A stretch of DNA of 64,000 nucleotides from Salinicola sp. GTDB taxonomy: Bacteria; Pseudomonadota; Gammaproteobacteria; Pseudomonadales; Halomonadaceae. Positions 1 through 64,000 of this stretch are shown here, one piece after another. The notes under the pieces were generated by a model. It was not told the origin of the DNA, searched no databases, and saw only the letters and a program-made list of their open reading frames with translations. The position numbers and the translations under genes are program-made. Location: assembly GCA_002695065.1 (NCBI GenBank), contig NZNW01000065.1, positions 1-64,000 of the forward strand, in the 5' to 3' direction. Position 1 is the first letter of the stretch; each line of letters begins with the position of its first letter.

Positions 1-87
1 CGCAAATTCATAAGAAGGTATAGAGCTTATGCAACGGTAAGCTACAATAGGCGCCTATTAGAAGTGTGCGTCCCTGCAAGGTACCTC

Positions 88-1281
88 ATGACTCAGACCG
101 TAGAAACGCCAGTGGTTCCCAATCGCGAGTTAGATAGCCAAGAGGCTAAGCGCGTAACCTATATCGGCGCTTGGCTGGACGGTTTGCTGAGCATTATCAA
201 AGTCGCCGTTGGTTTTTTTGTCGGCTCTGCTGCGCTGATTGCCGATGGTATCCATTCGCTCTCTGATCTTGTGACCGATGGGTTCGTGCTGGCAGCCATT
301 CACTATGGCCGCCAGGAGCCAGATAACGATCACCACTACGGCCATGGCCGAATCGAAACCCTCACCACGCTGCTATTAGGCAGCGTCCTAATCTTCGTGG
401 CGGGGGGTATTGCGTGGTCAAGCGTGGATCGCCTGTTGAGCGGCACAGAAGTGGGCGCCCCGGGGGCGCTTGCGATCGTCATCGCCATACTGGCACTGAT
501 TAGCAAAGAGTGGATTTTTCGCTACACCATGCGGGTCGCGAAACGCTTGAAATCCAAGCTTTTAGAAGCCAACGCTTGGCACTCGCGCAGCGACGCACTT
601 TCAACCGCCGTGGTGCTGGTGGCTTTAGTAGGCGCACAGTTTGGCTTGGGCTGGCTAGATGCTGTGGCCGCCATTATCGTTGGCCTGATGGTCGGTAAAG
701 TGGGTTTAGACCTGTTGTGGGAGTCCGCTCGCGAACTGGTCGACACCGCACTCCCCGAAACAGTACAGCAGCAGATGCATGACGTGGCGTGTAGCGTCCC
801 CGGCGTGGATAGCGTGCACGACCTGCGCACCCGTCAATCGGCAGGTTGGGTGATGGTCGATCTGCATGTGGTGGTGGGGCCTAAAATTACCGTCTCGGAA
901 GCTCATGAAATCGGTAATGAAGTGAGCCGCCGTTTGCGCCACGAGTTTCCTTTGCTCACAGATGTTATCTTCCACGTTGACCCAGAAGATGACGCCGGTG
1001 AAGGCGACCCCAGCCGCTTGCCCGGCCTGCCGCTGCGTCCAGAAGTGGAAGCGGCGCTGAACGAGCGCTGGTACAAACATCCGGTATGGCGCACGCTGAA
1101 CGAGCTACAGCTCCACTACTTAGAAGATAAGGTATCGGTATCGCTGATTATTGGCGACGCCGTTCACCAGCCGCCTCAGTGTTTGGCGAGCCAGCTCAAG
1201 GCGCTCGCCAGCGACATCGAGTGGCTGGGTCATGTGGAGGTCATGTTCATCACCCGGGCGGCCAGCAGCGCCATGCGCTAG
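88..1281 (+). CDS. fieF: Cation diffusion facilitator, FieF-type Fe/Zn efflux pump
   Basis: 397-aa inner-membrane cation/proton antiporter of the CDF family, expected to export Fe2+ or Zn2+. The N-terminal half carries several hydrophobic helices with the metal-site signatures ADGIHSLSDLVTD in helix 2 and WHSRSDALST in helix 5, plus the DNDHHYGHGRIETL loop. The C-terminal third is the cytoplasmic dimerisation domain with VHDLRTRQSAGWVMVDLHV. ATG 88 is chosen over an in-frame GTG at 64 because AAGG lies 7 bases upstream of it and it gives the usual N-terminus. It is convergent with mgtE, 16 bp apart. Its GC content (about 52-55 % in two counted 60-base lines) is below that of the rest of the window. 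Confidence 0.9.
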   Translation: MTQTVETPVVPNRELDSQEAKRVTYIGAWLDGLLSIIKVAVGFFVGSAALIADGIHSLSDLVTDGFVLAAIHYGRQEPDNDHHYGHGRIETLTTLLLGSVLIFVAGGIAWSSVDRLLSGTEVGAPGALAIVIAILALISKEWIFRYTMRVAKRLKSKLLEANAWHSRSDALSTAVVLVALVGAQFGLGWLDAVAAIIVGLMVGKVGLDLLWESARELVDTALPETVQQQMHDVACSVPGVDSVHDLRTRQSAGWVMVDLHVVVGPKITVSEAHEIGNEVSRRLRHEFPLLTDVIFHVDPEDDAGEGDPSRLPGLPLRPEVEAALNERWYKHPVWRTLNELQLHYLEDKVSVSLIIGDAVHQPPQCLASQLKALASDIEWLGHVEVMFITRAASSAMR

Positions 1282-1297
1282 GCTACCCTAACCCAGG

Positions 1298-2680
1298 TCA
1301 GACGCCGGCAAGTATGGCCGTTGCAATACTGAAGTAAATCAGTACGCCGGTGGCGTCGATCAGCGTGGTCACCAGCGGAGCCGAGGCCGTCGCGGGGTCT
1401 ACTTTGAAGCGCTCCAAAACGAACGGCAAGCACATGCCGATCAAGCTGCCAAACAGCACGATGGTCACCATGCTGAGCACCACGATGATGGCCACCGCTT
1501 CCCCGCCACGAAAAATCCCAATGGGGGCGACGGCAATGGCCATGGTCAAACCCAATGAACCAGCCACCAACAGCTCACGCCCCAGCATCTTGCTCCAATC
1601 CTTCACGCCTACGTCGCCGGTGGCCATGCCGCGCACCATCAGCGTGGCGGCCTGCGCACCGGCATTACCGCCGCTACCGATCAGCAGCGGTAAGAAAAAT
1701 ACCAGCGCCACCTGAGCAGCAATGGTCTCCTCGAAATAAGCGATACCAGCCCCCGAAAAAAGGTTGGCAAAGACCAGTAAGACCAGCCAAAACACGCGTT
1801 TGCGGTAAAGACTCCACAGCGGTACCCGGCTCACGCCATCCTCTAGCTGACCGATGGACATCCCTTTGTGGATATCTTCGGTGGCCTCTGACTCAGCAAC
1901 ATCCATGGCATCATCGTGAGTCACGATGCCTACCATACGGCCATCGGCATCAACCACGGGCAGCGCCAGTAAGTCATACCGAGCCACAATTCTCGCCACC
2001 TCCTCCTGCGCTTTATCCACAGGGATTTTGATGACATCTTTGATCATGATGTCATCCACCAACGCCCCAGGGCGCGCGACCATCAGTTGACGCAGCGACA
2101 TGGTGCCGATCAGATGGCCATCATTATCCAGCACGTAAAGCTGGTAGACCGTTTCCGCATCAGGGGCGGTTTGGCGCACGCGCATCATTGCTTGTGACAC
2201 CGTCATGCCACTGGCTATGGCAACATAGTCAGAGGTCATGATGGCGCCGGCAGTGCCCTCTTCATAGCTCGCCAAGCGCTTGAGATCCTCGCGCTCCTGG
2301 TGCGCCATACGACGCAACAGCGCTTCGCGACGGTCTTCCCCAAGCCGGTTGAACAAATCCGCCCGCTCGTCGGAGCCCATCTCTTCGAGCAGTTTGAGCA
2401 CCTGGCTATCGGACAGCTCTCCCACCACCTCGAGCTGGCTCTCTTTGGGTAGATAGCCCAACACATTGGCTGCTCGCTCGGTGGAGAGAATGTCCAACAC
2501 CGTCAGGGCCGCACGTAGCTCCTCATCCTTCTCGATCAGCTCTTCCAGCACTTCCCCAATGTCGGCCGAGCGTATTTCAGCGAGGCGTTCCGCCAATTGC
2601 GCCTTGTTGGGCTCTTCCTTGACCAGCTCCTCGAGCAGCTCGGTTTTCAATTCCTGTAAGGCTTCTTCGTTTAGCGCCAT
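1298..2680 (-). CDS. mgtE: Magnesium transporter MgtE
   Basis: 460-aa Mg2+-gated magnesium channel. The N-terminal acidic superhelical MgtE_N domain (about residues 10-130) is followed by a tandem CBS pair (about 135-260, with the AGAIMTSDYV start) and a C-terminal membrane domain. That domain has the hallmark stretch GSGGNAGAQAATLMVRG lining the pore. GGAGC lies just upstream of the ATG. It follows the atp operon on the same strand but is separated from it by a strong terminator, so it should have its own promoter. No room exists for an M-box riboswitch: only about 60 nt separate the start from the atp terminator. A perfect DnaA-box sequence lies inside the gene at 2013-2021. Confidence 0.93.
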   Translation of the reverse strand: MALNEEALQELKTELLEELVKEEPNKAQLAERLAEIRSADIGEVLEELIEKDEELRAALTVLDILSTERAANVLGYLPKESQLEVVGELSDSQVLKLLEEMGSDERADLFNRLGEDRREALLRRMAHQEREDLKRLASYEEGTAGAIMTSDYVAIASGMTVSQAMMRVRQTAPDAETVYQLYVLDNDGHLIGTMSLRQLMVARPGALVDDIMIKDVIKIPVDKAQEEVARIVARYDLLALPVVDADGRMVGIVTHDDAMDVAESEATEDIHKGMSIGQLEDGVSRVPLWSLYRKRVFWLVLLVFANLFSGAGIAYFEETIAAQVALVFFLPLLIGSGGNAGAQAATLMVRGMATGDVGVKDWSKMLGRELLVAGSLGLTMAIAVAPIGIFRGGEAVAIIVVLSMVTIVLFGSLIGMCLPFVLERFKVDPATASAPLVTTLIDATGVLIYFSIATAILAGV

Positions 2681-2730
2681 CGCTCGCTCCTGAGACGTTC
2701 AACTCTGGGATGACTCACCCGCATATTAAC

Positions 2731-2779
2731 AGACAAAAAAAACGCCCCTTAAACCCTGAATCGGGTTTAAGGGGCGTTT
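2731..2779 (-). terminator. Rho-independent terminator of the atp operon
   Basis: A perfect 17-bp inverted repeat (2740-2756 and 2763-2779, loop of 6) starts with AAACGCCCCTT. On the minus strand it is followed by a run of T (plus-strand A run 2735-2742). It lies 20 nt past the atpC stop, so it should end atp transcription before mgtE. Confidence 0.93.
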
Positions 2780-2798
2780 GATTACGCAGAGCGTCTAA

Positions 2799-3227
2799 TT
2801 AGCCTTTACCCGCCTTCTTACGCAACTGCTGAATCGTTCGCAGTTGGGCAACGGCTTCGGCGAGTTCAGCGGCAGCGCGGGTATAATCCAGCTCCGCTGA
2901 CTTCTCATTAAAGGCTTTCAGCGCCTGCTGACGCGCTTCTTCAGCAGCGGCCTCGTCGAGGTCGCTGGCACGCGCCGCAGCGTCTGCCAGGATCGTCACG
3001 ACATCTGGCTGAACTTCCATGAAGCCGCCAGAGACAAAGAAGTTCTCTTCCTTGCCATCATCGTGGATCACGCGGATCGGGCCCGGCTGAAGCTCGGTCA
3101 GCAGCGGGGCGTGCCCCGGCAAAATGCCGAGGTCACCCATAATCCCGGAAGCAATCACCTGCTCAACCTTACCTGAGAAGATGGATGCTTCTGCGCTGAC
3201 GATATTGCAAGTGAAGCTATTCGCCAT
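2799..3227 (-). CDS. atpC: ATP synthase F1 subunit epsilon
   Basis: 142-aa epsilon subunit of the F1 rotor stalk. It couples gamma to the c-ring and can inhibit ATP hydrolysis. The N-terminal beta-sandwich is recognisable ([36 protein letters not shown]), followed by a helical C-terminal hairpin ([20 protein letters not shown]). The length is normal for gammaproteobacteria. GGGGGATT precedes the ATG. It is the last gene of the atpIBEFHAGDC operon and lies just before the operon terminator. It starts 24 nt after the atpD stop. Confidence 0.96.
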
Positions 3228-3251
3228 AGCGAATCCCCCTAATGGACGGGA

Positions 3252-4715
<1,464 letters not shown>

Positions 4716-5606
4716 TCATACCGCCGCGGCACCACCGACGATTTCCGAAATTTCCTGGGTAATGGCCGCCTGACGCGCCTTGTTGTACACCAGTTGAAGA
4801 TCGTCAATCAGATCGCCGGCGTTGTCTGTCGCGTTCTTCATCGCGATCATGCGCGCGGCCTGCTCACAAGCCGCGTTCTCCACCACGGCCTGGTACACCT
4901 GGGATTCGACGTAGCGAACCAGCAGGTGATCGAGCAGGGTCTTGGCATCCGGCTCATACAGGTAGTCCCAGCTCTTGTGCGTATCACCGGGACCGGGTTG
5001 TTCGTCCCCTTCGCTGTCGTCCCCGACTGCCTCCAGGGGCAGCAGCTGACGCACGACGGGTTTCTGGCTCATGGTGTTGACGAATTCGTTGTACACCACG
5101 TAGAGCCGATCCAGACTGCCTTCGTCGAAGGCATCGAGCATCACCTTGACGCTACCGACCAGATCCTGGGCCTCCGGCGCATCGCCAAGACCTTTCTTGG
5201 CCGCCAGCAGGTTGCCGCCGCGCTTGCGGAAGAAACCACCGGCCTTGCTGCCGATCGCCGCAAAGTCGGCGCCGACGCCCTTCTGGTCCCAGTCCCGTGC
5301 GTGCTTGACCACCGCCTTGAACATGTTGACGTTCAAGCCGCCGGCGAGCCCGCGATCACTGGAGACGACGATATAACCGACGCGTTTGACGTCGCGTTCG
5401 ATCATGTAGTCGTGACGGTATTCCGGGTTGGCCTTGGCGACGTGGCCGACCACCCGGCGGATCAGTTTGGCATAGGGCTGACTGGCCGCCATGCGCTCCT
5501 GAGCCCGACGCATTTTCGACGCAGCGACCATTTCCATGGCGCTGGTGATTTTCTGCGTGTTCTTGATGCTCCCAATCTGGGATTTGATCTCTTTTCCAGC
5601 TGCCAT
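4716..5606 (-). CDS. atpG: ATP synthase F1 subunit gamma
   Basis: 296-aa gamma subunit, the central rotor shaft of F1. The N-terminal coiled-coil helix ([20 protein letters not shown]) and C-terminal helix ([20 protein letters not shown]) are both present. Compared with E. coli gamma (about 287 aa, from memory) it carries a slightly longer acidic loop around [14 protein letters not shown], before the conserved SWDYLYEPD. That is a common kind of variation in gammaproteobacteria and fits a halophile-like acidic surface. It sits between atpA and atpD in the operon. Confidence 0.95.
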
Positions 5607-5684
5607 CTCGGATCACCCTGATTCATGCCACTCAGTCGGGCGGGCCGGCCCGCTTCGTCGTGCGACGAGAGCAGGCCGCGCCAC

Positions 5685-7229
5685 TTACCAGGTCTGAGTG
5701 GACTTGAACGACTCGAGACCCGACTTGAGACCCTGCTGGATCTCGTCGTCGTAGCCGCCGCTCTGGTTGATCTTGTCGAGCAGATCGGCGTGCTCGGACT
5801 TCATGTAGTCGTGCAGGGCACGCTCGAAATCCAGCACCTTGTCGACCGCGACGTCGTCCAGGAAGCCTTCGTTGGCGGCGTACAGCGTGACGCCCATCTC
5901 GGCCACCGACAACGGCGAATACTGCTTCTGCTTCATCAGTTCGGTGACGCGCTGGCCATGCTCGAGCTGCTTGCGGGTCGCCTCGTCGAGATCGGACGCG
6001 AACTGCGAGAACGCGGCCAGCTCGCGATACTGCGCAAGCGCCAGACGCACACCGCCGCCCAGCTTCTTGATGATCTTGGTCTGCGCCGACCCGCCCACGC
6101 GCGATACCGAGAGACCAGCGTTGATCGCCGGGCGGATACCGGAGTTGAACAGGCCCGTCTCGAGGAAGATCTGGCCGTCGGTGATCGAGATCACGTTGGT
6201 GGGAACGAACGCGGAGACGTCACCACCCTGAGTCTCGATGATCGGCAGCGCGGTCAAGGAACCGGTCTTGCCTTTCACTTCACCGTTGGTGAACTTCTCG
6301 ACGTACTCGGCATTGACACGAGCGGCACGCTCGAGCAGACGCGAGTGGAGATAGAAGACGTCACCCGGATAGGCTTCACGACCCGGCGGACGACGCAGCA
6401 GCAGCGAGATCTGGCGATAGGCGACGGCCTGCTTGGAGAGGTCGTCGTAGACGATCATGGCGTCTTCGCCGCGGTCGCGGAAGTACTCGCCCATGGTGCA
6501 GCCGGCGTAAGGCGCCAGATACTGCATGGCGGCCGGATCGGCGGCGCCGGCGGCGACCACGATGGTGTGATCCATGGCGCCATGCTGTTCGAGCTTGCGC
6601 ACCACGTTGGCGATGGTCGACTGCTTCTGACCGATGGCCACGTAGATACAGGTGATCCCCGTACCCTTCTGGTTGATGATCGCGTCGATCGCCACCGCGG
6701 ATTTACCGATCTGGCGATCGCCGATGATCAGCTCGCGCTGGCCACGACCGATCGGCACCATGGCGTCGATCGACTTGAGGCCGGTCTGCACTGGCTGGTC
6801 GACCGACTGGCGCGTGATGACGCCCGGCGCGACCTTCTCGATCGCGTCGGTCATCTTGGCGTCGATGTCGCCCTTGCCATCGATCGGGTTACCCAGCGCA
6901 TCGACCACGCGGCCGATCAGCTCGCGACCCACCGGCACTTCGAGGATGCGACCGGTGCACTGCGCGGTCATGCCCTCTTCGAGCTCGAGGTAGTCGCCCA
7001 GCACCACGGCGCCGACGCTGTCGCGCTCGAGGTTGAGCGCCATGCCGAAGACGCCACCGGGGAATTCGATCATCTCGCCCAGCATCGCGTCGGCCAGGCC
7101 GTGGATGCGAACGATGCCGTCAGCGACGCTGACGACGGTGCCCTGATTACGGGCCTCGGAGGCGACATCCAGCTTTTCGATACGCTGCTTGATGATGTCG
7201 CTGATCTCGGAAGGATTCAGTTGCTGCAT
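5685..7229 (-). CDS. atpA: ATP synthase F1 subunit alpha
   Basis: 514-aa non-catalytic nucleotide-binding alpha subunit. The Walker A motif [11 protein letters not shown] lies near residue 170. Also present are the N-terminal [17 protein letters not shown] that binds delta, and the family signature [22 protein letters not shown] lies just upstream of ATG 7229. The gene follows atpH by 16 nt and precedes atpG. A 543-aa open frame runs antisense to it. I regard that as a by-product of high-GC codon use. Confidence 0.96.
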
Positions 7230-7245
7230 GCCATGTCCCTCGAAC

Positions 7246-7788
7246 TCAGGCGGTGAGCGCTTCGCGCAGACGTTGCAATCGACCGCGTACCGACCCGTCG
7301 ATGACGGTGTCGCCGGTACGCAGGATCACGCCGCCTAGCAGCTCGCGGTCCACCTGAGTGGTAATGGAGATTTCACGATTCAGGCGCTTCTTCAGAGCCT
7401 CGGCGAGCACGTTCTGCTGGGCGTCATCCAGTTCGAAGGCGGAGACGATGGTGACATCGACCCGCTTCTCTTCCTGGGCGCGCAGCGCCTCGAACTCGTC
7501 AAAGATGTCGGGCAACGCAGCCAGACGCCCCTTTTCGCCGACGAGGTGCAGGAAATTGCCCACGCTCTCGTCGAAGGGTTGGTCTTCGCAGACTTCCAGC
7601 AGCAGACGCGTCTTGTCGTCAGCGGTCAGCCGCGGGTTGCCGAGTATGCGTTCACGGACATCGCTGTCACCGGCCGCCTGGGCGACCAGTGACAGACTCT
7701 GGGACCACGCTTGGAGCGCCTTGTTATCGCGCGCGAACTCGAACGCCGCCTTGGCGTAGGGTCGAGCGACGGTAGACGATTCAGCCAT
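7246..7788 (-). CDS. atpH: ATP synthase F1 subunit delta
   Basis: 180-aa delta subunit, the peripheral-stalk link between F1 alpha and the b dimer. The N-terminal six-helix domain begins [17 protein letters not shown]. The C-terminal part ends with the conserved region [28 protein letters not shown] lies close upstream of the ATG (spacing about 6). It sits 12 nt after atpF and 16 nt before atpA. Normal length for the family. Confidence 0.95.
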
Positions 7789-7799
7789 GGTGCGCCTCC

Positions 7800-8270
7800 T
7801 TAGAGCTCGGCAGCGAGCTTGTCGACGAGCTCACGATGCTTGGCTTCGTCGATGGAGGACTCCAGGATGCGCTCGGCGCCGGCCACGGCCAGCAGCGATA
7901 CCTGGGCACGCAGCTCTTCCTTCGCGCGATTGATCTCCTGATCGATTTCGCTGCGAGCGCCTGCAATGATGCGCTCGCCTTCGGCCCGCGCATTGTCGCG
8001 GGCTTCTTCGACGATCTGATTGGCCCGCTTGTTGGCCTGTTCCAGGATCTGCTGCGCCTGCTCCTTGCTCTCCCGCAGTGTCTCTTCGGCTTTTTCCTGA
8101 GCCAGTTCGAGATCACGGGTCGCACGGCTGGCTGCATCCAGACCATCGGCAATCTTCTTCTGTCGTTCCTGCAGGGCCTGCATGACCGGCGGCCATACAT
8201 ACTTCATGCAGAACCAGACGAAGACGGCAAAGGCAATGGCCTGACCAATCAGTGTAAGGTTCAGATTCAC
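7800..8270 (-). CDS. atpF: ATP synthase Fo subunit b
   Basis: 156-aa b subunit: one N-terminal membrane helix ([20 protein letters not shown]) followed by a long charged coiled coil reaching up to F1. The length equals the E. coli protein (156 aa, from memory). The start codon is GTG at 8270, with GAGAGGTG about 6 nt upstream; no ATG gives a better N-terminus. It lies between atpE and atpH. The start differs from its ATG-starting operon neighbours, which may tune its stoichiometry. Confidence 0.95.
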
Positions 8271-8338
8271 GCCAGCACCTCTCGCGTCACGGGTTTGGGG
8301 TTAGGGTCACCGGGGGCCTCGCGGGCCTCGAGGCGACG

Positions 8339-8644
<306 letters not shown>

Positions 8645-8660
8645 TTAACGGGAACGCGTC

Positions 8661-9530
<870 letters not shown>

Positions 9531-9941
9531 TCAGCCTCGAGATTGAATGTGTGACGGGCGGCGCAGGAGCCAGGGCCCCACCCAGTGCACCAGCAGCGTC
9601 AGCACATAAGCGCCAAAGAAGAAAGCGGGGTTTGAGGGGGGCACGGTCACGAACACCAGCGTGAACAGTACCGCCGTCAAACCGAACTTGCCGGCCTCGG
9701 CGTGGTAGAAACTCTTGACGATGTATCTTGCCTGCGCCGCCCCCTGATAGCGAAAGGCGCGCCAGGCGAAGAAGGCGTTGGGAATGGCGGCAACGAGACC
9801 ACCGGTCAAAGCGGAAAACGCCGTTCCCCGGTCCCAGCCCCCCCAACCGATGAGGACCAGCCCCATCACTACGCCGCACTGTAGCAGGATCAATCCCGCG
9901 ATTCGCGGTCTTGGAAGCTTGGCCGGTGCCGCTGGTTGCAT
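9531..9941 (-). CDS. atpI: ATP synthase assembly protein AtpI
   Basis: 136-aa small hydrophobic protein with about four membrane segments, e.g. IAGLILLQCGVVMGLVLIGW and LTAVLFTLVFVTV. AtpI is the first gene of many bacterial atp operons and helps c-ring assembly or Mg2+/Ca2+ handling. Sequence conservation is weak, so the call rests on size, topology and position immediately before atpB. It ends 3 nt before the atpB start. It is the first gene after the promoter at 10032-10060. Confidence 0.85.
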   Translation of the reverse strand: MQPAAPAKLPRPRIAGLILLQCGVVMGLVLIGWGGWDRGTAFSALTGGLVAAIPNAFFAWRAFRYQGAAQARYIVKSFYHAEAGKFGLTAVLFTLVFVTVPPSNPAFFFGAYVLTLLVHWVGPWLLRRPSHIQSRG

Positions 9942-10031
9942 GGCGTCGGTCTCGCCGTTGAGTCCTGGGATGATGTTGTTGTTTCCACGTGCGATGTCTG
10001 CGTTCGGCGTCAGCCTGGCAAATCTCGGCGG

Positions 10032-10060
10032 ATTATAGAGAAGCGGTCATGCCGCTTCAA
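10032..10060 (-). promoter_or_regulatory. Likely sigma70 promoter of the atp operon
   Basis: On the minus strand TTGAAG (10060-10055) is followed by exactly 17 nt and then a perfect TATAAT (10037-10032), about 90 nt upstream of atpI. The spacer holds a perfect inverted repeat, GAAGCGG-N5-CCGCTTC (10040-10058). It could be an operator or a hairpin ending parB transcription. Confidence 0.65.
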
Positions 10061-10177
10061 CCGAACCTGCACCGATCTGATGCGTCTGTTCGAGTAAACG
10101 ATCACGAAAAGTGCGCAAATTCCGTTAACGCGCTAAATGTTTTTTCCCTCTCGTCACGCCACCGGATGATGACCTTG

Positions 10178-11092
10178 TCAGCGGATATGGCCCAGTATGC
10201 CGTCCAGCTCGTCGAGGCTGGTGTAACGGATGGTGACCCGTCCCTTGCCGGAACTGTTGTGGTGAATCTTGACCGGCGCACCCAACAGGTCGGCCAGGCG
10301 ATTCTCGAGCCGGCCCACGTCCGCCGGCGGCTTCCTGGTATCGGCCTTCGTCTGGCCACTGGCAATCTGTTTGACCAGGGCTTCGGTCTGGCGCACGGTC
10401 AGCTCGCGGGCCACGACTTCGTGGGCCGCATGGCGCTGCTTGGCGGCCGGCAGGCTCAGCAGGGCGCGGGCATGCCCCATGTCCAGATCGCCACGCTCGA
10501 GCAGCGTCAGCACCTGCGGATCCAGCGCCAGCAGGCGAAGGAGATTGGCAACCTGGGCCCGCGACCGCCCGACCGCATCCGCAACCTGCTGCTGGGTCAG
10601 TTCGAACTCGTCGAGCAGGCGCTTCAACGCCATCGACTCCTCGACCGGATTGAGGTTCTCGCGCTGGATGTTCTCGATCAGGGCCAGCGCCAGGGCGACC
10701 TCGTCGCTGACCTCGCGAATCACCGCGGGAATGGTCTCCAGCTCGGCCAGTTGCGAGGCCCGCCAGCGGCGCTCGCCGGCGATGATCTCGTAGCGATCTG
10801 CGCCAATTTGTCGCACCACGATCGGCTGCATGACGCCCTGGGCCCGGATCGAATCGGCCAGCTCCTCCAGGGCCTCGGGCTGGATATCGCGCCGCGGCTG
10901 ATACTTGCCGCGGGTCAGCTGTCGCAGCGGCAGGCGTTCGAGCCGCTCCTCGGCGGCATCGAATCCCGGCGGCGCCTGGGCTGGCGAAGGCTTGTCGGAA
11001 CCGGTTTCCGGCGACACACTGTCGCGGCGACGGGCACTGGAACCGATCAAGGCATCGAGGCCGCGGCCCAGGGGGCGTTTGCGCGTCGTCAT
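10178..11092 (-). CDS. parB: Chromosome-partitioning protein ParB
   Basis: 304-aa CTP-dependent DNA clamp that loads at parS and bridges the origin region to ParA. The N-terminal tail is basic (TTRKRPLGRGLDALIG). The CTP-binding domain has GERRWRASQLAE and NIQRENLNPVEESMA, followed by the helix-turn-helix around QQQVADAVGRSRAQVANLLR and a C-terminal dimer domain. GAGGAA precedes the ATG. It follows parA by 28 nt. Its probable parS targets are seen at 61618-61661 and 63854-63869. Confidence 0.95.
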   Translation of the reverse strand: MTTRKRPLGRGLDALIGSSARRRDSVSPETGSDKPSPAQAPPGFDAAEERLERLPLRQLTRGKYQPRRDIQPEALEELADSIRAQGVMQPIVVRQIGADRYEIIAGERRWRASQLAELETIPAVIREVSDEVALALALIENIQRENLNPVEESMALKRLLDEFELTQQQVADAVGRSRAQVANLLRLLALDPQVLTLLERGDLDMGHARALLSLPAAKQRHAAHEVVARELTVRQTEALVKQIASGQTKADTRKPPADVGRLENRLADLLGAPVKIHHNSSGKGRVTIRYTSLDELDGILGHIR

Positions 11093-11120
11093 GGGATATT
11101 CCTCGCAGCAGTCATCGTCA

Positions 11121-11888
11121 TTACAGCGCCAGCCGGCGAATCAGTTCCTTGGCCAGCACGCGGTGCGCCTGGCTGCCGCGCGAGAGACGCGCGTACTTGG
11201 TGACGGGTACGCCGTGACTTGGCGCTTCCGCCACCCGGACGTTACGCGGGATGGTGGTCTTGAGTAGAGAATCGCCGAAATACTGGCCGAGCTGCTTGCT
11301 GACGTCGCGGGTCAGGCTGTTGCGCGGGTCGTACATGGTTCGCACGATGCCGAATATCTCGAGCGTGGGGTTCACGCTCTCCTGGATCTGCTCGACGGTA
11401 TCGAGCAGCGCCGAGAGCCCCTCGAGCGCATAGAACTCGCACTGTACCGGGATCAGCACGCCGTGGGCGGCCGTCAACGCATTGACCGTCAGCATGTTGA
11501 GGGACGGGGGGCAGTCGATCATCACCACGTCGTAGTCGGCGGCGACGCTCTGGATGGCGGCCTGAAGCACCCGTTCGCGGCCCTCGCGATCGAGCAGATC
11601 GACTTCGGCGGCGGTCAGGTCGCCATTGCCCGGCAGCAGCGCGTACCCGGCCACGGCACAGTCGACGATCACCTCGGCGGCGCTCTTGTCGCCCAGCAGC
11701 ACGTCGAGCACGCTGCCGTCGAGATCGTGTTTGTCGACGCCGCTGCCCATGGTGGCGTGCCCCTGCGGATCGAGATCGATCAGCAGCACGCGTCGATCGA
11801 GTGCCGCCAGGCAAGCCGCCAGATTGACCGCGGTCGTCGTCTTGCCCACGCCGCCCTTCTGGTTGGTCAATGCAATGATTCTGGTCAC
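11121..11888 (-). CDS. parA: Chromosome-partitioning ATPase ParA (Soj)
   Basis: 255-aa deviant Walker ATPase that drives origin segregation with ParB. TRIIALTNQKGGVGKTT at the N-terminus holds the deviant Walker A motif, and MIDCPPSLNMLTVNAL is the Walker B/switch region. The start is taken as GTG 11888 with GGGAG upstream (spacing about 7), which gives the normal Soj N-terminus. An in-frame ATG at 11978 would add 30 unrelated residues. It lies between rsmG and parB on the same strand, in the classical order. Confidence 0.94.
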   Translation of the reverse strand: MTRIIALTNQKGGVGKTTTAVNLAACLAALDRRVLLIDLDPQGHATMGSGVDKHDLDGSVLDVLLGDKSAAEVIVDCAVAGYALLPGNGDLTAAEVDLLDREGRERVLQAAIQSVAADYDVVMIDCPPSLNMLTVNALTAAHGVLIPVQCEFYALEGLSALLDTVEQIQESVNPTLEIFGIVRTMYDPRNSLTRDVSKQLGQYFGDSLLKTTIPRNVRVAEAPSHGVPVTKYARLSRGSQAHRVLAKELIRRLAL

Positions 11889-11996
11889 TGGCGACTCCCT
11901 TCGTCGAGACTGATCCTGTGGATCGCGAGCGATCCGCTGGCGCTGATCCGGCATGACGCCGACGCCGCTGTTCATCACGTCTGGCTCATGACGAGC

Positions 11997-12644
11997 CTAC
12001 TGCCGATGATCCGAGTCTTCGTTCCGTCCGAGGCGGAGCAACTGACGCTCGGCGTCATCCACCCCGGGCACCGCCAGAGCGAGGCGCTCGCGCACCACGA
12101 CATGGGGCGGCAGCGATTCGAGTTCCCGGGGTTCGAGGCTCCCTTTCATCGCCAGCCATTCGCCACCTCGGGCCAGCAGCGGTTCGGTAAGCCCGATGAA
12201 ATCGCCCAGCGCGGCGAAAGCGCGCGAGATGACCTGATCGAACGTGGCGTCGAAAGATTCGACCCGAACCTGCTCGCAGCGCACGTTGTCGAGCCCCAGC
12301 TCCATCACCGCCTGGCGCTGGAAACGGACTTTCTTGCCGTTACTGTCCAGCAGCGTGACCTGAAGCCCGGGATCCAGAATCGCCAGCACCAACCCCGGAA
12401 AACCCGGTCCCGAACCGACGTCCAGCAGGTTGGTGCCGCCCACGGCGAAAGCGACGCTGGCGCTATCCAGCAGATGACGGCCAACCATCGCCTCGGGCGA
12501 GCGTACTGCGGTGAGGTTATAGGCGCGATTCCACTTGTGCAACAGCGAGAGCAGCGACAACAGTCGCTGGCGCTGCCCTCGCTCGGTGGCGATTCCGAGA
12601 GCCGCCAGGCCCTCGTCCAGCAGTCGTTCACACGCTGGCGTCAT
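11997..12644 (-). CDS. rsmG: 16S rRNA (guanine527-N7)-methyltransferase RsmG
   Basis: 215-aa SAM-dependent methyltransferase that modifies G527 of 16S rRNA (old name gidB). The SAM-binding motif is [20 protein letters not shown], and [20 protein letters not shown] is also typical. The ATG overlaps the mnmG stop by 4 nt (ATGA), indicating translational coupling. The gene lies 108 nt upstream of parA. Length is normal for the family. Confidence 0.95.
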
Positions 12645-14536
12645 GCGCTCAATGCCCGGCTGTCGTCGATCAGCCGACGCTTCTTGAGATGGATCAGCAG
12701 AATCGACACCGCCGCCGGGGTGACGCCGGATATCCGCCCGGCCTGGCCGAGGGTTTGCGGTCGGGCCTGCTCGAGCTTCTGGCGAATCTCGTTGGAGAGC
12801 CCCTCGACCTTGGCATAGTCCAGCGATTCGGGCAGCGGCGTGGCTTCGTGGCGGCGCAGGCGATCGATCTCGTCCTGTTGCCGCACGATGTAGCCCTCGT
12901 ACTTGGCCTCGATCTGCACCTGCTCGGCGACAGGCTCCTCGCTGACGGCCTCGCCTTTGAGCGACGCCACGTCGGCGTAGGTCAGCTCGGGGCGCTTGAG
13001 CAGATCCATCAGGCTGTACTCCCGGGCCAACGGTTGGCCGAGCTTCTCGGCCACCCGATCGCCGGCCTCGGTTTTCGGCTGGACCCAGGTCGAACGCAGA
13101 CGTGCACTTTCCCGTTCGATCCTGTCGCGCTTGGTCTCGAAGGCCGACCAGCGATGATCGTCGACCAGGCCCAGTTCTCGACCGGTGGCGGTGAGACGCA
13201 GGTCGGCGTTGTCCTCGCGCAGCAGCAAGCGATATTCGGCCCGCGAGGTGAACATGCGGTAGGGCTCCTGGGTGCCCATGGTGATCAGGTCATCGACCAG
13301 CACCCCGAGATACGCTTCGTCGCGTCGCGGCCACCAGACCGATTCGCCCAGCGCCCGGCGTGCGGCGTTGAGCCCCGCCAGCAGCCCCTGGGCGCCGGCT
13401 TCCTCGTAGCCCGTGGTGCCGTTGATCTGCCCGGCGAAGAACAGGTTGTGGATAAATTTGGTTTCCAGCGAATGCTTGAGATCCCGCGGATCGAAGAAGT
13501 CGTACTCGATCGCGTATCCCGGCCGCGTGATGTGCGCGTTCTCCAGGCCGACGATCGAACGCACGACCTGCAGCTGGACGTCGAACGGCAGCGACGTGGA
13601 AATCCCGTTCGGGTAGAGCTCGTGTGTGTCCAGACCCTCCGGCTCGACGAAGACCTGATGACTGGTCTTGTCGGCAAAGCGGTGGACCTTGTCCTCGATC
13701 GACGGGCAGTAGCGCGGGCCGACGCCTTCGATCACGCCGGAGTACATCGGCGAGCGGTCGAGATTGGCGAAGATGATCTCGTGGGTACGCTCGTTGGTAT
13801 GGGCGATATGGCAATCGACCTGACGCGGATGCTGTTCGCGGCTGCCCAGGTAGGACATCACCGGCAACGGCGTATCGCCGGGCTGACGCTCGAGCCTGGA
13901 GAAATCGACGCTCTTGGCATCGATCCGCGGCGGCGTGCCGGTTTTCAGGCGATCGACCCGGAACGGCAGCGCCCGCAGCCGCTGGGCCAGCGCATTGGCC
14001 GGCGGATCGCCGGCGCGGCCGCCGGCATGATGGTCCAGGCCGATGTGGATCACGCCGCCCAGGAACGTCCCGGTACACAGCACCACGGTATCCGCCATGA
14101 AGCGAATCCCGGTCTGGGTGGTGACGCCGACGACGGTGTCGTTTTCCACAACCAGATCGTCGACGCCCTGCTGGAACAGCGTGAGATTGGCCTGATTCTC
14201 CAGCATCCCGCGGATGGCGGCCTTGTAGCGGACGCGGTCCGCCTGGGCCCGGGTGGCCCGAACCGCCGGACCCTTGCGCGAATTGAGCACGCGAAACTGG
14301 ATGCCGGCCAGATCGGTGGCCTGGGCCATGGCCCCGCCGAGGGCATCGATCTCCTTGACCAGATGACTCTTGCCGATCCCGCCGATGGCGGGGTTGCAGG
14401 ACATCTGGCCCAGGGTCTCGATGTTGTGCGTCAGCAGCAGCGTGCGGGCACCACTTCGTGCCGATGCCAGTGCGGCCTCGGTTCCGGCATGGCCACCGCC
14501 GATCACGATGACCTGAAAACGGTCGGGATACTCCAC
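12641..14536 (-). CDS. mnmG: tRNA uridine-5-carboxymethylaminomethyl synthase subunit MnmG
   Basis: 631-aa FAD/NADH enzyme (GidA). With MnmE it builds the cmnm5 group on U34 of certain tRNAs. The N-terminal FAD motif is [17 protein letters not shown]. Also present are [17 protein letters not shown] and [13 protein letters not shown], and a C-terminal helical domain that binds MnmE. The start is GTG 14536 with GAGGTAAACC upstream. Its partner mnmE lies 22 kb away instead of next door. A perfect DnaA box sits inside the gene at 13447-13455. Confidence 0.95.
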
Positions 14537-15298
14537 GGTTTACCTCACGAGGTGCCAGCGACGATTTGGCTCGGACAGGCACCCGACGATGAATGGATCA
14601 CGAAATCGGCTCGGCCGATTTTGCCGTCGTTCCAGCGACGGAGATGGCGCCGACCCGGAGGGTTCGGTGGCCACGAAAGCCGCCCAGTATAAACCTCCTG
14701 TGGGTAACCGTCAGGGGTTTTCCACATCGGGAGCCGTGGGAGCCTCCGGTCATCAGATTCATTATAAAAAAATGAAAAATATATAAAGAAGTTCTGTTGT
14801 GGTAGTGACTATTGGTGTGGACACTTTCTGTGGGTAAGTATAAATACCTTATAAAATACAAAACCTTGGATTGTTATTCGATTGTTTGAAAAGCTCTGAC
14901 GAGGCTGCTGACAAAGGCGTTGGTTCCTGTGGACAGCTTCGTGCCTTGTACACAGCCCCAGCCGCGCACGGGTTATCCACTGCTGCATACGGTATCTGTT
15001 ACCGCGATGGTCAACAAACCCCCGATCGAGCCGGAGTGCCTGAAGGGACAGGGCTGGAGGCGAATCGACAAAAAAACTGTCCACAGGCAAAAAATCCGCC
15101 TCGGGATAACCTTGAGCGACGAAATCCGCCGCCTCGCCACAGTTTTCCTGCGCTCCGGCGATGCCGGTCGCACGGTTTCTATGGCCGAATTCGGCCCGGA
15201 TGGATCGGGAAAAGGAGAGACATGGGGAAGGTTCGAAGGAGGGCGGGCACGGAGGAGAACCGTCCGTGCCATTTTGCGGGATTGCTGAATTTGAATTA
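14537..15298. other. Gene-free AT-rich region with DnaA-box-like sites (possible second or relict origin)
   Basis: 762 nt upstream of mnmG without a convincing gene. It contains TTTTCCACA (14718-14726, matches TTWTNCACA), two copies of TGTGGGTAA (14699-14707 and 14829-14837, one mismatch), TTATCCACT (14973-14981, one mismatch) and weaker sites near 14928 and 15077. A strongly AT-rich stretch (about 14759-14885) includes ATTATAAAAAAATG and could act as an unwinding element. A perfect TATAAT reads toward mnmG on the minus strand (14766-14761). In E. coli oriC lies next to this gene, and the equivalent Pseudomonas region is, from memory, able to replicate autonomously. Function here is inferred. 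Confidence 0.45.
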
Positions 15299-16090
15299 TT
15301 AGTGCTTGAGCACGCGGGAGAGGAACGCCTGGGTACGCTCGTGGCGGGGTTGATCGAATAGCTGGTCGGGTGGGCCCTGTTCGACGATCTGGCCGCCGTG
15401 AACGAACACCACGCGGTCGGCGACCTCCCGGGCGAAGCCCATCTCGTGGGTGACGATCATCATGGTCATGCCGTCGTTGACCAGCTCCCGCATGGCATCC
15501 AGCACTTCGCCGATCATCTCCGGATCCAGCGCGGAGGTCGGCTCGTCGAACAGCATCAGGCGCGGTTCCATGGCCAGCGCCCGGGCCAGCGCCACGCGCT
15601 GCTGCTGCCCACCGGAGAGCTGGGTCGGATGCTTGTCGGCCTGATCCGAGATGCCGACCCGCTCCAGCAGCCTGTCGGCGATGGCATCGGCCTGCCGCCG
15701 GGTCATGCCGCGGACCTTGCGGGGCGCCAGGGTGACGTTGTCGCGGATCGACAGATGCGGGAACAGATTGAACTGCTGGAACACCATGCCGACTTCGGTC
15801 CGCACCGCCTGCAGCGATTTGCCGCTGGCCCCGTTGGGCAGCAGGGTCTTGCCGTCGACCTCGATGCGACCGGACTGGAACGGCTCGAGGCCATTGACGC
15901 AGCGGATCAGCGTCGACTTTCCCGAGCCACTGGCGCCGATGATCACCACGACCTCGCCCTGGGCCACGCTGAGATCGATGTCCTGCATGACGTGCAGACG
16001 ACCGAAGTGCTTGTTGACCCCGGCGAGTCGCACGATCGGCGAGGTTCCGGACGCTTGGTCGGCCTCTTCTCGGTTTACGCTATCGTTCAT
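15299..16090 (-). CDS. Polar amino-acid ABC transporter, ATP-binding protein (GlnQ family)
   Basis: 263-aa ATPase energising import by the adjacent permease and binding protein. Walker A is [13 protein letters not shown], the Q-loop region is [11 protein letters not shown], the signature is [17 protein letters not shown] and Walker B is [14 protein letters not shown]. The frame stays open upstream to 16840, but that part is antisense-like sequence across the permease. The true start is ATG 16090, overlapping the permease stop by 4 nt. Substrate is not decided by the sequence; glutamine or another polar amino acid is likely. Confidence 0.92.
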
Positions 16091-16755
16091 CCCACCAACC
16101 CCTTGCGTTCGAGCAGACTCAGAGCCAGCGACAGGCTCAGGGTGATCGCCAGGTAGAGCAGGGCGATCATGAAATAGACCTCCAGCGCGGTGAAGGTGTT
16201 GGCGATATAGACCTGGCCCTGACGGACCAGCTCGCCGACGCCGATGACCGAGAACAGCGAGGTGTCCTTGATGCTGACGATACCCTGGTTGCCGAGGGCG
16301 GGGATCATCCGGCGCAACGCCTGTGGCCAGATCACGTAGCGAAAGGTCTGGGGCGCAGAGAGTCCCAGCGACAGCCCGGCCTCGCGCTGGCCCCGCTCGA
16401 TCGATTGCACGCCGCCACGCACGATCTCGGAGATATAGGCGCCGGCATTGAGGGCGATGGCCGCGATCCCGGCGGTCAGCGCGTCGATGGGGCCGCCGAG
16501 CAGCGTCGGCAGGCCATAAAAGATGAACAGGACCTGGACCAGCACCGGGGTACCGCGAAACACCTCCACGTAGACCACGGCGGGCCAGCGTATCCAGCGG
16601 GAAGGGCCGATTCGCATCAATCCGAAGACGATGCCGATGACGAAGCCGATGGCGAGGCCGGCGAAGGAGATGAGCAGGGTGTAGGGCAAACCCTTGAGCA
16701 GAAACGGCAGCGAATCGATGGCCGCCTGCCAGTCGAACTGGAAGTTGAACTCCAC
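16087..16755 (-). CDS. Polar amino-acid ABC transporter, permease (HisM/GlnP family)
   Basis: 222-aa inner-membrane permease with about five hydrophobic helices, probably working as a homodimer because only one permease gene is present. Family markers include [19 protein letters not shown] and the ATPase-contact loop [20 protein letters not shown]. The gene lies between the binding-protein and ATPase genes, overlapping the latter. A pair of stem-loops in the 136-nt gap upstream probably sets its expression below that of the binding protein. Confidence 0.92.
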
Positions 16756-16777
16756 GGGGATCTCCGTAGGCAGCGAA

Positions 16778-16875
16778 GAGATCTCTCATCGCATCACGAC
16801 GAGAGATCTCAGGCCGCTGAGGTAGGGGCGTTCTCCACAAGAAATCGGGGGCCGGCGCGCCATGGCGCGGCCCCC
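16778..16875. promoter_or_regulatory. Two intercistronic stem-loops between binding protein and permease
   Basis: A perfect 10-bp inverted repeat, GAGATCTCTC (16778-16787) and GAGAGATCTC (16801-16810), is followed by a GC-rich hairpin (GGGGGCC 16847-16853 with GGCCCCC 16869-16875, GCGC inside). No T tract follows. This layout usually stabilises the upstream binding-protein mRNA or attenuates the downstream permease. Confidence 0.6.
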
Positions 16876-16891
16876 GGTCAGGCGGGGTCGA

Positions 16892-17665
16892 TCACTCGGA
16901 TTCCGGCGCCTCGCCGAACCATTTCTTGTGGATCTCGTCGTAGGTGCCATCCTCGTGCATGGCCTCGAGAGCCTGGTTGGTCGGTTCGACCCAGTCGCTC
17001 CCCTTGGCGAAGGCGATGCCGTACTGCTGGCCTTCGTACAGTGGCCCGACGGTCTTGACCTTGCCCTGACCCTTGGTCTGGGCGAAATAGCCCACATTGG
17101 GGGCGTCATAGAAGACCGCATCGGCGCTGCCGCCCATCAGGGCCATGTACATGTCCGAGCTGCCCGGATAGGGGGTGATCTCGGCGCTATCGCCCAGCTT
17201 CTCCTGCAGGTAGTCGTAGCTGGTGGAGCCGATCTTGGTGGCGATGCGCTTGCCTTCCAGATCGTCCAGCGAGCCGACGTCGCTGCCGTCGGCAACCAGA
17301 ATGCGCAGGCCGGAGTCGTAGTAGGGATCGCTGAAATCGACGATCTGCTGACGCTCGTCGGTGATGGTGATGCCGGCAATGGCCAGATCCACGTTGCCGG
17401 TCTGAACGGCGGGGATGATGCCGTTGAAATCCATGGTATTGAGATCGATGTCGAAGCCGGCGCGATCGGCGACCTCGTGGAGGATGTCCATGTCGAAACC
17501 GACCATCTCGCCGCTTTCCTGGTCCATCATCTCGAACGGCACGAAGCTGGGATCGGTGACCGCCTTGAGCGTGGTGTCCTGGGCCGAGGCGAGCCCGGGG
17601 ATGCTCAGGGAGAGTGCGACGGCGGGGATGGCGAGCCAGTGGCTCGGCGTCATGTTGTTTTTCAT
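16892..17665 (-). CDS. Polar amino-acid ABC transporter, periplasmic binding protein
   Basis: 257-aa solute-binding protein (SBP_bac_3 family, GlnH-like). It starts with a Sec signal peptide (PAVALSLSIPGLASAQD, cleavage after ASA). The mature part has DPSFVPFEMMDQESGEMVGFD, GIIPAVQTGNVDLAIAGITI and DFSDPYYDSGLRILV, typical of amino-acid binders. ATG 17665 is chosen because AGGAA lies directly upstream and the signal peptide then has a normal length; the frame is open 12 codons further. First gene of a three-gene operon. Ligand not assigned. Confidence 0.9.
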   Translation of the reverse strand: MKNNMTPSHWLAIPAVALSLSIPGLASAQDTTLKAVTDPSFVPFEMMDQESGEMVGFDMDILHEVADRAGFDIDLNTMDFNGIIPAVQTGNVDLAIAGITITDERQQIVDFSDPYYDSGLRILVADGSDVGSLDDLEGKRIATKIGSTSYDYLQEKLGDSAEITPYPGSSDMYMALMGGSADAVFYDAPNVGYFAQTKGQGKVKTVGPLYEGQQYGIAFAKGSDWVEPTNQALEAMHEDGTYDEIHKKWFGEAPESE

Positions 17666-17763
17666 AGGTTCCTCAAGTCGTTGTTCGATCGGGACAATCA
17701 ACGACTACCTTGAGGACAGTTGTTACTGAACGTCAAGTCGACCTAAGGTTCGTTCGACAATGA

Positions 17764-17870
17764 CTGTGCTCGACCATGCTGCGTCGACAATCGAGAAAAA
17801 TGCTCACCTACACCGCGTAGATTCAGCTGTTTCCTCGATTTTCTGCCTTGTCGGCTCGTCGCTCGGCTGA
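17764..17870. repeat. Imperfect palindromic intergenic element, copy 1
   Basis: Inverted-repeat element with AATCGAG (17789-17795) pairing with CTCGATT (17834-17840). Its centre, AAAATGCTCACCTACACC, resembles AAAATGCTCATTTACACC at 58597-58614. Its right arm (TGCCTTGTCGGCTCGTCGCTC) resembles the right arms of copies at 43959-44081 and 58531-58695. It lies between erpA and the binding-protein gene. Confidence 0.6.
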
Positions 17871-17925
17871 TCTCCGGTTCGATGCCTGGCTCACGGCCCA
17901 GCTTTCCAGACCGAGAAACAGGCTC

Positions 17926-18279
17926 CTAGACCGAGAACGACGCACCGCAGCCGCAGGTTGACTGGGCGTTGGGATTCTTGATGATGAAACGGGCCCCGGC
18001 GAGGCCTTCCTCGAAATCCACCGTCGAGCCGACCAAGTACTGGTAGGAGAGGGGATCCACCACCAGACTGACGTCGCCGTTGTCGATCACGGTGTCGTCC
18101 TCGGCCGTCTTGTCGCCGAGATCGAATCCATATTGAAACCCCGAGCAGCCACCGCCCGTGACATAGACCCGTAGCTTCAGCTCGGGGTTGTTCTCTTCGG
18201 CGATCAACGCCCTGACCCGCCTGGCGGCGGCGTCGGTGAAGAACATCGGGGTTGGAGCGAAAGACTCCACTGTACTCAT
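17926..18279 (-). CDS. erpA: Iron-sulfur cluster insertion protein ErpA
   Basis: 117-aa A-type Fe-S carrier that passes clusters to apoproteins, including isoprenoid enzymes. The three cluster-binding cysteines are Cys45 in [13 protein letters not shown] and Cys109 and Cys111 in the C-terminal [14 protein letters not shown] 18279 has GGAG 7 nt upstream; a GTG two codons earlier is less likely. It is divergent from the ClC transporter gene and near hemL, a neighbourhood seen in other gammaproteobacteria. IscA is the alternative, but the sequence fits ErpA better. Confidence 0.9.
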
Positions 18280-18528
18280 CGTCACGCTCCCGTTCGTGCC
18301 GGCCTTGACCGGGCTGTCGAATGAGGTGGGGCGGCAGGGCCGCCATCAGGCCTCCATTATCGTTAATACCGAGTAAAAGGGTCAACTTTAGTGTCGGGGG
18401 AAGCCGCCTCCGGCGGACGAGGATCGGTGTATGATGTCGGTTCCGTAACCGCTCGCACGGTGTGGCCGTCCACTTGGCAGGTATCGCGCACGAAAGACGA
18501 GCGATCGAGATCGGGCAAGGAGGAGAGT

Positions 18529-20292
18529 TTGTCACGCGTGCCGCGGTTCGTTCCAAGACGCCCCAGCCTCGAACGTTTTCGACGTCAGCTGGCGAGCGTC
18601 GACGCCATGCCCCAACTCTGCCTCCTGGGCATCTTCGCCGGCATTCTGACCGGCTCCGTGATGGTCGCCTTCCGGCTGCTGCTGGAGTTCGGCGCGCTGT
18701 TCTTCATTCCCGGCGACGACCCGGAAGCCTTCGAGACCCTGTCGCCGGCGTTTCGCGCGGTGCTGCCGCTGATCGCGGTGGCCCTGATCGGGCTGTGGCT
18801 GTGGCCGCAGCCCAGTCGTGCACTGAAGATGGGGATCGGCCACGTCATCGAGCGTCTCGCCTATCACCAGGGCAAGATGCCTCTGCGTAACTGGATCAAT
18901 CAATGGTGGGTGGGGGTGATATCGGTCATCGGCGGGCTCTCGGCCGGCCGCGAGGGACCGGCGATCCATCTCGGCTCCGCCGCCTCGAGCTGGATCGGCT
19001 CACGCCTGCGCCTGCCGCACAACAGCCTGCGCGTGCTGGTGGCCTGCGGGACCGCGGCGGGCATTTCCGCGTCGTTCAATACGCCGATCGCCGGTGTCAT
19101 CTTCGCCATGGAAGTGGTGATGATGGAGTACACCATCGCCGGTTTCATGCCGGTGATACTCGCCGCCACCATGGGGGCGCTGGTCTCGTGGGCGGTCTAC
19201 GGGTCGGAGCCGGCGTTCAGCGTGCCGCCGCTGCAGCTCAATTCGTTGCTGGATCTACCCTGGATCGTGCTGACCGCGCTGGTCGTCGGCGTGCTGGCCG
19301 GTGGTTTCGTGCGTCTGGCCCAGGGGCATCCGTCCATCGCTCGAATACCGTTCGCCCTGCGCCTGGGGATCATCGGTCTGCTCACCGGTGCCGTGGCGTG
19401 GTGGTACCCGCAGGTGCAGGGGATCGGCTACGACAGTCTGGAGCGGATGCTCAACGGGCCGATGGCGCTGGACGTGCTGCTGGTGCTGGCGGTGATCAAG
19501 CTCGCCTTGACCGGCGTCTGCATGGCGGGCGGGGTGCCGGTGGGGGTGATCGGGCCGATGCTGGTCTCCGGTGCCGCCGTGGGCGCGGTGATGGGCATGG
19601 TCGGCGGCGCGCTGCTGCCGAGCGTGGTCACCACCCCGGCCCTCTACGCGGTACTCGGCATGGCGGCGATGATGGCGGCGGCGCTGCAGGCACCGCTGGC
19701 GGCGTTGCTGGCACTGCTGGAACTGACCCGGAACTCGGCGATCATGCTGCCGGGCATGCTGGCGGTGGTGGTCGCCGTTCTCACCGCACGCCAGCTATGC
19801 CGATGTCAGGGGTTCTTCCTTTCCAGCCTGAACCAGCAAGGGCTCCATCCGCTGCAGCAGCCCTTGATGCAGGCGCTGTCGCGGGTCGCCGTACCGGCGG
19901 TGATGGAGCGCAATCTGGTCCGCACGCCGCGCGTCATAGATCACGACCGGGCCAAGGCGCTGCTCGACTCCAAACCGACCTGGCTGGTGATCCTCCAGGA
20001 GGGCAAGGACAAGCCGCCGCTGGCGATGAAGGCGGCCAATCTGGCGCGGGTGCTGCACGACGAAGCGTGGCTCGCGGAGCATGAGCGGATTGATCTCGAG
20101 GAGGTGCCGGGACAGCGTCTGGACCTGGCGCCGGTGCATCTGGAGGCGACGCTCTCCGAAGCCTACGATACGCTCAACGAATCCGGCGTCGACGCGCTCT
20201 ATGTCGAGCACACCACGGCGCCGATGATTCGCAGGATTTCCGGTATCATCACTCGCGAGGCGATCGAGAACTATTATCGACGTAAACGTTGA
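18529..20292 (+). CDS. ClC-type chloride channel/antiporter with C-terminal cytosolic domain
   Basis: 587-aa membrane protein with about ten hydrophobic helices. It has the ClC motif GGLSAGREGPAIHLG (the gating glutamate is in GREGP) and the later filter loop GGVPVGVIGPMLVSGAAVG. The last 140 or so residues are soluble and end in a CBS-like segment (SEAYDTLNESGVDALYVEH). The start is TTG 18529 because a perfect AAGGAGG lies 5 nt upstream; the frame is open back to 18391, but the extra residues look non-family. Likely a Cl-/H+ antiporter, plausible in a salt-tolerant cell. Confidence 0.88.
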   Translation: MSRVPRFVPRRPSLERFRRQLASVDAMPQLCLLGIFAGILTGSVMVAFRLLLEFGALFFIPGDDPEAFETLSPAFRAVLPLIAVALIGLWLWPQPSRALKMGIGHVIERLAYHQGKMPLRNWINQWWVGVISVIGGLSAGREGPAIHLGSAASSWIGSRLRLPHNSLRVLVACGTAAGISASFNTPIAGVIFAMEVVMMEYTIAGFMPVILAATMGALVSWAVYGSEPAFSVPPLQLNSLLDLPWIVLTALVVGVLAGGFVRLAQGHPSIARIPFALRLGIIGLLTGAVAWWYPQVQGIGYDSLERMLNGPMALDVLLVLAVIKLALTGVCMAGGVPVGVIGPMLVSGAAVGAVMGMVGGALLPSVVTTPALYAVLGMAAMMAAALQAPLAALLALLELTRNSAIMLPGMLAVVVAVLTARQLCRCQGFFLSSLNQQGLHPLQQPLMQALSRVAVPAVMERNLVRTPRVIDHDRAKALLDSKPTWLVILQEGKDKPPLAMKAANLARVLHDEAWLAEHERIDLEEVPGQRLDLAPVHLEATLSEAYDTLNESGVDALYVEHTTAPMIRRISGIITREAIENYYRRKR

Positions 20293-20356
20293 TAGGATGA
20301 AGGCGTCCGGTGTCGAAGTTCAGGACACACCGAAGCGATCGATGAGGAGAGCTCCC

Positions 20357-20428
20357 ATGCGAGAGACGATTGGCCATCTCGCCACACGATCCCTGGCGGT
20401 GACGAGCGTCCCGGGGTGGACGCCATGA
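20357..20428 (+). CDS. Possible 23-aa leader peptide overlapping thiD
   Basis: A short frame from ATG 20357 to TGA 20428 encodes a 23-residue peptide beginning MRETIGHLAT and ending SVPGWTP. It has a good ribosome-binding site (GAGGAGAG, about 5 nt upstream) and its stop overlaps the thiD ATG (ATGA at 20425-20428), as in translational coupling. No homologue is recognised and no run of regulatory codons is obvious. Translation is an inference. Confidence 0.4.
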   Translation: MRETIGHLATRSLAVTSVPGWTP

Positions 20429-21252
20429 TTCGCTACGAGGACAAGCCCGTGGTGATGGTTCTGGCGGGACACGATCCCAGCGGCGGTGCGGGGTTGGTCG
20501 CGGATGCCGAGGCCGTGCGCGGTTGCGGTGGCTGGCCGGTGACCGTACCTACCGCCATGACCGTCCAGTCGACCCGCGACGTGATCAGCGTCGAGTCGTG
20601 CAGCGGCGATTTCATCCGTCGCGCGGCCCGCGCCCTGTTCGACGATTTTCGTATCGCGGCGATCAAGGTGGGGCTGATTCCCGACCTCGATGTGCTGGAG
20701 GCGGTGATCGACGTCGCCCGGATGAGCCCCGGCACGCCGCTGATCGTCGATCCGGTCATCCGCAGCGGTCGCGGGTCCGAATTATCCACACCCGGTCTGG
20801 TCGCGCCGATTCGCCAGCGGCTGCTACCCCTTGTGGATATCCTGACGCCCAACCGGCGCGAACTGGCACTGCTCTCCACCATCGACGACGCCGACGAAGT
20901 GGCTCGGGTGGTCGAGGTGATGTCGCTGGGCTGCGCCGCGGTGCTGGTGACCGGTACCGATCCGCTGGACGAGGAATCGGCACAGGCCCATGTGGTTCAC
21001 ACCCTGCACACGCCGGAACTCAACCGGCAGTGGCAGTGGCCACGCCTGCCCGCCGACTACCACGGGTCGGGATGTACGCTGGCGTCGGCATTGGCGACTC
21101 GGCTGGCCGCCGGCGAGGGACTCGCGGCGGCTTGCGCGCAAGCGCAGCGATTCACCTGGGATACGCTGGACAACGGCCTGGCGCTGGGCCAGGGCCAGTA
21201 TCTACCGGACCGGGTCTGGCGCGCGCCGGACTTCGATGCCACGCTGGAGTGA
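20425..21252 (+). CDS. thiD: Hydroxymethylpyrimidine/phosphomethylpyrimidine kinase ThiD
   Basis: 275-aa ribokinase-fold enzyme that phosphorylates HMP twice in thiamine synthesis. The substrate motif is MVLAGHDPSGGAG near the N-terminus. FRIAAIKVGLI, PLIVDPVIRSGRG and the C-terminal anion-hole region YHGSGCTLASALA are present. ATG 20425 is preferred over GTG 20416 because GGGGTGG lies 5 nt upstream. It precedes thiE directly. No TPP riboswitch is visible upstream; instead a tiny ORF overlaps the start. A perfect DnaA box lies inside at 20782-20790. Confidence 0.93.
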   Translation: MIRYEDKPVVMVLAGHDPSGGAGLVADAEAVRGCGGWPVTVPTAMTVQSTRDVISVESCSGDFIRRAARALFDDFRIAAIKVGLIPDLDVLEAVIDVARMSPGTPLIVDPVIRSGRGSELSTPGLVAPIRQRLLPLVDILTPNRRELALLSTIDDADEVARVVEVMSLGCAAVLVTGTDPLDEESAQAHVVHTLHTPELNRQWQWPRLPADYHGSGCTLASALATRLAAGEGLAAACAQAQRFTWDTLDNGLALGQGQYLPDRVWRAPDFDATLE

Positions 21253-21254
21253 TG

Positions 21255-21947
21255 ATGTCGACACGCCCGCCTGCATCGACCCTGAATGGACTCTATGCGA
21301 TTACCGACAGCCAGCTGTTGCCGGACGATCGTCGCCTGCTGGTCGCCTGCGAAGCGGCACTGGAAGCGGGGATCGCGCTGTTGCAGTATCGCGACAAGTC
21401 CGCGGACGAGGGCCGCCGCTGGCGTCAGAGCGATGCGCTGGCCGCGCTCTGCGAGCGTCACGCGGTACCGCTGATCGTCAATGACGACCTGGAACTGGCG
21501 CTGCGACTGCAGCAGCGCTGGGGGGAAGTCGTCGGGCTGCACGTCGGTCAGGAGGATGTCCCGCTGTCGACCGCCAGACGACGCCTGGGAGACCGGGCCA
21601 TCGTCGGTGCCACCTGTCACGACTCACCGATCCTGGCCCGCCAGGCGGCCGAGGCCGGCGCCAGCTATCTGGCGTTCGGGCGTTTCTTCGCCTCGCGCAC
21701 CAAGCCGGAAGCCGCGCCGGCGTCGCTATCGATACTCGGGGAGGTGGCACATCTGGGGTTGCCACGGGTCGCCATTGGGGGTATCGATGCCCGCACCGCC
21801 GTCGAGGCACGGCAAGCGGGTGCCGAGATACTGGCCGTGGTTCATGCCATCTTCGGCATGCCGGATGTGGCCCGGGCGGTGCGCGAGCTCAATGCCGGCC
21901 TCACCGGGACGTCATCGACGGAATTCGACATCGACCGATGTCAGTAG
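21255..21947 (+). CDS. thiE: Thiamine-phosphate synthase ThiE
   Basis: 230-aa TIM-barrel enzyme joining HMP-PP and thiazole phosphate to thiamine phosphate. Motifs: LNGLYAITDSQLLPDD, LLQYRDKSADEGRRWRQ, PLIVNDDLELAL, GLHVGQEDVPL, YLAFGRFFASRTKPEA and VAIGGIDARTAVEA. Two adjacent ATGs at 21252 and 21255 both fit; the second has the better spacing to GGAG. The first overlaps the thiD stop, so the two genes are coupled. The frame runs open far upstream through thiD, which is a shadow. Confidence 0.92.
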   Translation: MSTRPPASTLNGLYAITDSQLLPDDRRLLVACEAALEAGIALLQYRDKSADEGRRWRQSDALAALCERHAVPLIVNDDLELALRLQQRWGEVVGLHVGQEDVPLSTARRRLGDRAIVGATCHDSPILARQAAEAGASYLAFGRFFASRTKPEAAPASLSILGEVAHLGLPRVAIGGIDARTAVEARQAGAEILAVVHAIFGMPDVARAVRELNAGLTGTSSTEFDIDRCQ

Positions 21948-21968
21948 AACTTTGCTGGAGAGAACACC

Positions 21969-23258
21969 ATGACCACATCCGCCGAACTCTATGAGCGCGC
22001 CTGCCGGCATATCCCGGGCGGCGTCAACTCTCCGGTGAGGGCCTTCAAGGGCATGTCCCAACCGCCGGTCTTCATCGAGCGGGCCCAGGGCGCCTACCTG
22101 TTCGACGTCGAGGGTAAACGTTACATCGACTACGTGGGCTCCTGGGGGCCGATGATTACCGGACATGCCGATCCCGAGGTGCTGAATGCCGTTCGCGAAC
22201 GGCTCGACAGCGGTCTCTCGTTCGGGACGCCGACGGCGATCGAGACCACCATGGCCGACCTGATCTGCGAGATCATCCCCTCCATCGACATGGTGCGCAT
22301 GGTCAACTCCGGTACCGAGGCGACAATGTCGGCGATCCGGCTGGCGCGGGGATATACCGGACGCGACAAGATCGTCAAGTTCGAGGGCAACTATCACGGC
22401 CACTCGGACTCGCTGCTGGTGAAAGCCGGTTCCGGTGCCTTGACCCACGGCGAGCCCAGTTCGCCCGGCGTGCCGGCGTCACTGGCCGAGCACACCATCA
22501 CGCTCTCCTACAACGACATCGAAGCCGTGCACGAATGCTTCGAGGCCATGGGCGAACAGATCGCCTGCATCATCGTCGAGCCGGTGGCCGGCAACATGAA
22601 CTGCATACCGCCGCAGCCCGGCTTCCTGGAAGCGTTGCGTGAAGTGTGCGACAGCCACGGCAGCGTGTTGATCTTCGACGAGGTCATGACCGGCTTTCGC
22701 GTGGCGCTGGGCGGGGCCCAGGCGCACTACGGCGTCACCCCGGACCTGACCTGCCTGGGCAAGATCGTCGGCGGCGGCATGCCGGTGGGCGCCTTCGGCG
22801 GCAAGCGCGACATCATGGAGCAGATCTCGCCGCTGGGGCCCGTTTACCAGGCCGGCACGCTGTCCGGCAATCCGCTGGCGATGGCGGCCGGCATCACGCT
22901 GCTCGAGAAGGTGCGCCAGCCCGGTTTTCACGAGGCGCTCTCCACCCGGGTCGAGACGCTCTGCGACGGCCTCGAGGCGCGTGCGCACGAGGCCGGTATC
23001 GCACTGATGACACAGCGCGCCGGGGGCATGTTCGGCCTGTTCTTCACGGCGCAACAACGGGTCGATAACTTCGGGCAGACCATGGCGTGCGATGCACAGG
23101 CGTTCCGCGATTTCTTCTCGCACATGCTCGAGTCCGGCGTCTACCTGGCGCCATCGGCGTTCGAGGCCGGATTCATGTCGAGCGCACACACCCATGACCA
23201 TATTCAGACGACCTTGATGGCCAGCGAGCGTGCCTTCGCCGCCATGCGTCAACAATGA
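21969..23258 (+). CDS. hemL: Glutamate-1-semialdehyde 2,1-aminomutase HemL
   Basis: 429-aa PLP enzyme making 5-aminolevulinate for haem by the C5 pathway. [15 protein letters not shown] is the typical N-terminus; [16 protein letters not shown] and [16 protein letters not shown] (PLP lysine) are the cofactor region. The ATG has GGAGAG upstream. It follows thiE by 21 nt, so thiD-thiE-hemL probably form one operon, as in many gammaproteobacteria. Complete and of normal length. Confidence 0.95.
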
Positions 23259-23289
23259 GTCGCGAACGCCACTGACAGGGAGACGACGC

Positions 23290-24852
23290 ATGAGCCGAAC
23301 GCTGATACAGGCGCTCAAGGAGAGTGATTGTTTCGATCACCCGATTGGCGCTGTCGAAGTGTTCGAGACCCCCATCTCCTGGGTGGTATCGACCGGTGAT
23401 TACGCTTACAAGATCAAGAAGTCGCTGGATTACGGCAGCTTTCTCGATTTCTCGACGCTGGAGAAGCGGCGTCGCCTCTGCGAACAGGAGGTCGCGCTGA
23501 ATCGTCGCGTGGCACCGTCGCTCTACATCGGCTGCGTGGCCATCTCGGGAACCGAGGAGTCACCCAGAGTCAACGACGACAGTTCGCCGATCGAATACGC
23601 GGTCAAGATGCGCCAGTTCAGCAGTCGCCATCTGTTGAGCTCGCTGCAGGCCAGTGGAGAACTCTCGGCGGAGTTGATCGACGATCTCATCGACCAGCTG
23701 GTGGCGCTTCACGAATCCGCCCCCTGCGCCTCGGGGGACAATCCGCTGGGATCGCCGCCGAGCATCCATGGGATGCTGGTCGACGAATTCGACGTGATCG
23801 AGCCGCTACTGGAATCGCTCCAGGATCTCGAGCAGCTATCCAGCGTGAAGACGTTGACGCTCGAGAGCTTCGCGCGTCTGGAACCCATCCTGGAATCACG
23901 CTGGAGAGACGGCTTCATCCGCGAGAGCCACGGCGACATCCATCTCGGCAACGCGGTGCGGTTCGAGGGCAAGGCGATCCTGTTCAACGGCATCGAGTTC
24001 AACGATCGTCTGCGCTGGTGCGACGTGGCCTGCGAACTCGCCTTCCTGATCATGGACCTGGAAGCCCGTGGCGAGCGGGAGTTCGCCCACTATGCCCTCA
24101 ACCGTTACCTCGAACTGTCCGGGGATTACCAAGCAGTACGACTGCTCAATTTCTACAAGCGCTATCGAGCCCTGCTGCGGGCACGGATCGAACTGGTACG
24201 GGACCACGATGCCGGGGTGATGGACGATCTGCCCGGCGGCGAACCGATCGATGTCTTCCGCCGCTATCTGACGATGGCCCAGGAGTACAGCGAATTCCGC
24301 TTTCCTTACCTGATCCTGGCGGTTGGCGTCTCCGGCAGCGGCAAGAGCCGGTTCACCGAGGAGATCGTGCGGCGGCTGGGCGGGGTGCGGATACGGTCCG
24401 ATGTCGAACGCAAGCGGCTATTCGATTTCACCGCGGCACCCGACGATGCGGAAGCCGTCTACAGCGAGAAAGCGACCGACCAGACCTATCGCCGCCTGGC
24501 CGAGCTGACGGGCACGGTACTCGAAGCGGGTTTGCCGGCGTGTATCGACGCCACCTGCCTGCTGCTGGAGCAGCGCAAGCGGCTACGTTTCGAGGCGGAA
24601 AAGCGGGGACTTCCCGTGCTGATCGTGAGTTTCGAGGCGGATCGGGCGACGTTACGGGCTCGTATCGTCAAACGCGCCCGGCGCAGCGGAGAACCCTCGG
24701 AGAGAAGCCTGTCGATTCTGGAGCGGCAATTGGAGCGGTTCGAGCCGTTTGCCAGTGACGAGACGACCCATCTGGTGCATCTCGACACCACCGCACCGGA
24801 CGCCAATCTGACGCTCGCTTCCCTGATTCAGGAGAGGATGCGGCTGAACTGA
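23290..24852 (+). CDS. Fused phosphotransferase-like / P-loop kinase protein
   Basis: 520-aa two-domain protein. The N-terminal 310 or so residues resemble aminoglycoside/choline-type phosphotransferases, with the catalytic loop SHGDIHLGNAV near residue 214 and an early KIKKSLDYGSFLDFS. The C-terminal 175 residues form a P-loop kinase with Walker A GVSGSGKSRFTEE near residue 346. ATG 23290 has GGGAG 7 nt upstream and gives the family-like start; the frame is open 20 codons earlier. This two-domain family is widespread and often annotated as an AAA-family ATPase of unknown substrate. It follows hemL by 31 nt, possibly co-transcribed. Confidence 0.8.
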   Translation: MSRTLIQALKESDCFDHPIGAVEVFETPISWVVSTGDYAYKIKKSLDYGSFLDFSTLEKRRRLCEQEVALNRRVAPSLYIGCVAISGTEESPRVNDDSSPIEYAVKMRQFSSRHLLSSLQASGELSAELIDDLIDQLVALHESAPCASGDNPLGSPPSIHGMLVDEFDVIEPLLESLQDLEQLSSVKTLTLESFARLEPILESRWRDGFIRESHGDIHLGNAVRFEGKAILFNGIEFNDRLRWCDVACELAFLIMDLEARGEREFAHYALNRYLELSGDYQAVRLLNFYKRYRALLRARIELVRDHDAGVMDDLPGGEPIDVFRRYLTMAQEYSEFRFPYLILAVGVSGSGKSRFTEEIVRRLGGVRIRSDVERKRLFDFTAAPDDAEAVYSEKATDQTYRRLAELTGTVLEAGLPACIDATCLLLEQRKRLRFEAEKRGLPVLIVSFEADRATLRARIVKRARRSGEPSERSLSILERQLERFEPFASDETTHLVHLDTTAPDANLTLASLIQERMRLN

Positions 24853-24915
24853 GGGGCATCGGGAAGCCACGTCACACTGGCTTCCCGATGAATGGACAGG
24901 GGCCGCCCGGTGGCC

Positions 24916-25593
24916 TCAGCGACGCCCGTTGGCATAGCGCGATGCCATGACCGGAATCGTCCCCAGGTTCTGCCGTGCCCAGTTGGTGGCCTGGATGCGG
25001 TTGTGGACGTTGATCTTGCGGAACAGGTTGTAAAGGTGCGACTTCACCGTGTGTTCGCTGACGAACAGCTTTTCCGCGATCTCCGTATTGCTCGCACCGG
25101 AGACCAGCAGCGTGACGATCTCCAGTTCTCTCCGTGTCAGACCGCACACGGGCCGATAGGTATTGACCTGTTGACGACGATAGAAGTCGATCAACATCGC
25201 CGAGAGCGGCCTGGAAATCCAGAGTTCTCCGCCGAGAAGTTTGATGATTCCCTTGCAGATGAGTTCGAGGCTGTCCTGCCGATAGAACACCCCACGGAGG
25301 TGTATGCCGATCAACAGTTCCATGACCTGCTTGTTGTCGCGGACGTTGAAAGCCGACAGGATGATGGCATCGTTCTCCTCGGCTCTGGTGTTCCAGGCCA
25401 GTAGGTCTTTCTCCTGAACGTGATCTCCATCCAGGAGTACGAGTACCCTACTGCCCTCGGGTACCGGAAAACGATCCTGTGGACTGAGTGCCGAGACCCG
25501 GCAACCCGTTTTCTGGTGTATGTAATCCAAAAATAGTACGGACTGTGAGTTACAATCCGTAACAAGAACGATGTCGGTGTGTTCAGTGTTCAT
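24916..25593 (-). CDS. LuxR-family regulator resembling CsgD
   Basis: 225-aa transcription regulator. The C-terminal LuxR helix-turn-helix (about residues 150-205) reads LTRRELEIVTLLVSG, SNTEIAEKLFVSEHTVKSHL and INVHNRIQATNWA. The N-terminal domain looks like the degenerate receiver of CsgD, including a GVFYRQDSLELICKGI segment in the same position as GVFY in CsgD. In enterics CsgD controls curli and cellulose, but no curli or cellulose genes occur in this window. GC is visibly lower than in its neighbours and the 434-nt upstream region is AT-rich, suggesting silencing by a nucleoid protein or acquisition by transfer. AAGGGA precedes the ATG. Confidence 0.75.
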   Translation of the reverse strand: MNTEHTDIVLVTDCNSQSVLFLDYIHQKTGCRVSALSPQDRFPVPEGSRVLVLLDGDHVQEKDLLAWNTRAEENDAIILSAFNVRDNKQVMELLIGIHLRGVFYRQDSLELICKGIIKLLGGELWISRPLSAMLIDFYRRQQVNTYRPVCGLTRRELEIVTLLVSGASNTEIAEKLFVSEHTVKSHLYNLFRKINVHNRIQATNWARQNLGTIPVMASRYANGRR

Positions 25594-26027
25594 GGTCTGA
25601 TCCCTTCGAAGGATTTTAATTAGTGTTTTGCGCTTTTTCGTTGTGATCCTTAGCTGAGCAACCTACTGCCGGTCCGTGATTGTTGGAGCTCAATAGTGTT
25701 AATAAAACCCATGCGTTGTAAATATAGGGTATTGAGGTTTTCAAAAAGTGACACGACAGAGACAATTAAGCGGCCCTTAATTTCCCTAATTTAGTTAAAT
25801 AAATCAATTTGTTATCCACTGTGGGTCGCTGGTTTTTTTAAGAAACAATGTTTCCTTTTCGAGAAAAAACACGCTCTCGCTCGCGAGGACCCGAAAGCCT
25901 CGGCAGGAAAACTACTGAGGTTTCTCATCCCGATATGATGAGTGTTTGATGGCTCCCCAGCCCAGGGTCGCCTATGCCTCGAATCCCACGCCCCGTAGAA
26001 TGAACGTTTTTGTCAGGAATCTCGTCC
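25594..26027. promoter_or_regulatory. AT-rich divergent region between the CsgD-like gene and rdgB
   Basis: 434 nt with no convincing gene. Roughly the 250 nt nearest the CsgD-like gene are far more AT-rich than the surroundings, with tracts such as GGTTTTTTTAAGAAAC. A palindrome CCTTCGAAGG (25603-25612) sits just upstream of the regulator start and a one-mismatch DnaA box TTATCCACT lies at 25812-25820. Presumably it carries the promoter of the regulator on one side and of rdgB on the other. I could not pick -10/-35 boxes with confidence. Confidence 0.5.
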
Positions 26028-26660
26028 ATGAACCCGTCCGTAGAGAATCTGGTCGTCGCCAGTGGCAACCCCGGAAAGCTGGCTGAATTTCAACAGCTTC
26101 TCGGTCCCTTGGGGCTGCAGGTCCAGCCGCAGTCGGATTTCGGTGTCAGCGACGTCGAGGAGACCGGGTTGACCTTCGTCGAAAACGCCCTCCTCAAGGC
26201 GCGTGCCGCCGCCCGTGCCAGTGGCCTGCCGGCGCTGGCCGACGACTCCGGTCTGGCGGTCGATGCCCTCGCCGGCGCGCCAGGCATCTACTCGGCCCGC
26301 TACGCTGAGGACGCCAACCGTGGCGAGTCCCGGGACAGCGCCAACAACGCCAAGCTGCTGGAAGCGCTCAAGGAGGTCCCCGAGGGAGAGCGAACGGCGC
26401 GATACTGGTGTGTGCTGGTCTATCTGCGCCATGCGGACGACCCGGTACCCCTGATCGTCCAGTGCGACTGGCCTGGCGATATCCTGGCCTATCCGCGTGG
26501 CGAGGGGGGATTCGGTTACGACCCGCTGTTCTGGGTTCCCGAGCGAGGCATGAGCGTCGCCGAACTGAGCGCCGAGGAGAAGAATCGGTTGAGCCACCGG
26601 GGACGCGCGCTGCAGGCGCTGGTCGCGCAGCTCAGGGCATCGGAATCGCATCGGGAATGA
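26028..26660 (+). CDS. rdgB: RdgB/HAM1 family non-canonical purine NTP pyrophosphatase
   Basis: 210-aa enzyme that hydrolyses dITP, ITP and XTP, keeping deaminated purines out of DNA and RNA. Motifs: [20 protein letters not shown] at the N-terminus, [38 protein letters not shown] and [13 protein letters not shown] 26028 has AGGA upstream (spacing 9); a TTG six codons earlier is possible but less likely. The stop overlaps the hemW ATG, giving the classical rdgB-hemW pair. Confidence 0.93.
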
Positions 26661-27829
26661 GGGATCTGCCACCGCTGGCGCTCTATATCCACGTGCCCTG
26701 GTGCGTGCGCAAGTGCCCCTACTGCGACTTCAACTCCCACGGCGTGGGTCGAGGCGCCGAACTGCCGGAAGGTCGGTACGTCGATGCCTTGCTGACCGAC
26801 CTCGAGCAGGATCTGGTGACGGTGCAGGGTCGTGAGATCGTCAGCATCTTCATCGGCGGCGGGACGCCGAGCCTGTTCTCCGCCGCGGCCTACCAGCGCC
26901 TGTTCGACGGTCTGCGCCAGCGTCTCGTCTTTGCCCCGAATATCGAAATCACGCTGGAGGCCAACCCGGGGACGGTGGAACAGGCCCGCTTCGAGGGATA
27001 CCGCCGCGCGGGGATCAATCGGCTCTCCATCGGTGTACAGAGTTTTGCCGCCGAGCAGCTCGAGGCGCTGGGACGTATCCACAGCGGCGGGGAGGCACGG
27101 CGTGCCATGATCAGCGCCCGGGAGGCCGGCTTCGACAACGTCAATCTCGATCTGATGCACGGTCTGCCGGGGCAGACGCCGGCGGCCGCGCTGGGTGATA
27201 TCGAGCAGGCGTTGGCGCTGGAGCCGACCCATCTGTCGTGGTACCAGCTGACGCTGGAGCCCAACACCGAGTTCTTCTCCCATCCGCCGCCGCTGCCCGA
27301 TGAGGAACGGCTCTGGGATATCCAGGACGCGGGGCATGACCTGCTCGAGTCGGCCGGATTCTCGCGCTACGAGATTTCCGCCTACGCCCGGCCGGGGCGG
27401 CAGGCGCGTCACAATCTCAACTACTGGCGCTTCGGCGACTATCTGGGTATCGGCGCCGGAGCCCACGGCAAACTGTCCTCCATCGACCCGGCGGGGCGGT
27501 GGCGCATCGAGCGGCGCTGGAAGACGCGGCAGCCGGAAGCCTATCTGCGCCGGATGAACGATCCGCGGGGATTCGTGGCGGGAAGTCAGCCGGTGGATGG
27601 CCCGGCGTTGCCGCTGGAGTTCCTGATGAACGCCCTGCGCCTGACCGCAGGCGTCGATGCCGAGGATTGGGAAAACCATACCGGGCGACCGCTGTCTGAG
27701 CTAACGCCTCGTCTGGAAGCGGCGCGCCGGAAAGGTCTGCTGACGATCTCGCCATCGCGCCTGCAAGCGACCCCGCAAGGCCTGTTATTCTTGAACGATC
27801 TGCTCGCGCTGTTCGACGAGGAGGCGTAG
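26657..27829 (+). CDS. hemW: Radical SAM haem chaperone HemW
   Basis: 390-aa radical SAM protein. The [4Fe-4S] motif is C16-x3-C20-x2-C23 in [15 protein letters not shown]. The extra fourth cysteine of the HemN coproporphyrinogen dehydrogenases is absent, so HemW (haem insertion chaperone) is preferred. [11 protein letters not shown] and [18 protein letters not shown] are typical. ATG 26657 overlaps the rdgB stop by 4 nt; the open frame reaching back to 26408 lies inside rdgB and is a shadow. Complete. Confidence 0.92.
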
Positions 27830-27868
27830 CTCTCCCCGCCGGCGAAGGCCGGGCAGTGATGGATTCAT

Positions 27869-27902
27869 CGTCACGCACCTCGCCACAGGGCGAGGCGTGA
27901 CG
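27869..27902. terminator. Stem-loop between hemW and the lipoprotein gene
   Basis: Inverted repeat of 7+7 bp with a 2-nt bulge: CGTCACG (27869-27875) with CGTGACG (27896-27902), and CCTCGCC (27878-27884) with GGCGAGG (27889-27895). No T run follows, so it may be a weak terminator of rdgB-hemW or a 5' structure of the next mRNA. Confidence 0.4.
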
Positions 27903-27928
27903 GTCGGCAAGCAAGGAGCTCTCCAAGC

Positions 27929-28618
27929 ATGAAGATGATGAAAAAGACGTTCTGGTTGTCCATTCCGGTTGCCGTGGCGGTCGGGGTGGCAGGCTGCGCC
28001 TCCAACGGTGCCGACACCCAGCAGCAGCAAGGTAGTGGCAACACCAATACCTGGGGCGGCGCCGGTATCGGTGCGGTGGCGGGTGCCGTCGTCGGGGCGC
28101 TCACCGGTGACGGCGGCAGCAGCACGCGGGATCGAGCCTTGATCGGTGCGGCAGCGGGTGCGGCGATCGGCGGTGGCGTCGGTGCCTACATGGATTCCCA
28201 GGAGAAGGAGCTGCGCAATCGCCTGGATGGTACGGGCATCGGCGTCGAGCGCGACGGCAACAACCTGATCCTCAACATGCCGAGCAGCGTGACGTTCGAC
28301 GTCGATTCCAGCGATCTGCAGACACCGGCGCGTCAGGCCCTCAACGACGTCAATGCGGTGCTGCGCGCCTACCCGGAAACCCGCATCAACGTGGCCGGTT
28401 ACACCGACAGCACCGGATCGGAGAGCTACAACCAGAAGCTTTCCGAGCGGCGTGCACAGTCGGTGGCGACCTACCTCGAGCAGGGCGGTGTCGAAGCCGG
28501 CCGGATCAATGCGGTCGGCTACGGCGAAACACGCCCGGTCGCCAGCAACGAGACCGATGCCGGGCGCGCCCAGAATCGTCGCGTCGAAATCACCCTGACG
28601 CCGACCCGGCAGTCCTGA
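27929..28618 (+). CDS. OmpA-family outer-membrane lipoprotein (YiaD-like)
   Basis: 229-aa predicted lipoprotein. The signal peptide ends in the lipobox VAGC (Cys23). It is followed by a Gln-rich linker, a glycine-zipper membrane segment (GAGIGAVAGAVVGALTG, then GAAAGAAIGGGVGAYMD) and a C-terminal OmpA peptidoglycan-binding domain (about 110-225) with FDVDSSDLQTPARQALNDV, GYTDSTGSESYNQKLSERRA and the final NRRVEI. It should anchor the outer membrane to peptidoglycan. AAGGAG lies 10 nt upstream. Monocistronic, with a terminator downstream at 28664-28691. Confidence 0.88.
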   Translation: MKMMKKTFWLSIPVAVAVGVAGCASNGADTQQQQGSGNTNTWGGAGIGAVAGAVVGALTGDGGSSTRDRALIGAAAGAAIGGGVGAYMDSQEKELRNRLDGTGIGVERDGNNLILNMPSSVTFDVDSSDLQTPARQALNDVNAVLRAYPETRINVAGYTDSTGSESYNQKLSERRAQSVATYLEQGGVEAGRINAVGYGETRPVASNETDAGRAQNRRVEITLTPTRQS

Positions 28619-28663
28619 GACGACCAGCCTTACCGGGACGGTCAACGTACCGATCTCGGATCC

Positions 28664-28691
28664 GGGCGTGGCCAGGAGCCGCGCCCTTTTT
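28664..28691 (+). terminator. Rho-independent terminator after the OmpA-type lipoprotein
   Basis: GGGCGTGGC (28664-28672) pairs with GCCGCGCCC (28678-28686; one G-U), loop CAGGA, followed by TTTTT (28687-28691). It lies 46 nt past the stop codon. Confidence 0.8.
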
Positions 28692-28705
28692 GATGGACAG
28701 ACGCC

Positions 28706-29557
28706 ATGCTTGCCTACCAGCACGCTTATCACGCCGGCAATTTTGCCGATGTTCACAAGCATCTCGGCCTGAGCCGACTCGTCTCGGCCATGATGCGCAA
28801 ATCCTCCGCCATCAGCTTCGTCGATACCCATGCCGGCCGCGGTCTCTATCCGTTGGCTGCGGCGGAGACGCAGAAGCTTGGCGAGTTTCGTGACGGTGTC
28901 GAGCGACTGTGGCAGAGGCGTCGCAGCTTTGCCGCCGAGTCGCCCATCGGGGAGTGGCTGGCCTCACTGGCGACACTGCAGTCTCGGTCCGAGCTGAGTC
29001 GCTACCCCGGTTCTCCCTGGTGGCTGGGTTCGACGCTGCGCTCCCAGGACCGGCTGACGCTGTTCGAGCTGCACCCGGGCGAGCACCGCCACTTGTCGGA
29101 TCAGGCGGTATCGCCCCACGCTGGCGTGCAGCGCCGACATGCGGACGGACTCAAGGGACTGGTAAAGCTGGTGCCGGTCTCCACGCCGCGCTTGTGCGTG
29201 TTGATCGATCCCAGCTACGAGAGGAAAGACGAATACCAGGAGGTCGCCGAGACGCTGATTCAAGTCGTGCGAAAGGTGCGGCATGCGGTGGTGTTGGTCT
29301 GGTATCCGCTGCTGCCGGCCGGACGCCATCGACTGCTGCTGGATACGCTGAGACAGGCCGGCGTTCCCAAGCTGTGGCGCAGCGAGTTGAAAATCCGTGA
29401 ACCGGTCGCCGAGCGTGGCATGTACGGCAGCGGTTTATTGATGCTCAACCCGCCCTGGCAACTCGACACCGAGCTCGACCAGGCTTTCACCACGCTGGCC
29501 TCGGTGCTGGCCGATGGCGGGAGCCACCACGGCGAATGGTGGACCGACGAGACCTGA
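28706..29557 (+). CDS. rlmJ: 23S rRNA (adenine2030-N6)-methyltransferase RlmJ
   Basis: 283-aa SAM-dependent methyltransferase. The N-terminus LAYQHAYHAGNFADVHKH is highly characteristic. YVD-type THAGRGLYPL is the SAM region and LIDPSYERKDEYQEV holds the catalytic DPxY-like motif. It starts 15 nt after the preceding terminator, so it probably has its own promoter overlapping that hairpin or reads through from it. Length is close to the E. coli protein (about 280 aa, from memory). Confidence 0.93.
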   Translation: MLAYQHAYHAGNFADVHKHLGLSRLVSAMMRKSSAISFVDTHAGRGLYPLAAAETQKLGEFRDGVERLWQRRRSFAAESPIGEWLASLATLQSRSELSRYPGSPWWLGSTLRSQDRLTLFELHPGEHRHLSDQAVSPHAGVQRRHADGLKGLVKLVPVSTPRLCVLIDPSYERKDEYQEVAETLIQVVRKVRHAVVLVWYPLLPAGRHRLLLDTLRQAGVPKLWRSELKIREPVAERGMYGSGLLMLNPPWQLDTELDQAFTTLASVLADGGSHHGEWWTDET

Positions 29558-29590
29558 CGGCGCCACCCGGCGCCGTCATCCTGCTGCTTT

Positions 29591-29625
29591 CGTAGCCCGT
29601 AGCCCGTAGCCCGTAGCCCGTAGCC
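29591..29625. repeat. Five tandem copies of a 7-bp repeat (CGTAGCC)
   Basis: CGTAGCC occurs five times without interruption, followed by degenerate CTAGCC copies up to about 29649. It fills the gap between the rlmJ and ggpPS 3' ends (convergent genes), a place where slippage would be harmless. Confidence 0.9.
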
Positions 29626-29649
29626 TCTACCTCTAGCCTCCCTAGCCCG

Positions 29650-31929
29650 TCAGACCAGATCGGTGGTGGGATTGGCCGGGCTTTCGGTGCCTTCGGGTTC
29701 CTGGCCCTGGATGGCGGCGATGAATTCGTCGCCCCAGCGTCGGATGTCGTTGTAGCTGACGATGTCGTTCAACTGGCGCAGGCGTGCCTCCGCTTCCGCG
29801 CGAGGCAGGTTCAGGGCCAGATAGCAGGTCCGGGCCAGATCGTGAAGGTCGTGCGGGTTGGTCAGGATCGCGCCCTTCAACTCCGCCGCCGCACCGGCGA
29901 ACTCCGACAGCACCAGCACGCCGCAGCCCTGGGTCATGCCCTGGGTGGCGGCGAACTCCTTGGCGACCAGGTTGAGGCCGTCACGCAGCGGCGTTATCCA
30001 CATCACGTCGGCCATGGCGTACCAGGCGACGACCTCCTCGAACGGGAATCCACGGAAGTAGAACTGGACCGGCGTCCAGCCCACGTCGGCGAAGCGACCG
30101 TTGATATGACCGATGGTCTGCTCGATCTGGGTCTGCAACTCGTTGTAGATGGTCATCTCGCGTGCGGCGGGCACGCAGATGCTGACCAGGGTGACCTTGC
30201 CGCGCAGCTCGGGGTTCTCGTCGAGCAGGAGTTCGTAAGCCTGGAGCTTTTCGAGAATGCCCTTGGTGTAATCGAGCCGTTCGACCGACAGGATCAGCTT
30301 GACGCCCTCGAACTCCTGCCGCAGTTCGGCCATGCGCGAACTGGCGCCCTCCTGGTCGAGGGCGTTCCTGATCCGGTTGAGATCCAGCCCCACCGGGTGC
30401 GCGCCGAGCCGCACCACGCGCGAGCCGGTATCGACCGCCGTGGTCATGGTCTCGAGTCCCACCGCGCAGCCGTAGGTCAGGAAGCGCGGCGCGCAGCCCT
30501 GGCGGGACAGCGTGGTCAGCGGGACGACACCGCGGGCGACGTCGACGAAGTTCTCGACCTGGCGCGGAATGTGGAAGGCGACATAGTCGCACTGCAACAG
30601 GCTGCCGATGATCTCGCGGCGCCACGGCAGCACGTTGAACACGTCCGCCGAAGGAAAATAGGTGTGATGGAAGAAGGCGATACGCAGATCGGGACGCATC
30701 TCGCGAAGATAGGCCGGCACCATCCACAGGTTGTAATCGTGAATCCAGATCAGCGCGCCCTCGGCGGCCTCCTCGGCGGTGCGTTCGGCGAAGGCGCGGT
30801 TGACCTCGCAGTAGACTTCCCAATCGTCCTCGCGGAAATGCGCACGCTCCCAGAAGGTGTGCAAGGTCGGCCAGAAGGCTTCCTTGGAGAAGCGCTTGTA
30901 GAAGGTGTCGACCTGGACCTTGGTCAGCGGGACGCGGGCAGCCGTCAGCAGCGGGTACTGCTTGGCATCGACGCTGGTGTGGGTGACGAACTTCTCCTCG
31001 TCCTCCTCCTCGTAGATCGACCACGCGATCCACGACCCGCGCTGGTCGGCGAAGAAGCTCAACAGCGTCGGGATGATGCCGTTGGGCGAGGTCGGACGGC
31101 GGCGCTGGATCTTGCCGTCGACCCGGTACTCCTCGTAAGGCAGGCGGTGGTAGACCATCACCAGCTCGGCCTTGCCGGTCTGGGTCTCGTCGCGGCGGTT
31201 CTCCGCCGCCACGCCATGGGCGCCGAGAAAGCCGAAGTGGGCAAACGCTTCGATGATGCCGGCGCAGCCGGTGTTCTCGGCGTGCATCACCCGCGTCTGG
31301 TTCTGGGTCCGTTCGAGCAGCTTGGGTTCGGATCCGCCGACGCAGACGGACTTGAAACCGGCGGTGAGCATGGCGAGATCGTTCATGGTATCGCCGGCCA
31401 CCAGCACTTCCTCTTCGTCGATCCCGAGCCATTCGACCAGCTTGCGCAGGCTGCTGCCCTTGTTGACGCCTTTCGGCAGGAAATCGAGATAGCGCTCGGC
31501 CGAGTAGAGCATCTCGCAGTCCAGTTCCCGGGCCAGGGCGACCAGGGCCTCGTCCGTGGCCCGCTCTGGCGGGCAGTAATAGGAGCAGCGCCGCAGCTGT
31601 GGTTCGTCCTGGCGCACCACGTCGGGAAAGCGTTGCATCGCGCTGGCGATCCGGGATTCGCCGGGCCAGCGGGAGTCGATCTCGTTCTGCAGCGGCTGGA
31701 TCGGTTGCAGACTGTCACCCAGATAGAGGCTGGCGCCGACATCGGCGACGATGTAGTCCGGCTGCGGCAGCGTCGGGTCGGACAGCAGCGGCAGGATCGC
31801 TTCCAGGCTGCGGCCGCTGATGTAGGCCAGCTCGATGTCCGGGTGCGCGGCGATGGTCTGGTAGAGGCTCAGGCGGGCTTCGGAGTCGCCGCCCAGAAAG
31901 GTGCCGTCGAGATCGGTTGCAAGTAGCAT
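29650..31929 (-). CDS. ggpPS: Bifunctional glucosylglycerol-phosphate synthase/phosphatase (probable)
   Basis: 759-aa fusion. Residues 1-245 or so form a HAD phosphatase of the sucrose-phosphatase type: DLDGT at 6-10, ISGRS, GVNKGSSLRKL and AGDTMNDLAML. The rest is a GT20 glycosyltransferase related to OtsA but with GgpS-like motifs: WIHDYNLWMVPAYLREM, FFHHTYFPSADVFNVLPWR, VERLDYTKGILEKLQAYE and PLRDGLNLVAKEF. Phosphatase-first, synthase-second order matches, from memory, GgpPS of Stenotrophomonas and Pseudomonas, which makes the osmolyte glucosylglycerol from ADP-glucose and glycerol-3-phosphate. Trehalose synthesis is the alternative, but OtsB-OtsA fusions normally have the other order. The adjacent ycaD-like transporter supports glucosylglycerol. 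A DnaA box lies inside at 29994-30002. Confidence 0.78.
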   Translation of the reverse strand: MLLATDLDGTFLGGDSEARLSLYQTIAAHPDIELAYISGRSLEAILPLLSDPTLPQPDYIVADVGASLYLGDSLQPIQPLQNEIDSRWPGESRIASAMQRFPDVVRQDEPQLRRCSYYCPPERATDEALVALARELDCEMLYSAERYLDFLPKGVNKGSSLRKLVEWLGIDEEEVLVAGDTMNDLAMLTAGFKSVCVGGSEPKLLERTQNQTRVMHAENTGCAGIIEAFAHFGFLGAHGVAAENRRDETQTGKAELVMVYHRLPYEEYRVDGKIQRRRPTSPNGIIPTLLSFFADQRGSWIAWSIYEEEDEEKFVTHTSVDAKQYPLLTAARVPLTKVQVDTFYKRFSKEAFWPTLHTFWERAHFREDDWEVYCEVNRAFAERTAEEAAEGALIWIHDYNLWMVPAYLREMRPDLRIAFFHHTYFPSADVFNVLPWRREIIGSLLQCDYVAFHIPRQVENFVDVARGVVPLTTLSRQGCAPRFLTYGCAVGLETMTTAVDTGSRVVRLGAHPVGLDLNRIRNALDQEGASSRMAELRQEFEGVKLILSVERLDYTKGILEKLQAYELLLDENPELRGKVTLVSICVPAAREMTIYNELQTQIEQTIGHINGRFADVGWTPVQFYFRGFPFEEVVAWYAMADVMWITPLRDGLNLVAKEFAATQGMTQGCGVLVLSEFAGAAAELKGAILTNPHDLHDLARTCYLALNLPRAEAEARLRQLNDIVSYNDIRRWGDEFIAAIQGQEPEGTESPANPTTDLV

Positions 31930-32009
31930 GTTTTCCTCCTGTCCGGCCTCTGAGGACCGGGACGATTTTCCCTGCGCGAGCGGTCCGCGCGTTCGTCGAG
32001 TGACGTTGG

Positions 32010-32064
32010 CCAGGGGCTGTTGCCGTTTCGGCGCGGCCGTGCAGGCAACGGCGACAGGCCCTGG
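32010..32064. repeat. Large inverted repeat downstream of the ycaD-like gene
   Basis: An 18-bp stem with two mismatches: CCAGGGGCTGTTGCCGTT (32010-32027) and AACGGCGACAGGCCCTGG (32047-32064), loop 19 nt. It lies 8 nt beyond the ycaD stop with no T run. The end ACAGGCCCTGG also ends the inverted repeat after gyrB (47736-47746). Confidence 0.6.
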
Positions 32065-32071
32065 ATTCGGG

Positions 32072-33367
32072 TCAAGTCTTGCCGGCCATCTCGACGATTC
32101 GCTGGCGTTCGTGCTCTTCGTAGAAACTGGGGTCGGCGAACAGATCCTTCTGTACGTCGTCGTACATCATCTCCAGGGCTTGGCTGCTGGTGGGTGTCAT
32201 GGGTTCGAAATGGGCCGTATCGCCGCTGACCAGCACCGAGACACGACGTCGGCGGTAGATGGCGTAGCCCGCGAGCATCGCCATGACGGCGGCGATATAG
32301 AGCGGCAATCCCTGATTGCCGACGTTATGCATGATCACTCCGGCCAGAATCGGCGCGACGGCACTGCCGGCACCTTGTACCACCAGCATATCAGCTGAAC
32401 CGGCGACGATTTCGTCGGGATGCAGCTGATCGATCAACTGGGCCACGGCGATCGGGTAGATCGAGAACGACAGTCCGCCCCAGATGAAATATAGCCCGAG
32501 TAGCGCCATCTGGTTGGGGGCGAAGGGCATGGCGGCAGCGGCGATCGCAGCCAGGATCACCACACAGGTCATGACCCGGGGGCGATCATGGGTATCGGAG
32601 AAGCGGCCGATCGGTATCTGCAGCAGGGCGCCGCCGACGATGGCGCAGCTCATCACCACGCCGACCCCGGCGACGTCGAAGCCGACACTGCGCGCATACA
32701 CCGGTGTCATCGTCCAGAAAGCCCCCATCGCCAGGCCGGACATCATCGAGGCGGCAACGGCCAGCGGGGCGAATCCCAACAGCGCCTTGAGGCTGCTCTT
32801 GGGGCGGGCGGGGATGACGGGCTGGCTGCGCTTGGTGATCGTGATCGGCAACAGCGCCCAACTGATCAGGATCGACGTCAGCGCGAACAGCAGAAAGCCG
32901 TCCGGGCTATCCAGGCGCAGGATCTGCTGGGCGATGGCCAGCGCCCCCAGATTGACCACCATGTAGATCGCGAAGACCCGGCCCCGCTGGTGGCTGGCAG
33001 CCTGGCTGTTGAGCCAGCTTTCGATCACCGTCATCAGGGTGATGAAGGAGAGCCCATAGATCACCCGCAGGCCCAGCCACACCCAGGGGTTGATGAATAT
33101 CAGGTGAAGCAGCGCAGCCGAGGCGCAGAGCCCGGCACAGAAGGCGAAGGTGCGGATGTGACCCATGCGTTTGATCAGCCGGCCGCTGATCCAGGTGCCG
33201 CCAATGAAGCCGATGAAGTAGCCGGACATGATGATGCCGATCAGGCTGGTCGAGAAGCCTTCGTCGGCGCCACGCAGTGTCAACAGGGTATTGATCAGAC
33301 CGTTGCCGAGCAGCAGTAGCGCCACGCTCCCCAGCAACGCACGAATGGGTCGCAGTAACGACCACAT
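32072..33367 (-). CDS. MFS transporter, YcaD family (possible glucosylglycerol transporter)
   Basis: 431-aa major-facilitator protein with about 12 hydrophobic segments. The N-terminus LLLLGNGLINTLLTLRG, WISGRLIKRMGHIRTF and VIESWLNSQAASHQRGRVFA are YcaD-like. ATG 33367 has AAGGAG 6 nt upstream and fits the family; the frame is open 26 codons further. It is followed on the same strand by ggpPS, 142 nt later. From memory, a ycaD gene sits beside ggpPS in Stenotrophomonas rhizophila and was proposed to move glucosylglycerol. The substrate here is inferred from that context only. Confidence 0.75.
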   Translation of the reverse strand: MWSLLRPIRALLGSVALLLLGNGLINTLLTLRGADEGFSTSLIGIIMSGYFIGFIGGTWISGRLIKRMGHIRTFAFCAGLCASAALLHLIFINPWVWLGLRVIYGLSFITLMTVIESWLNSQAASHQRGRVFAIYMVVNLGALAIAQQILRLDSPDGFLLFALTSILISWALLPITITKRSQPVIPARPKSSLKALLGFAPLAVAASMMSGLAMGAFWTMTPVYARSVGFDVAGVGVVMSCAIVGGALLQIPIGRFSDTHDRPRVMTCVVILAAIAAAAMPFAPNQMALLGLYFIWGGLSFSIYPIAVAQLIDQLHPDEIVAGSADMLVVQGAGSAVAPILAGVIMHNVGNQGLPLYIAAVMAMLAGYAIYRRRRVSVLVSGDTAHFEPMTPTSSQALEMMYDDVQKDLFADPSFYEEHERQRIVEMAGKT

Positions 33368-33503
33368 AGCCTTCTCCTTGCCATCGCTCCAATCAATCCA
33401 TGCAGTAAGCGTGCCGAAGGGGCGGACGATTGCAAAAATCGTCATTATTATAAGATGATATTATCGAATCACGACCACAACCATAACCGAAGTTATTCGA
33501 TGC

Positions 33504-33545
33504 TGTGCACTCCCAGGGTGCACAAAAGCTGACCCGATTCAGCTT
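33504..33545 (-). terminator. Two small hairpins after the lipoate ligase gene
   Basis: AAGCTG (33526-33531) with CAGCTT (33540-33545) and, beyond it on the minus strand, TGTGCAC (33504-33510) with GTGCACA (33518-33524). On the minus strand the first hairpin runs into TTTTG, so it may terminate the lipoate ligase transcript. The second could instead be an operator near the ycaD promoter. Confidence 0.35.
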
Positions 33546-33575
33546 AGCAGTCGTGGGCGAAACCGCCGTGTTGCG

Positions 33576-34655
33576 TCAGGGAACGCGTCGCAACCAGCTA
33601 TCGCTGGAGAATTTGTCGTTGGCCAGGGCATTTGCCCGTTCCAGCTCGTCCAGGGTGAGTGACGCCGGCACCAGGGTAAAGCGCGCGGCGAACGAGTCGA
33701 TCATGCGCTGGATGATCGTCTCGCGCTCGAGACCGGTCTGGCGCCTGAGCGGATCGACCCGCTTGCCGGCACTGGCGGTGCCCTTGTCGGAGAGTTTCTC
33801 GCGCCCGATCCGCAGCACGCGGGTCAGTTTGTCGGCATCGATGTCGTAGGCCATGGTGACGTGATGCAGAACGGCGCCATTGATCCGTTTCTGGGCGGCG
33901 CCGGCGATCTTGCCGCCCGGGGAGGTGATGTCGTTGATCGGCACGTACCAGGCCTTGATGCCCATGTCGCCCAGCGCCTGGATCACCCAGTCGTCGAGAA
34001 AGGCGTAGCTTTCGACGAAGGTGAGCCCCTGGACGAGGGTTTCCGGTACGATCAGCGACCAGGTGATGGTATTGCCCGGCTCGACGAACATGGCGCCGCC
34101 GCCGCTGATGCGCCTGACCACCTCGATACCTTCAGCGGCAGCCGCATCGCTGTCGACTTCGTTGGCCAGCGACTGGAACACGCCGATGATGATGGCGGCG
34201 CGGTCCCACTCCCAGACGCGCAGTGTCGGGCCGCGGCGGCCCTCGGCCACCTCACTGGCCAGCACCTCGTCCAGCGCCATGTGCAGCAGCGGCGATTCCG
34301 GCGCGCGGTGAATCAGGCCGAATTGGTGATCCTGCCAGTCCGAGGTCCGCAAGAGCGCGCGTCGTATCACGGTGGCGATGGCCGGCACGGAGAGCCCGAC
34401 CATCTCGGTCTGCGGTGGCAGCGCGGATTGGATCGTGGCGATCAGGGTGTCGGCAGCGGCATCGACCGGGGCGCCCTCGAGAGCGCGGTCGATCGCTTCT
34501 AGCGCGGTGTCGGGCTCGAGGAAGAAATCCCCGGACAGCTGCACCGACGCCAGTCGCCCGTCGCGGACCGTGACATCCGCCACCAGCAGTTTCCCGCCCG
34601 GCACCTTGTATTCGCCGTGCCGTATCCCCTCGTCGTCGTTGACCACTTCCGACAT
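33576..34655 (-). CDS. Lipoate-protein ligase A family protein with N-terminal accessory domain
   Basis: 359-aa protein. The catalytic BPL/LplA domain (about residues 105-350) has RRISGGGAMFVEPGNTITWS and the lysine motif GGKIAGAAQKRINGAVLHH. Residues 12-75 or so (GEYKVPGGKLLVADVTVRDG, SGDFFLEPDTALEAIDRAL) look like the small accessory domain that lies at the C-terminus of E. coli LplA, so the domain order is permuted. It should attach lipoate or octanoate to lipoyl domains of 2-oxoacid dehydrogenases, or to GcvH. GAGGCGAG precedes the ATG. Confidence 0.82.
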   Translation of the reverse strand: MSEVVNDDEGIRHGEYKVPGGKLLVADVTVRDGRLASVQLSGDFFLEPDTALEAIDRALEGAPVDAAADTLIATIQSALPPQTEMVGLSVPAIATVIRRALLRTSDWQDHQFGLIHRAPESPLLHMALDEVLASEVAEGRRGPTLRVWEWDRAAIIIGVFQSLANEVDSDAAAAEGIEVVRRISGGGAMFVEPGNTITWSLIVPETLVQGLTFVESYAFLDDWVIQALGDMGIKAWYVPINDITSPGGKIAGAAQKRINGAVLHHVTMAYDIDADKLTRVLRIGREKLSDKGTASAGKRVDPLRRQTGLERETIIQRMIDSFAARFTLVPASLTLDELERANALANDKFSSDSWLRRVP

Positions 34656-34767
34656 CGTCTCGCCTCGTCCTGAACGTTCGCAGTGCGGCCAGTATAGCGC
34701 TCGCTGGTGGCCGGACGTGCCGATCGAGGGCGGGAAGGCGCGTTATTCATACGAGCGCTTGCAGGAC

Positions 34768-35010
34768 TCAGCGCCAGAAGGCTTGACGGACCTCCCTATC
34801 GACCTGGGCTCGCGTCAATCCGATATCCGCCAGCTGTCGTGCATCCAGTTGTGCCAGCTGCTGACGCGTTCGCCAGCGCTGCCAAGGGCCCAGGCGATAG
34901 CTGCGACGTTCGACGGACGGTGCCGTGTCTGGACAGACGCTTGAGGAGGACCGTGTCGGCTTCCAGCGGCTGAAGGTCAGGGAGAGTGAGGAGAGAAGGG
35001 CAAGGCGCAT
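34768..35010 (-). CDS. DUF1127 (YjiS-like) small basic protein
   Basis: 80-aa basic protein. The C-terminal half RWRTRQQLAQLDARQLADIG followed by LTRAQVDREV matches the DUF1127 pattern of an Arg-rich helix and an LxDIGL-type turn. The N-terminal 35 residues are not conserved. GGGAG lies 7 nt upstream of the ATG. Small DUF1127 proteins bind RNA or affect phosphate and carbon metabolism in alphaproteobacteria; no function is claimed here. It is divergent from the MocR regulator gene. Confidence 0.8.
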   Translation of the reverse strand: MRLALLSSLSLTFSRWKPTRSSSSVCPDTAPSVERRSYRLGPWQRWRTRQQLAQLDARQLADIGLTRAQVDREVRQAFWR

Positions 35011-35067
35011 GGGACGACTCCCGGTCGCTGAACGATGGGTTCAGGTTACGGTGGGGGAGGCCATGCC

Positions 35068-35150
35068 ATACAGATCCAGAAAAATACGATACCAAAGATA
35101 CAGAAACCCGATAAGGTCATCTGTATGCCCGACTTCGCCGTCATCTGTAT
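35068..35150. promoter_or_regulatory. Four ATACAGAT-type half-sites upstream of the MocR gene
   Basis: ATACAGAT at 35068-35075, ATACAGAA at 35098-35105, and the reverse form ATCTGTAT at 35119-35126 and 35143-35150. The last two lie in identical TCATCTGTAT decamers 24 bp apart. They fill the region between the divergent DUF1127 and MocR genes and are a candidate MocR operator. Confidence 0.55.
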
Positions 35151-35204
35151 CGTGAAGCGACGGTCATGAGCATACACAATGAGGAAAAAGCCCCCGGAGG
35201 TTCC

Positions 35205-36641
35205 ATGCACCGCTACGAACGACTGGCCGATCATCTGCGCGAGCGTATCCAGACGGGCTATTACCGACCCGCCGATCGGTTGCCTTCGGTCCGGGCGCTG
35301 GCGGCTTCGCATGGCGTCAGCCTATCCACCGTGCAGCACGCTTACCACCAGTTGGAAGATGCCCAACTGATCGAGGCGCGACCCAAGTCGGGCTACTTCG
35401 TCTCGCCGCAGCGGGAGCGGCCGCTGCCGCCACCGGCCGGTCGAACGGCGCAGCGGCCAGTGGAAGTCTCCCAGTGGGAGCAGGTCCGTGAGGGCACCTG
35501 CGTGCTGCCGGATGCCAGCATGCACAATCTGGGCCGCGGGATGCCGGACATCGATGCGCCGACGCTCAAGCCGCTGCTGCGGGCGCTGTCCCGCGTCAGC
35601 CGGCGTCAGGATCTGATCGGGCTCAACTACGATACGCTGCATGGCCGTCCCGAACTGCGCGAGCAGATCGCGCGACTCGCGACCGGTCACGGCTGCCGGC
35701 TGCACCCCGACGACATCGTGGTCACCACCGGCTGTCACGAGGCGATCTCGATCGCCATGCGCGCGGTGTGCGAGCCCGGCGGCATCATCGCGGTGGATTC
35801 GCCGAGCTTCTATGGTGCGCTGCAGTCGATTCGCGCCTACGGCATGAAGGCGATGGAGATCCCCACCGATCCCGACACCGGGATCAGCCTGGAGGCGCTG
35901 GAGCTGGCCCTGGAGCAGTGGCCGATCCGGGCCATCCAGGTGACGCCGACCTGCAACAATCCGCTGGGCTATACGCTGTCGCTCGAACGCAAGCGAGCGC
36001 TCTACGCCCTGGCGCAGCGCTTCGATGTGGCGATCATCGAAGACGACGTCTACGGCGATCTCAGCTACGCCTTTCCACGGCCGGCGACGATCAAGTCGTT
36101 CGACGAGGATGGTCGGGTGCTGTTGTGCAGTTCGTTTTCCAAGACCCTGGCCCCGGGGCTGCGCATCGGTTGGATCGTGCCTGGCCGCTATCACGAGCGG
36201 GCGCTGCACATGAAGTACGTCGGTACCGGCGCCACCGCCACCCACGGGCAGATGGCGGTGGCGGAGTTCATCCGCGAGGGGCACCACGATCCGCACCTGC
36301 GCCGGATGCGGGCCCAGTATCAGCGCAATCGCAACCTGATGCTGGACGTGATCGCCGACGCCTTTCCGGCCTCGACCCGGGTCAGCTACCCGGCCGGGGG
36401 CTTCATGCTATGGCTGCAGTGCGAGGGGGATATCGACACCGTCGCGCTCAACGAGCGGCTGATGGCGGAGGAGATTCGTATCGCCCCCGGTGTGATGTTC
36501 TCCGCCACCGGCAAGTACCGTCACTGCTTGCGTCTCAACCACGCCGTGTTCGACGTCGCGATCGCCCGGGCGGTGGCGCGGGTAGGTGAAATGGTGGGCG
36601 AGCAGGCGAGCGAGGGGTGCCGACCCAGGCGCCTGGCCTGA
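35205..36641 (+). CDS. MocR-family regulator: GntR domain fused to aminotransferase-like domain
   Basis: 478-aa regulator. The N-terminal GntR winged helix is RIQTGYYRPADRLPSVRALA with HGVSLSTVQHAYHQLED. A fold-type I aminotransferase domain follows, with the PLP-lysine motif CSSFSKTLAPGLRIGW and EDDVYGDLSYAF. ATG 35205 has GGAGG 4 nt upstream; an in-frame ATG at 35166 would add 13 residues and has a poorer site. Such proteins sense PLP plus an amino-acid effector. The target is unknown; repeated half-sites just upstream suggest autoregulation. Confidence 0.88.
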   Translation: MHRYERLADHLRERIQTGYYRPADRLPSVRALAASHGVSLSTVQHAYHQLEDAQLIEARPKSGYFVSPQRERPLPPPAGRTAQRPVEVSQWEQVREGTCVLPDASMHNLGRGMPDIDAPTLKPLLRALSRVSRRQDLIGLNYDTLHGRPELREQIARLATGHGCRLHPDDIVVTTGCHEAISIAMRAVCEPGGIIAVDSPSFYGALQSIRAYGMKAMEIPTDPDTGISLEALELALEQWPIRAIQVTPTCNNPLGYTLSLERKRALYALAQRFDVAIIEDDVYGDLSYAFPRPATIKSFDEDGRVLLCSSFSKTLAPGLRIGWIVPGRYHERALHMKYVGTGATATHGQMAVAEFIREGHHDPHLRRMRAQYQRNRNLMLDVIADAFPASTRVSYPAGGFMLWLQCEGDIDTVALNERLMAEEIRIAPGVMFSATGKYRHCLRLNHAVFDVAIARAVARVGEMVGEQASEGCRPRRLA

Positions 36642-36734
36642 GACATCTGGCCCGGCCGCTGGCGAAAATCCCGGTAAGCCTATTCGGCTCAAAAAATGAG
36701 CCATATATGGCCTCCATTCGGCTCACTTGCCGTT

Positions 36735-38126
36735 TTACTTGCCGATGCAGAAGCTGCCGAAGATTTCGCCGAGCAGGTCGTCGGCGGTGAACTCGCCGGT
36801 GATCTCGTTGAGCGACTGCTGGGCGTCGCGCAGATCCTCGGCCAGCAGTTCGCCGGCGGCGGCGCCCTCGAGCTGGGCAGTGCCGTTGGCCAGTGCCTGG
36901 GCCGCCCGTTCGAGAGCGTCGAGATGGCGTCGGCGGGCGGAGAAGCGGCCTTCGGTGGTGGCGTCGAAGCCCATCACCGCCTTGAGATGCGCTTTCAGGT
37001 TATCCACACCTGCACCGGTCTCCGCCGAGATTCGGATCACCGGAGGCGTTGTGGACAAGTCGACGTCGCTGCCTTCGCCGCTCTGATCGATCTTGTTGCG
37101 CACCAGGGTCAATCGGCCGGGGTCGGGCAGGCGCTCGACGAATTCCGGCCAGATCTTCACGGGGTCGAGCGACGCCGTCTCGCGTCCGTCGACCAGCAGC
37201 AGCACCCGATCCGCCTTCTCGATCTCCGCCCAGGCGCGCTGGACGCCGATCCTTTCCACGGCATCCGGCGTGTCGCGCAGGCCGGCGGTATCGATCACGT
37301 GCAGTGGCATGCCGTCGAGATGGATATGCTCGCGCAGCACATCGCGGGTGGTTCCCTCGATCTCGGTGACGATGGCGCTGTCGCGCTCGGTGAGCCGGTT
37401 GAGCAGGCTCGACTTGCCGGCGTTGGGTCGCCCGGCGATCACCACGTTCATGCCCTCGCGCATCAGCGAACCCTGATTGGCGGCGGCACGGACGGTTTCC
37501 AGCGTCTGGCGCAGCGTTGCCAGCCTGGCGGCGACCACGCCGTCGGCGAGGAAGTCGATCTCCTCCTCGGGGAAGTCGATGGCGGCTTCGACGTAGAGAC
37601 GCAGCTGGATCAACTCGCTGACCAGCTGCGAGACGCGCTGCGAGAATTCGCCCTGTAGCGAACGCAGCGCATTTTCCGCCGCGGCCCGTGAGCTGGCGTC
37701 GATCAGGTCGGCGATCGCCTCGGCCTGGGCCAGGTCGAGCTTGTCGTTGAGGAAGGCGCGCTCCGAGAATTCGCCCGGCCGGGCCAGCCGTGCGCCCAGT
37801 TGCACGCAGCGCTCCAGCAGCATGTCCATCAGTACCGGACCGCCGTGGCCCTGAAGCTCCAGCACGTCCTCGCCGGTGAAGGAGTGGGGGCCGGGGAAGT
37901 AGAGGGCGATGCCTTCGTCGATGACGCTACCATCGCCGTGGAACGGCCCGTAATGAGCGTAACGCGGCGTCGGATGATGCCCGAGAATGCGCTCCGCCAG
38001 GGCCTTTGCCGACGGCCCCGAAACGCGGACGATGCCGACGCCGCCGCGCCCGGGCGGCGTGGCCAGGGCCGCGATGGTGTCCTGGCGGTAGAGCGGCGCG
38101 TTGGTGGAGGGGGGCGGCGCGTTCAT
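36735..38126 (-). CDS. mnmE: tRNA uridine-5-carboxymethylaminomethyl GTPase MnmE
   Basis: 463-aa GTPase (TrmE), partner of MnmG in U34 tRNA modification. The N-terminal folate-binding domain has [12 protein letters not shown]. The G domain has [14 protein letters not shown], the switch [11 protein letters not shown] and NKID. The protein ends in the invariant CIGK, whose cysteine is needed for modification. It is convergent with the MocR gene and follows yidC by about 144 nt. A perfect DnaA box lies inside at 37000-37008. Confidence 0.95.
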
Positions 38127-38222
38127 GAGCTTCTCCGAGAATCGATGTCGTGGCCGACTTGGCAGGCATTGTCCGGGGGCGCTCCGTGGAATGCCAGCGC
38201 TGAAAAGCCAGATCCTGAAACG

Positions 38223-38250
38223 CCAGACCCCCGCCGGGGCGGGGGTCTGG
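38223..38250 (-). terminator. GC-rich hairpin after yidC
   Basis: Perfect 13-bp inverted repeat CCAGACCCCCGCC (38223-38235) with GGCGGGGGTCTGG (38238-38250), 20 nt past the yidC stop. No T run follows, so termination may be partial, with read-through into mnmE. Confidence 0.6.
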
Positions 38251-38270
38251 AGGTGCGGGGGAGATCCGTG

Positions 38271-39959
38271 TCAGCCCTTGGCTTTCACGGCCTTGCCGTT
38301 GCCGGCATCCTCCTTGAGCACCTTGTTGGTGATGAACCACTGCTGCAGGATCGAAATCGAGTTGTTCACGATCCAGTAGATCACCAGGCCGGCCGGGAAC
38401 CACAGGAAGAAGAAGGTGAAGACGACCGGCAGCATCTTCATGATCTTCGCCTGCATCGGGTCCGGCGGGGTCGGATTCAGGAACTGCTGCAACAGCATGG
38501 TGCCGCCCATGATGATCGGCAGGATGAAGTACGGGTCCTTGGCCGAGAGATCGTTGATCCACAGCATGAACGGCGCGTGGCGCAGTTCGACCGACTCCAT
38601 CAGCATCCAGTAGAGCGCGATGAACACCGGCATCTGAATGACCATCGGCAGGCAGCCTCCCAGAGGATTGATCTTCTCCTTCTGGTAGAACTTCATCATC
38701 TCCTGCGACATGCGCTGGCGATCGTCGCCGTACTGCTCCTTGAGCCGTTTCATCTCCGGGCCCATCTTGCGCATCCGCGCCATCGACTTGTAGGCCTTGG
38801 CGGCGAGCGGGAACAGCACGATCTTGACGCAGACGGTCAGCAGGACGATGGACCAGCCCCAGTTGCCGATCAGGCCATGGATCTTCTCCAGCAGCCAGAA
38901 CAGCGGGTTGGCCAGGAACCATAGCCAGCCGAAGTCGACGGTCAGCTCCAGGTTCGGTGCCACCGCCTCGAGACGGTCCTGGACCTTCGGGCCCACGAAC
39001 AGGGTGGCGGCGAGCGTCGCCTGCTGGCCGGGTTCGATGGTCCGGTTGGGTCCGGCAAAGGCGGCGACGGTGCGGTCGCGATTGTCGACGTTGCCGTAGT
39101 AGAGGTTCTGCTGGTCGGGATTCGGCACCCAGGCGGAGGTGAAGTAGTGCTGGATCATCGCGACCCAGCCACCTTTCACGTCGCGGTTCTGGAAGTTGCC
39201 CTTGCGGATATCCTCGAAGTCGACCTTGCTGTACTTCTCGTCCGGCGAGGAGAACGCGGCGCCCAGGAACGAGTGCATGCCGACGCCCTGGCCGCTGGTT
39301 GGGTCGGGACTCTGATCGCGGGCCAACTGGCCGATGAAGCGGGCGGTGACCGGTTGCTGGCTCTCGTTGTCGATCAGGTATTCGACCTTGACCGCGTAGT
39401 CGTCACGCTTGATGACGAAGCGCTTGACGATATCGACGCCGTTGACGCTGCCATGCAGGTCGACATTGATCGAGTCTTCACCTTCGCTGAGCTGGTAGCT
39501 GTTCTGGTCGGCGGTGAACGGGATCCGGCCGGAGTGGCCCTCGATCTGCAGCCCCGACTTGGCCACGTAGCTGCGCACGTTGTTGTCGCTGAGCAGAACG
39601 AAGGGCGTGTCGGAGTCGAGCGCCTGGTCATGACCGAACAGCGCAGCGTAGACGATATCGCCGCCGTTGGGATTGATGCGCAGGTCCAGCACGTCGCTCT
39701 GAACCTGGATCAGGTTGCTGCCTTTGGCCGGATCGGCGCCGGCAGGCATGTCGTCCTGAATCGGCTTGGCATTGCCGCTGCTGTCCGTCGGCGCGGACAG
39801 GGCGCTGCCCTCGCCGTCATCGCCGTTACCCGATGAAGCGGCCATCTCCGGCGCCGGGTTGTTCACGACATGCTGACCGTAGTCCTGATTCCACTGCATG
39901 ATCAGCAGGTAGGCCAGCACGGCCAACGGAATCACGAAAAGGAGTCGTTTCAAATCCAT
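38271..39959 (-). CDS. yidC: Membrane protein insertase YidC
   Basis: 562-aa inner-membrane insertase working with and without SecYEG. The N-terminal helix (RLLFVIPLAVLAYLLIMQW) is followed by the large periplasmic domain (about 60-350) and the five-helix core with the conserved LFPLAAKAYKSMARMRKMGP, NPLGGCLPMVIQMPVFIALY and TFFFLWFPAGLVIYWIVNN. The length is normal for gammaproteobacteria. The gap to rnpA is only 105 nt, leaving no room for yidD in its usual position. Confidence 0.96.
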   Translation of the reverse strand: MDLKRLLFVIPLAVLAYLLIMQWNQDYGQHVVNNPAPEMAASSGNGDDGEGSALSAPTDSSGNAKPIQDDMPAGADPAKGSNLIQVQSDVLDLRINPNGGDIVYAALFGHDQALDSDTPFVLLSDNNVRSYVAKSGLQIEGHSGRIPFTADQNSYQLSEGEDSINVDLHGSVNGVDIVKRFVIKRDDYAVKVEYLIDNESQQPVTARFIGQLARDQSPDPTSGQGVGMHSFLGAAFSSPDEKYSKVDFEDIRKGNFQNRDVKGGWVAMIQHYFTSAWVPNPDQQNLYYGNVDNRDRTVAAFAGPNRTIEPGQQATLAATLFVGPKVQDRLEAVAPNLELTVDFGWLWFLANPLFWLLEKIHGLIGNWGWSIVLLTVCVKIVLFPLAAKAYKSMARMRKMGPEMKRLKEQYGDDRQRMSQEMMKFYQKEKINPLGGCLPMVIQMPVFIALYWMLMESVELRHAPFMLWINDLSAKDPYFILPIIMGGTMLLQQFLNPTPPDPMQAKIMKMLPVVFTFFFLWFPAGLVIYWIVNNSISILQQWFITNKVLKEDAGNGKAVKAKG

Positions 39960-40064
39960 ATAGGGGTCTGCCCGGTAAGGGAATGGGTCGGTGGGCGCCG
40001 GGCATCGGCGATCGACCGGCGAAGTACGCCGGTGCTCCCCGGCCTTTGGCGCGGGGATGTCCGA

Positions 40065-40448
40065 TCAGGAAGACGAAACGTCTTGACGCATCTGGCGAGC
40101 GGACTTCTCCAGACGTCGCCACATGCCATCGAGCTGGCGGGCGACGCTGGCGTTGTCCAGCTCATGTACCCCTCGTCGCGCGAGTATGACGATATCCACT
40201 GCCGGTAAACGATGCTGTTGATGGCGAATGGACTCGCGCACGAGGCGCTTGAGACGATTGCGGTCGACGGCACGGCGCACGTTCTTCTTGCTGAAGATCA
40301 ACCCGATCCGTGGATGGCCCAACGCGTTGGGTCGGGCCAACGCCAGCAATCCTTTACCATGGACCTTGTAGGGAGCGTGGTCGAAGACGTGCTTGTAGTC
40401 CCCGGCATTCAGCAACCGCAGTTGCCGGGGAAAACGCTGATCGGACAC
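40065..40448 (-). CDS. rnpA: Ribonuclease P protein component
   Basis: 127-aa basic protein subunit of RNase P. The conserved RNA-binding signature is KKNVRRAVDRNRLKRLVRES. The start is GTG 40448; it begins 11 nt after the rpmH stop, in the standard rpmH-rnpA operon. It ends with a short polar tail (RQMRQDVSSS). No yidD frame overlaps its 3' end. Confidence 0.95.
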   Translation of the reverse strand: MSDQRFPRQLRLLNAGDYKHVFDHAPYKVHGKGLLALARPNALGHPRIGLIFSKKNVRRAVDRNRLKRLVRESIRHQQHRLPAVDIVILARRGVHELDNASVARQLDGMWRRLEKSARQMRQDVSSS

Positions 40449-40459
40449 CCGGCGTCCGA

Positions 40460-40594
40460 TCAGGCGCTCAGGCGTTTGCGGCCTTTGGCACGGCGACGGG
40501 CAATGACCTGGCGGCCGTTCTTGGTGGCCATGCGGGCGCGAAAACCGTGGACGCGCTTACGCTTCAGAACGCTGGGCTGGAAGGTGCGTTTCAT
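40460..40594 (-). CDS. rpmH: 50S ribosomal protein L34
   Basis: 44-aa ribosomal protein read directly from the sequence: it starts [20 protein letters not shown] and ends GRKRLSA before TGA at 40462-40460. It is highly basic, typical of L34. It is the first gene of the rpmH-rnpA operon, with a clear sigma70 promoter about 100 nt upstream. Confidence 0.97.
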
Positions 40595-40694
40595 AGCTAC
40601 TGATTCCCAATTAGTTGATTTCTAAAGAAAACTGGTTGAAGCGGGATGCCCGACGCGTTTGCGGGAAGCGGGCTCACTCGACTCAAGAGCGGGA

Positions 40695-40723
40695 ATTCTA
40701 GTGAATCCGCGGTTCGGGTGCAA
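40695..40723 (-). promoter_or_regulatory. Sigma70 promoter of rpmH-rnpA
   Basis: On the minus strand TTGCAC (40723-40718), a 17-nt spacer and TAGAAT (40700-40695). A perfect DnaA box begins 12 nt upstream of the -35 box, so DnaA could influence it. Confidence 0.75.
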
Positions 40724-41125
40724 TTTTTCCGTGAATTATCCACACCCCGTTGTGAGTGAATCCCCGACCGTCGCGCCTCTGGCTGGAGCGCGGTGACGTG
40801 GGCGGGCATCGACGATTTCCGTGGCGATGCCGGCCACCGGATCCGGGAGTGAGATCGAAGTTCCTCGAGAGTGTCAATCACACCATGTGGTTAACGGTGG
40901 GGATAACCTTTGTGGATAACCCTATTAAACCATTATATTTCATTGAGTTGATATGATTTTCAGGTTGTGGGGAAGTTGCGCACGACCCGTGCATAGGGTG
41001 AGGATCGCCAGCCGGGCGGCGAGCTCGTTCCTACCCCTTTTTCCACGTCAATTACCCTGGCCATCCACAGCATTGGCTGCCGTGCGAGGCAACTTATCCA
41101 CAATCGTTGGAAAGTCGACTTCGTG

Positions 41126-41154
41126 TGGATAACCTGACAGGCCGACGCTACAAT
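41126..41154 (+). promoter_or_regulatory. Probable dnaA promoter overlapped by a DnaA box
   Basis: A -10 box TACAAT (41149-41154) is preceded at 17 nt by a weak -35 TGGATA (41126-41131). The -35 lies inside the perfect DnaA box 41124-41132, an arrangement expected for autorepression by DnaA. Confidence 0.55.
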
Positions 41155-41203
41155 GTGCGGCCGTTTTTTCCATTCTCTTTCTCTCAACGTTCGGTGAGGT
41201 CGT

Positions 41204-42682
41204 GTGTCTGTCGCTCTCTGGCAACAATGTCTGAACTCGCTGCAGGATGAGTTGAGCTCTCAGCAATTCAACACCTGGATTCGTCCTCTGCAGGCGGAGG
41301 ACGGCGAAGTGGACGAACTCTGTCTGCTGGCCCCCAATCGCTTCGTCCGTGATTGGGTCAGCGACAAGTACCTGAAGCGGATCAACGAACTGTTGCGCGA
41401 AGTTGCCTCCAGCAGCAAGCCTCCCAAGGTCCACCTGACGGTGGGGAGCCGGCGGGCCGCAGCGGTGTCGCCGCGAGACCTGGGGGCGCCGGTTTCCGCC
41501 CCGAGTCGCCAGCCTCAGCGATCCACGGCGCCGGGGGTACAGACGAGCCCGCGCTCGAACGAGGCGGCCGAGGAGAAGCAGCTCGATCGAACGCGTGAGC
41601 GCGAGGAGGGCGGGCGACGCAGCAACGAGCGCCAGGTGCAGGTCGAGGGGAGTCTCAAGCACGGCAGCGGACTCAATCCCAACTTCACCTTCGAAACCTT
41701 CGTCGAGGGCAAGTCGAACCAGCTGGCGCGGGCCGCCTCGCGTCAGGTCTCCGAGAACCCCGGCGGGGCCTACAATCCACTGTTCCTCTACGGAGGCGTG
41801 GGGCTGGGCAAGACCCACCTGATGCATGCCGTGGGCAACCATCTCGCGGGTCTCAGGGACAACGCCAAGGTGGTCTATCTCCACTCGGAGCGCTTCGTCG
41901 CCGACATGGTCAAGGCGCTGCAGCTCAACGCGATCAATGATTTCAAGCGTTTCTATCGTAGCGTCGATGCGCTGCTGATCGACGATATCCAGTTCTTTGC
42001 CGGCAAGGAGCGCTCTCAGGAGGAGTTCTTCCACACGTTCAACGCCTTGCTGGAAGGCGGGCAGCAGATGATCCTGACCTCGGATCGCTATCCCAAGGAG
42101 ATCAGCGGCGTCGAGGAGCGGCTGAAGTCGCGCTTCGGCTGGGGGCTGACGGTGGCGATCGAGCCGCCGGAACTCGAAACCCGAGTGGCGATACTGATGA
42201 AGAAGGCGGATCAGGCCGAGGTCGATCTGCCCCACGATGCGGCGTTCTTTATCGCCCAGAAGATCCGCTCCAACGTGCGCGAGCTGGAAGGGGCGCTCAA
42301 GAAGGTGATCGCCGACTCCCACTTCATGGGCAAGCCGATCACCCAGGATTTCATCCGCGAGTCGCTCAAGGATCTGCTGGCGCTGCAGGACAAGCAGGTC
42401 GGGATCGAGAACATCCAGCGTACGGTGGCGGAGTACTACAAGATCAAGCTGGCCGACCTGCTCTCCAAACGCCGCTCACGTTCGGTGGCGCGGCCGCGCC
42501 AGGTGGCGATGGCGCTGGCCAAGGAGCTGACCAACCACAGCTTGCCCGAGATTGGCGACGCCTTCGGCGGCCGCGACCACACGACGGTGCTGCACGCCTG
42601 TCGCAAGGTCGTGGCGCTCAAGGAAGAGAGCGCGGATATCCGCGAGGACTACAAGAATCTGATGCGATTGCTGACCAGTTGA
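41204..42682 (+). CDS. dnaA: Chromosomal replication initiator DnaA
   Basis: 492-aa initiator. Domain I at the N-terminus ([20 protein letters not shown]) is followed by a long charged linker (about 85-155), the AAA+ domain with Walker [18 protein letters not shown] and Walker [10 protein letters not shown], and the C-terminal DNA-binding signature [18 protein letters not shown]. The start is GTG 41204 with GTGAGG about 5 nt upstream. It is the first gene of dnaA-dnaN-recF-gyrB and faces the oriC candidate. Confidence 0.97.
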
Positions 42683-42849
42683 GTCGACGTGGGGCGAATT
42701 CCCTGGCCGCGGGGATTGCTAGCGACGCCCGGCACGGCAAGAATGGGACGGCGCGGCCCGACGGTTTTCCTCGTCCGTCCCATGACTCAAAGCGATCCAC
42801 CGGTTACCGGATTCAACTTCAGGCTTATTGAACCAACAACGGAGCCCCA

Positions 42850-43953
42850 ATGAAATTTTCCATCTCTCGCGAAGCCCTGCTGCGCCCGCTGACGCTGGTG
42901 GCCGGGGTGGTCGAGCGCCGCCAGACGCTGCCGGTGCTCTCCAATGTGCTGATCGAAGTCCAGAACGAACAACTGGCACTGACCGGTACCGATCTCGAGG
43001 TGGAATTGATCGGCCGTGCCACGCCGGCGCTGGTGGACGAGCCAGGCTCCGTCACGGTGCCCGCGCGCAAGCTGATGGATATCTGCAAGTCGCTGCCGGA
43101 CCAGTCCGACATCAGCTTCTCGCTGGAGGACGGCCGCGTCGTGCTGCGCGCCGGGCGTTCGCGCTTTACGCTCTCCACGCTGCCGGTGGCCGAATTCCCC
43201 AATATCGAAGACGGTCAGAACGACACCACGCTGTCGCTGCCGCGCGGCACGCTGAAGTATCTGATCGATGCGACCTCGTTCGCCATGGCCCAGCAGGACG
43301 TGCGCTACTACCTCAACGGCATGCTGCTGGAGCTGGCCAACCACCTGGTGCGCACGGTCGCCACCGACGGCCACCGCCTGGCGGTCTGCGAGCGCAGCGC
43401 CGACATCGAGATGGAGGCGTCGCGCAAGCTGATCGTGCCGCGCAAGGGCGTACTGGAGCTGACGCGTCTGCTCGACGGCAGCGACGAGCCGGTCGAACTG
43501 ATGCTGGGTTCCAACCACATCCGCGCCAACACCGGCGAGTTCACCTTCACTTCCAAGCTGGTCGACGGCAAGTTCCCCGACTACGACCGGGTCATCCCCA
43601 AGGGCGGCGACAAGGTCTTCATCGCCGAGCGCGGCGAGCTGCGCCAGAACCTGGCACGTACGGCGATCCTCTCCAACGAGAAGTACCGCGGCGTGCGCCT
43701 GCACCTCGAGGAGAACAACCTCAAGGTGATGGCCAACAATCCCGAGCAGGAAGAGGCCGAGGAGAACGTCAGCATCGAGTACTCGGGCGACGCGCTGGAG
43801 ATCGGCTTCAACGTCGGCTATCTGATCGACGTGCTCAACGTGCTGGATGCCGACCGCATGCAGATGACGCTCTCCGACGCCAACAGTTCGGCGCTGATGG
43901 AAGAGCCGGGCGGTGGGGATGCGCGCTACGTCGTCATGCCGATGCGCCTCTGA
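42850..43953 (+). CDS. dnaN: DNA polymerase III beta sliding clamp
   Basis: 367-aa clamp of three similar domains. The start KFSISREALLRPLTLVAGVV and the end YVVMPMRL are typical. GGAG lies 7 nt upstream of the ATG. It sits 167 nt after dnaA; recF follows after 219 nt that hold a palindromic repeat element, which could uncouple recF from dnaN. Complete, normal length. Confidence 0.97.
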   Translation: MKFSISREALLRPLTLVAGVVERRQTLPVLSNVLIEVQNEQLALTGTDLEVELIGRATPALVDEPGSVTVPARKLMDICKSLPDQSDISFSLEDGRVVLRAGRSRFTLSTLPVAEFPNIEDGQNDTTLSLPRGTLKYLIDATSFAMAQQDVRYYLNGMLLELANHLVRTVATDGHRLAVCERSADIEMEASRKLIVPRKGVLELTRLLDGSDEPVELMLGSNHIRANTGEFTFTSKLVDGKFPDYDRVIPKGGDKVFIAERGELRQNLARTAILSNEKYRGVRLHLEENNLKVMANNPEQEEAEENVSIEYSGDALEIGFNVGYLIDVLNVLDADRMQMTLSDANSSALMEEPGGGDARYVVMPMRL

Positions 43954-43958
43954 GTGCA

Positions 43959-44081
43959 GGAAGTGGCTGCGCTCGATCATGCTTTGTTAAAAACCGGCGA
44001 ACCTTGCTCACTTATACCCACATAAGCTCCGCTGGTTCGCCGATTTTTGCCGCGCCTGATCGTCGCTCGCCAACTTCTTCC
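43959..44081. repeat. Imperfect palindromic intergenic element, copy 2
   Basis: Inverted repeat with GGAAG/CTTCC ends (43959-43963, 44077-44081), an inner perfect pair GGCGAACC (43996-44003) and GGTTCGCC (44034-44041), and a small central CTTAT/ATAAG. The right arm CGCCGATTTTTGCC is identical to that of copy 3 (58647-58660). It is located between dnaN and recF. Confidence 0.65.
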
Positions 44082-44172
44082 ATCTCGGCGGTTAAATGTT
44101 CGGGTGCTTCTTTCCACGCTGCCCGCGGTCCGGGCGTTTCCTCTCGTCTCTTGCCATGAGTTGTCACGTGCC

Positions 44173-45258
44173 ATGCCGCTCGATCGGTTGAGTTTCCACG
44201 GCCTGCGCAATCTGGATCTCCTCGAGATGACGCCCGGGCCGCACATCAATCTGATCACCGGGCCCAACGGCAGCGGCAAGACGTCGCTGCTGGAGGGCAT
44301 CCACGTGCTCGGCATGGCGCGTTCGTTCCGGACCCAGAAGCTCAAGTCGCTGATCGACCACGATGCCGACGAGGTGACGCTGTTCGGGCGGGTGGCCGGC
44401 GATCCGCCACTGCCGGTCGGGGTACGCCGCCGCCGCGATAGCGCCGAACTCGAGCTGCGGGTCAATGGCGAACGCGCCGCGCGGATCACCCAGTTGGCCG
44501 AGGCGCTGCCGCTGCAGTTGATCAACCCCGATGCCTTCCGTCTTCTCGAAGGCTCGCCGGCCGCCCGGCGCGAGTTCCTCGACTGGGGCGTGTTCCATGC
44601 AGAGCGGGAGTTCCTGGACAGCTGGAAGCGTGTCAGAAGGGCCTTGAAACATCGGAATGCCCTGCTCAGACATGATAGAATCGACGTCCAGTCGATACAT
44701 GTCTGGGAGCGTGAACTCGCCCACTGGAGCGAGCGTCTGGACGGGCTGCGCGCGAGCTACATGACGCGCTTCGTGCCGGTGTTCGAAGAGACCCTGGCGG
44801 CACTGCTGCCACTGCCGGATCTGACGCTGCGCTACTCGCGGGGCTGGGATCGGCAGCGCGCCCTGCTAGAGGTGTTCGAGGCCGGGCGCGATACCGATCG
44901 CCAGATGGGCTTCACCCAGCAGGGACCACAGCGTGCCGACCTGCGCATCCGCGTCGGCCGCCACCCTGCGGTGGAGGTGCTGTCGCGCGGCCAGCAGAAG
45001 CTGGTGGTCAGCGCGCTGAAACTGGCCCAGGGGCGCCTGCTCGAGCAGTTGACGGGAGGCACCTGCCTTTACCTGATCGACGACCTGCCGGCGGAGCTCG
45101 ACGGCGATCATCGGCGGATCTTCTGCCAGTGGTTGGAGCGGCTCAACTGTCAGGTCTTCATCACCAGCGTCGATCGCGAGGCGCTGGCCGACGTCTGGCA
45201 GCCACAAACGGATGTCGTGGCATCGAAACTGGCCGGCGGGCGGCTGCATTCGGAATGA
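44173..45258 (+). CDS. recF: DNA replication and repair protein RecF
   Basis: 361-aa SMC-like ATPase for gap repair and fork restart. Walker A is GPNGSGKTSLLEGI, the signature is EVLSRGQQKLVVSALKLAQG and Walker B is LYLIDDLPAELD. The start is ATG 44173 (PLDRLSFHGLRNLDL), which matches the family N-terminus, though the ribosome-binding site is weak. An open frame back to 44047 overlaps the repeat element and is rejected. It lies 20 nt upstream of gyrB. Confidence 0.94.
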   Translation: MPLDRLSFHGLRNLDLLEMTPGPHINLITGPNGSGKTSLLEGIHVLGMARSFRTQKLKSLIDHDADEVTLFGRVAGDPPLPVGVRRRRDSAELELRVNGERAARITQLAEALPLQLINPDAFRLLEGSPAARREFLDWGVFHAEREFLDSWKRVRRALKHRNALLRHDRIDVQSIHVWERELAHWSERLDGLRASYMTRFVPVFEETLAALLPLPDLTLRYSRGWDRQRALLEVFEAGRDTDRQMGFTQQGPQRADLRIRVGRHPAVEVLSRGQQKLVVSALKLAQGRLLEQLTGGTCLYLIDDLPAELDGDHRRIFCQWLERLNCQVFITSVDREALADVWQPQTDVVASKLAGGRLHSE

Positions 45259-45274
45259 TTTCACCATGGAGTGA

Positions 45275-47691
<2,417 letters not shown>

Positions 47692-47692
<1 letters not shown>

Positions 47693-47743
47693 GGCCTGTT
47701 CACACGATACGTCGCGGCCGCTTGGGATAATGTGAACAGGCCC
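47692..47743. repeat. Perfect inverted repeat at the gyrB stop codon
   Basis: GGGCCTGTTCACA (47692-47704) and TGTGAACAGGCCC (47731-47743), 13 bp, loop 26 nt, starting on the last base of the gyrB stop. No T run. Its outer end (ACAGGCCCTGG, 47736-47746) is shared with the inverted repeat at 32010-32064. Confidence 0.8.
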
Positions 47744-47780
47744 TGGCATCGCGTCACCATCGCAGTCCTGTCGAATCAGC

Positions 47781-47809
47781 GCTCATCCTTCGGGATGGGC
47801 CGTTTTTTT
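47781..47809 (+). terminator. Rho-independent terminator of gyrB
   Basis: GCTCATCC (47781-47788), TTCG loop, GGATGGGC (47793-47800; one G-U), then CGTTTTTTT. A classic strong terminator about 90 nt past gyrB. Confidence 0.9.
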
Positions 47810-48117
47810 ATCTCCCTGGCGCGGTCGCTGTCTCCCCGGATATGGATCGGCCGCGACATCGGCGAGTCGCGATATAGCGCATTGGTCGATACGACTTAGG
47901 GTTGAGAGCCCAAGCCTCCCCACCCGTAAACCGCACCACCATGCGCGGTGGCGTCGGGCAGCGGGGCTCGATGCGGCCAGGTGTGCGTCCATGGTTGTAT
48001 TGTTAGGCAAAAGCGGTTGGGCAATAGTCGCGATCACCCCACCAAGACATCGAATAAAGTGGGCCGTTTCGTAAAAGAACGAGATACCGCTCCCCAACAA
48101 GAAGAGGAATCGAAGGG
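47810..48117. promoter_or_regulatory. Gene-free leader of the glucose-type ABC operon
   Basis: 308 nt with no convincing gene. It should carry the promoter of the transporter operon. Small inverted repeats occur (e.g. CCACC-ATGCGC-GGTGG around 47937-47952), but I could not identify reliable -10/-35 boxes or a known operator. A purine-rich AAGAGGAA lies just upstream of the gene start. Confidence 0.4.
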
Positions 48118-49410
48118 ATGCACGCCAATCGAAACAAGACCGTCATGAATTGCCTGGGACTGGCTCTGCTGCCATTTGCGTTGGCGCTGCCGACGAGTGT
48201 GCTGGCTGCCGATACCGCCGCCAACGGCGAGGTCGAGGTGCTCAACTGGTGGACCTCGGGCAGCGAGGCCAAGGCGCTGGGCGCGCTCAAGGATGGGCTG
48301 TCGGATCAGGGGATCGGCTGGAAGAACATGCCGGTGGCGGGCGGCGCCGGCACCAACGCCATGGCCGTGCTGCGCTCGCGCATCACCTCGGGCAATCCGC
48401 CGACGGCGGCCCAGGTGCTCGGCTACGATGCCCAGGACTGGGCCGAGCGCGACGCCTTGAGTTCGCTCGACGAGGTCGCCGAGGCGGGCAAGTGGGACGA
48501 GGTCTTCCCGCAGCCGCTGCAGGAGTTCGCCAAGTACGATGGCCACTGGATCGGGGCGCCGTTCGAGATCCATTCGACCAACTGGGTCTGGGCCAACAAG
48601 GCGTTGATGGATGAGCTGGATATCGAGCAGCCCAGGACCTGGGAGGATTTCATCGCCTCGCTGAAGAAGGCCAAGGACGCGGGCTACACCGGCCTGGCCT
48701 ACGGCGGCCAGCCATGGCAGGACACCACGGTGTTCGAGAACGTGGTGCTCGCCACCGGGGGCGCCGACTTCTACCGCAAGGCGATGATCGACCTGGATCC
48801 CGAGGCGCTGAACTCCACCACCATGGCCCAGGCGTTCGACCACCTGCGCGAGCTGCTGAAGTACAAGGATGACAACTCGCCCGGCCGCGACTGGAACCTG
48901 GCCACGGCGATGGTCATCAACGGCAAGGCGCTCTACCAGATCATGGGCGACTGGGCGAAAGGCGAGTTCCTCAATGCCAATCTCGAGCCGGGCAAGGACT
49001 TCATGTGCTTCCGCACCCCGGGCACCCAGGACGCCGTGACCTTCAACAGCGACCTGATGATCATGTTCGATACCGATGACGCCCAGCAGCAGCAGATGCA
49101 GCAGGCCATGGCCACGATCATCGGCTCGCCCGAGTTCCAGATCGCCTTCAGCCAGATCAAGGGCTCGGTGCCGGCGCGCATGGATCTCTCCGCCGACAAG
49201 CTGGACGCCTGCGCCCAGCGCGGTTACGAGCAGGTCAAGGCCGCGGCCGAGAACCACACGCTGATGGGCAGCATGGCGCACGGCTATGCCGCGCCGGCGT
49301 CGGTCAAGAACGCCGTCTTCGACATCATCTCCTCCTTCGTCAACAGCGACATGCCCAGCGACGTCGCCGCCGAGCAGCTGGCGATGGCGGTGCAGGGCGC
49401 AACGTCCTGA
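48118..49410 (+). CDS. gtsA: Sugar ABC transporter, periplasmic binding protein (GtsA/glucose type)
   Basis: 430-aa extracellular solute-binding protein of the SBP_bac_1 family. A signal peptide (LALLPFALALPTSVLAAD) precedes VEVLNWWTSGSEAKALGALK, the characteristic start of glucose-binding proteins of Pseudomonas gts/glt systems. A mature Cys pair (near FMCFRTPG and KLDACAQRG) could form a disulfide. It is the first gene of a four-gene import operon. Glucose, or mannose/xylose, is the likely ligand; the sequence alone does not prove it. Confidence 0.85.
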   Translation: MHANRNKTVMNCLGLALLPFALALPTSVLAADTAANGEVEVLNWWTSGSEAKALGALKDGLSDQGIGWKNMPVAGGAGTNAMAVLRSRITSGNPPTAAQVLGYDAQDWAERDALSSLDEVAEAGKWDEVFPQPLQEFAKYDGHWIGAPFEIHSTNWVWANKALMDELDIEQPRTWEDFIASLKKAKDAGYTGLAYGGQPWQDTTVFENVVLATGGADFYRKAMIDLDPEALNSTTMAQAFDHLRELLKYKDDNSPGRDWNLATAMVINGKALYQIMGDWAKGEFLNANLEPGKDFMCFRTPGTQDAVTFNSDLMIMFDTDDAQQQQMQQAMATIIGSPEFQIAFSQIKGSVPARMDLSADKLDACAQRGYEQVKAAAENHTLMGSMAHGYAAPASVKNAVFDIISSFVNSDMPSDVAAEQLAMAVQGATS

Positions 49411-49464
49411 TGATCGGCCCCGCCGTCAGGCGGGGCGTCTCGTTCACGAGCCGAGAGTGATGTG

Positions 49465-50370
49465 ATGTCCAATGCTTCTCCGGAGCGGGACGGCGGAGCG
49501 CGGGAGCGCCTGCAGCGCTGGCTACCCAAGCTGGTGCTGTCGCCTTCCTGCGTTCTGGTCCTGTTCTTCGTCTATGGCTTCATCGCCTGGACCAGCTACA
49601 TCTCGTTCAGCGACTCCGGCATGATGCCGGACTACACCTGGGTCGGCTTGCACCAGTGGTCGCGGTTGTGGACCTCCTGGACCTGGGGGATCGCGCTGCA
49701 CAACATCTGGGTCTTCGGGCTTCTGTATATCGTCAGTTGCATCGTGCTGGGCCTGATACTGGCGATCCTGCTCGACCAGCGGATCCGGGCCGAAGGCGTG
49801 CTGCGCACCATCTATCTCTACCCGATGGCGCTCTCCTTCATCGTCACCGGCACCGCCTGGCAGTGGTTTCTCAACCCCGGGCTGGGGCTGGAGAAGACCA
49901 TGCACGACCTGGGCTGGCAGAGCTTCAGCTTCAACTGGCTGATCGATTCCAACATGGCGATCTACACCGTGGTGATCGCTGCGGTCTGGCAGGCCACCGG
50001 CTTCGTCATGGCGATGTTCCTGGCGGGGTTGCGCGGCATCGACGGCGAGATGATCAAGGCCGCGCAGATCGACGGCGCCCCGGCCTGGAAGATCTACGCA
50101 CGGATCATCATCCCCCAGCTTCGACCGGTCTTCCTGAGCGCGGTCGTGGTGCTGGCGCACCTGGCGATCAAGAGCTTCGACCTGATCGTGGCGATGACCG
50201 GTGGCGGGCCGGGCAATGCCACCGCGGTGCCGGCGACCTTCATGTACTCCTACGCCTTTTCGCGCAACGAAATGGGCATCGCCGCGGCCAGCGCGGTGTT
50301 CATGCTGGCGGTGATCGCCGCGCTGATCATCCCCTATCTCTACTCCGAGCTGCGGGAGCCCCGATCATGA
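49465..50370 (+). CDS. gtsB: Sugar ABC transporter, permease 1
   Basis: 301-aa MalF-type permease with about six hydrophobic helices. The conserved cytoplasmic loop contacting the ATPase is EMIKAAQIDGAPAWKIYARI. ATG 49465 is taken as start, with GAGAG 7 nt upstream; GTG 49462 is adjacent. It overlaps the next permease by 4 nt (ATGA), so the two are translationally coupled and form a heterodimeric pore. Complete. Confidence 0.9.
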   Translation: MSNASPERDGGARERLQRWLPKLVLSPSCVLVLFFVYGFIAWTSYISFSDSGMMPDYTWVGLHQWSRLWTSWTWGIALHNIWVFGLLYIVSCIVLGLILAILLDQRIRAEGVLRTIYLYPMALSFIVTGTAWQWFLNPGLGLEKTMHDLGWQSFSFNWLIDSNMAIYTVVIAAVWQATGFVMAMFLAGLRGIDGEMIKAAQIDGAPAWKIYARIIIPQLRPVFLSAVVVLAHLAIKSFDLIVAMTGGGPGNATAVPATFMYSYAFSRNEMGIAAASAVFMLAVIAALIIPYLYSELREPRS

Positions 50371-51242
50371 GTGCCGCTTCCCCCACCGCACGCCGGGGTC
50401 TCGCGACCCGGGCCGTGCTCTACGCGATCCTGGCGCTGTTTGCGATCGTCTATCTGATGCCGCTCTACGTGATGCTGACCACGTCGTTCAAGACGCTGGA
50501 GGAGATCCATCAGGGCAACATGCTGGCGCTACCCGGCCAGTGGACCCTGGACCCCTGGCGGGAAGCCTGGGGCAGCGCCTGCATCGGTCTCGAGTGCAAC
50601 GGCGTGCACGGCTACTTCTTCAACAGCATCAAGATCGTGGTGCCGGCGGTGCTGATCTCCGGGCTGCTGGGCGCGTTCAACGGCTACGTGCTGACCAAGT
50701 GGAAGTTTCGCGGCCACAAGATCGTATTCGGCCTGATGCTGTTCAGCTGCTTCATCCCGTTCCAGATCATTCTGTTGCCGATGGCCCGGGTGCTGGGGAT
50801 TCTGCATCTGGCCAACAGCACCGGTGGGCTGGTGCTGGTCCACATCGTCTACGGCATCGGGTTCACCACACTGTTCTTCCGTAACTTCTACGCCAGTTTT
50901 CCGGATGAACTGGTACGGGCGGCGCAGCTCGATGGCGCCGGCTTCTTCACCATCTTCTTCCGGATCCTGCTGCCGGCCTCGGTGCCGATCATCGTGGTCA
51001 CCATCATCTGGCAGTTCACCAACGTCTGGAACGACTTCCTGTTCGGCGTCTCGTTCGCGTCCGGCGACAGCGCGCCGATCACGGTGGCACTCAACAATCT
51101 GGTCAACAGCTCCACCGGGGTGAAGGCCTATAACGTCAACATGGCGGCAGCGATGGTGGCGGCGGTGCCGACGCTCATCGTCTATATCCTCGCGGGCAAG
51201 TATTTCCTGCGCGGGTTGATGTCGGGATCGGTCAAGGGCTGA
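50367..51242 (+). CDS. gtsC: Sugar ABC transporter, permease 2
   Basis: 291-aa MalG-type permease with about six helices, e.g. AVLYAILALFAIVYLMPLYV near the N-terminus. The loop ELVRAAQLDGAGFFTIFFRI is the ATPase-contact motif. ATG 50367 overlaps the stop of permease 1. The frame remains open upstream through permease 1, but that part is a shadow. It ends 7 nt before the ATPase gene. Confidence 0.9.
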   Translation: MSAASPTARRGLATRAVLYAILALFAIVYLMPLYVMLTTSFKTLEEIHQGNMLALPGQWTLDPWREAWGSACIGLECNGVHGYFFNSIKIVVPAVLISGLLGAFNGYVLTKWKFRGHKIVFGLMLFSCFIPFQIILLPMARVLGILHLANSTGGLVLVHIVYGIGFTTLFFRNFYASFPDELVRAAQLDGAGFFTIFFRILLPASVPIIVVTIIWQFTNVWNDFLFGVSFASGDSAPITVALNNLVNSSTGVKAYNVNMAAAMVAAVPTLIVYILAGKYFLRGLMSGSVKG

Positions 51243-51249
51243 GGATCAC

Positions 51250-52404
51250 ATGAGCTTTCTGCATATCAACAACGTTCACAAGCGCTTCGGCGAGACCCAT
51301 GTCCTGAAGGGCATCGACATCGCGATCGAGCAGGGCGATTTTCTGGTACTGGTGGGGCCGTCGGGCTGCGGCAAGTCGACACTTTTGAACATGATCGCCG
51401 GACTCGACTCGATCAGCGAGGGCGAGCTGCTGCTCGACGGCCGCTGCATCAACGACGTGCACCCCTCCCGGCGCGATATCGCCATGGTGTTCCAGTCCTA
51501 CGCGCTCTATCCGAGCATGACGGTGGCGGGCAACATCGGTTTCGGGCTGGAGATGCGCAAGGTCCCGCGCAAGCAGCGCCGCGAAGCGGTCGACCGGGTC
51601 GCCAAGCTGCTGCAGATCGAGAACCTGCTCGACCGCAAGCCGGGGCAACTTTCCGGCGGCCAGCGCCAGCGCGTGGCGATGGGGCGGGCGCTGGTGCGCG
51701 ATCCGCAGCTGTTCCTGTTCGACGAACCGCTGTCGAACCTGGATGCCAAGCTGCGCGTCGACATGCGCACCGAGATCAAGCAGCTCCACCAGCGCCTCGG
51801 CACCACCATCGTCTACGTCACCCACGACCAGATCGAGGCGATGACGCTGGCTTCGCGGATCGCCGTCATGCGTGGCGGCGAGCTGCAGCAGCTGGGGACG
51901 CCGCAGGCGGTCTACGACGATCCCAACAACCTGTTCGTCGCCGGTTTCATGGGCTCGCCGTCGATGAACCTGATCAAGGCGCGAATCGTCGAGCAGGGTG
52001 GGCTGCCGGTTGCCCAGGTGGCGACGGACGATTCCACCCTGACGCTGCCAGTCGTGCGCGACCGTGACGCACTGCGCGACTGGTGCGACCGCGACGTCAT
52101 CCTGGGCCTTCGGCCCGAGGCGATCACCGACCCGGCCAGTGCCAATCATGGCGAAGGCAACATCCACGAAGCGGAACTGCCGGTCGCGCTGGTCGAGCCG
52201 ACCGGGGCGGATCTCTACGTGGTGACGACGCTGGGCGGGACCCACGTCAATGCCCGCATGCGCCCCGGCACGCCGCTACGCTCGGGCGAGCGAACCCGGT
52301 TTGCCTTCGACGTCTCGCGCATGGTGGTGTTCGATCCCGACTCCGAGCAGCGCATTCGCGACGAGCGCACCGCGGAGACCACGCCGCTCGAGGAGACGGC
52401 CTGA
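51250..52404 (+). CDS. gtsD: Sugar ABC transporter, ATP-binding protein (MalK/UgpC type)
   Basis: 384-aa ATPase. Walker A GPSGCGKSTLLNMIAG, Q-loop MVFQSYALYPSMTV, signature LSGGQRQRVAMGRALVR, Walker B LFLFDEPLSNLDAKLRVDM. The C-terminal 140 residues form the TOBE/OB-fold regulatory domain of MalK-type ATPases. TGAGGATC precedes the ATG. It is the last gene of the operon and is convergent with the second MocR gene, 27 nt away. Such ATPases are often shared between several sugar importers. Confidence 0.92.
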   Translation: MSFLHINNVHKRFGETHVLKGIDIAIEQGDFLVLVGPSGCGKSTLLNMIAGLDSISEGELLLDGRCINDVHPSRRDIAMVFQSYALYPSMTVAGNIGFGLEMRKVPRKQRREAVDRVAKLLQIENLLDRKPGQLSGGQRQRVAMGRALVRDPQLFLFDEPLSNLDAKLRVDMRTEIKQLHQRLGTTIVYVTHDQIEAMTLASRIAVMRGGELQQLGTPQAVYDDPNNLFVAGFMGSPSMNLIKARIVEQGGLPVAQVATDDSTLTLPVVRDRDALRDWCDRDVILGLRPEAITDPASANHGEGNIHEAELPVALVEPTGADLYVVTTLGGTHVNARMRPGTPLRSGERTRFAFDVSRMVVFDPDSEQRIRDERTAETTPLEETA

Positions 52405-52431
52405 CGGGAGGAGGAGGGCGCCGAGCGCCGC

Positions 52432-53868
52432 TCAGCGCTGCAGGGCGACGAACTCGCGGATGCCCTCGGCCAGGCGCCGCCCTTGGCGTTCCAGCGCTTC
52501 GCCTTCGACCATGCCGACGCCGAGTATCAAACCGCGTCGAGGATCCCCCGGCCCACAGACCCGGCTCAGCGGCCGGGCCACCAGGTGATGCCGATTCAGT
52601 AGATGCTGCGACAGGCGCTCGTCGTCGAGGGTCGGAGCCAGCGACAGACTCAGGCTGATATTGCCGGCCGGAGGCGAGATATCGGCGACGCCTGGGGTGC
52701 CGACCAGCAGCTCGTGCAGTCGCTGCTGGCGCTCCAGGTAGGCTTGCGCCATGCGCCGACACCAGCGGTCGAGATCGCCATCGTCGATGAACGCGGCGAG
52801 TACCGCCTGATCGAGCAGGCGGCCTTCGCGAAAGACACCGGTGCGCACCCGGTTGATGGCGGTGCTGAGCCCCCTCGGCACGATCAGGTACCCCAGACGC
52901 AATCCCGGAAACATCAGCTTGGAGAACGAGCCGATCAGGATCTGGTTGCCGGTTTCCGGGTCGAACGCCAGCTCACGATGATCGCCGTCGCCGAACTCGT
53001 AGTCATCCTCCAGGATCCAGTCCGGTTCGAGAGCATCGATCAATTCTTGTTTGTGAGCACTTACCGATGCCACACCCAACGGATAATGGTGGGTGCCGGT
53101 GAAGTAGAGCAGTCTGGGGCGTGGCCGAGGCAGGGCGCCGACATAACCGTGACGCGGCTCCCAGATGGCGTGGTCTATCTCGAGGCCGCCGGCCTGGAAG
53201 ACGTTGCGCGCACCCCAGTAGAACGGCGAATCCATGACCGCGCGATCGCCGTCATCGGCCAGCGTCAGCGCGCATAGCTGCAAGCCGTGATGGGCGCCCT
53301 CGGTGATGACGATCTGGTCCAGCCCACAGTCGATGCCTCGCCACCGGGCGAGATAGCCGGCGATGGCACGTTTCAAGGGGCCGTAGCCGCCCGAGGCGTA
53401 GGAGAGCAGCAGCGTGTTGTGGGGGACGGTGATCCGGGAGTAGAGCTGGCGCCAGCGGGCGATGGGGAAGTGCGCGATATCGGGAACGCCTGGCACGAAG
53501 GCACCGCTCTGTAGCGGGCTGGCCCCCACATCGTGCAGCAACTCGCCGGCGCGGCGGGAAATCGGCCCGATCTCGGCAACCCGTCGCCCCCGCCCGGGTG
53601 AGTGCTTGCATACCCAGGTGCCCTTGCCGTGGTCGGTCACCAGATGCCCCTGGCGGATCAGATTCTCGATGACGCCCGCCAGCGTGTTGCGGGCCATGCC
53701 GAGCGCGTCACACAGCGTGCGATGCCCGGGCAGCCGCTGGCCGTCCTGCCACCGCTGCTCGATCAGCGTCAGCAGGGTCTGCTCGAGACGGCAGTACTTG
53801 GTCAGATGGTCGGGCTGGGCCAGGTAGCTTTGCCGGATATGGTCCAGCGCCTGACGACGGTCGTCCAT
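52432..53868 (-). CDS. MocR-family regulator (GntR-aminotransferase fusion), probable regulator of the gabT region
   Basis: 478-aa protein. The N-terminal winged helix has QRLPGHRTLCDALGMARNTL and VIENLIRQGHLVTDHGKGTW. The aminotransferase-like domain has EDDYEFGDGDHRELAFDP and the PLP-lysine motif IGSFSKLMFPGLRLGYLIVP. GAGGTAGGCC lies upstream of the ATG. It is divergent from an amino-acid permease followed by gabT, so a GabR-like role in GABA or related amine use is likely. Two GTGGTC(C/T)A repeats lie in the divergent gap. Confidence 0.87.
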   Translation of the reverse strand: MDDRRQALDHIRQSYLAQPDHLTKYCRLEQTLLTLIEQRWQDGQRLPGHRTLCDALGMARNTLAGVIENLIRQGHLVTDHGKGTWVCKHSPGRGRRVAEIGPISRRAGELLHDVGASPLQSGAFVPGVPDIAHFPIARWRQLYSRITVPHNTLLLSYASGGYGPLKRAIAGYLARWRGIDCGLDQIVITEGAHHGLQLCALTLADDGDRAVMDSPFYWGARNVFQAGGLEIDHAIWEPRHGYVGALPRPRPRLLYFTGTHHYPLGVASVSAHKQELIDALEPDWILEDDYEFGDGDHRELAFDPETGNQILIGSFSKLMFPGLRLGYLIVPRGLSTAINRVRTGVFREGRLLDQAVLAAFIDDGDLDRWCRRMAQAYLERQQRLHELLVGTPGVADISPPAGNISLSLSLAPTLDDERLSQHLLNRHHLVARPLSRVCGPGDPRRGLILGVGMVEGEALERQGRRLAEGIREFVALQR

Positions 53869-53924
53869 GGCCTACCTCACGAGAGACGCGGAAACGTCCG
53901 CGGATTATGGGGGGAGAGCCCCAT

Positions 53925-53953
53925 GTGGTCCACCGCCATCGGGAAGTGGTCTA
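53925..53953. promoter_or_regulatory. Direct repeat GTGGTC(C/T)A between divergent MocR and permease genes
   Basis: GTGGTCCA (53925-53932) and GTGGTCTA (53946-53953, within GAAGTGGTCTAG), 21 bp apart start to start (two helical turns). Similar GTGGWCTA motifs are, from memory, reported for MocR proteins such as PdxR. Candidate operator. Confidence 0.55.
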
Positions 53954-54057
53954 GTCCCGGTCACGCATCGGGGTGATAGCGTGGCGTCAGGGCCGACTCC
54001 CGCGGTCGACCGACCCCGGGGTTCGGCCTATCAAAAACAACCTGAAGAGACCCACTC

Positions 54058-55479
54058 ATGTCGAACGCTTCTCAACCCCCGGAGCTCGTGCGAGTCCTCG
54101 CACGGGCCGATGTCCTAGCCCTGGCTTTCGGCGCCATGATCGGTTGGGGCTGGATAGTCCTCACCGGTAGCGCCATCCTCGATGGCGGTAGCGTGGGCGC
54201 GATACTCGCTTTCGTCATCGGCGGCATCGCGGTGCTGCTGGTGGGGCTGACCTATGCCGAGCTGGCGTCGGCGATGCCCCAGGTCGGCGGCGAGCATGTC
54301 TACAGCTATCGCGCGCTCGGCCATTTCGCCTCGTTCGTCTGCACCTGGAGCATCGTGCTGGGGTACGTCAGCGTGGCGTCGTTCGAGGCGGTGGCGCTGC
54401 CGACGGTCGTCGAGCACCTGTTCCCCGGCTATGCCGTGGGCGACCTGTGGACCGTCGCCGGCTGGGACGTCAAGGCGACCTGGGTCGCGGTGGGCGTGCT
54501 CGGTTCGCTGGTGATGATGGCCGTCAACTACGTGGGGATCTCCACCGCTGCGCTGCTGCAGAAGGTCGTCACCGGGCTGATCCTGGTGGCGGGGGTGATG
54601 TTCGTGACCGGATCGCTGTTCACCGGCGACGGCGGCAACATGCAGCCGCTGTTCGCCAGCGGTGAACACGGCGCCGTCGGCGGCATCGTGGCGGTACTGG
54701 TGCTGGTCCCGTTCCTGTTCGTCGGTTTCGACGTGATTCCCCAGGCGGCCGAAGAGATCAACCTGCCATTCCGCGATATCGGCAAGGTGCTGGTGCTCTC
54801 GGTCATCATGGCGGTGTGCTGGTATACCCTGATCATTCTCGGCACCAGCCTGATGCTCGACAACGAGGCGCTGCAGGGCAGCTCGCTCAGCGTCCCGGAC
54901 GCGATGACGGCGGTGTTCGATGGGGCCTGGGCGGGCAATCTGATGGTGCTGGCGGGCATCGCCGGGATCATCACCAGCTGGAACGCGTTCTACATCGGCG
55001 GTTCGCGGGCGATCTATGCCCTGGCGCATTCCGGCATGCTGCCCGCCTTCCTGGGCAAGCTGCATCCACGCTACAAGACCCCCACCAACGCGATCATCCT
55101 GATCGGCGTGCTCTCCACCGCGGCGCCTTTCTTCGGACGTCCGGCGCTGGTCTGGCTGGTCGATGCCGGCGGCCTGGGCATCGTGCTCGCCTATCTGTTC
55201 GTGGCGCTGTCGTTCGTCATCCTGCGCTATCGCGAACCCGACATGCCGCGCCCCTATCATGTCGGTGCCGGCAAGCTGGTCGGTGTGCTGGCGGTGCTGC
55301 TGTCACTGGGCATGACCTGTCTCTACCTGCCCGGCAGCCCGTCGGCGCTGACTTCCATCGAGTGGTCCATCTTCGGCGGCTGGATGATCGCCGGATTGGC
55401 ACTGTACGGATGGGCCCGGCGGCACTACGGTCGAGAGATGGGCGATCGCCTCATTCGGGCAGCCTACGATAAAGCCTGA
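54058..55479 (+). CDS. APC-family amino-acid permease
   Basis: 473-aa transporter with about 12 hydrophobic helices. Typical APC stretches: VLALAFGAMIGWGWIVLTGS in helix 1, YAELASAMPQVGGEHVYSYR in helix 2, and PFLFVGFDVIPQAAEEINLP. The ribosome-binding site is weak (GAAGAGA). It lies upstream of gabT on the same strand (91 nt gap) and opposite a MocR regulator. The likely substrate is GABA, beta-alanine or a polyamine-derived amino acid; the sequence does not decide. Confidence 0.87.
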   Translation: MSNASQPPELVRVLARADVLALAFGAMIGWGWIVLTGSAILDGGSVGAILAFVIGGIAVLLVGLTYAELASAMPQVGGEHVYSYRALGHFASFVCTWSIVLGYVSVASFEAVALPTVVEHLFPGYAVGDLWTVAGWDVKATWVAVGVLGSLVMMAVNYVGISTAALLQKVVTGLILVAGVMFVTGSLFTGDGGNMQPLFASGEHGAVGGIVAVLVLVPFLFVGFDVIPQAAEEINLPFRDIGKVLVLSVIMAVCWYTLIILGTSLMLDNEALQGSSLSVPDAMTAVFDGAWAGNLMVLAGIAGIITSWNAFYIGGSRAIYALAHSGMLPAFLGKLHPRYKTPTNAIILIGVLSTAAPFFGRPALVWLVDAGGLGIVLAYLFVALSFVILRYREPDMPRPYHVGAGKLVGVLAVLLSLGMTCLYLPGSPSALTSIEWSIFGGWMIAGLALYGWARRHYGREMGDRLIRAAYDKA

Positions 55480-55570
55480 TCCCGATTTCATGGCGCGCCG
55501 CCTGCCGAAACCGACGACGACGCGCGATTCACGTTAGCGGCACCCGATGCCGTGTCAGGAGGAGTGTTCC

Positions 55571-56863
55571 ATGGCTAATGCATCCATGACCAATGCAGAA
55601 CTCAACGAACTCAAGCAGCGCTACGTGGCCAGCGGTGCGGCCAGCCCGGCGGTCGAGTTCGCCGCGCGGGCGGAGAACGCCGAGCTCTGGGACGAGGATG
55701 GCAAGCGCTTCATCGATTTCGCCGGCGGTATCGGCGTGCTCAACATCGGTCACCGCCACCCCAAGGTGGTCGAGGCGGTCAAGGCCCAGCTCGACAAGGT
55801 GATGCACACCTGCCAGACGGTCATGCCCTACGAGGGCTACGTGCGGGTGGCGCAGAAGCTCAGCGAGGTGACGCCGGTGCGCGGCCACGCCAAGGTGATG
55901 CTGGCCAACTCCGGTGCCGAGGCGCTGGAAAATGCGGTCAAGGTGGCCCGTGCCGCCACCGGGCGCTCCAGCGTGATCTGTTTCACCGGCGGCTATCACG
56001 GCCGCACCTTCATGACCATGGCGATGAACGGCAAGGTCGCACCGTACCGCACCGACTTCGGCCCCATGCCCGGTCAGGTCTATCGTGCGCCCTACCCGGT
56101 GCCCTCCATCGGGGTCAGCGAGGAAGAGGCCCTGCGCCATCTCAAGATGACGCTGAAGACCGATGCCAACCCCAGTGACACCGCGGCGATCGTGATCGAG
56201 CCGGTGCTGGGTGAGGGCGGTTTCCATGCGGCGCCGGCAAGCTTCCTGAAAGCGCTTCGCGAGATCTGCGACGAGCACGGCATCCTGCTGATCGTCGACG
56301 AAGTGCAGTCCGGCTTCGGGCGAACCGGCAAGCTGTTTGCCATCGAGCACAGCGGCGTCGAACCGGACATCATCACCATGGCCAAGAGCATGGCCGACGG
56401 CATGCCGATCTCGGCGGTGGTGGGAACCGACAAGGTGATGGACGCCTCCGGCGGCAATTCGCTGGGCGGCACCTACACCGGTAGCCCCGTTTCCTGCGCC
56501 GCGGTACTGGCCGTGCTGGAGGTGTTCGAGGAAGAGCGCATCCTGGAAAAGAGCCAGGCGCTGGGCGAGAAGCTCCGGGTGCGCTTCGACAAGTGGCAGC
56601 AGGATTACGCTGGCGTCGCCAACGTGCGCAACCTGGGCGCCATGGCGGCCTTCGATCTGGTCACCGACAAGAAGAGCGGCGTGCCCAATGCCGAGCTGGC
56701 GGGCAAGCTCTGCAAGACCGCTCGCGAGCGCGGCCTGATCCTGCTCTCCTGTGGCCTCTATGCCAACACCATCCGTTTCCTGATGCCGGTCACCATCAGC
56801 GACGAAGTGCTGGAGGAGGGTCTCGACCTGATCGAAGCGATGCTGAGCGAATTCGGCGCCTGA
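55571..56863 (+). CDS. gabT: 4-aminobutyrate aminotransferase
   Basis: 430-aa class III PLP aminotransferase. IDFAGGIGVLNIGHRHPKVV, SGAEALENAVKVARAATGR, LIVDEVQSGFGRTGKLFAIE and the PLP lysine in IITMAKSMADGMPISAVVG are typical of GabT. AGGAGGAG lies upstream of ATG 55571; the frame is open 8 codons earlier. It converts GABA plus 2-oxoglutarate to succinate semialdehyde. No gabD (succinate-semialdehyde dehydrogenase) lies directly beside it; an ExaC-type dehydrogenase occurs 2.4 kb further on. A terminator follows. Confidence 0.9.
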   Translation: MANASMTNAELNELKQRYVASGAASPAVEFAARAENAELWDEDGKRFIDFAGGIGVLNIGHRHPKVVEAVKAQLDKVMHTCQTVMPYEGYVRVAQKLSEVTPVRGHAKVMLANSGAEALENAVKVARAATGRSSVICFTGGYHGRTFMTMAMNGKVAPYRTDFGPMPGQVYRAPYPVPSIGVSEEEALRHLKMTLKTDANPSDTAAIVIEPVLGEGGFHAAPASFLKALREICDEHGILLIVDEVQSGFGRTGKLFAIEHSGVEPDIITMAKSMADGMPISAVVGTDKVMDASGGNSLGGTYTGSPVSCAAVLAVLEVFEEERILEKSQALGEKLRVRFDKWQQDYAGVANVRNLGAMAAFDLVTDKKSGVPNAELAGKLCKTARERGLILLSCGLYANTIRFLMPVTISDEVLEEGLDLIEAMLSEFGA

Positions 56864-56910
56864 GCTGAATGATCCCTGCCCCGCGGGGCGGGGCGGATAC
56901 GCCGAAAAGA

Positions 56911-56950
56911 AGCCGACGCTGCGGTTGCAGCGTCGGCTTTTTCGTTTTTC
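56911..56950 (+). terminator. Rho-independent terminator of gabT
   Basis: Perfect 12-bp stem AGCCGACGCTGC (56911-56922) with GCAGCGTCGGCT (56927-56938), GGTT loop, then TTTTCGTTTTTC. It lies 47 nt past the gabT stop and before the 3' end of the opposite-strand acetyltransferase gene. Confidence 0.92.
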
Positions 56951-56970
56951 GCTTCCATTGAAGTTAGTGC

Positions 56971-57444
56971 TTACTTACGATTCGCGTCGGCCAATCGCTG
57001 CATATCGATATGGGGGATGCCGTCCTCCACATAGATCTCGCCGACCGGCTCGAACCCGTGACGACCGTAGTAGGCTTGTAGATGTGCCTGGGCGGATAGC
57101 CGGGCGTGGCGACCCGGCCACAGCGATTCGATTCGCGTCAGCGCGGCTCGCAGCAGGTCGTGGCCCAGGCCGCCACCGCGGTGGGCGGGGTGGATGACGA
57201 CGCGACCGATGGAGACCGCTTGGTTGACTGGATCGGGTGCCAGCAGGCGCAGGGTGGCCGCGAGCCGACCCGCCGCCAGGACCTGCAAGTGGTGCGTCGA
57301 TGCCGCCAGATCGTGGCCGTCCAGCTCCTGATAGGCGCACTGCTGTTCGACCACGAACACGGCCTCGCGCAGCGACAGCAGGGTGTACAGCCTGGCAGGG
57401 TCCAGCTTCGGCCCGGTCTGCCATATCCACTCGTATGATGTCAT
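56971..57444 (-). CDS. GNAT acetyltransferase, ElaA family
   Basis: 157-aa N-acetyltransferase. LYTLLSLREAVFVVEQQCAY followed by QELDGHDL is the ElaA-type start. SIGRVVIHPAHRGGGLGHDL holds the acetyl-CoA-binding R/Q-x-x-G-x-G/A motif. The end FEPVGEIYVEDGIPHIDM matches the family. ATG 57444 is preferred because it gives the family N-terminus; the open frame to 57561 is extra. Substrate unknown. Divergent from the dehydratase gene. Confidence 0.88.
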   Translation of the reverse strand: MTSYEWIWQTGPKLDPARLYTLLSLREAVFVVEQQCAYQELDGHDLAASTHHLQVLAAGRLAATLRLLAPDPVNQAVSIGRVVIHPAHRGGGLGHDLLRAALTRIESLWPGRHARLSAQAHLQAYYGRHGFEPVGEIYVEDGIPHIDMQRLADANRK

Positions 57445-57553
57445 CTGTCCCTTTCCTCGCGGCCGTTCAGCCATCATGATCGATGGCACTTCGGCTGGCA
57501 TATTACGCAGCGTGCCACGGAATGTCAGTGGCGACGGCGACAGGAGAGAGGGC

Positions 57554-58528
57554 ATGAGCAACCTGGCGATCGATTACGACGATGTGGTGGCGGCACACCG
57601 GCGGCTGGCGGGCGTCGCCCACCACACCCCCGTGCTGCGTTCGACGACGGCCGATGAGCGCAGCGGCGCATCGCTTCATTTCAAGGCGGAACATCTCCAG
57701 CGCATCGGCGCCTTCAAGTTTCGTGGTGGCTACAATGCCATCAGCCAGTTCGACCGCGACCAGAAGGCGGCGGGGGTGATCGCCTTCTCCTCGGGCAACC
57801 ATGCCCAGGCGATTGCGCTCTCGGCCAGGCTGCACGGCATTCGCGCGGTCATCGTGATGCCGGAGGACGCACCCGCGATCAAGATCGCGGCCACGCGGGG
57901 CTACGGTGCCGAAGTGGTGCTCTATGATCGCTATACCCAGGATCGCGAGGCGCTGGGCCGGGAACTGGCCGAGGCCGAGGGCTTGACGCTGATCCCGCCG
58001 TTCAACCACCCCCATGTGATGGCAGGGCAGGGAACCGCCGCCAAGGAGCTGTTCGATGATGTCGGTGAGCTGGATACGTTGATCGTGCCGCTGGGCGGCG
58101 GCGGGCTGTTGTCCGGCTGTGCCACGGTCGCCAGGGCGCGCTATCCGAGCTGCCGGATCATCGGGGTCGAGCCGGAAGCCGGCAACGACGCCCAGCGAAG
58201 CCTGGCCCGTGGCGAGATCGTCTCGATTGCCACCCCGCGCACCATCGCCGATGGCGCCCAGACCCAGGCGCTGGGCAGCCTGACGTTCCCGGTGCTGCAG
58301 CAGTGCGTCGACGAGATCGTCACCGTCACCGACGCCGAGCTGGTCGACACGATGGACTTCCTGGCCGGTCGCATGAAACAGTTCGTCGAGCCGACCGGCT
58401 GCCTGGCGGCTGCGGCGGCCTTCGGTGGCCGGATGCGGATAGCGGGTCAGCGTGTCGGGATCGTGCTCTCCGGAGGCAACATCGATCTGCACCGGTTCGC
58501 TGAGCTGATTCCGTCGGCCCGCCACTAG
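57554..58528 (+). CDS. Threonine/serine dehydratase-like PLP enzyme
   Basis: 324-aa fold-type II PLP enzyme. The PLP lysine is in IGAFKFRGGYNAIS, followed by AFSSGNHAQAIALSA and the glycine loop VPLGGGGLLSGCA. It lacks the C-terminal ACT-like regulatory domain of biosynthetic IlvA, so a catabolic threonine/serine dehydratase, serine racemase or threo-3-hydroxyaspartate ammonia-lyase are all possible. GGAGAGAGGGC lies upstream of ATG 57554; the frame is open back to 57383, within the divergent acetyltransferase. Confidence 0.87.
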   Translation: MSNLAIDYDDVVAAHRRLAGVAHHTPVLRSTTADERSGASLHFKAEHLQRIGAFKFRGGYNAISQFDRDQKAAGVIAFSSGNHAQAIALSARLHGIRAVIVMPEDAPAIKIAATRGYGAEVVLYDRYTQDREALGRELAEAEGLTLIPPFNHPHVMAGQGTAAKELFDDVGELDTLIVPLGGGGLLSGCATVARARYPSCRIIGVEPEAGNDAQRSLARGEIVSIATPRTIADGAQTQALGSLTFPVLQQCVDEIVTVTDAELVDTMDFLAGRMKQFVEPTGCLAAAAAFGGRMRIAGQRVGIVLSGGNIDLHRFAELIPSARH

Positions 58529-58530
58529 AC

Positions 58531-58695
58531 TTTGTACGAAAACTAGCTGCGCTCGGCAATACGGCGTTAAAAATCGGCTGGAACGCCAGCCCGGTCAAAA
58601 TGCTCATTTACACCCCGTAAACTGGTTCGCCAGCCCGGTCCGTTTTCGCCGATTTTTGCCTTGTCTTGCCTTCGCTCGCTGACTTTTCGTACAAA
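58531..58695. repeat. Imperfect palindromic intergenic element, copy 3 (largest)
   Basis: 165-bp element ending in perfect 12-bp inverted repeats TTTGTACGAAAA (58531-58542) and TTTTCGTACAAA (58684-58695). The next arms pair AAAAATCGGC (58570-58579) with GCCGATTTTT (58648-58657). The centre holds two direct copies of CGCCAGCCCGGTC (58584-58596, 58628-58640) around a small TTTAC/GTAAA hairpin. Related to 17764-17870 and 43959-44081. It lies between two convergent 3' ends. Confidence 0.75.
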
Positions 58696-58720
58696 CCCTA
58701 ATCCGTCTGTCCGGGGCGAA

Positions 58721-59029
58721 TCAAAGTTGCGGCGAAAGCTCTCGCAACAGCGATCGGGTGATCTCCTGCCACTCGTCATCGAGACTCTGGTCCGGCACCT
58801 GGCGCCCCGCCTGCCGATACCAGTAACCGGCGTTGGCGACATCGCCTTCCCAGCGGTGAAGATAGGCGTGCACCCAGGCTGCGCGGGAGCCGGAGGCGGA
58901 GTCCACCTGATCGTGTGCCTTGGACCACTCGGACTTGCCGGCCCACCACAGGGCGCGAAGCTCGCGACCCAGATCGGGGGGTGGGGACGGTCGATCGAGA
59001 CTGCCCAGGAAGGTCGTCATGTTGGTCAT
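58721..59029 (-). CDS. Conserved hypothetical protein
   Basis: 102-aa soluble protein rich in Trp. It has a proline-rich start (GSLDRPSPPPDLGRELRALW) and a conserved-looking core (WWAGKSEWSKAHDQ, AAWVHAYLHRWEGDVANAGY, WYRQAG). I recall similar uncharacterised proteins in other proteobacteria but no function. ATG 59029 has GAGG 7 nt upstream; the open frame to 59095 is extra. It lies alone between the dehydratase (convergent) and exaC genes. No signal peptide or membrane helix. Confidence 0.75.
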   Translation of the reverse strand: MTNMTTFLGSLDRPSPPPDLGRELRALWWAGKSEWSKAHDQVDSASGSRAAWVHAYLHRWEGDVANAGYWYRQAGRQVPDQSLDDEWQEITRSLLRELSPQL

Positions 59030-59304
59030 GGCGTGTCCTCGCTTTAGCCTGTCCGTGTATCTCACTGTAATCGAGCGAAGATCGGCCCGATACAACGTGG
59101 ATCAAGCCGGCGCCCGCGAACCGGACGTATCGAAGGGGCTCGTCGGTGCGCCGGAGGGGCTGCCGATCGTCGCGAACGGAAGGTGGGAGGACGCCAGGCA
59201 GGGGCGGGAAGGCGGCGGAACGAGCGCGACGAGATCATCGGGTTCGTCGTCTGTCCAGCCAATGGCTCCGGGGCCCTTGCGGACCCCGGAACCCGTCGGT
59301 CGAT

Positions 59305-60825
59305 CTAGAAGAAACCCATGGGGTTGATGTCGTAGCTGATCAGCAGGTTCTTGGTCTGCTGATAGTGCTCCAACGCCATCTTGTGGGTTTCCCGACCCAC
59401 ACCGGACTTCTTGTAGCCGCCGAAGGCGGCGTGGGCCGGATACTGGTGGTAGCAGTTGGTCCAGACGCGACCGGCCTGGATGCCGCGGCCCATGCGATAG
59501 GCGCGGTTGATATCGCGGGTCCAGACACCGGCGCCCAGTCCGAATTCGGTGTCGTTGGCAATGGCCAGGGCTTCTTCCTCGTCCTTGAAGGTCGTGACCG
59601 AGACCACCGGGCCGAAGATCTCCTCCTGGAACACGCGCATCTTGTTGTTGCCCTTCAGCAGCGTGGGCTGGATGTAGTAACCCCGGGAGAGATCGTCGCC
59701 CAGCGATTCCCGCTCGCCGCCGGACAGGAACTCCGCACCTTCATCCCGCGCCACGTCCATGTAGGACATGATCTTGTCGAACTGCTCCTGCGAAGCCTGG
59801 GCGCCGACCTGAGTCTCGGTATCGAGGGGGTGGCCGCGCTTGATCTTCTTGACCCGCTCGAGGACCTTGGCCATGAACTCGTCGTAGATGCTCTCCTGGA
59901 CCAGGGCGCGGGAAGGGCAGGTGCAGACCTCGCCCTGGTTGAGGAAGCCCATCACCAGGCCTTCGGCGCACTTGTCGATGAACGCCGGTTCGGCGGACAT
60001 GACATCCTCGAAGTAGATGTTCGGGGACTTGCCGCCCAGCTCCACCGTGGAGGGGATGATGTTCTCGGCGGCACATTTCATGATGTGCGAGCCGATGGGC
60101 GTCGAGCCGGTGAAGGCGATCTTGGCGATACGCTTGCTGGTGGCCAGTGCCTGACCGGCTTCCTCGCCGTAGCCGTTGACGATATTGATGACGCCCTTCG
60201 GCAGGAGATCATGGATGATCTCGATGACCTTGAAGATCGAGACCGGGGTCTGCTCGGCGGGCTTGAGCACGACACAGTTGCCGGCGGCCAGCGCGGGTGC
60301 CAGCTTCCAGGTGGCCATCAGGATCGGGAAGTTCCAGGGAATGATCTGACCGACGACACCCAGGGGTTCGTGGAAGTGGTAGGAAGCCGTGTTGTCGTCG
60401 ATCTCGGCGGTGGTCCCTTCCTGGGCCCGAATGCAGCCGGCGAAATAGCGGAAATGGTCGATCGCCAGCGGGATGTCGGCTGCCAGCGTCTCGCGCACGG
60501 CCTTGCCGTTGTCCCAGGTCTCGGCGACCGCCAGCATCTCCAGATTCTGCTCCATGCGGTCGGCGATCTTCAAAAGCAGCGTCGAGCGCTCCTGGACGGA
60601 CGTCTTTCCCCAGGCCGGCGCGGCCTTGTGGGCGGCGTCCAGCGCAGTGTCGATATCCTTCTGGCTGGACCGGGCGACTTCACAGAAGACTTCCCCGGTA
60701 ACCGGGGTGATGTTCTCGAAGTATCGCCCTTCGGCCGGCGGTATCCACTCACCGCCGATGTAGTTCTCGTACCGCTTCTCGAAGCCAACGATGGCATCGG
60801 ATGTATTGGGGTTGGCGTAGCGCAT
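59305..60825 (-). CDS. exaC: Aldehyde dehydrogenase, ExaC/AcoD (acetaldehyde dehydrogenase II) type
   Basis: 506-aa NAD-dependent aldehyde dehydrogenase. Motifs: [20 protein letters not shown], the catalytic glutamate in [16 protein letters not shown], and the catalytic cysteine in [16 protein letters not shown]. The latter is typical of ExaC/AcoD rather than BetB or GabD. The C-terminus [11 protein letters not shown] is also characteristic. GGAGACG lies upstream of ATG 60825; the frame is open 16 codons more. Likely oxidises acetaldehyde or other small aldehydes, possibly those from amine degradation by the neighbouring genes. Confidence 0.9.
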
Positions 60826-61027
60826 GATGAGCGTCTCCGGTTGGTGGCAGCGACCTCTGGCTTTCCCTCCCAATCTGCGCTCTCCACTACATTCATGCCA
60901 TTACGCTTTAGGCGACTCTCGCCGCCCCCCGGAGGCGGCGGTGGGTTCGACCAATGGCCAACGGTCAGGAAATACGCTGGTGGTACCATGGACCGTGTGG
61001 TTCAGCGACCTAAAGGAGGGTCTGACC

Positions 61028-61426
61028 ATGTTCCAGACTCAGCAAGAGAATGCCCGGAATCGCCCGCTGACCGACGACAGCGGCTGCTGTCAGATGAGTT
61101 CGATCAACCTGCTGGACGATAGCGTCTCCACGCAGAAAGAGGTGCAGGACCGCAATGTGCTGCAGCTCTATTTGCTGACGGTCCAGGTGAGGGCACTGAT
61201 GGACGTGGCCTGCCATCAGGGGCACGCCGAGTTCCTGACCGAGCGTCTACGCTTCCATACCGAGCAGCTGGAATCGCAGTTTTCCAATCTGGTGAACAAG
61301 CACAAAGGCGCTTCGTACACCCGCCATTTCTATGTTCAGCAGCAGCAGCGCTTCGACGCCGAGATCGAGAAGCTCATCGGTGCGCTGGAGTCGCTGGGCG
61401 AGCAGTATCGCAAGAACCCCCAATAA
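61028..61426 (+). CDS. Hypothetical protein with helical C-terminal half
   Basis: 132-aa protein, not recognised. The N-terminus is polar (MFQTQQENARNRPLTDDSGC) with a Cys-Cys pair. Residues 35-130 are helical and rich in Gln, Leu and Glu, suggesting coiled coils (QLYLLTVQVRALMDVACHQG, QQQRFDAEIEKLIGALESLG). It has a very strong ribosome-binding site, AAAGGAGGG, 7 nt before ATG 61028, so it should be well translated. Divergent from exaC across 202 nt. The frame is open back to 60824, but the strong site fixes the start. No membrane segment. Confidence 0.75.
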   Translation: MFQTQQENARNRPLTDDSGCCQMSSINLLDDSVSTQKEVQDRNVLQLYLLTVQVRALMDVACHQGHAEFLTERLRFHTEQLESQFSNLVNKHKGASYTRHFYVQQQQRFDAEIEKLIGALESLGEQYRKNPQ

Positions 61427-61441
61427 GATCCTTCCCCCTGA

Positions 61442-61479
61442 AATCCGCCACGGTGAATGGAGTTCCGCCATGGCGGATT
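61442..61479. terminator. Inverted repeat after the hypothetical gene
   Basis: AATCCGCCA (61442-61450) and TGGCGGATT (61471-61479), perfect 9 bp with a 20-nt loop, 15 nt past the stop of the preceding gene. No T run, so termination is only possible. Confidence 0.4.
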
Positions 61480-61617
61480 CCGTGTCGTGGCGGTCTGTGT
61501 CCACGAATCATCCATAGCGGCGCTGCGCGTGCGTCCAAGCCCTTGTATCGGCGGGCTATTCCCCGCCTTCGTCTTCCCTGGTGTCGAGTGGGTTGCTAGT
61601 TGCAAGCAGGGGGGGCG

Positions 61618-61633
61618 TGTTTCATGTGGAACA
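61618..61633. other. parS: Degenerate parS-like site
   Basis: TGTTTCATGTGGAACA: the parS palindrome with a TG in place of the central CG and unequal arms. It is close to a better site at 61646-61661, which makes a chance match less likely. Confidence 0.5.
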
Positions 61634-61645
61634 TGTCGATGGCGA

Positions 61646-61661
61646 AGTTCCACGTGAAACA
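61646..61661. other. parS: parS site
   Basis: AGTTCCACGTGAAACA differs at one end base from TGTTCCACGTGAAACA, a well-known ParB-binding site form. It lies 6 nt before the asmA stop on the opposite side. Confidence 0.75.
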
Positions 61662-61667
61662 CTCATC

Positions 61668-63755
61668 TCACGGAGCCGAGTCGGCCTGAATCTGACTCAG
61701 GAAGTCGTTGCATGGGGTGGTTTCATCGGCGCTCGGCGATACCAGCGCCAGCAGCGCGGCAGCGGGCGTCGCGACGGTTCCCAGGAATGCACCCACCGCG
61801 CCCCGCGCCAATAGCGACCCGGCATCGACCCCCGGTGACGGATTCTTCATCGTGCCGTGCACGTAGAGCGGCGAGCGCAGGGTGAACACGCGCGCGCCCT
61901 TGCTCTCCGGTTCGATATTCAGATCCAGGCCTTCCGTCTTGAAGTTGACCATACCGTCGATTCGGATCAGGGCGTTCTCTGTGTCGATGACGAAGAAGCG
62001 GGTCGTCGCCAGGCCGTCATCGACCTCCAGGTTGGTGGCTGCGCAGTTGATATTGACCTGCTCGTCGCCGAACAGTTGGCCTACGAGATAGTTGCCGACG
62101 TTGAGGCCAGCGAGTTCCATGAGGTTCTGGCTGATGACGCCGTCGCTGACCAGCATCTGCAGACTGCCGTCGCTGCTGCCTAGAATGGCGGCCACCGAGT
62201 TGCCCGTGCCACTGAGCGTGGCGTCGCCATTGAGCTCGCCGCGGCTGTTCTGCATCAGGTCGACATCGGGAAAGAGCTCGCTGAGCACCAGGCGGCGAAT
62301 GTGCATGTCCACGCGACTCTGCATCGGCTCCTGGCCACCATCGAGGCGCACCGTGGTGTTGAGATTGCCGCCGGCGACACCAAAACGGAGCGGATCCAGC
62401 AGAATTTCGCCGTCTTCGAGGGTGACGTGGGTATAGAGATCATCCAGCGGCAGCGAATCGCCGTGCTCGATGCGCTGAGCCGTGAACTTGACGTCGGCAT
62501 CCATGGTTCGCCACTGCTCGGTCTGGAATTCGCTGACCGGCAGCACCTTGTCCGGCGGCTGCTGGTTTTCTCCGCTCTGGCTGTCGTCTTCGCCCTGATC
62601 CTCGCCTCCGCTATCGGCACCGATCAGCGGTGCCAGATCGGCGAATCTCAACTGACGTGACACGACTTCACCCGTGAGGGACGGCCGCGGCTCTCCGAGC
62701 AGATAGGTGAGATCGCCATGGATATCGCTGTCTCCGATCTGGCCGTCAAAGTCCTGGTAGCGAAAGGAGAGCGCTTCCTGGCTGTTCAGGTTTGCGGTGA
62801 GGTGTCCTCGGGTGGAATAGGGTGGCGTATCCGGCAACGTCACGCCGATCACATTGTAGAGATCACCCAGGTTCTGGCCCGAAAAACTGAGATCCATGTC
62901 GATCTTCTTGGGAGCGAGTGGATCGGTGAGCGTGCCGTTGACCGCCACGCGAGTCGCACCCGCCTGTAGGTCAGCCTGTACGGGATAGGCGGCGCCGCGC
63001 TGGCGTAGTGCCGCCAGGCCGCCCAGCCGGCCACTGCCCTCGAATGTCTGATTCCGGTAGCTGCCTTGGGCGCTCCAGCCGAAACGATAATCGTCGATCT
63101 GCTGATCGGCGACGGCCTGGCCGGCGGCGCTTTCGCTATCGGTCAGCTCGCCGAAGGCGATCGGTTCGCCCAGTAGCTCTACCGTGGCATCGACATCGGC
63201 CGCGAGCGTGGCATCCTGGTAATGAACGTCGATGGGGTCGAACGCGATCTCTCCCACGTCGACGGTCCAGCTGCTTTGCTGGTCACTGCCGTCATCCGGC
63301 TGCGATGCGTCATCGCCGGCACCGAGATCGAACGTCCAGTTATCACTGCCATCCTGGAGGCGGACCAGTGTCGCTTCGCCTCCGGTGAGCTCGATATGGG
63401 GTAAGGAGAGCGTCTTGTGCAGCAGGGGTAGCGGTGACAGCACGATGTCGAGTGCTTCGAGGCTCGCCAGGTCGGCGTCGGTGACCGCTTCAGGGCTACC
63501 CACGTGGATATCCTCGGCACGCAGATGCGGCCATGGCACCCAGCTATGCCAGCCGGACTCGTCTTCGGGGCGCTGCCAGGCGAGACTGAGGTCTCCCTCG
63601 ATGGCGAAGGGGCGCTGAATGGCATTCGACACGCGCTGATTGATGGTCGGCTTCAGGCGGTTCCAGTCGAAGGTGAGAATGACGATGATCATCGCTGCCA
63701 GGATGACCAGCATGACCGCCACCACCCAGAGGCTGATCTTCTTTCCCAGAGTCAT
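61668..63755 (-). CDS. asmA: AsmA family protein
   Basis: 695-aa envelope protein. One N-terminal membrane anchor (ISLWVVAVMLVILAAMIIVI) is followed by a large periplasmic region. The AsmA N-terminal signature is LKPTINQRVSNAIQRPFAIE with GDLSLAWQRPED, and the C-terminal AsmA_2-like part has MLVSDGVISQNLMELAGLNV. An acidic Gln/Asp-rich linker (about 400-420) interrupts the middle. Proteins of this family are proposed bridge-like phospholipid carriers between the membranes. It is flanked by parS-like sites on both sides. Confidence 0.9.
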   Translation of the reverse strand: MTLGKKISLWVVAVMLVILAAMIIVILTFDWNRLKPTINQRVSNAIQRPFAIEGDLSLAWQRPEDESGWHSWVPWPHLRAEDIHVGSPEAVTDADLASLEALDIVLSPLPLLHKTLSLPHIELTGGEATLVRLQDGSDNWTFDLGAGDDASQPDDGSDQQSSWTVDVGEIAFDPIDVHYQDATLAADVDATVELLGEPIAFGELTDSESAAGQAVADQQIDDYRFGWSAQGSYRNQTFEGSGRLGGLAALRQRGAAYPVQADLQAGATRVAVNGTLTDPLAPKKIDMDLSFSGQNLGDLYNVIGVTLPDTPPYSTRGHLTANLNSQEALSFRYQDFDGQIGDSDIHGDLTYLLGEPRPSLTGEVVSRQLRFADLAPLIGADSGGEDQGEDDSQSGENQQPPDKVLPVSEFQTEQWRTMDADVKFTAQRIEHGDSLPLDDLYTHVTLEDGEILLDPLRFGVAGGNLNTTVRLDGGQEPMQSRVDMHIRRLVLSELFPDVDLMQNSRGELNGDATLSGTGNSVAAILGSSDGSLQMLVSDGVISQNLMELAGLNVGNYLVGQLFGDEQVNINCAATNLEVDDGLATTRFFVIDTENALIRIDGMVNFKTEGLDLNIEPESKGARVFTLRSPLYVHGTMKNPSPGVDAGSLLARGAVGAFLGTVATPAAALLALVSPSADETTPCNDFLSQIQADSAP

Positions 63756-63853
63756 GTCCGTAAGCCCGTCCGTTGGGGATATCCCAAGGGTAGTTCAGGA
63801 CTAAGGTTCCGTTTGTGATTTAACGTGACGACTCCCTTTCCACCGTGATGACC

Positions 63854-63869
63854 TGTTTCACGTGAAACA
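63854..63869. other. parS: Perfect parS site
   Basis: TGTTTCACGTGAAACA, a perfect 16-bp palindrome identical to the classical parS sequence bound by chromosomal ParB. It lies upstream of asmA, about 53 kb from parB. Confidence 0.9.
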
Positions 63870-63898
63870 CATCTTGCCCGCCGTTTCGGGTAGGGAAG

Positions 63899-64000
63899 TC
63901 ATGACTGGCTCTGATCCCCGGTGATCTGGTCGCCAATGAGTCTGGTCACGAAATCGTCGAGGTCCCGACAGATCCACGTCGAGGGAAACGCCGACCGCAC
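63899..64000 (-). CDS. Possible C-terminal end of a gene cut by the window edge
   Basis: On the minus strand a frame without stops enters from the window edge and ends at TGA 63901-63899. The 33 visible residues include STWICRDLDDFVTRLIGDQI, which looks protein-like. Too short to assign to a family; it could be chance in GC-rich DNA. Confidence 0.35.
   Translation of the reverse strand: MRSAFPSTWICRDLDDFVTRLIGDQITGDQSQS

Follow-up and report, generated by a model that had tools for sequence, protein, structure and literature searches.

A predicted glucosylglycerol operon of Salinicola sp. with putative sigma54 and NtrC-type elements upstream

Genes of the locus and the linked transporter

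The window analysed here (the whole stretch of 64,000 nucleotides of Salinicola sp. DNA) contains a predicted operon of two minus-strand genes, 142 bp apart, which encode an MFS protein and a fused glucosylglycerol-phosphate phosphatase/synthase, GgpPS (Table 1). The 759-aa ORF, described in the sequence-only reading as a HAD domain followed by a GT20 domain, is indeed present, with S6PP (sucrose-6-phosphate phosphohydrolase, HAD) first and Glyco_transf_20 second in the Pfam search. The HAD catalytic motifs DLDGT, KGVNKG and GDTMND are found at residues 6, 153 and 179, respectively, and the GT20 motifs HDYNLWMVP and FFHHTYFPSADVFNVLPWR start at residues 397 and 419. Over residues 1-741, the protein is 74% identical to the GgpPS of Azotobacter vinelandii (L059), a gene with which, to judge by titles of published work, plants have been made to produce GG (glucosylglycerol).

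Table 1. Features of the ggpPS locus in the window
Feature	Position	Strand	Basis
YcaD-type MFS transporter gene, 431 aa, first of predicted operon	32072..33367	-	Pfam/NCBIfam scan, conserved linkage
ggpPS, fused glucosylglycerol-phosphate phosphatase/synthase, 759 aa	29650..31929	-	TIGR02398, Pfam, tree
HAD (S6PP-type) phosphatase domain, N-terminal, residues 2-234	31228..31926	-	PF05116, 196.7 bits
GT20 synthase domain, C-terminal, residues 256-740	29710..31164	-	PF00982, 443 bits; tree
Shine-Dalgarno AAGGAG of MFS gene	33374..33379	-	by reading; GGAGA in 16/16 alignment rows
Predicted sigma54 (RpoN) -24/-12 box CGGCACGCTTACTGCA (GG-N10-GC)	33401..33416	-	conserved; pattern match
AT-rich block GATAATATCATCTTATAATAA between dyad and box	33445..33465	-	conserved in most clade loci
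Predicted NtrC-type dyad GCACCCTGGGAGTGC, 91 bp upstream of -24 GG	33507..33521	-	conserved; consensus calibrated on glnA

The longest MFS ORF begins at 33445; it is instead the start at 33367 that has a Shine-Dalgarno sequence and matches the alignment of the Salinicola-clade loci. In the model scans, for which a 457-aa ORF was used, the top NCBIfam match was NF002962 (YcaD MFS), under its cut-off (154.9 vs 361 bits). The proposal of a YcaD-like transporter beside ggpPS is thus upheld in that the MFS gene is real and adjoining, but the YcaD model is not reached, and we call the protein YcaD-type without claiming a proven YcaD. No solved relatives of the MFS protein were found by sequence search at E 0.01. 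The linkage is strongly conserved: among the best 80 of 544 related ggpPS loci, 79 have the MFS gene on the same strand within 600 bp upstream of ggpPS, and L099 is the only one of these 80 without it.

The ggpS-ycaD pair, which the sequence-only reading ascribed to Stenotrophomonas and some Pseudomonas, is published for S. rhizophila, and passages of that work report induction of both genes by salt (8.3-fold for ggpS and 7.7-fold for ycaD; nitrogen was not the variable). According to passages of reviews, characterisation of the S. rhizophila YcaD is pending and YcaD is proposed to be an exporter; S. rhizophila is reported there to excrete glucosylglycerol (GG) while ycaD is induced. This co-induction and excretion make export likelier than import and, by analogy, we slightly favour a role of the Salinicola MFS protein in GG export. 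Given that no GG-degrading gene was found beside ggpPS in the window, export may also be the disposal route. Recapture of leaked GG is a possible, if somewhat doubtful, function of the same protein: linkage to synthesis is equally compatible with uptake, and direction is unreadable from sequence, but the excretion and the exporter role put forward in the reviews, together with the lack of an adjoining GG-degrading gene in the window, argue against it.

The synthase domain and its sugar donor

The curated glucosylglycerol-phosphate synthase model TIGR02398 matches the 759-aa protein with 766.3 bits (cut-off 569), whereas the OtsA model TIGR02400 stays below its cut-off (436.4 vs 564.85 bits). 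In a tree of 57 GT20 rows, none of them cyanobacterial, a single clade with support of 100/99 unites the 27 fused rows with the 3 unfused GgpS rows, and E. coli OtsA is placed outside it. This phylogeny, which the sequence-only reading had proposed as a check, puts the domain from the window inside the GgpS clade; the clustering with OtsA that the same reading had named as contrary evidence is not observed.

The related claim that GgpS-like motifs replace those of OtsA is borne out by residue columns that separate the GgpS rows from the other GT20 rows. In the columns of E. coli OtsA H133, L135, L154 and P157 (numbering includes the initiator Met), N is found in 27, W in 27, H in 27 and Y in 26 of the 27 fused rows, respectively; the 3 unfused GgpS rows have the N, W and H in common with them and lack the Y at P157, and none of the 27 other GT20 rows has any of these residues there. 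The column of E. coli OtsA R301, which we take to be R300 of the literature and a contact of the phosphate of glucose-6-phosphate, contains Ala in all 30 GgpS rows, that of the window included, and Arg in all 27 others. The remaining catalytic columns checked are common to both sets. The residue directly after the R301 column is Arg or Lys in 24 of the 27 fused rows (Arg in the window), so a phosphate contact could persist. Judged by its sequence, the enzyme of the locus very probably synthesises GG. By orthology, the GT20 domain would transfer the glucose of a nucleotide sugar onto glycerol-3-phosphate; removal of the phosphate by the HAD domain would then yield 2-O-alpha-glucosylglycerol.

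The assay suggested in the sequence-only reading named ADP-glucose as the donor, yet GlgC, the maker of ADP-glucose, reaches its curated cut-off in none of the 18 genomes of the genus. Including the other fused-ggpPS hosts adds 2 of 65 genomes, counts that reflect a strict cut-off and, in part, drafts and MAGs; one Azoarcus genome has a 105-bit GlgC match. Among the weak GlgC matches in the genome that contains the window, one is MurU, another is located on contig C134, and the one adjoining rmlD is probably rmlA. GalU is over its cut-off in 17 of the 18 genus genomes and is split in two frames in the 18th. With GalU present and GlgC not found, UDP-glucose is the likelier donor, and we favour it, with moderate confidence, as the main donor in the genus. 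Passages of PMC8084333 describe P. aeruginosa as lacking glgC and its GlgA as most active with UDP-glucose. Use of ADP-glucose as in Synechocystis, supplied by an enzyme other than GlgC, is a more tentative proposal. It is compatible with the statement, in passages of PMC6004087, that UDP-glucose is not used by Synechocystis GgpS, and with titles of published work, which describe GG synthesis established in potato with the A. vinelandii ggpPS and expression of this gene in Arabidopsis; because the enzyme works in plants, which make ADP-glucose, it may use this donor. Against it stands GlgC under the cut-off in nearly all fused-enzyme hosts searched. The GlgC survey thus questions whether the cyanobacterial ADP-glucose donor holds for the fused enzyme, which matters for commercial GG production.

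A trehalose-6-phosphate synthase/phosphatase activity of the fused protein, or its synthesis of a different glucoside, is highly improbable: although the GT20 family is common to both enzymes and the top-scoring solved relatives are trehalose-6-phosphate synthases, the OtsA models are unreached and the score with the GgpS model lies almost 200 bits above its cut-off, the phosphatase half is of the S6PP type, and models, tree and the Ala in the R301 column speak against the trehalose synthase identity.

Upstream elements and predicted regulation

The promoter elements were absent from the sequence-only reading and are, in our judgement, the most interesting part of the locus. The sigma54 box begins 49 bp before the MFS ATG, and its pattern occurs nowhere else in the window. 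The dyad has no mismatches to GCACY-N5-RGTGC, which we take to be the NtrC consensus; this consensus was calibrated on glnA upstream regions and was not found in print in a literature search that covered passages of two NtrC papers. The ggpPS loci are kin to each other, so that the following counts are not independent: in Salinicola-clade loci, the box is present in 15/15 and the dyad with at most one mismatch in 15/15, with a dyad-box gap of 90-91 bp in 13 and of 68 and 109 in two; among 62 non-Salinicola loci scanned, 44 have the box and 21 of those 44 the dyad (at most one mismatch, gap 86-95), and the 18 without a box include A. vinelandii, Azomonas and Kushneria aurantia. The strict pattern of box plus dyad has one match in the 4.68-Mb genome of the host, namely the MFS-ggpPS operon, and a reversed-pattern control has none in 18 genomes. 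In the alignment of the clade loci, box and dyad are kept while the DNA between them diverges. The AT-rich block, which is altered in L033 and L034 and unrecognisable in L032 and L036, may be a site for a bending protein or the -10 of a second promoter.

Similar elements are located elsewhere in the genus. Upstream of glnA, the positive control, the box is found in 18/18 and the dyad in 15/18 cases, at a spacing of 131-132 or 162 bp, and upstream of gpgP the box is present in 15/15 usable cases and box plus dyad in 13/15, at 55-90 bp, so the spacing differs between the ggpPS operon, glnA and gpgP. On the coding strand of the ectABC stretches, box plus dyad is found in 0/18; on the other strand, there are 4 combined matches at a loose setting. 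The host genome encodes NtrC (748 bits, cut-off 558.6), NtrB and GlnA, and RpoN is encoded in all 18 genus genomes, this one included.

We consider the box quite likely to be a sigma54 promoter and, with moderate confidence, predict NtrC as the activator of the operon. Transcription would start from the box with an NtrC-family activator on the dyad, as the conserved sequence suggests; under salt stress combined with nitrogen shortage, when ectoine would be too costly, the cell would turn to nitrogen-free GG, which the MFS protein would carry across the inner membrane, likelier outward. Taken as a whole, a GG operon with the MFS gene first and ggpPS second under sigma54/NtrC-type control appears likely.

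A plain salt-induced GG operon with a sigma70-type promoter, in which box and dyad would be relics or other binding sites, seems unlikely. It accommodates the response of S. rhizophila ggpS and ycaD to salt and the GG of P. oleovorans at 3% NaCl, as given in passages of the respective reports (nor was nitrogen the factor varied in the latter), as well as the TATAAT-containing AT-rich block upstream, conserved in most clade loci, and the loci without a box. However, a sigma70 scan of 31900-33650 retrieved no promoter-like site, box and dyad persist although the intervening DNA diverges, the distance that separates them (88-91 bp in most) recurs in many Pseudomonas loci, and like elements precede glnA and gpgP.

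Two further observations concern pseudomonads. By eye, their loci also share a TTGCCAT-N17-TAGGGT-like block close to the start, even where the box is missing, and this block could represent an ordinary promoter. Among the best 80 of 544 loci, 20, all of Pseudomonas, have an ORF similar to sigma54 activators, which lies on the opposite strand and ~1.5-3.3 kb ahead of the MFS gene; it presumably resembles PhhR and, given this resemblance and a phhA-like ORF adjoining it in the examined locus L056, was set aside as a regulator of the operon.

Related systems and implications

Stenotrophomonas rhizophila DSM14405 likewise has a fused ggpS(ggpPS) next to a YcaD-type MFS gene (DX03_04600, DX03_04605), salt-induced there, and a passage of PMC10873239 states the phosphatase-synthase fusion; the Salinicola host differs in being halophilic and in having genes for ectoine synthase and of the glucosylglycerate type (gpgP-gpgS, L162) as well. 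The A. vinelandii locus shares the domain order and the upstream MFS gene but lacks a detectable sigma54 box upstream, and its best dyad has two mismatches. According to passages of PMC10873239, Marinobacter adhaerens and M. salinexigens are likewise halotolerant gammaproteobacteria with a fused GgpPS and several other osmolyte routes; there, in contrast, the partner gene of ggpPS is a GG phosphorylase (ggp). Published passages describe GG in M. salinexigens as not inducible by salt or heat and leave the inducing condition open. Synechocystis GgpS and GgpP catalyse the same two reactions but are encoded by two separate genes, with GghA for breakdown, and UDP-glucose is unused in the passages noted above.

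Within the host genome, gpgP-gpgS is comparable to ggpPS in yielding a nitrogen-free glucoside osmolyte and in its similar upstream elements; unlike ggpPS, it involves another synthase family and a charged product. The best model for the gpgS-type synthase is GpgS, with 349 bits under a cut-off of 700. A GH13_18-like protein (L150/L162) encoded next to gpgP-gpgS scores 188 bits with the sucrose phosphorylase model (cut-off 334); it would more plausibly be a glucosylglycerate phosphorylase than a GG-degrading enzyme.

Our literature search found no report of glucosylglycerol together with Salinicola; since the pair of enzyme and transporter is already known, the locus alone would be a new host record. 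We see an even chance of a wider scheme, in which NtrC and RpoN would form a nitrogen-free osmolyte regulon in Salinicola that switches on GG and glucosylglycerate, but not ectoine, at nitrogen shortage, with the GG part common to many Pseudomonas and with UDP-glucose used by the GgpPS of GlgC-less hosts. Glucosylglycerate is reported to accumulate under salt plus nitrogen starvation (PMC11009771). If this scheme is true, osmolyte choice would be tied to nitrogen supply through a named regulator, which would suggest a growth condition under which heterotrophs can be induced to make GG, and such a regulon could explain why M. salinexigens, although it carries ggpPS, lacks GG under salt or heat alone.

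GgpPS identity and operon layout

The sequence-only reading proposed a glucosylglycerol (GG) locus whose GT20 synthase is not OtsA, and the GgpS-like motifs that it quoted were found in the 759-aa protein. This protein scores 766.3 bits against TIGR02398 (cut-off 569), and the OtsA models score under their cut-offs. When the GT20 domain was tested for clustering with OtsA, it grouped with GgpS: in a 57-row tree that contains no cyanobacterial row, 27 fused and 3 unfused GgpS sequences form one clade (support 100/99), with E. coli OtsA placed among the other synthases. Long branches beside the GgpS clade, those of L126 and two other sequences, may be falsely joined, which leaves the split from E. 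coli OtsA unaffected.

The OtsA active-site columns R10 (a gap in one non-GgpS row), Y77, W86, D131, H155, R263, K268, D362 and E370 are common to GgpS and the other rows. The R301 column, in contrast, holds Ala in 30/30 GgpS rows and Arg in 27/27 other GT20 rows. Because we take R301 of E. coli OtsA (R300 in the literature) to be a contact of the glucose-6-phosphate phosphate, the substitution would fit a different acceptor. The following residue is Arg or Lys in 24/27 fused and 1/3 unfused GgpS rows, so that a phosphate contact might persist. By sequence, the closest tie to a functionally used enzyme is the 74% identity to Azotobacter vinelandii GgpPS over residues 1-741. A search of the own genome with the GgpPS query identified no second GT20 protein; on another contig (C141), this genome has malQ, treY and glgX clustered together, where GlgB is also matched in part (L145), and its trehalose may derive from alpha-glucan through TreY.

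Features of the MFS-ggpPS operon and its surroundings in the window
Feature	Position	Strand	Basis or remark
CsgD-like LuxR-family regulator	24916-25593	-	138 bits vs CsgD cut-off 250
rlmJ, flanking gene	28706-29557		family match
GGGCTAC short tandem repeat	about 29590-29625		by eye; directly past ggpPS stop codon
ggpPS ORF, 759 aa	29650-31929	-	ORF and family match
S6PP-type HAD domain of GgpPS	residues 2-234	-	domain match
GT20 domain of GgpPS	residues 256-740	-	domain match
MFS gene, 142 bp upstream of ggpPS	32072-33367	-	same strand as ggpPS
Predicted sigma54 box CGGCACGCTTACTGCA	33416-33401	-	GG-N10-GC, upstream of MFS start
AT-rich block GATAATATCATCTTATAATAA	33445-33465		between dyad and box
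Predicted NtrC-type dyad GCACCCTGGGAGTGC	33521-33507	-	matches GCACY-N5-RGTGC
Lipoate-protein ligase, flanking gene	33576-34655		family match

Beyond the lipoate-protein ligase gene lies a gene that, from its sequence, is presumably mnmE.

Distribution of the operon and comparison with known GG systems

In a sample of 38 genomes, including the own genome, ggpPS is present in 17/17 further members of the genus (15 copies are full-length, one is ended by a contig edge and one lies in two frames), and the fused gene is found in 0/7 genomes representing other genera of the family, two of which show an OtsA-like match of 33-34% identity. The TIGR02398 cut-off is passed in 4/369 genomes of a class-wide sample, the own genome counted. 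When each species of GTDB 220 was represented by one genome, the scan yielded 544 related stretches, the best 80 of which were analyzed here. Besides 15 Salinicola-clade loci (L022-L036, including L033 from a gammaproteobacterium), they include Kushneria aurantia, and the rest are mostly from Pseudomonas and Azotobacter. Among these 80, the closest named relatives belong to Salinicola, with 99% protein identity to S. acroporae and S. lusitanus. In 79 of the 80, an MFS gene precedes ggpPS in the same orientation by no more than 600 bp, the exception being L099. The rlmJ gene follows the operon in 14 of the 15 clade loci; the remaining one, L035, ends at a contig edge. The operon has therefore long resided in the Salinicola clade.

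In three gammaproteobacteria (L151, L152 and L153), ggpP and ggpS are neighboring, unfused genes, which make up the sister clade to the fused form; L153 has its ggpP portion split between two separate ORFs. In 20 Pseudomonas loci (such as L041 and L056), an ORF for a sigma54 activator that we take to be PhhR-like is located on the other strand, approximately 1.5-3.3 kb before the MFS gene; in L056, it adjoins a phhA-like ORF.

The proposal of a GG locus is correct, and its core is a locus of a known kind. That several genomes have ggpPS linked with an MFS gene was reportedly noted as early as 2008, in the GgpPS paper. The same gene pairing has been published for Stenotrophomonas rhizophila: ggpS and ycaD have adjoining locus tags, are missing in S. 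maltophilia R551-3 and K279a (PMC4101175), and are induced by salt 8.3-fold and 7.7-fold, respectively (PMC3653106). In Marinobacter, the partner gene of ggpPS encodes a GG phosphorylase. Reviews describe ycaD as a candidate GG exporter with characterization pending (PMC4390839; PMC6753628). Given that GG excretion is published and that no GG degradation gene lies beside ggpPS in the window, export by the putative transporter is weakly favored. A literature search for glucosylglycerol and Salinicola found no paper; with RpoN it found five, each with a single rpoN mention, and the mention in one of them is an unrelated entry in a plasmid table.

A predicted sigma54 promoter with an NtrC-type site

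The dyad GCACCCTGGGAGTGC is the sole match in the window (0.43 expected) to GCACY-N5-RGTGC, which we take to be the NtrC consensus. The predicted box CGGCACGCTTACTGCA, of the GG-N10-GC form given in PMC6296734, is the sole match to the pattern YGGCACGNNNNYTGCW (shuffles expect 0.15); a predicted transcription start near 33390 and a Shine-Dalgarno sequence lie downstream. Aligning the window with the 15 clade loci shows the box as the best-conserved block; the dyad is prominent too, with drifting DNA in between. The box and the dyad (up to one mismatch; 12 are exact) are each present in 15/15 clade loci, 90-91 bp apart in 13 and 68 and 109 bp apart in the other two. Most clade loci retain the AT-rich block GATAATATCATCTTATAATAA, which may be a site for a DNA-bending protein or belong to a second promoter. 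In a second set of 18 genus genomes, overlapping the first in species, the 15-mer box core is exact in 17; L015 has one change that keeps GG-N10-GC.

Apart from two loci at contig edges and one without an MFS gene, the scan covered the 65 other loci, 62 in all. A box, required to lie 30-110 bp ahead of the start, to contain GG and GC and to match at least 8/12 consensus letters, occurs in 44 of the 62. At a gap of 86-95 bp, these 44 show the dyad exactly in 13, with up to one mismatch in 21 and up to two in 34. Among 80 rows (79 loci plus the window, with the two edge loci counted), the dyad (at most one mismatch, within 400 bp) occurs in 39/60 rows with a box versus 1/20 without (Fisher p 3e-6, relatedness uncorrected).

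A loose search for the two elements combined finds 44 matches in the 260 bp preceding the MFS gene, spread over 37 loci, versus 49 elsewhere in 2.17 million strand-bases, a density from which approximately 0.5 would be expected in the upstream regions. The strict combined pattern, applied to 18 whole genomes, has 17 matches spread over 14 of them: 12 at the MFS-ggpPS operon, three upstream of gpgP and two before unnamed ORFs, taken for chance; the reversed pattern gives 0 matches. The operon is the sole strict match in the own genome, where the gpgP box has T at the position at which the pattern requires C. Upstream of glnA, the positive control, the box is found in 18/18 genomes (TGGCACATTCTCTGCA in the own genome) and 15/18 have the dyad with up to one mismatch, at gaps of 131-132 or 162 bp. 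From 18 gpgP stretches, two without gpgP and one with a partial match only were set aside; the box is present in 15/15 and both elements in 13/15, with gaps of 55-90 bp and, in one stretch, a second, weaker box at 110. The 18 ectABC stretches of 5 kb (EctC assigned by model, ectA and ectB presumed) contain 0 combined matches on the coding strand and four, at the loose setting, on the other. The own genome encodes NtrC, NtrB and GlnA together, and RpoN is present in 18/18 genus genomes.

GG and glucosylglycerate are nitrogen-free and ectoine contains nitrogen. On the simplest account, NtrC and sigma54 would make a salt-linked osmolyte responsive to nitrogen as well; alternatively, another NtrC-family protein could activate the operon. 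In M. salinexigens, up to 12% NaCl or heat failed to induce GG, and the authors of that study consider the tested conditions possibly unsuitable (PMC10873239); nitrogen shortage is a natural candidate inducer there, the promoters compared here being from other genera. Several observations count against a nitrogen switch. The box is missing in 18/62 other loci, including A. vinelandii; the MFS start is extrapolated in 14 of these, 13 of which have no box of at least 9 letters between -400 and +60 bp of the start of the aligned part (L101 is the sole one that does). Some dyads are weakened by two mismatches (e.g., L056 from P. mendocina and L078 from P. oleovorans), although L071, likewise P. 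mendocina, has an exact one, and pseudomonads also keep a TTGCCAT-N17-TAGGGT-like block, identified by eye. Furthermore, salt induces or yields GG in S. rhizophila and P. oleovorans.

The own genome also carries a glucosylglycerate-type locus (L162, contig C73, 9179-13251) with an MPGP-family phosphatase, a GpgS-like synthase and a convergent GH13_18-type phosphorylase; its gpgP is preceded by a sigma54 box and an NtrC-type dyad. GpgS is the best model for the synthase (349 bits vs cut-off 700), and the gpgS assignment rests on that match. Glucosylglycerate accumulates under salt and nitrogen starvation, according to PMC11009771.

The sugar donor

Synechocystis GgpS uses ADP-glucose and not UDP-glucose, as stated in PMC6004087. 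GlgC, the ADP-glucose maker, is over cut-off in 0/18 genus genomes, 2/34 further hosts of fused ggpPS, 0/31 additional ones (E-value limit 1e-20) and 1/3 genomes with unfused ggpP-ggpS; GalU is over cut-off in 17/18 genus genomes and in two frames in the remaining one. In P. aeruginosa, which lacks glgC, GlgA is most active with UDP-glucose (PMC8084333). From the rarity of GlgC, the presence of GalU and this precedent, we infer that the fused GgpPS switched donor similarly or is promiscuous. The function of A. vinelandii GgpPS in plants, which have ADP-glucose, counts against a donor change. The two GlgC-positive hosts of fused ggpPS are both Ectothiorhodospiraceae MAGs (L097 and L099, the latter also without the upstream MFS gene). 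No other genome passes the GlgC cut-off in the set of 65 with fused ggpPS from outside the Salinicola clade, which makes these two useful for comparing donor specificity. What is new and directly testable about this locus is its donor and the predicted nitrogen switch.
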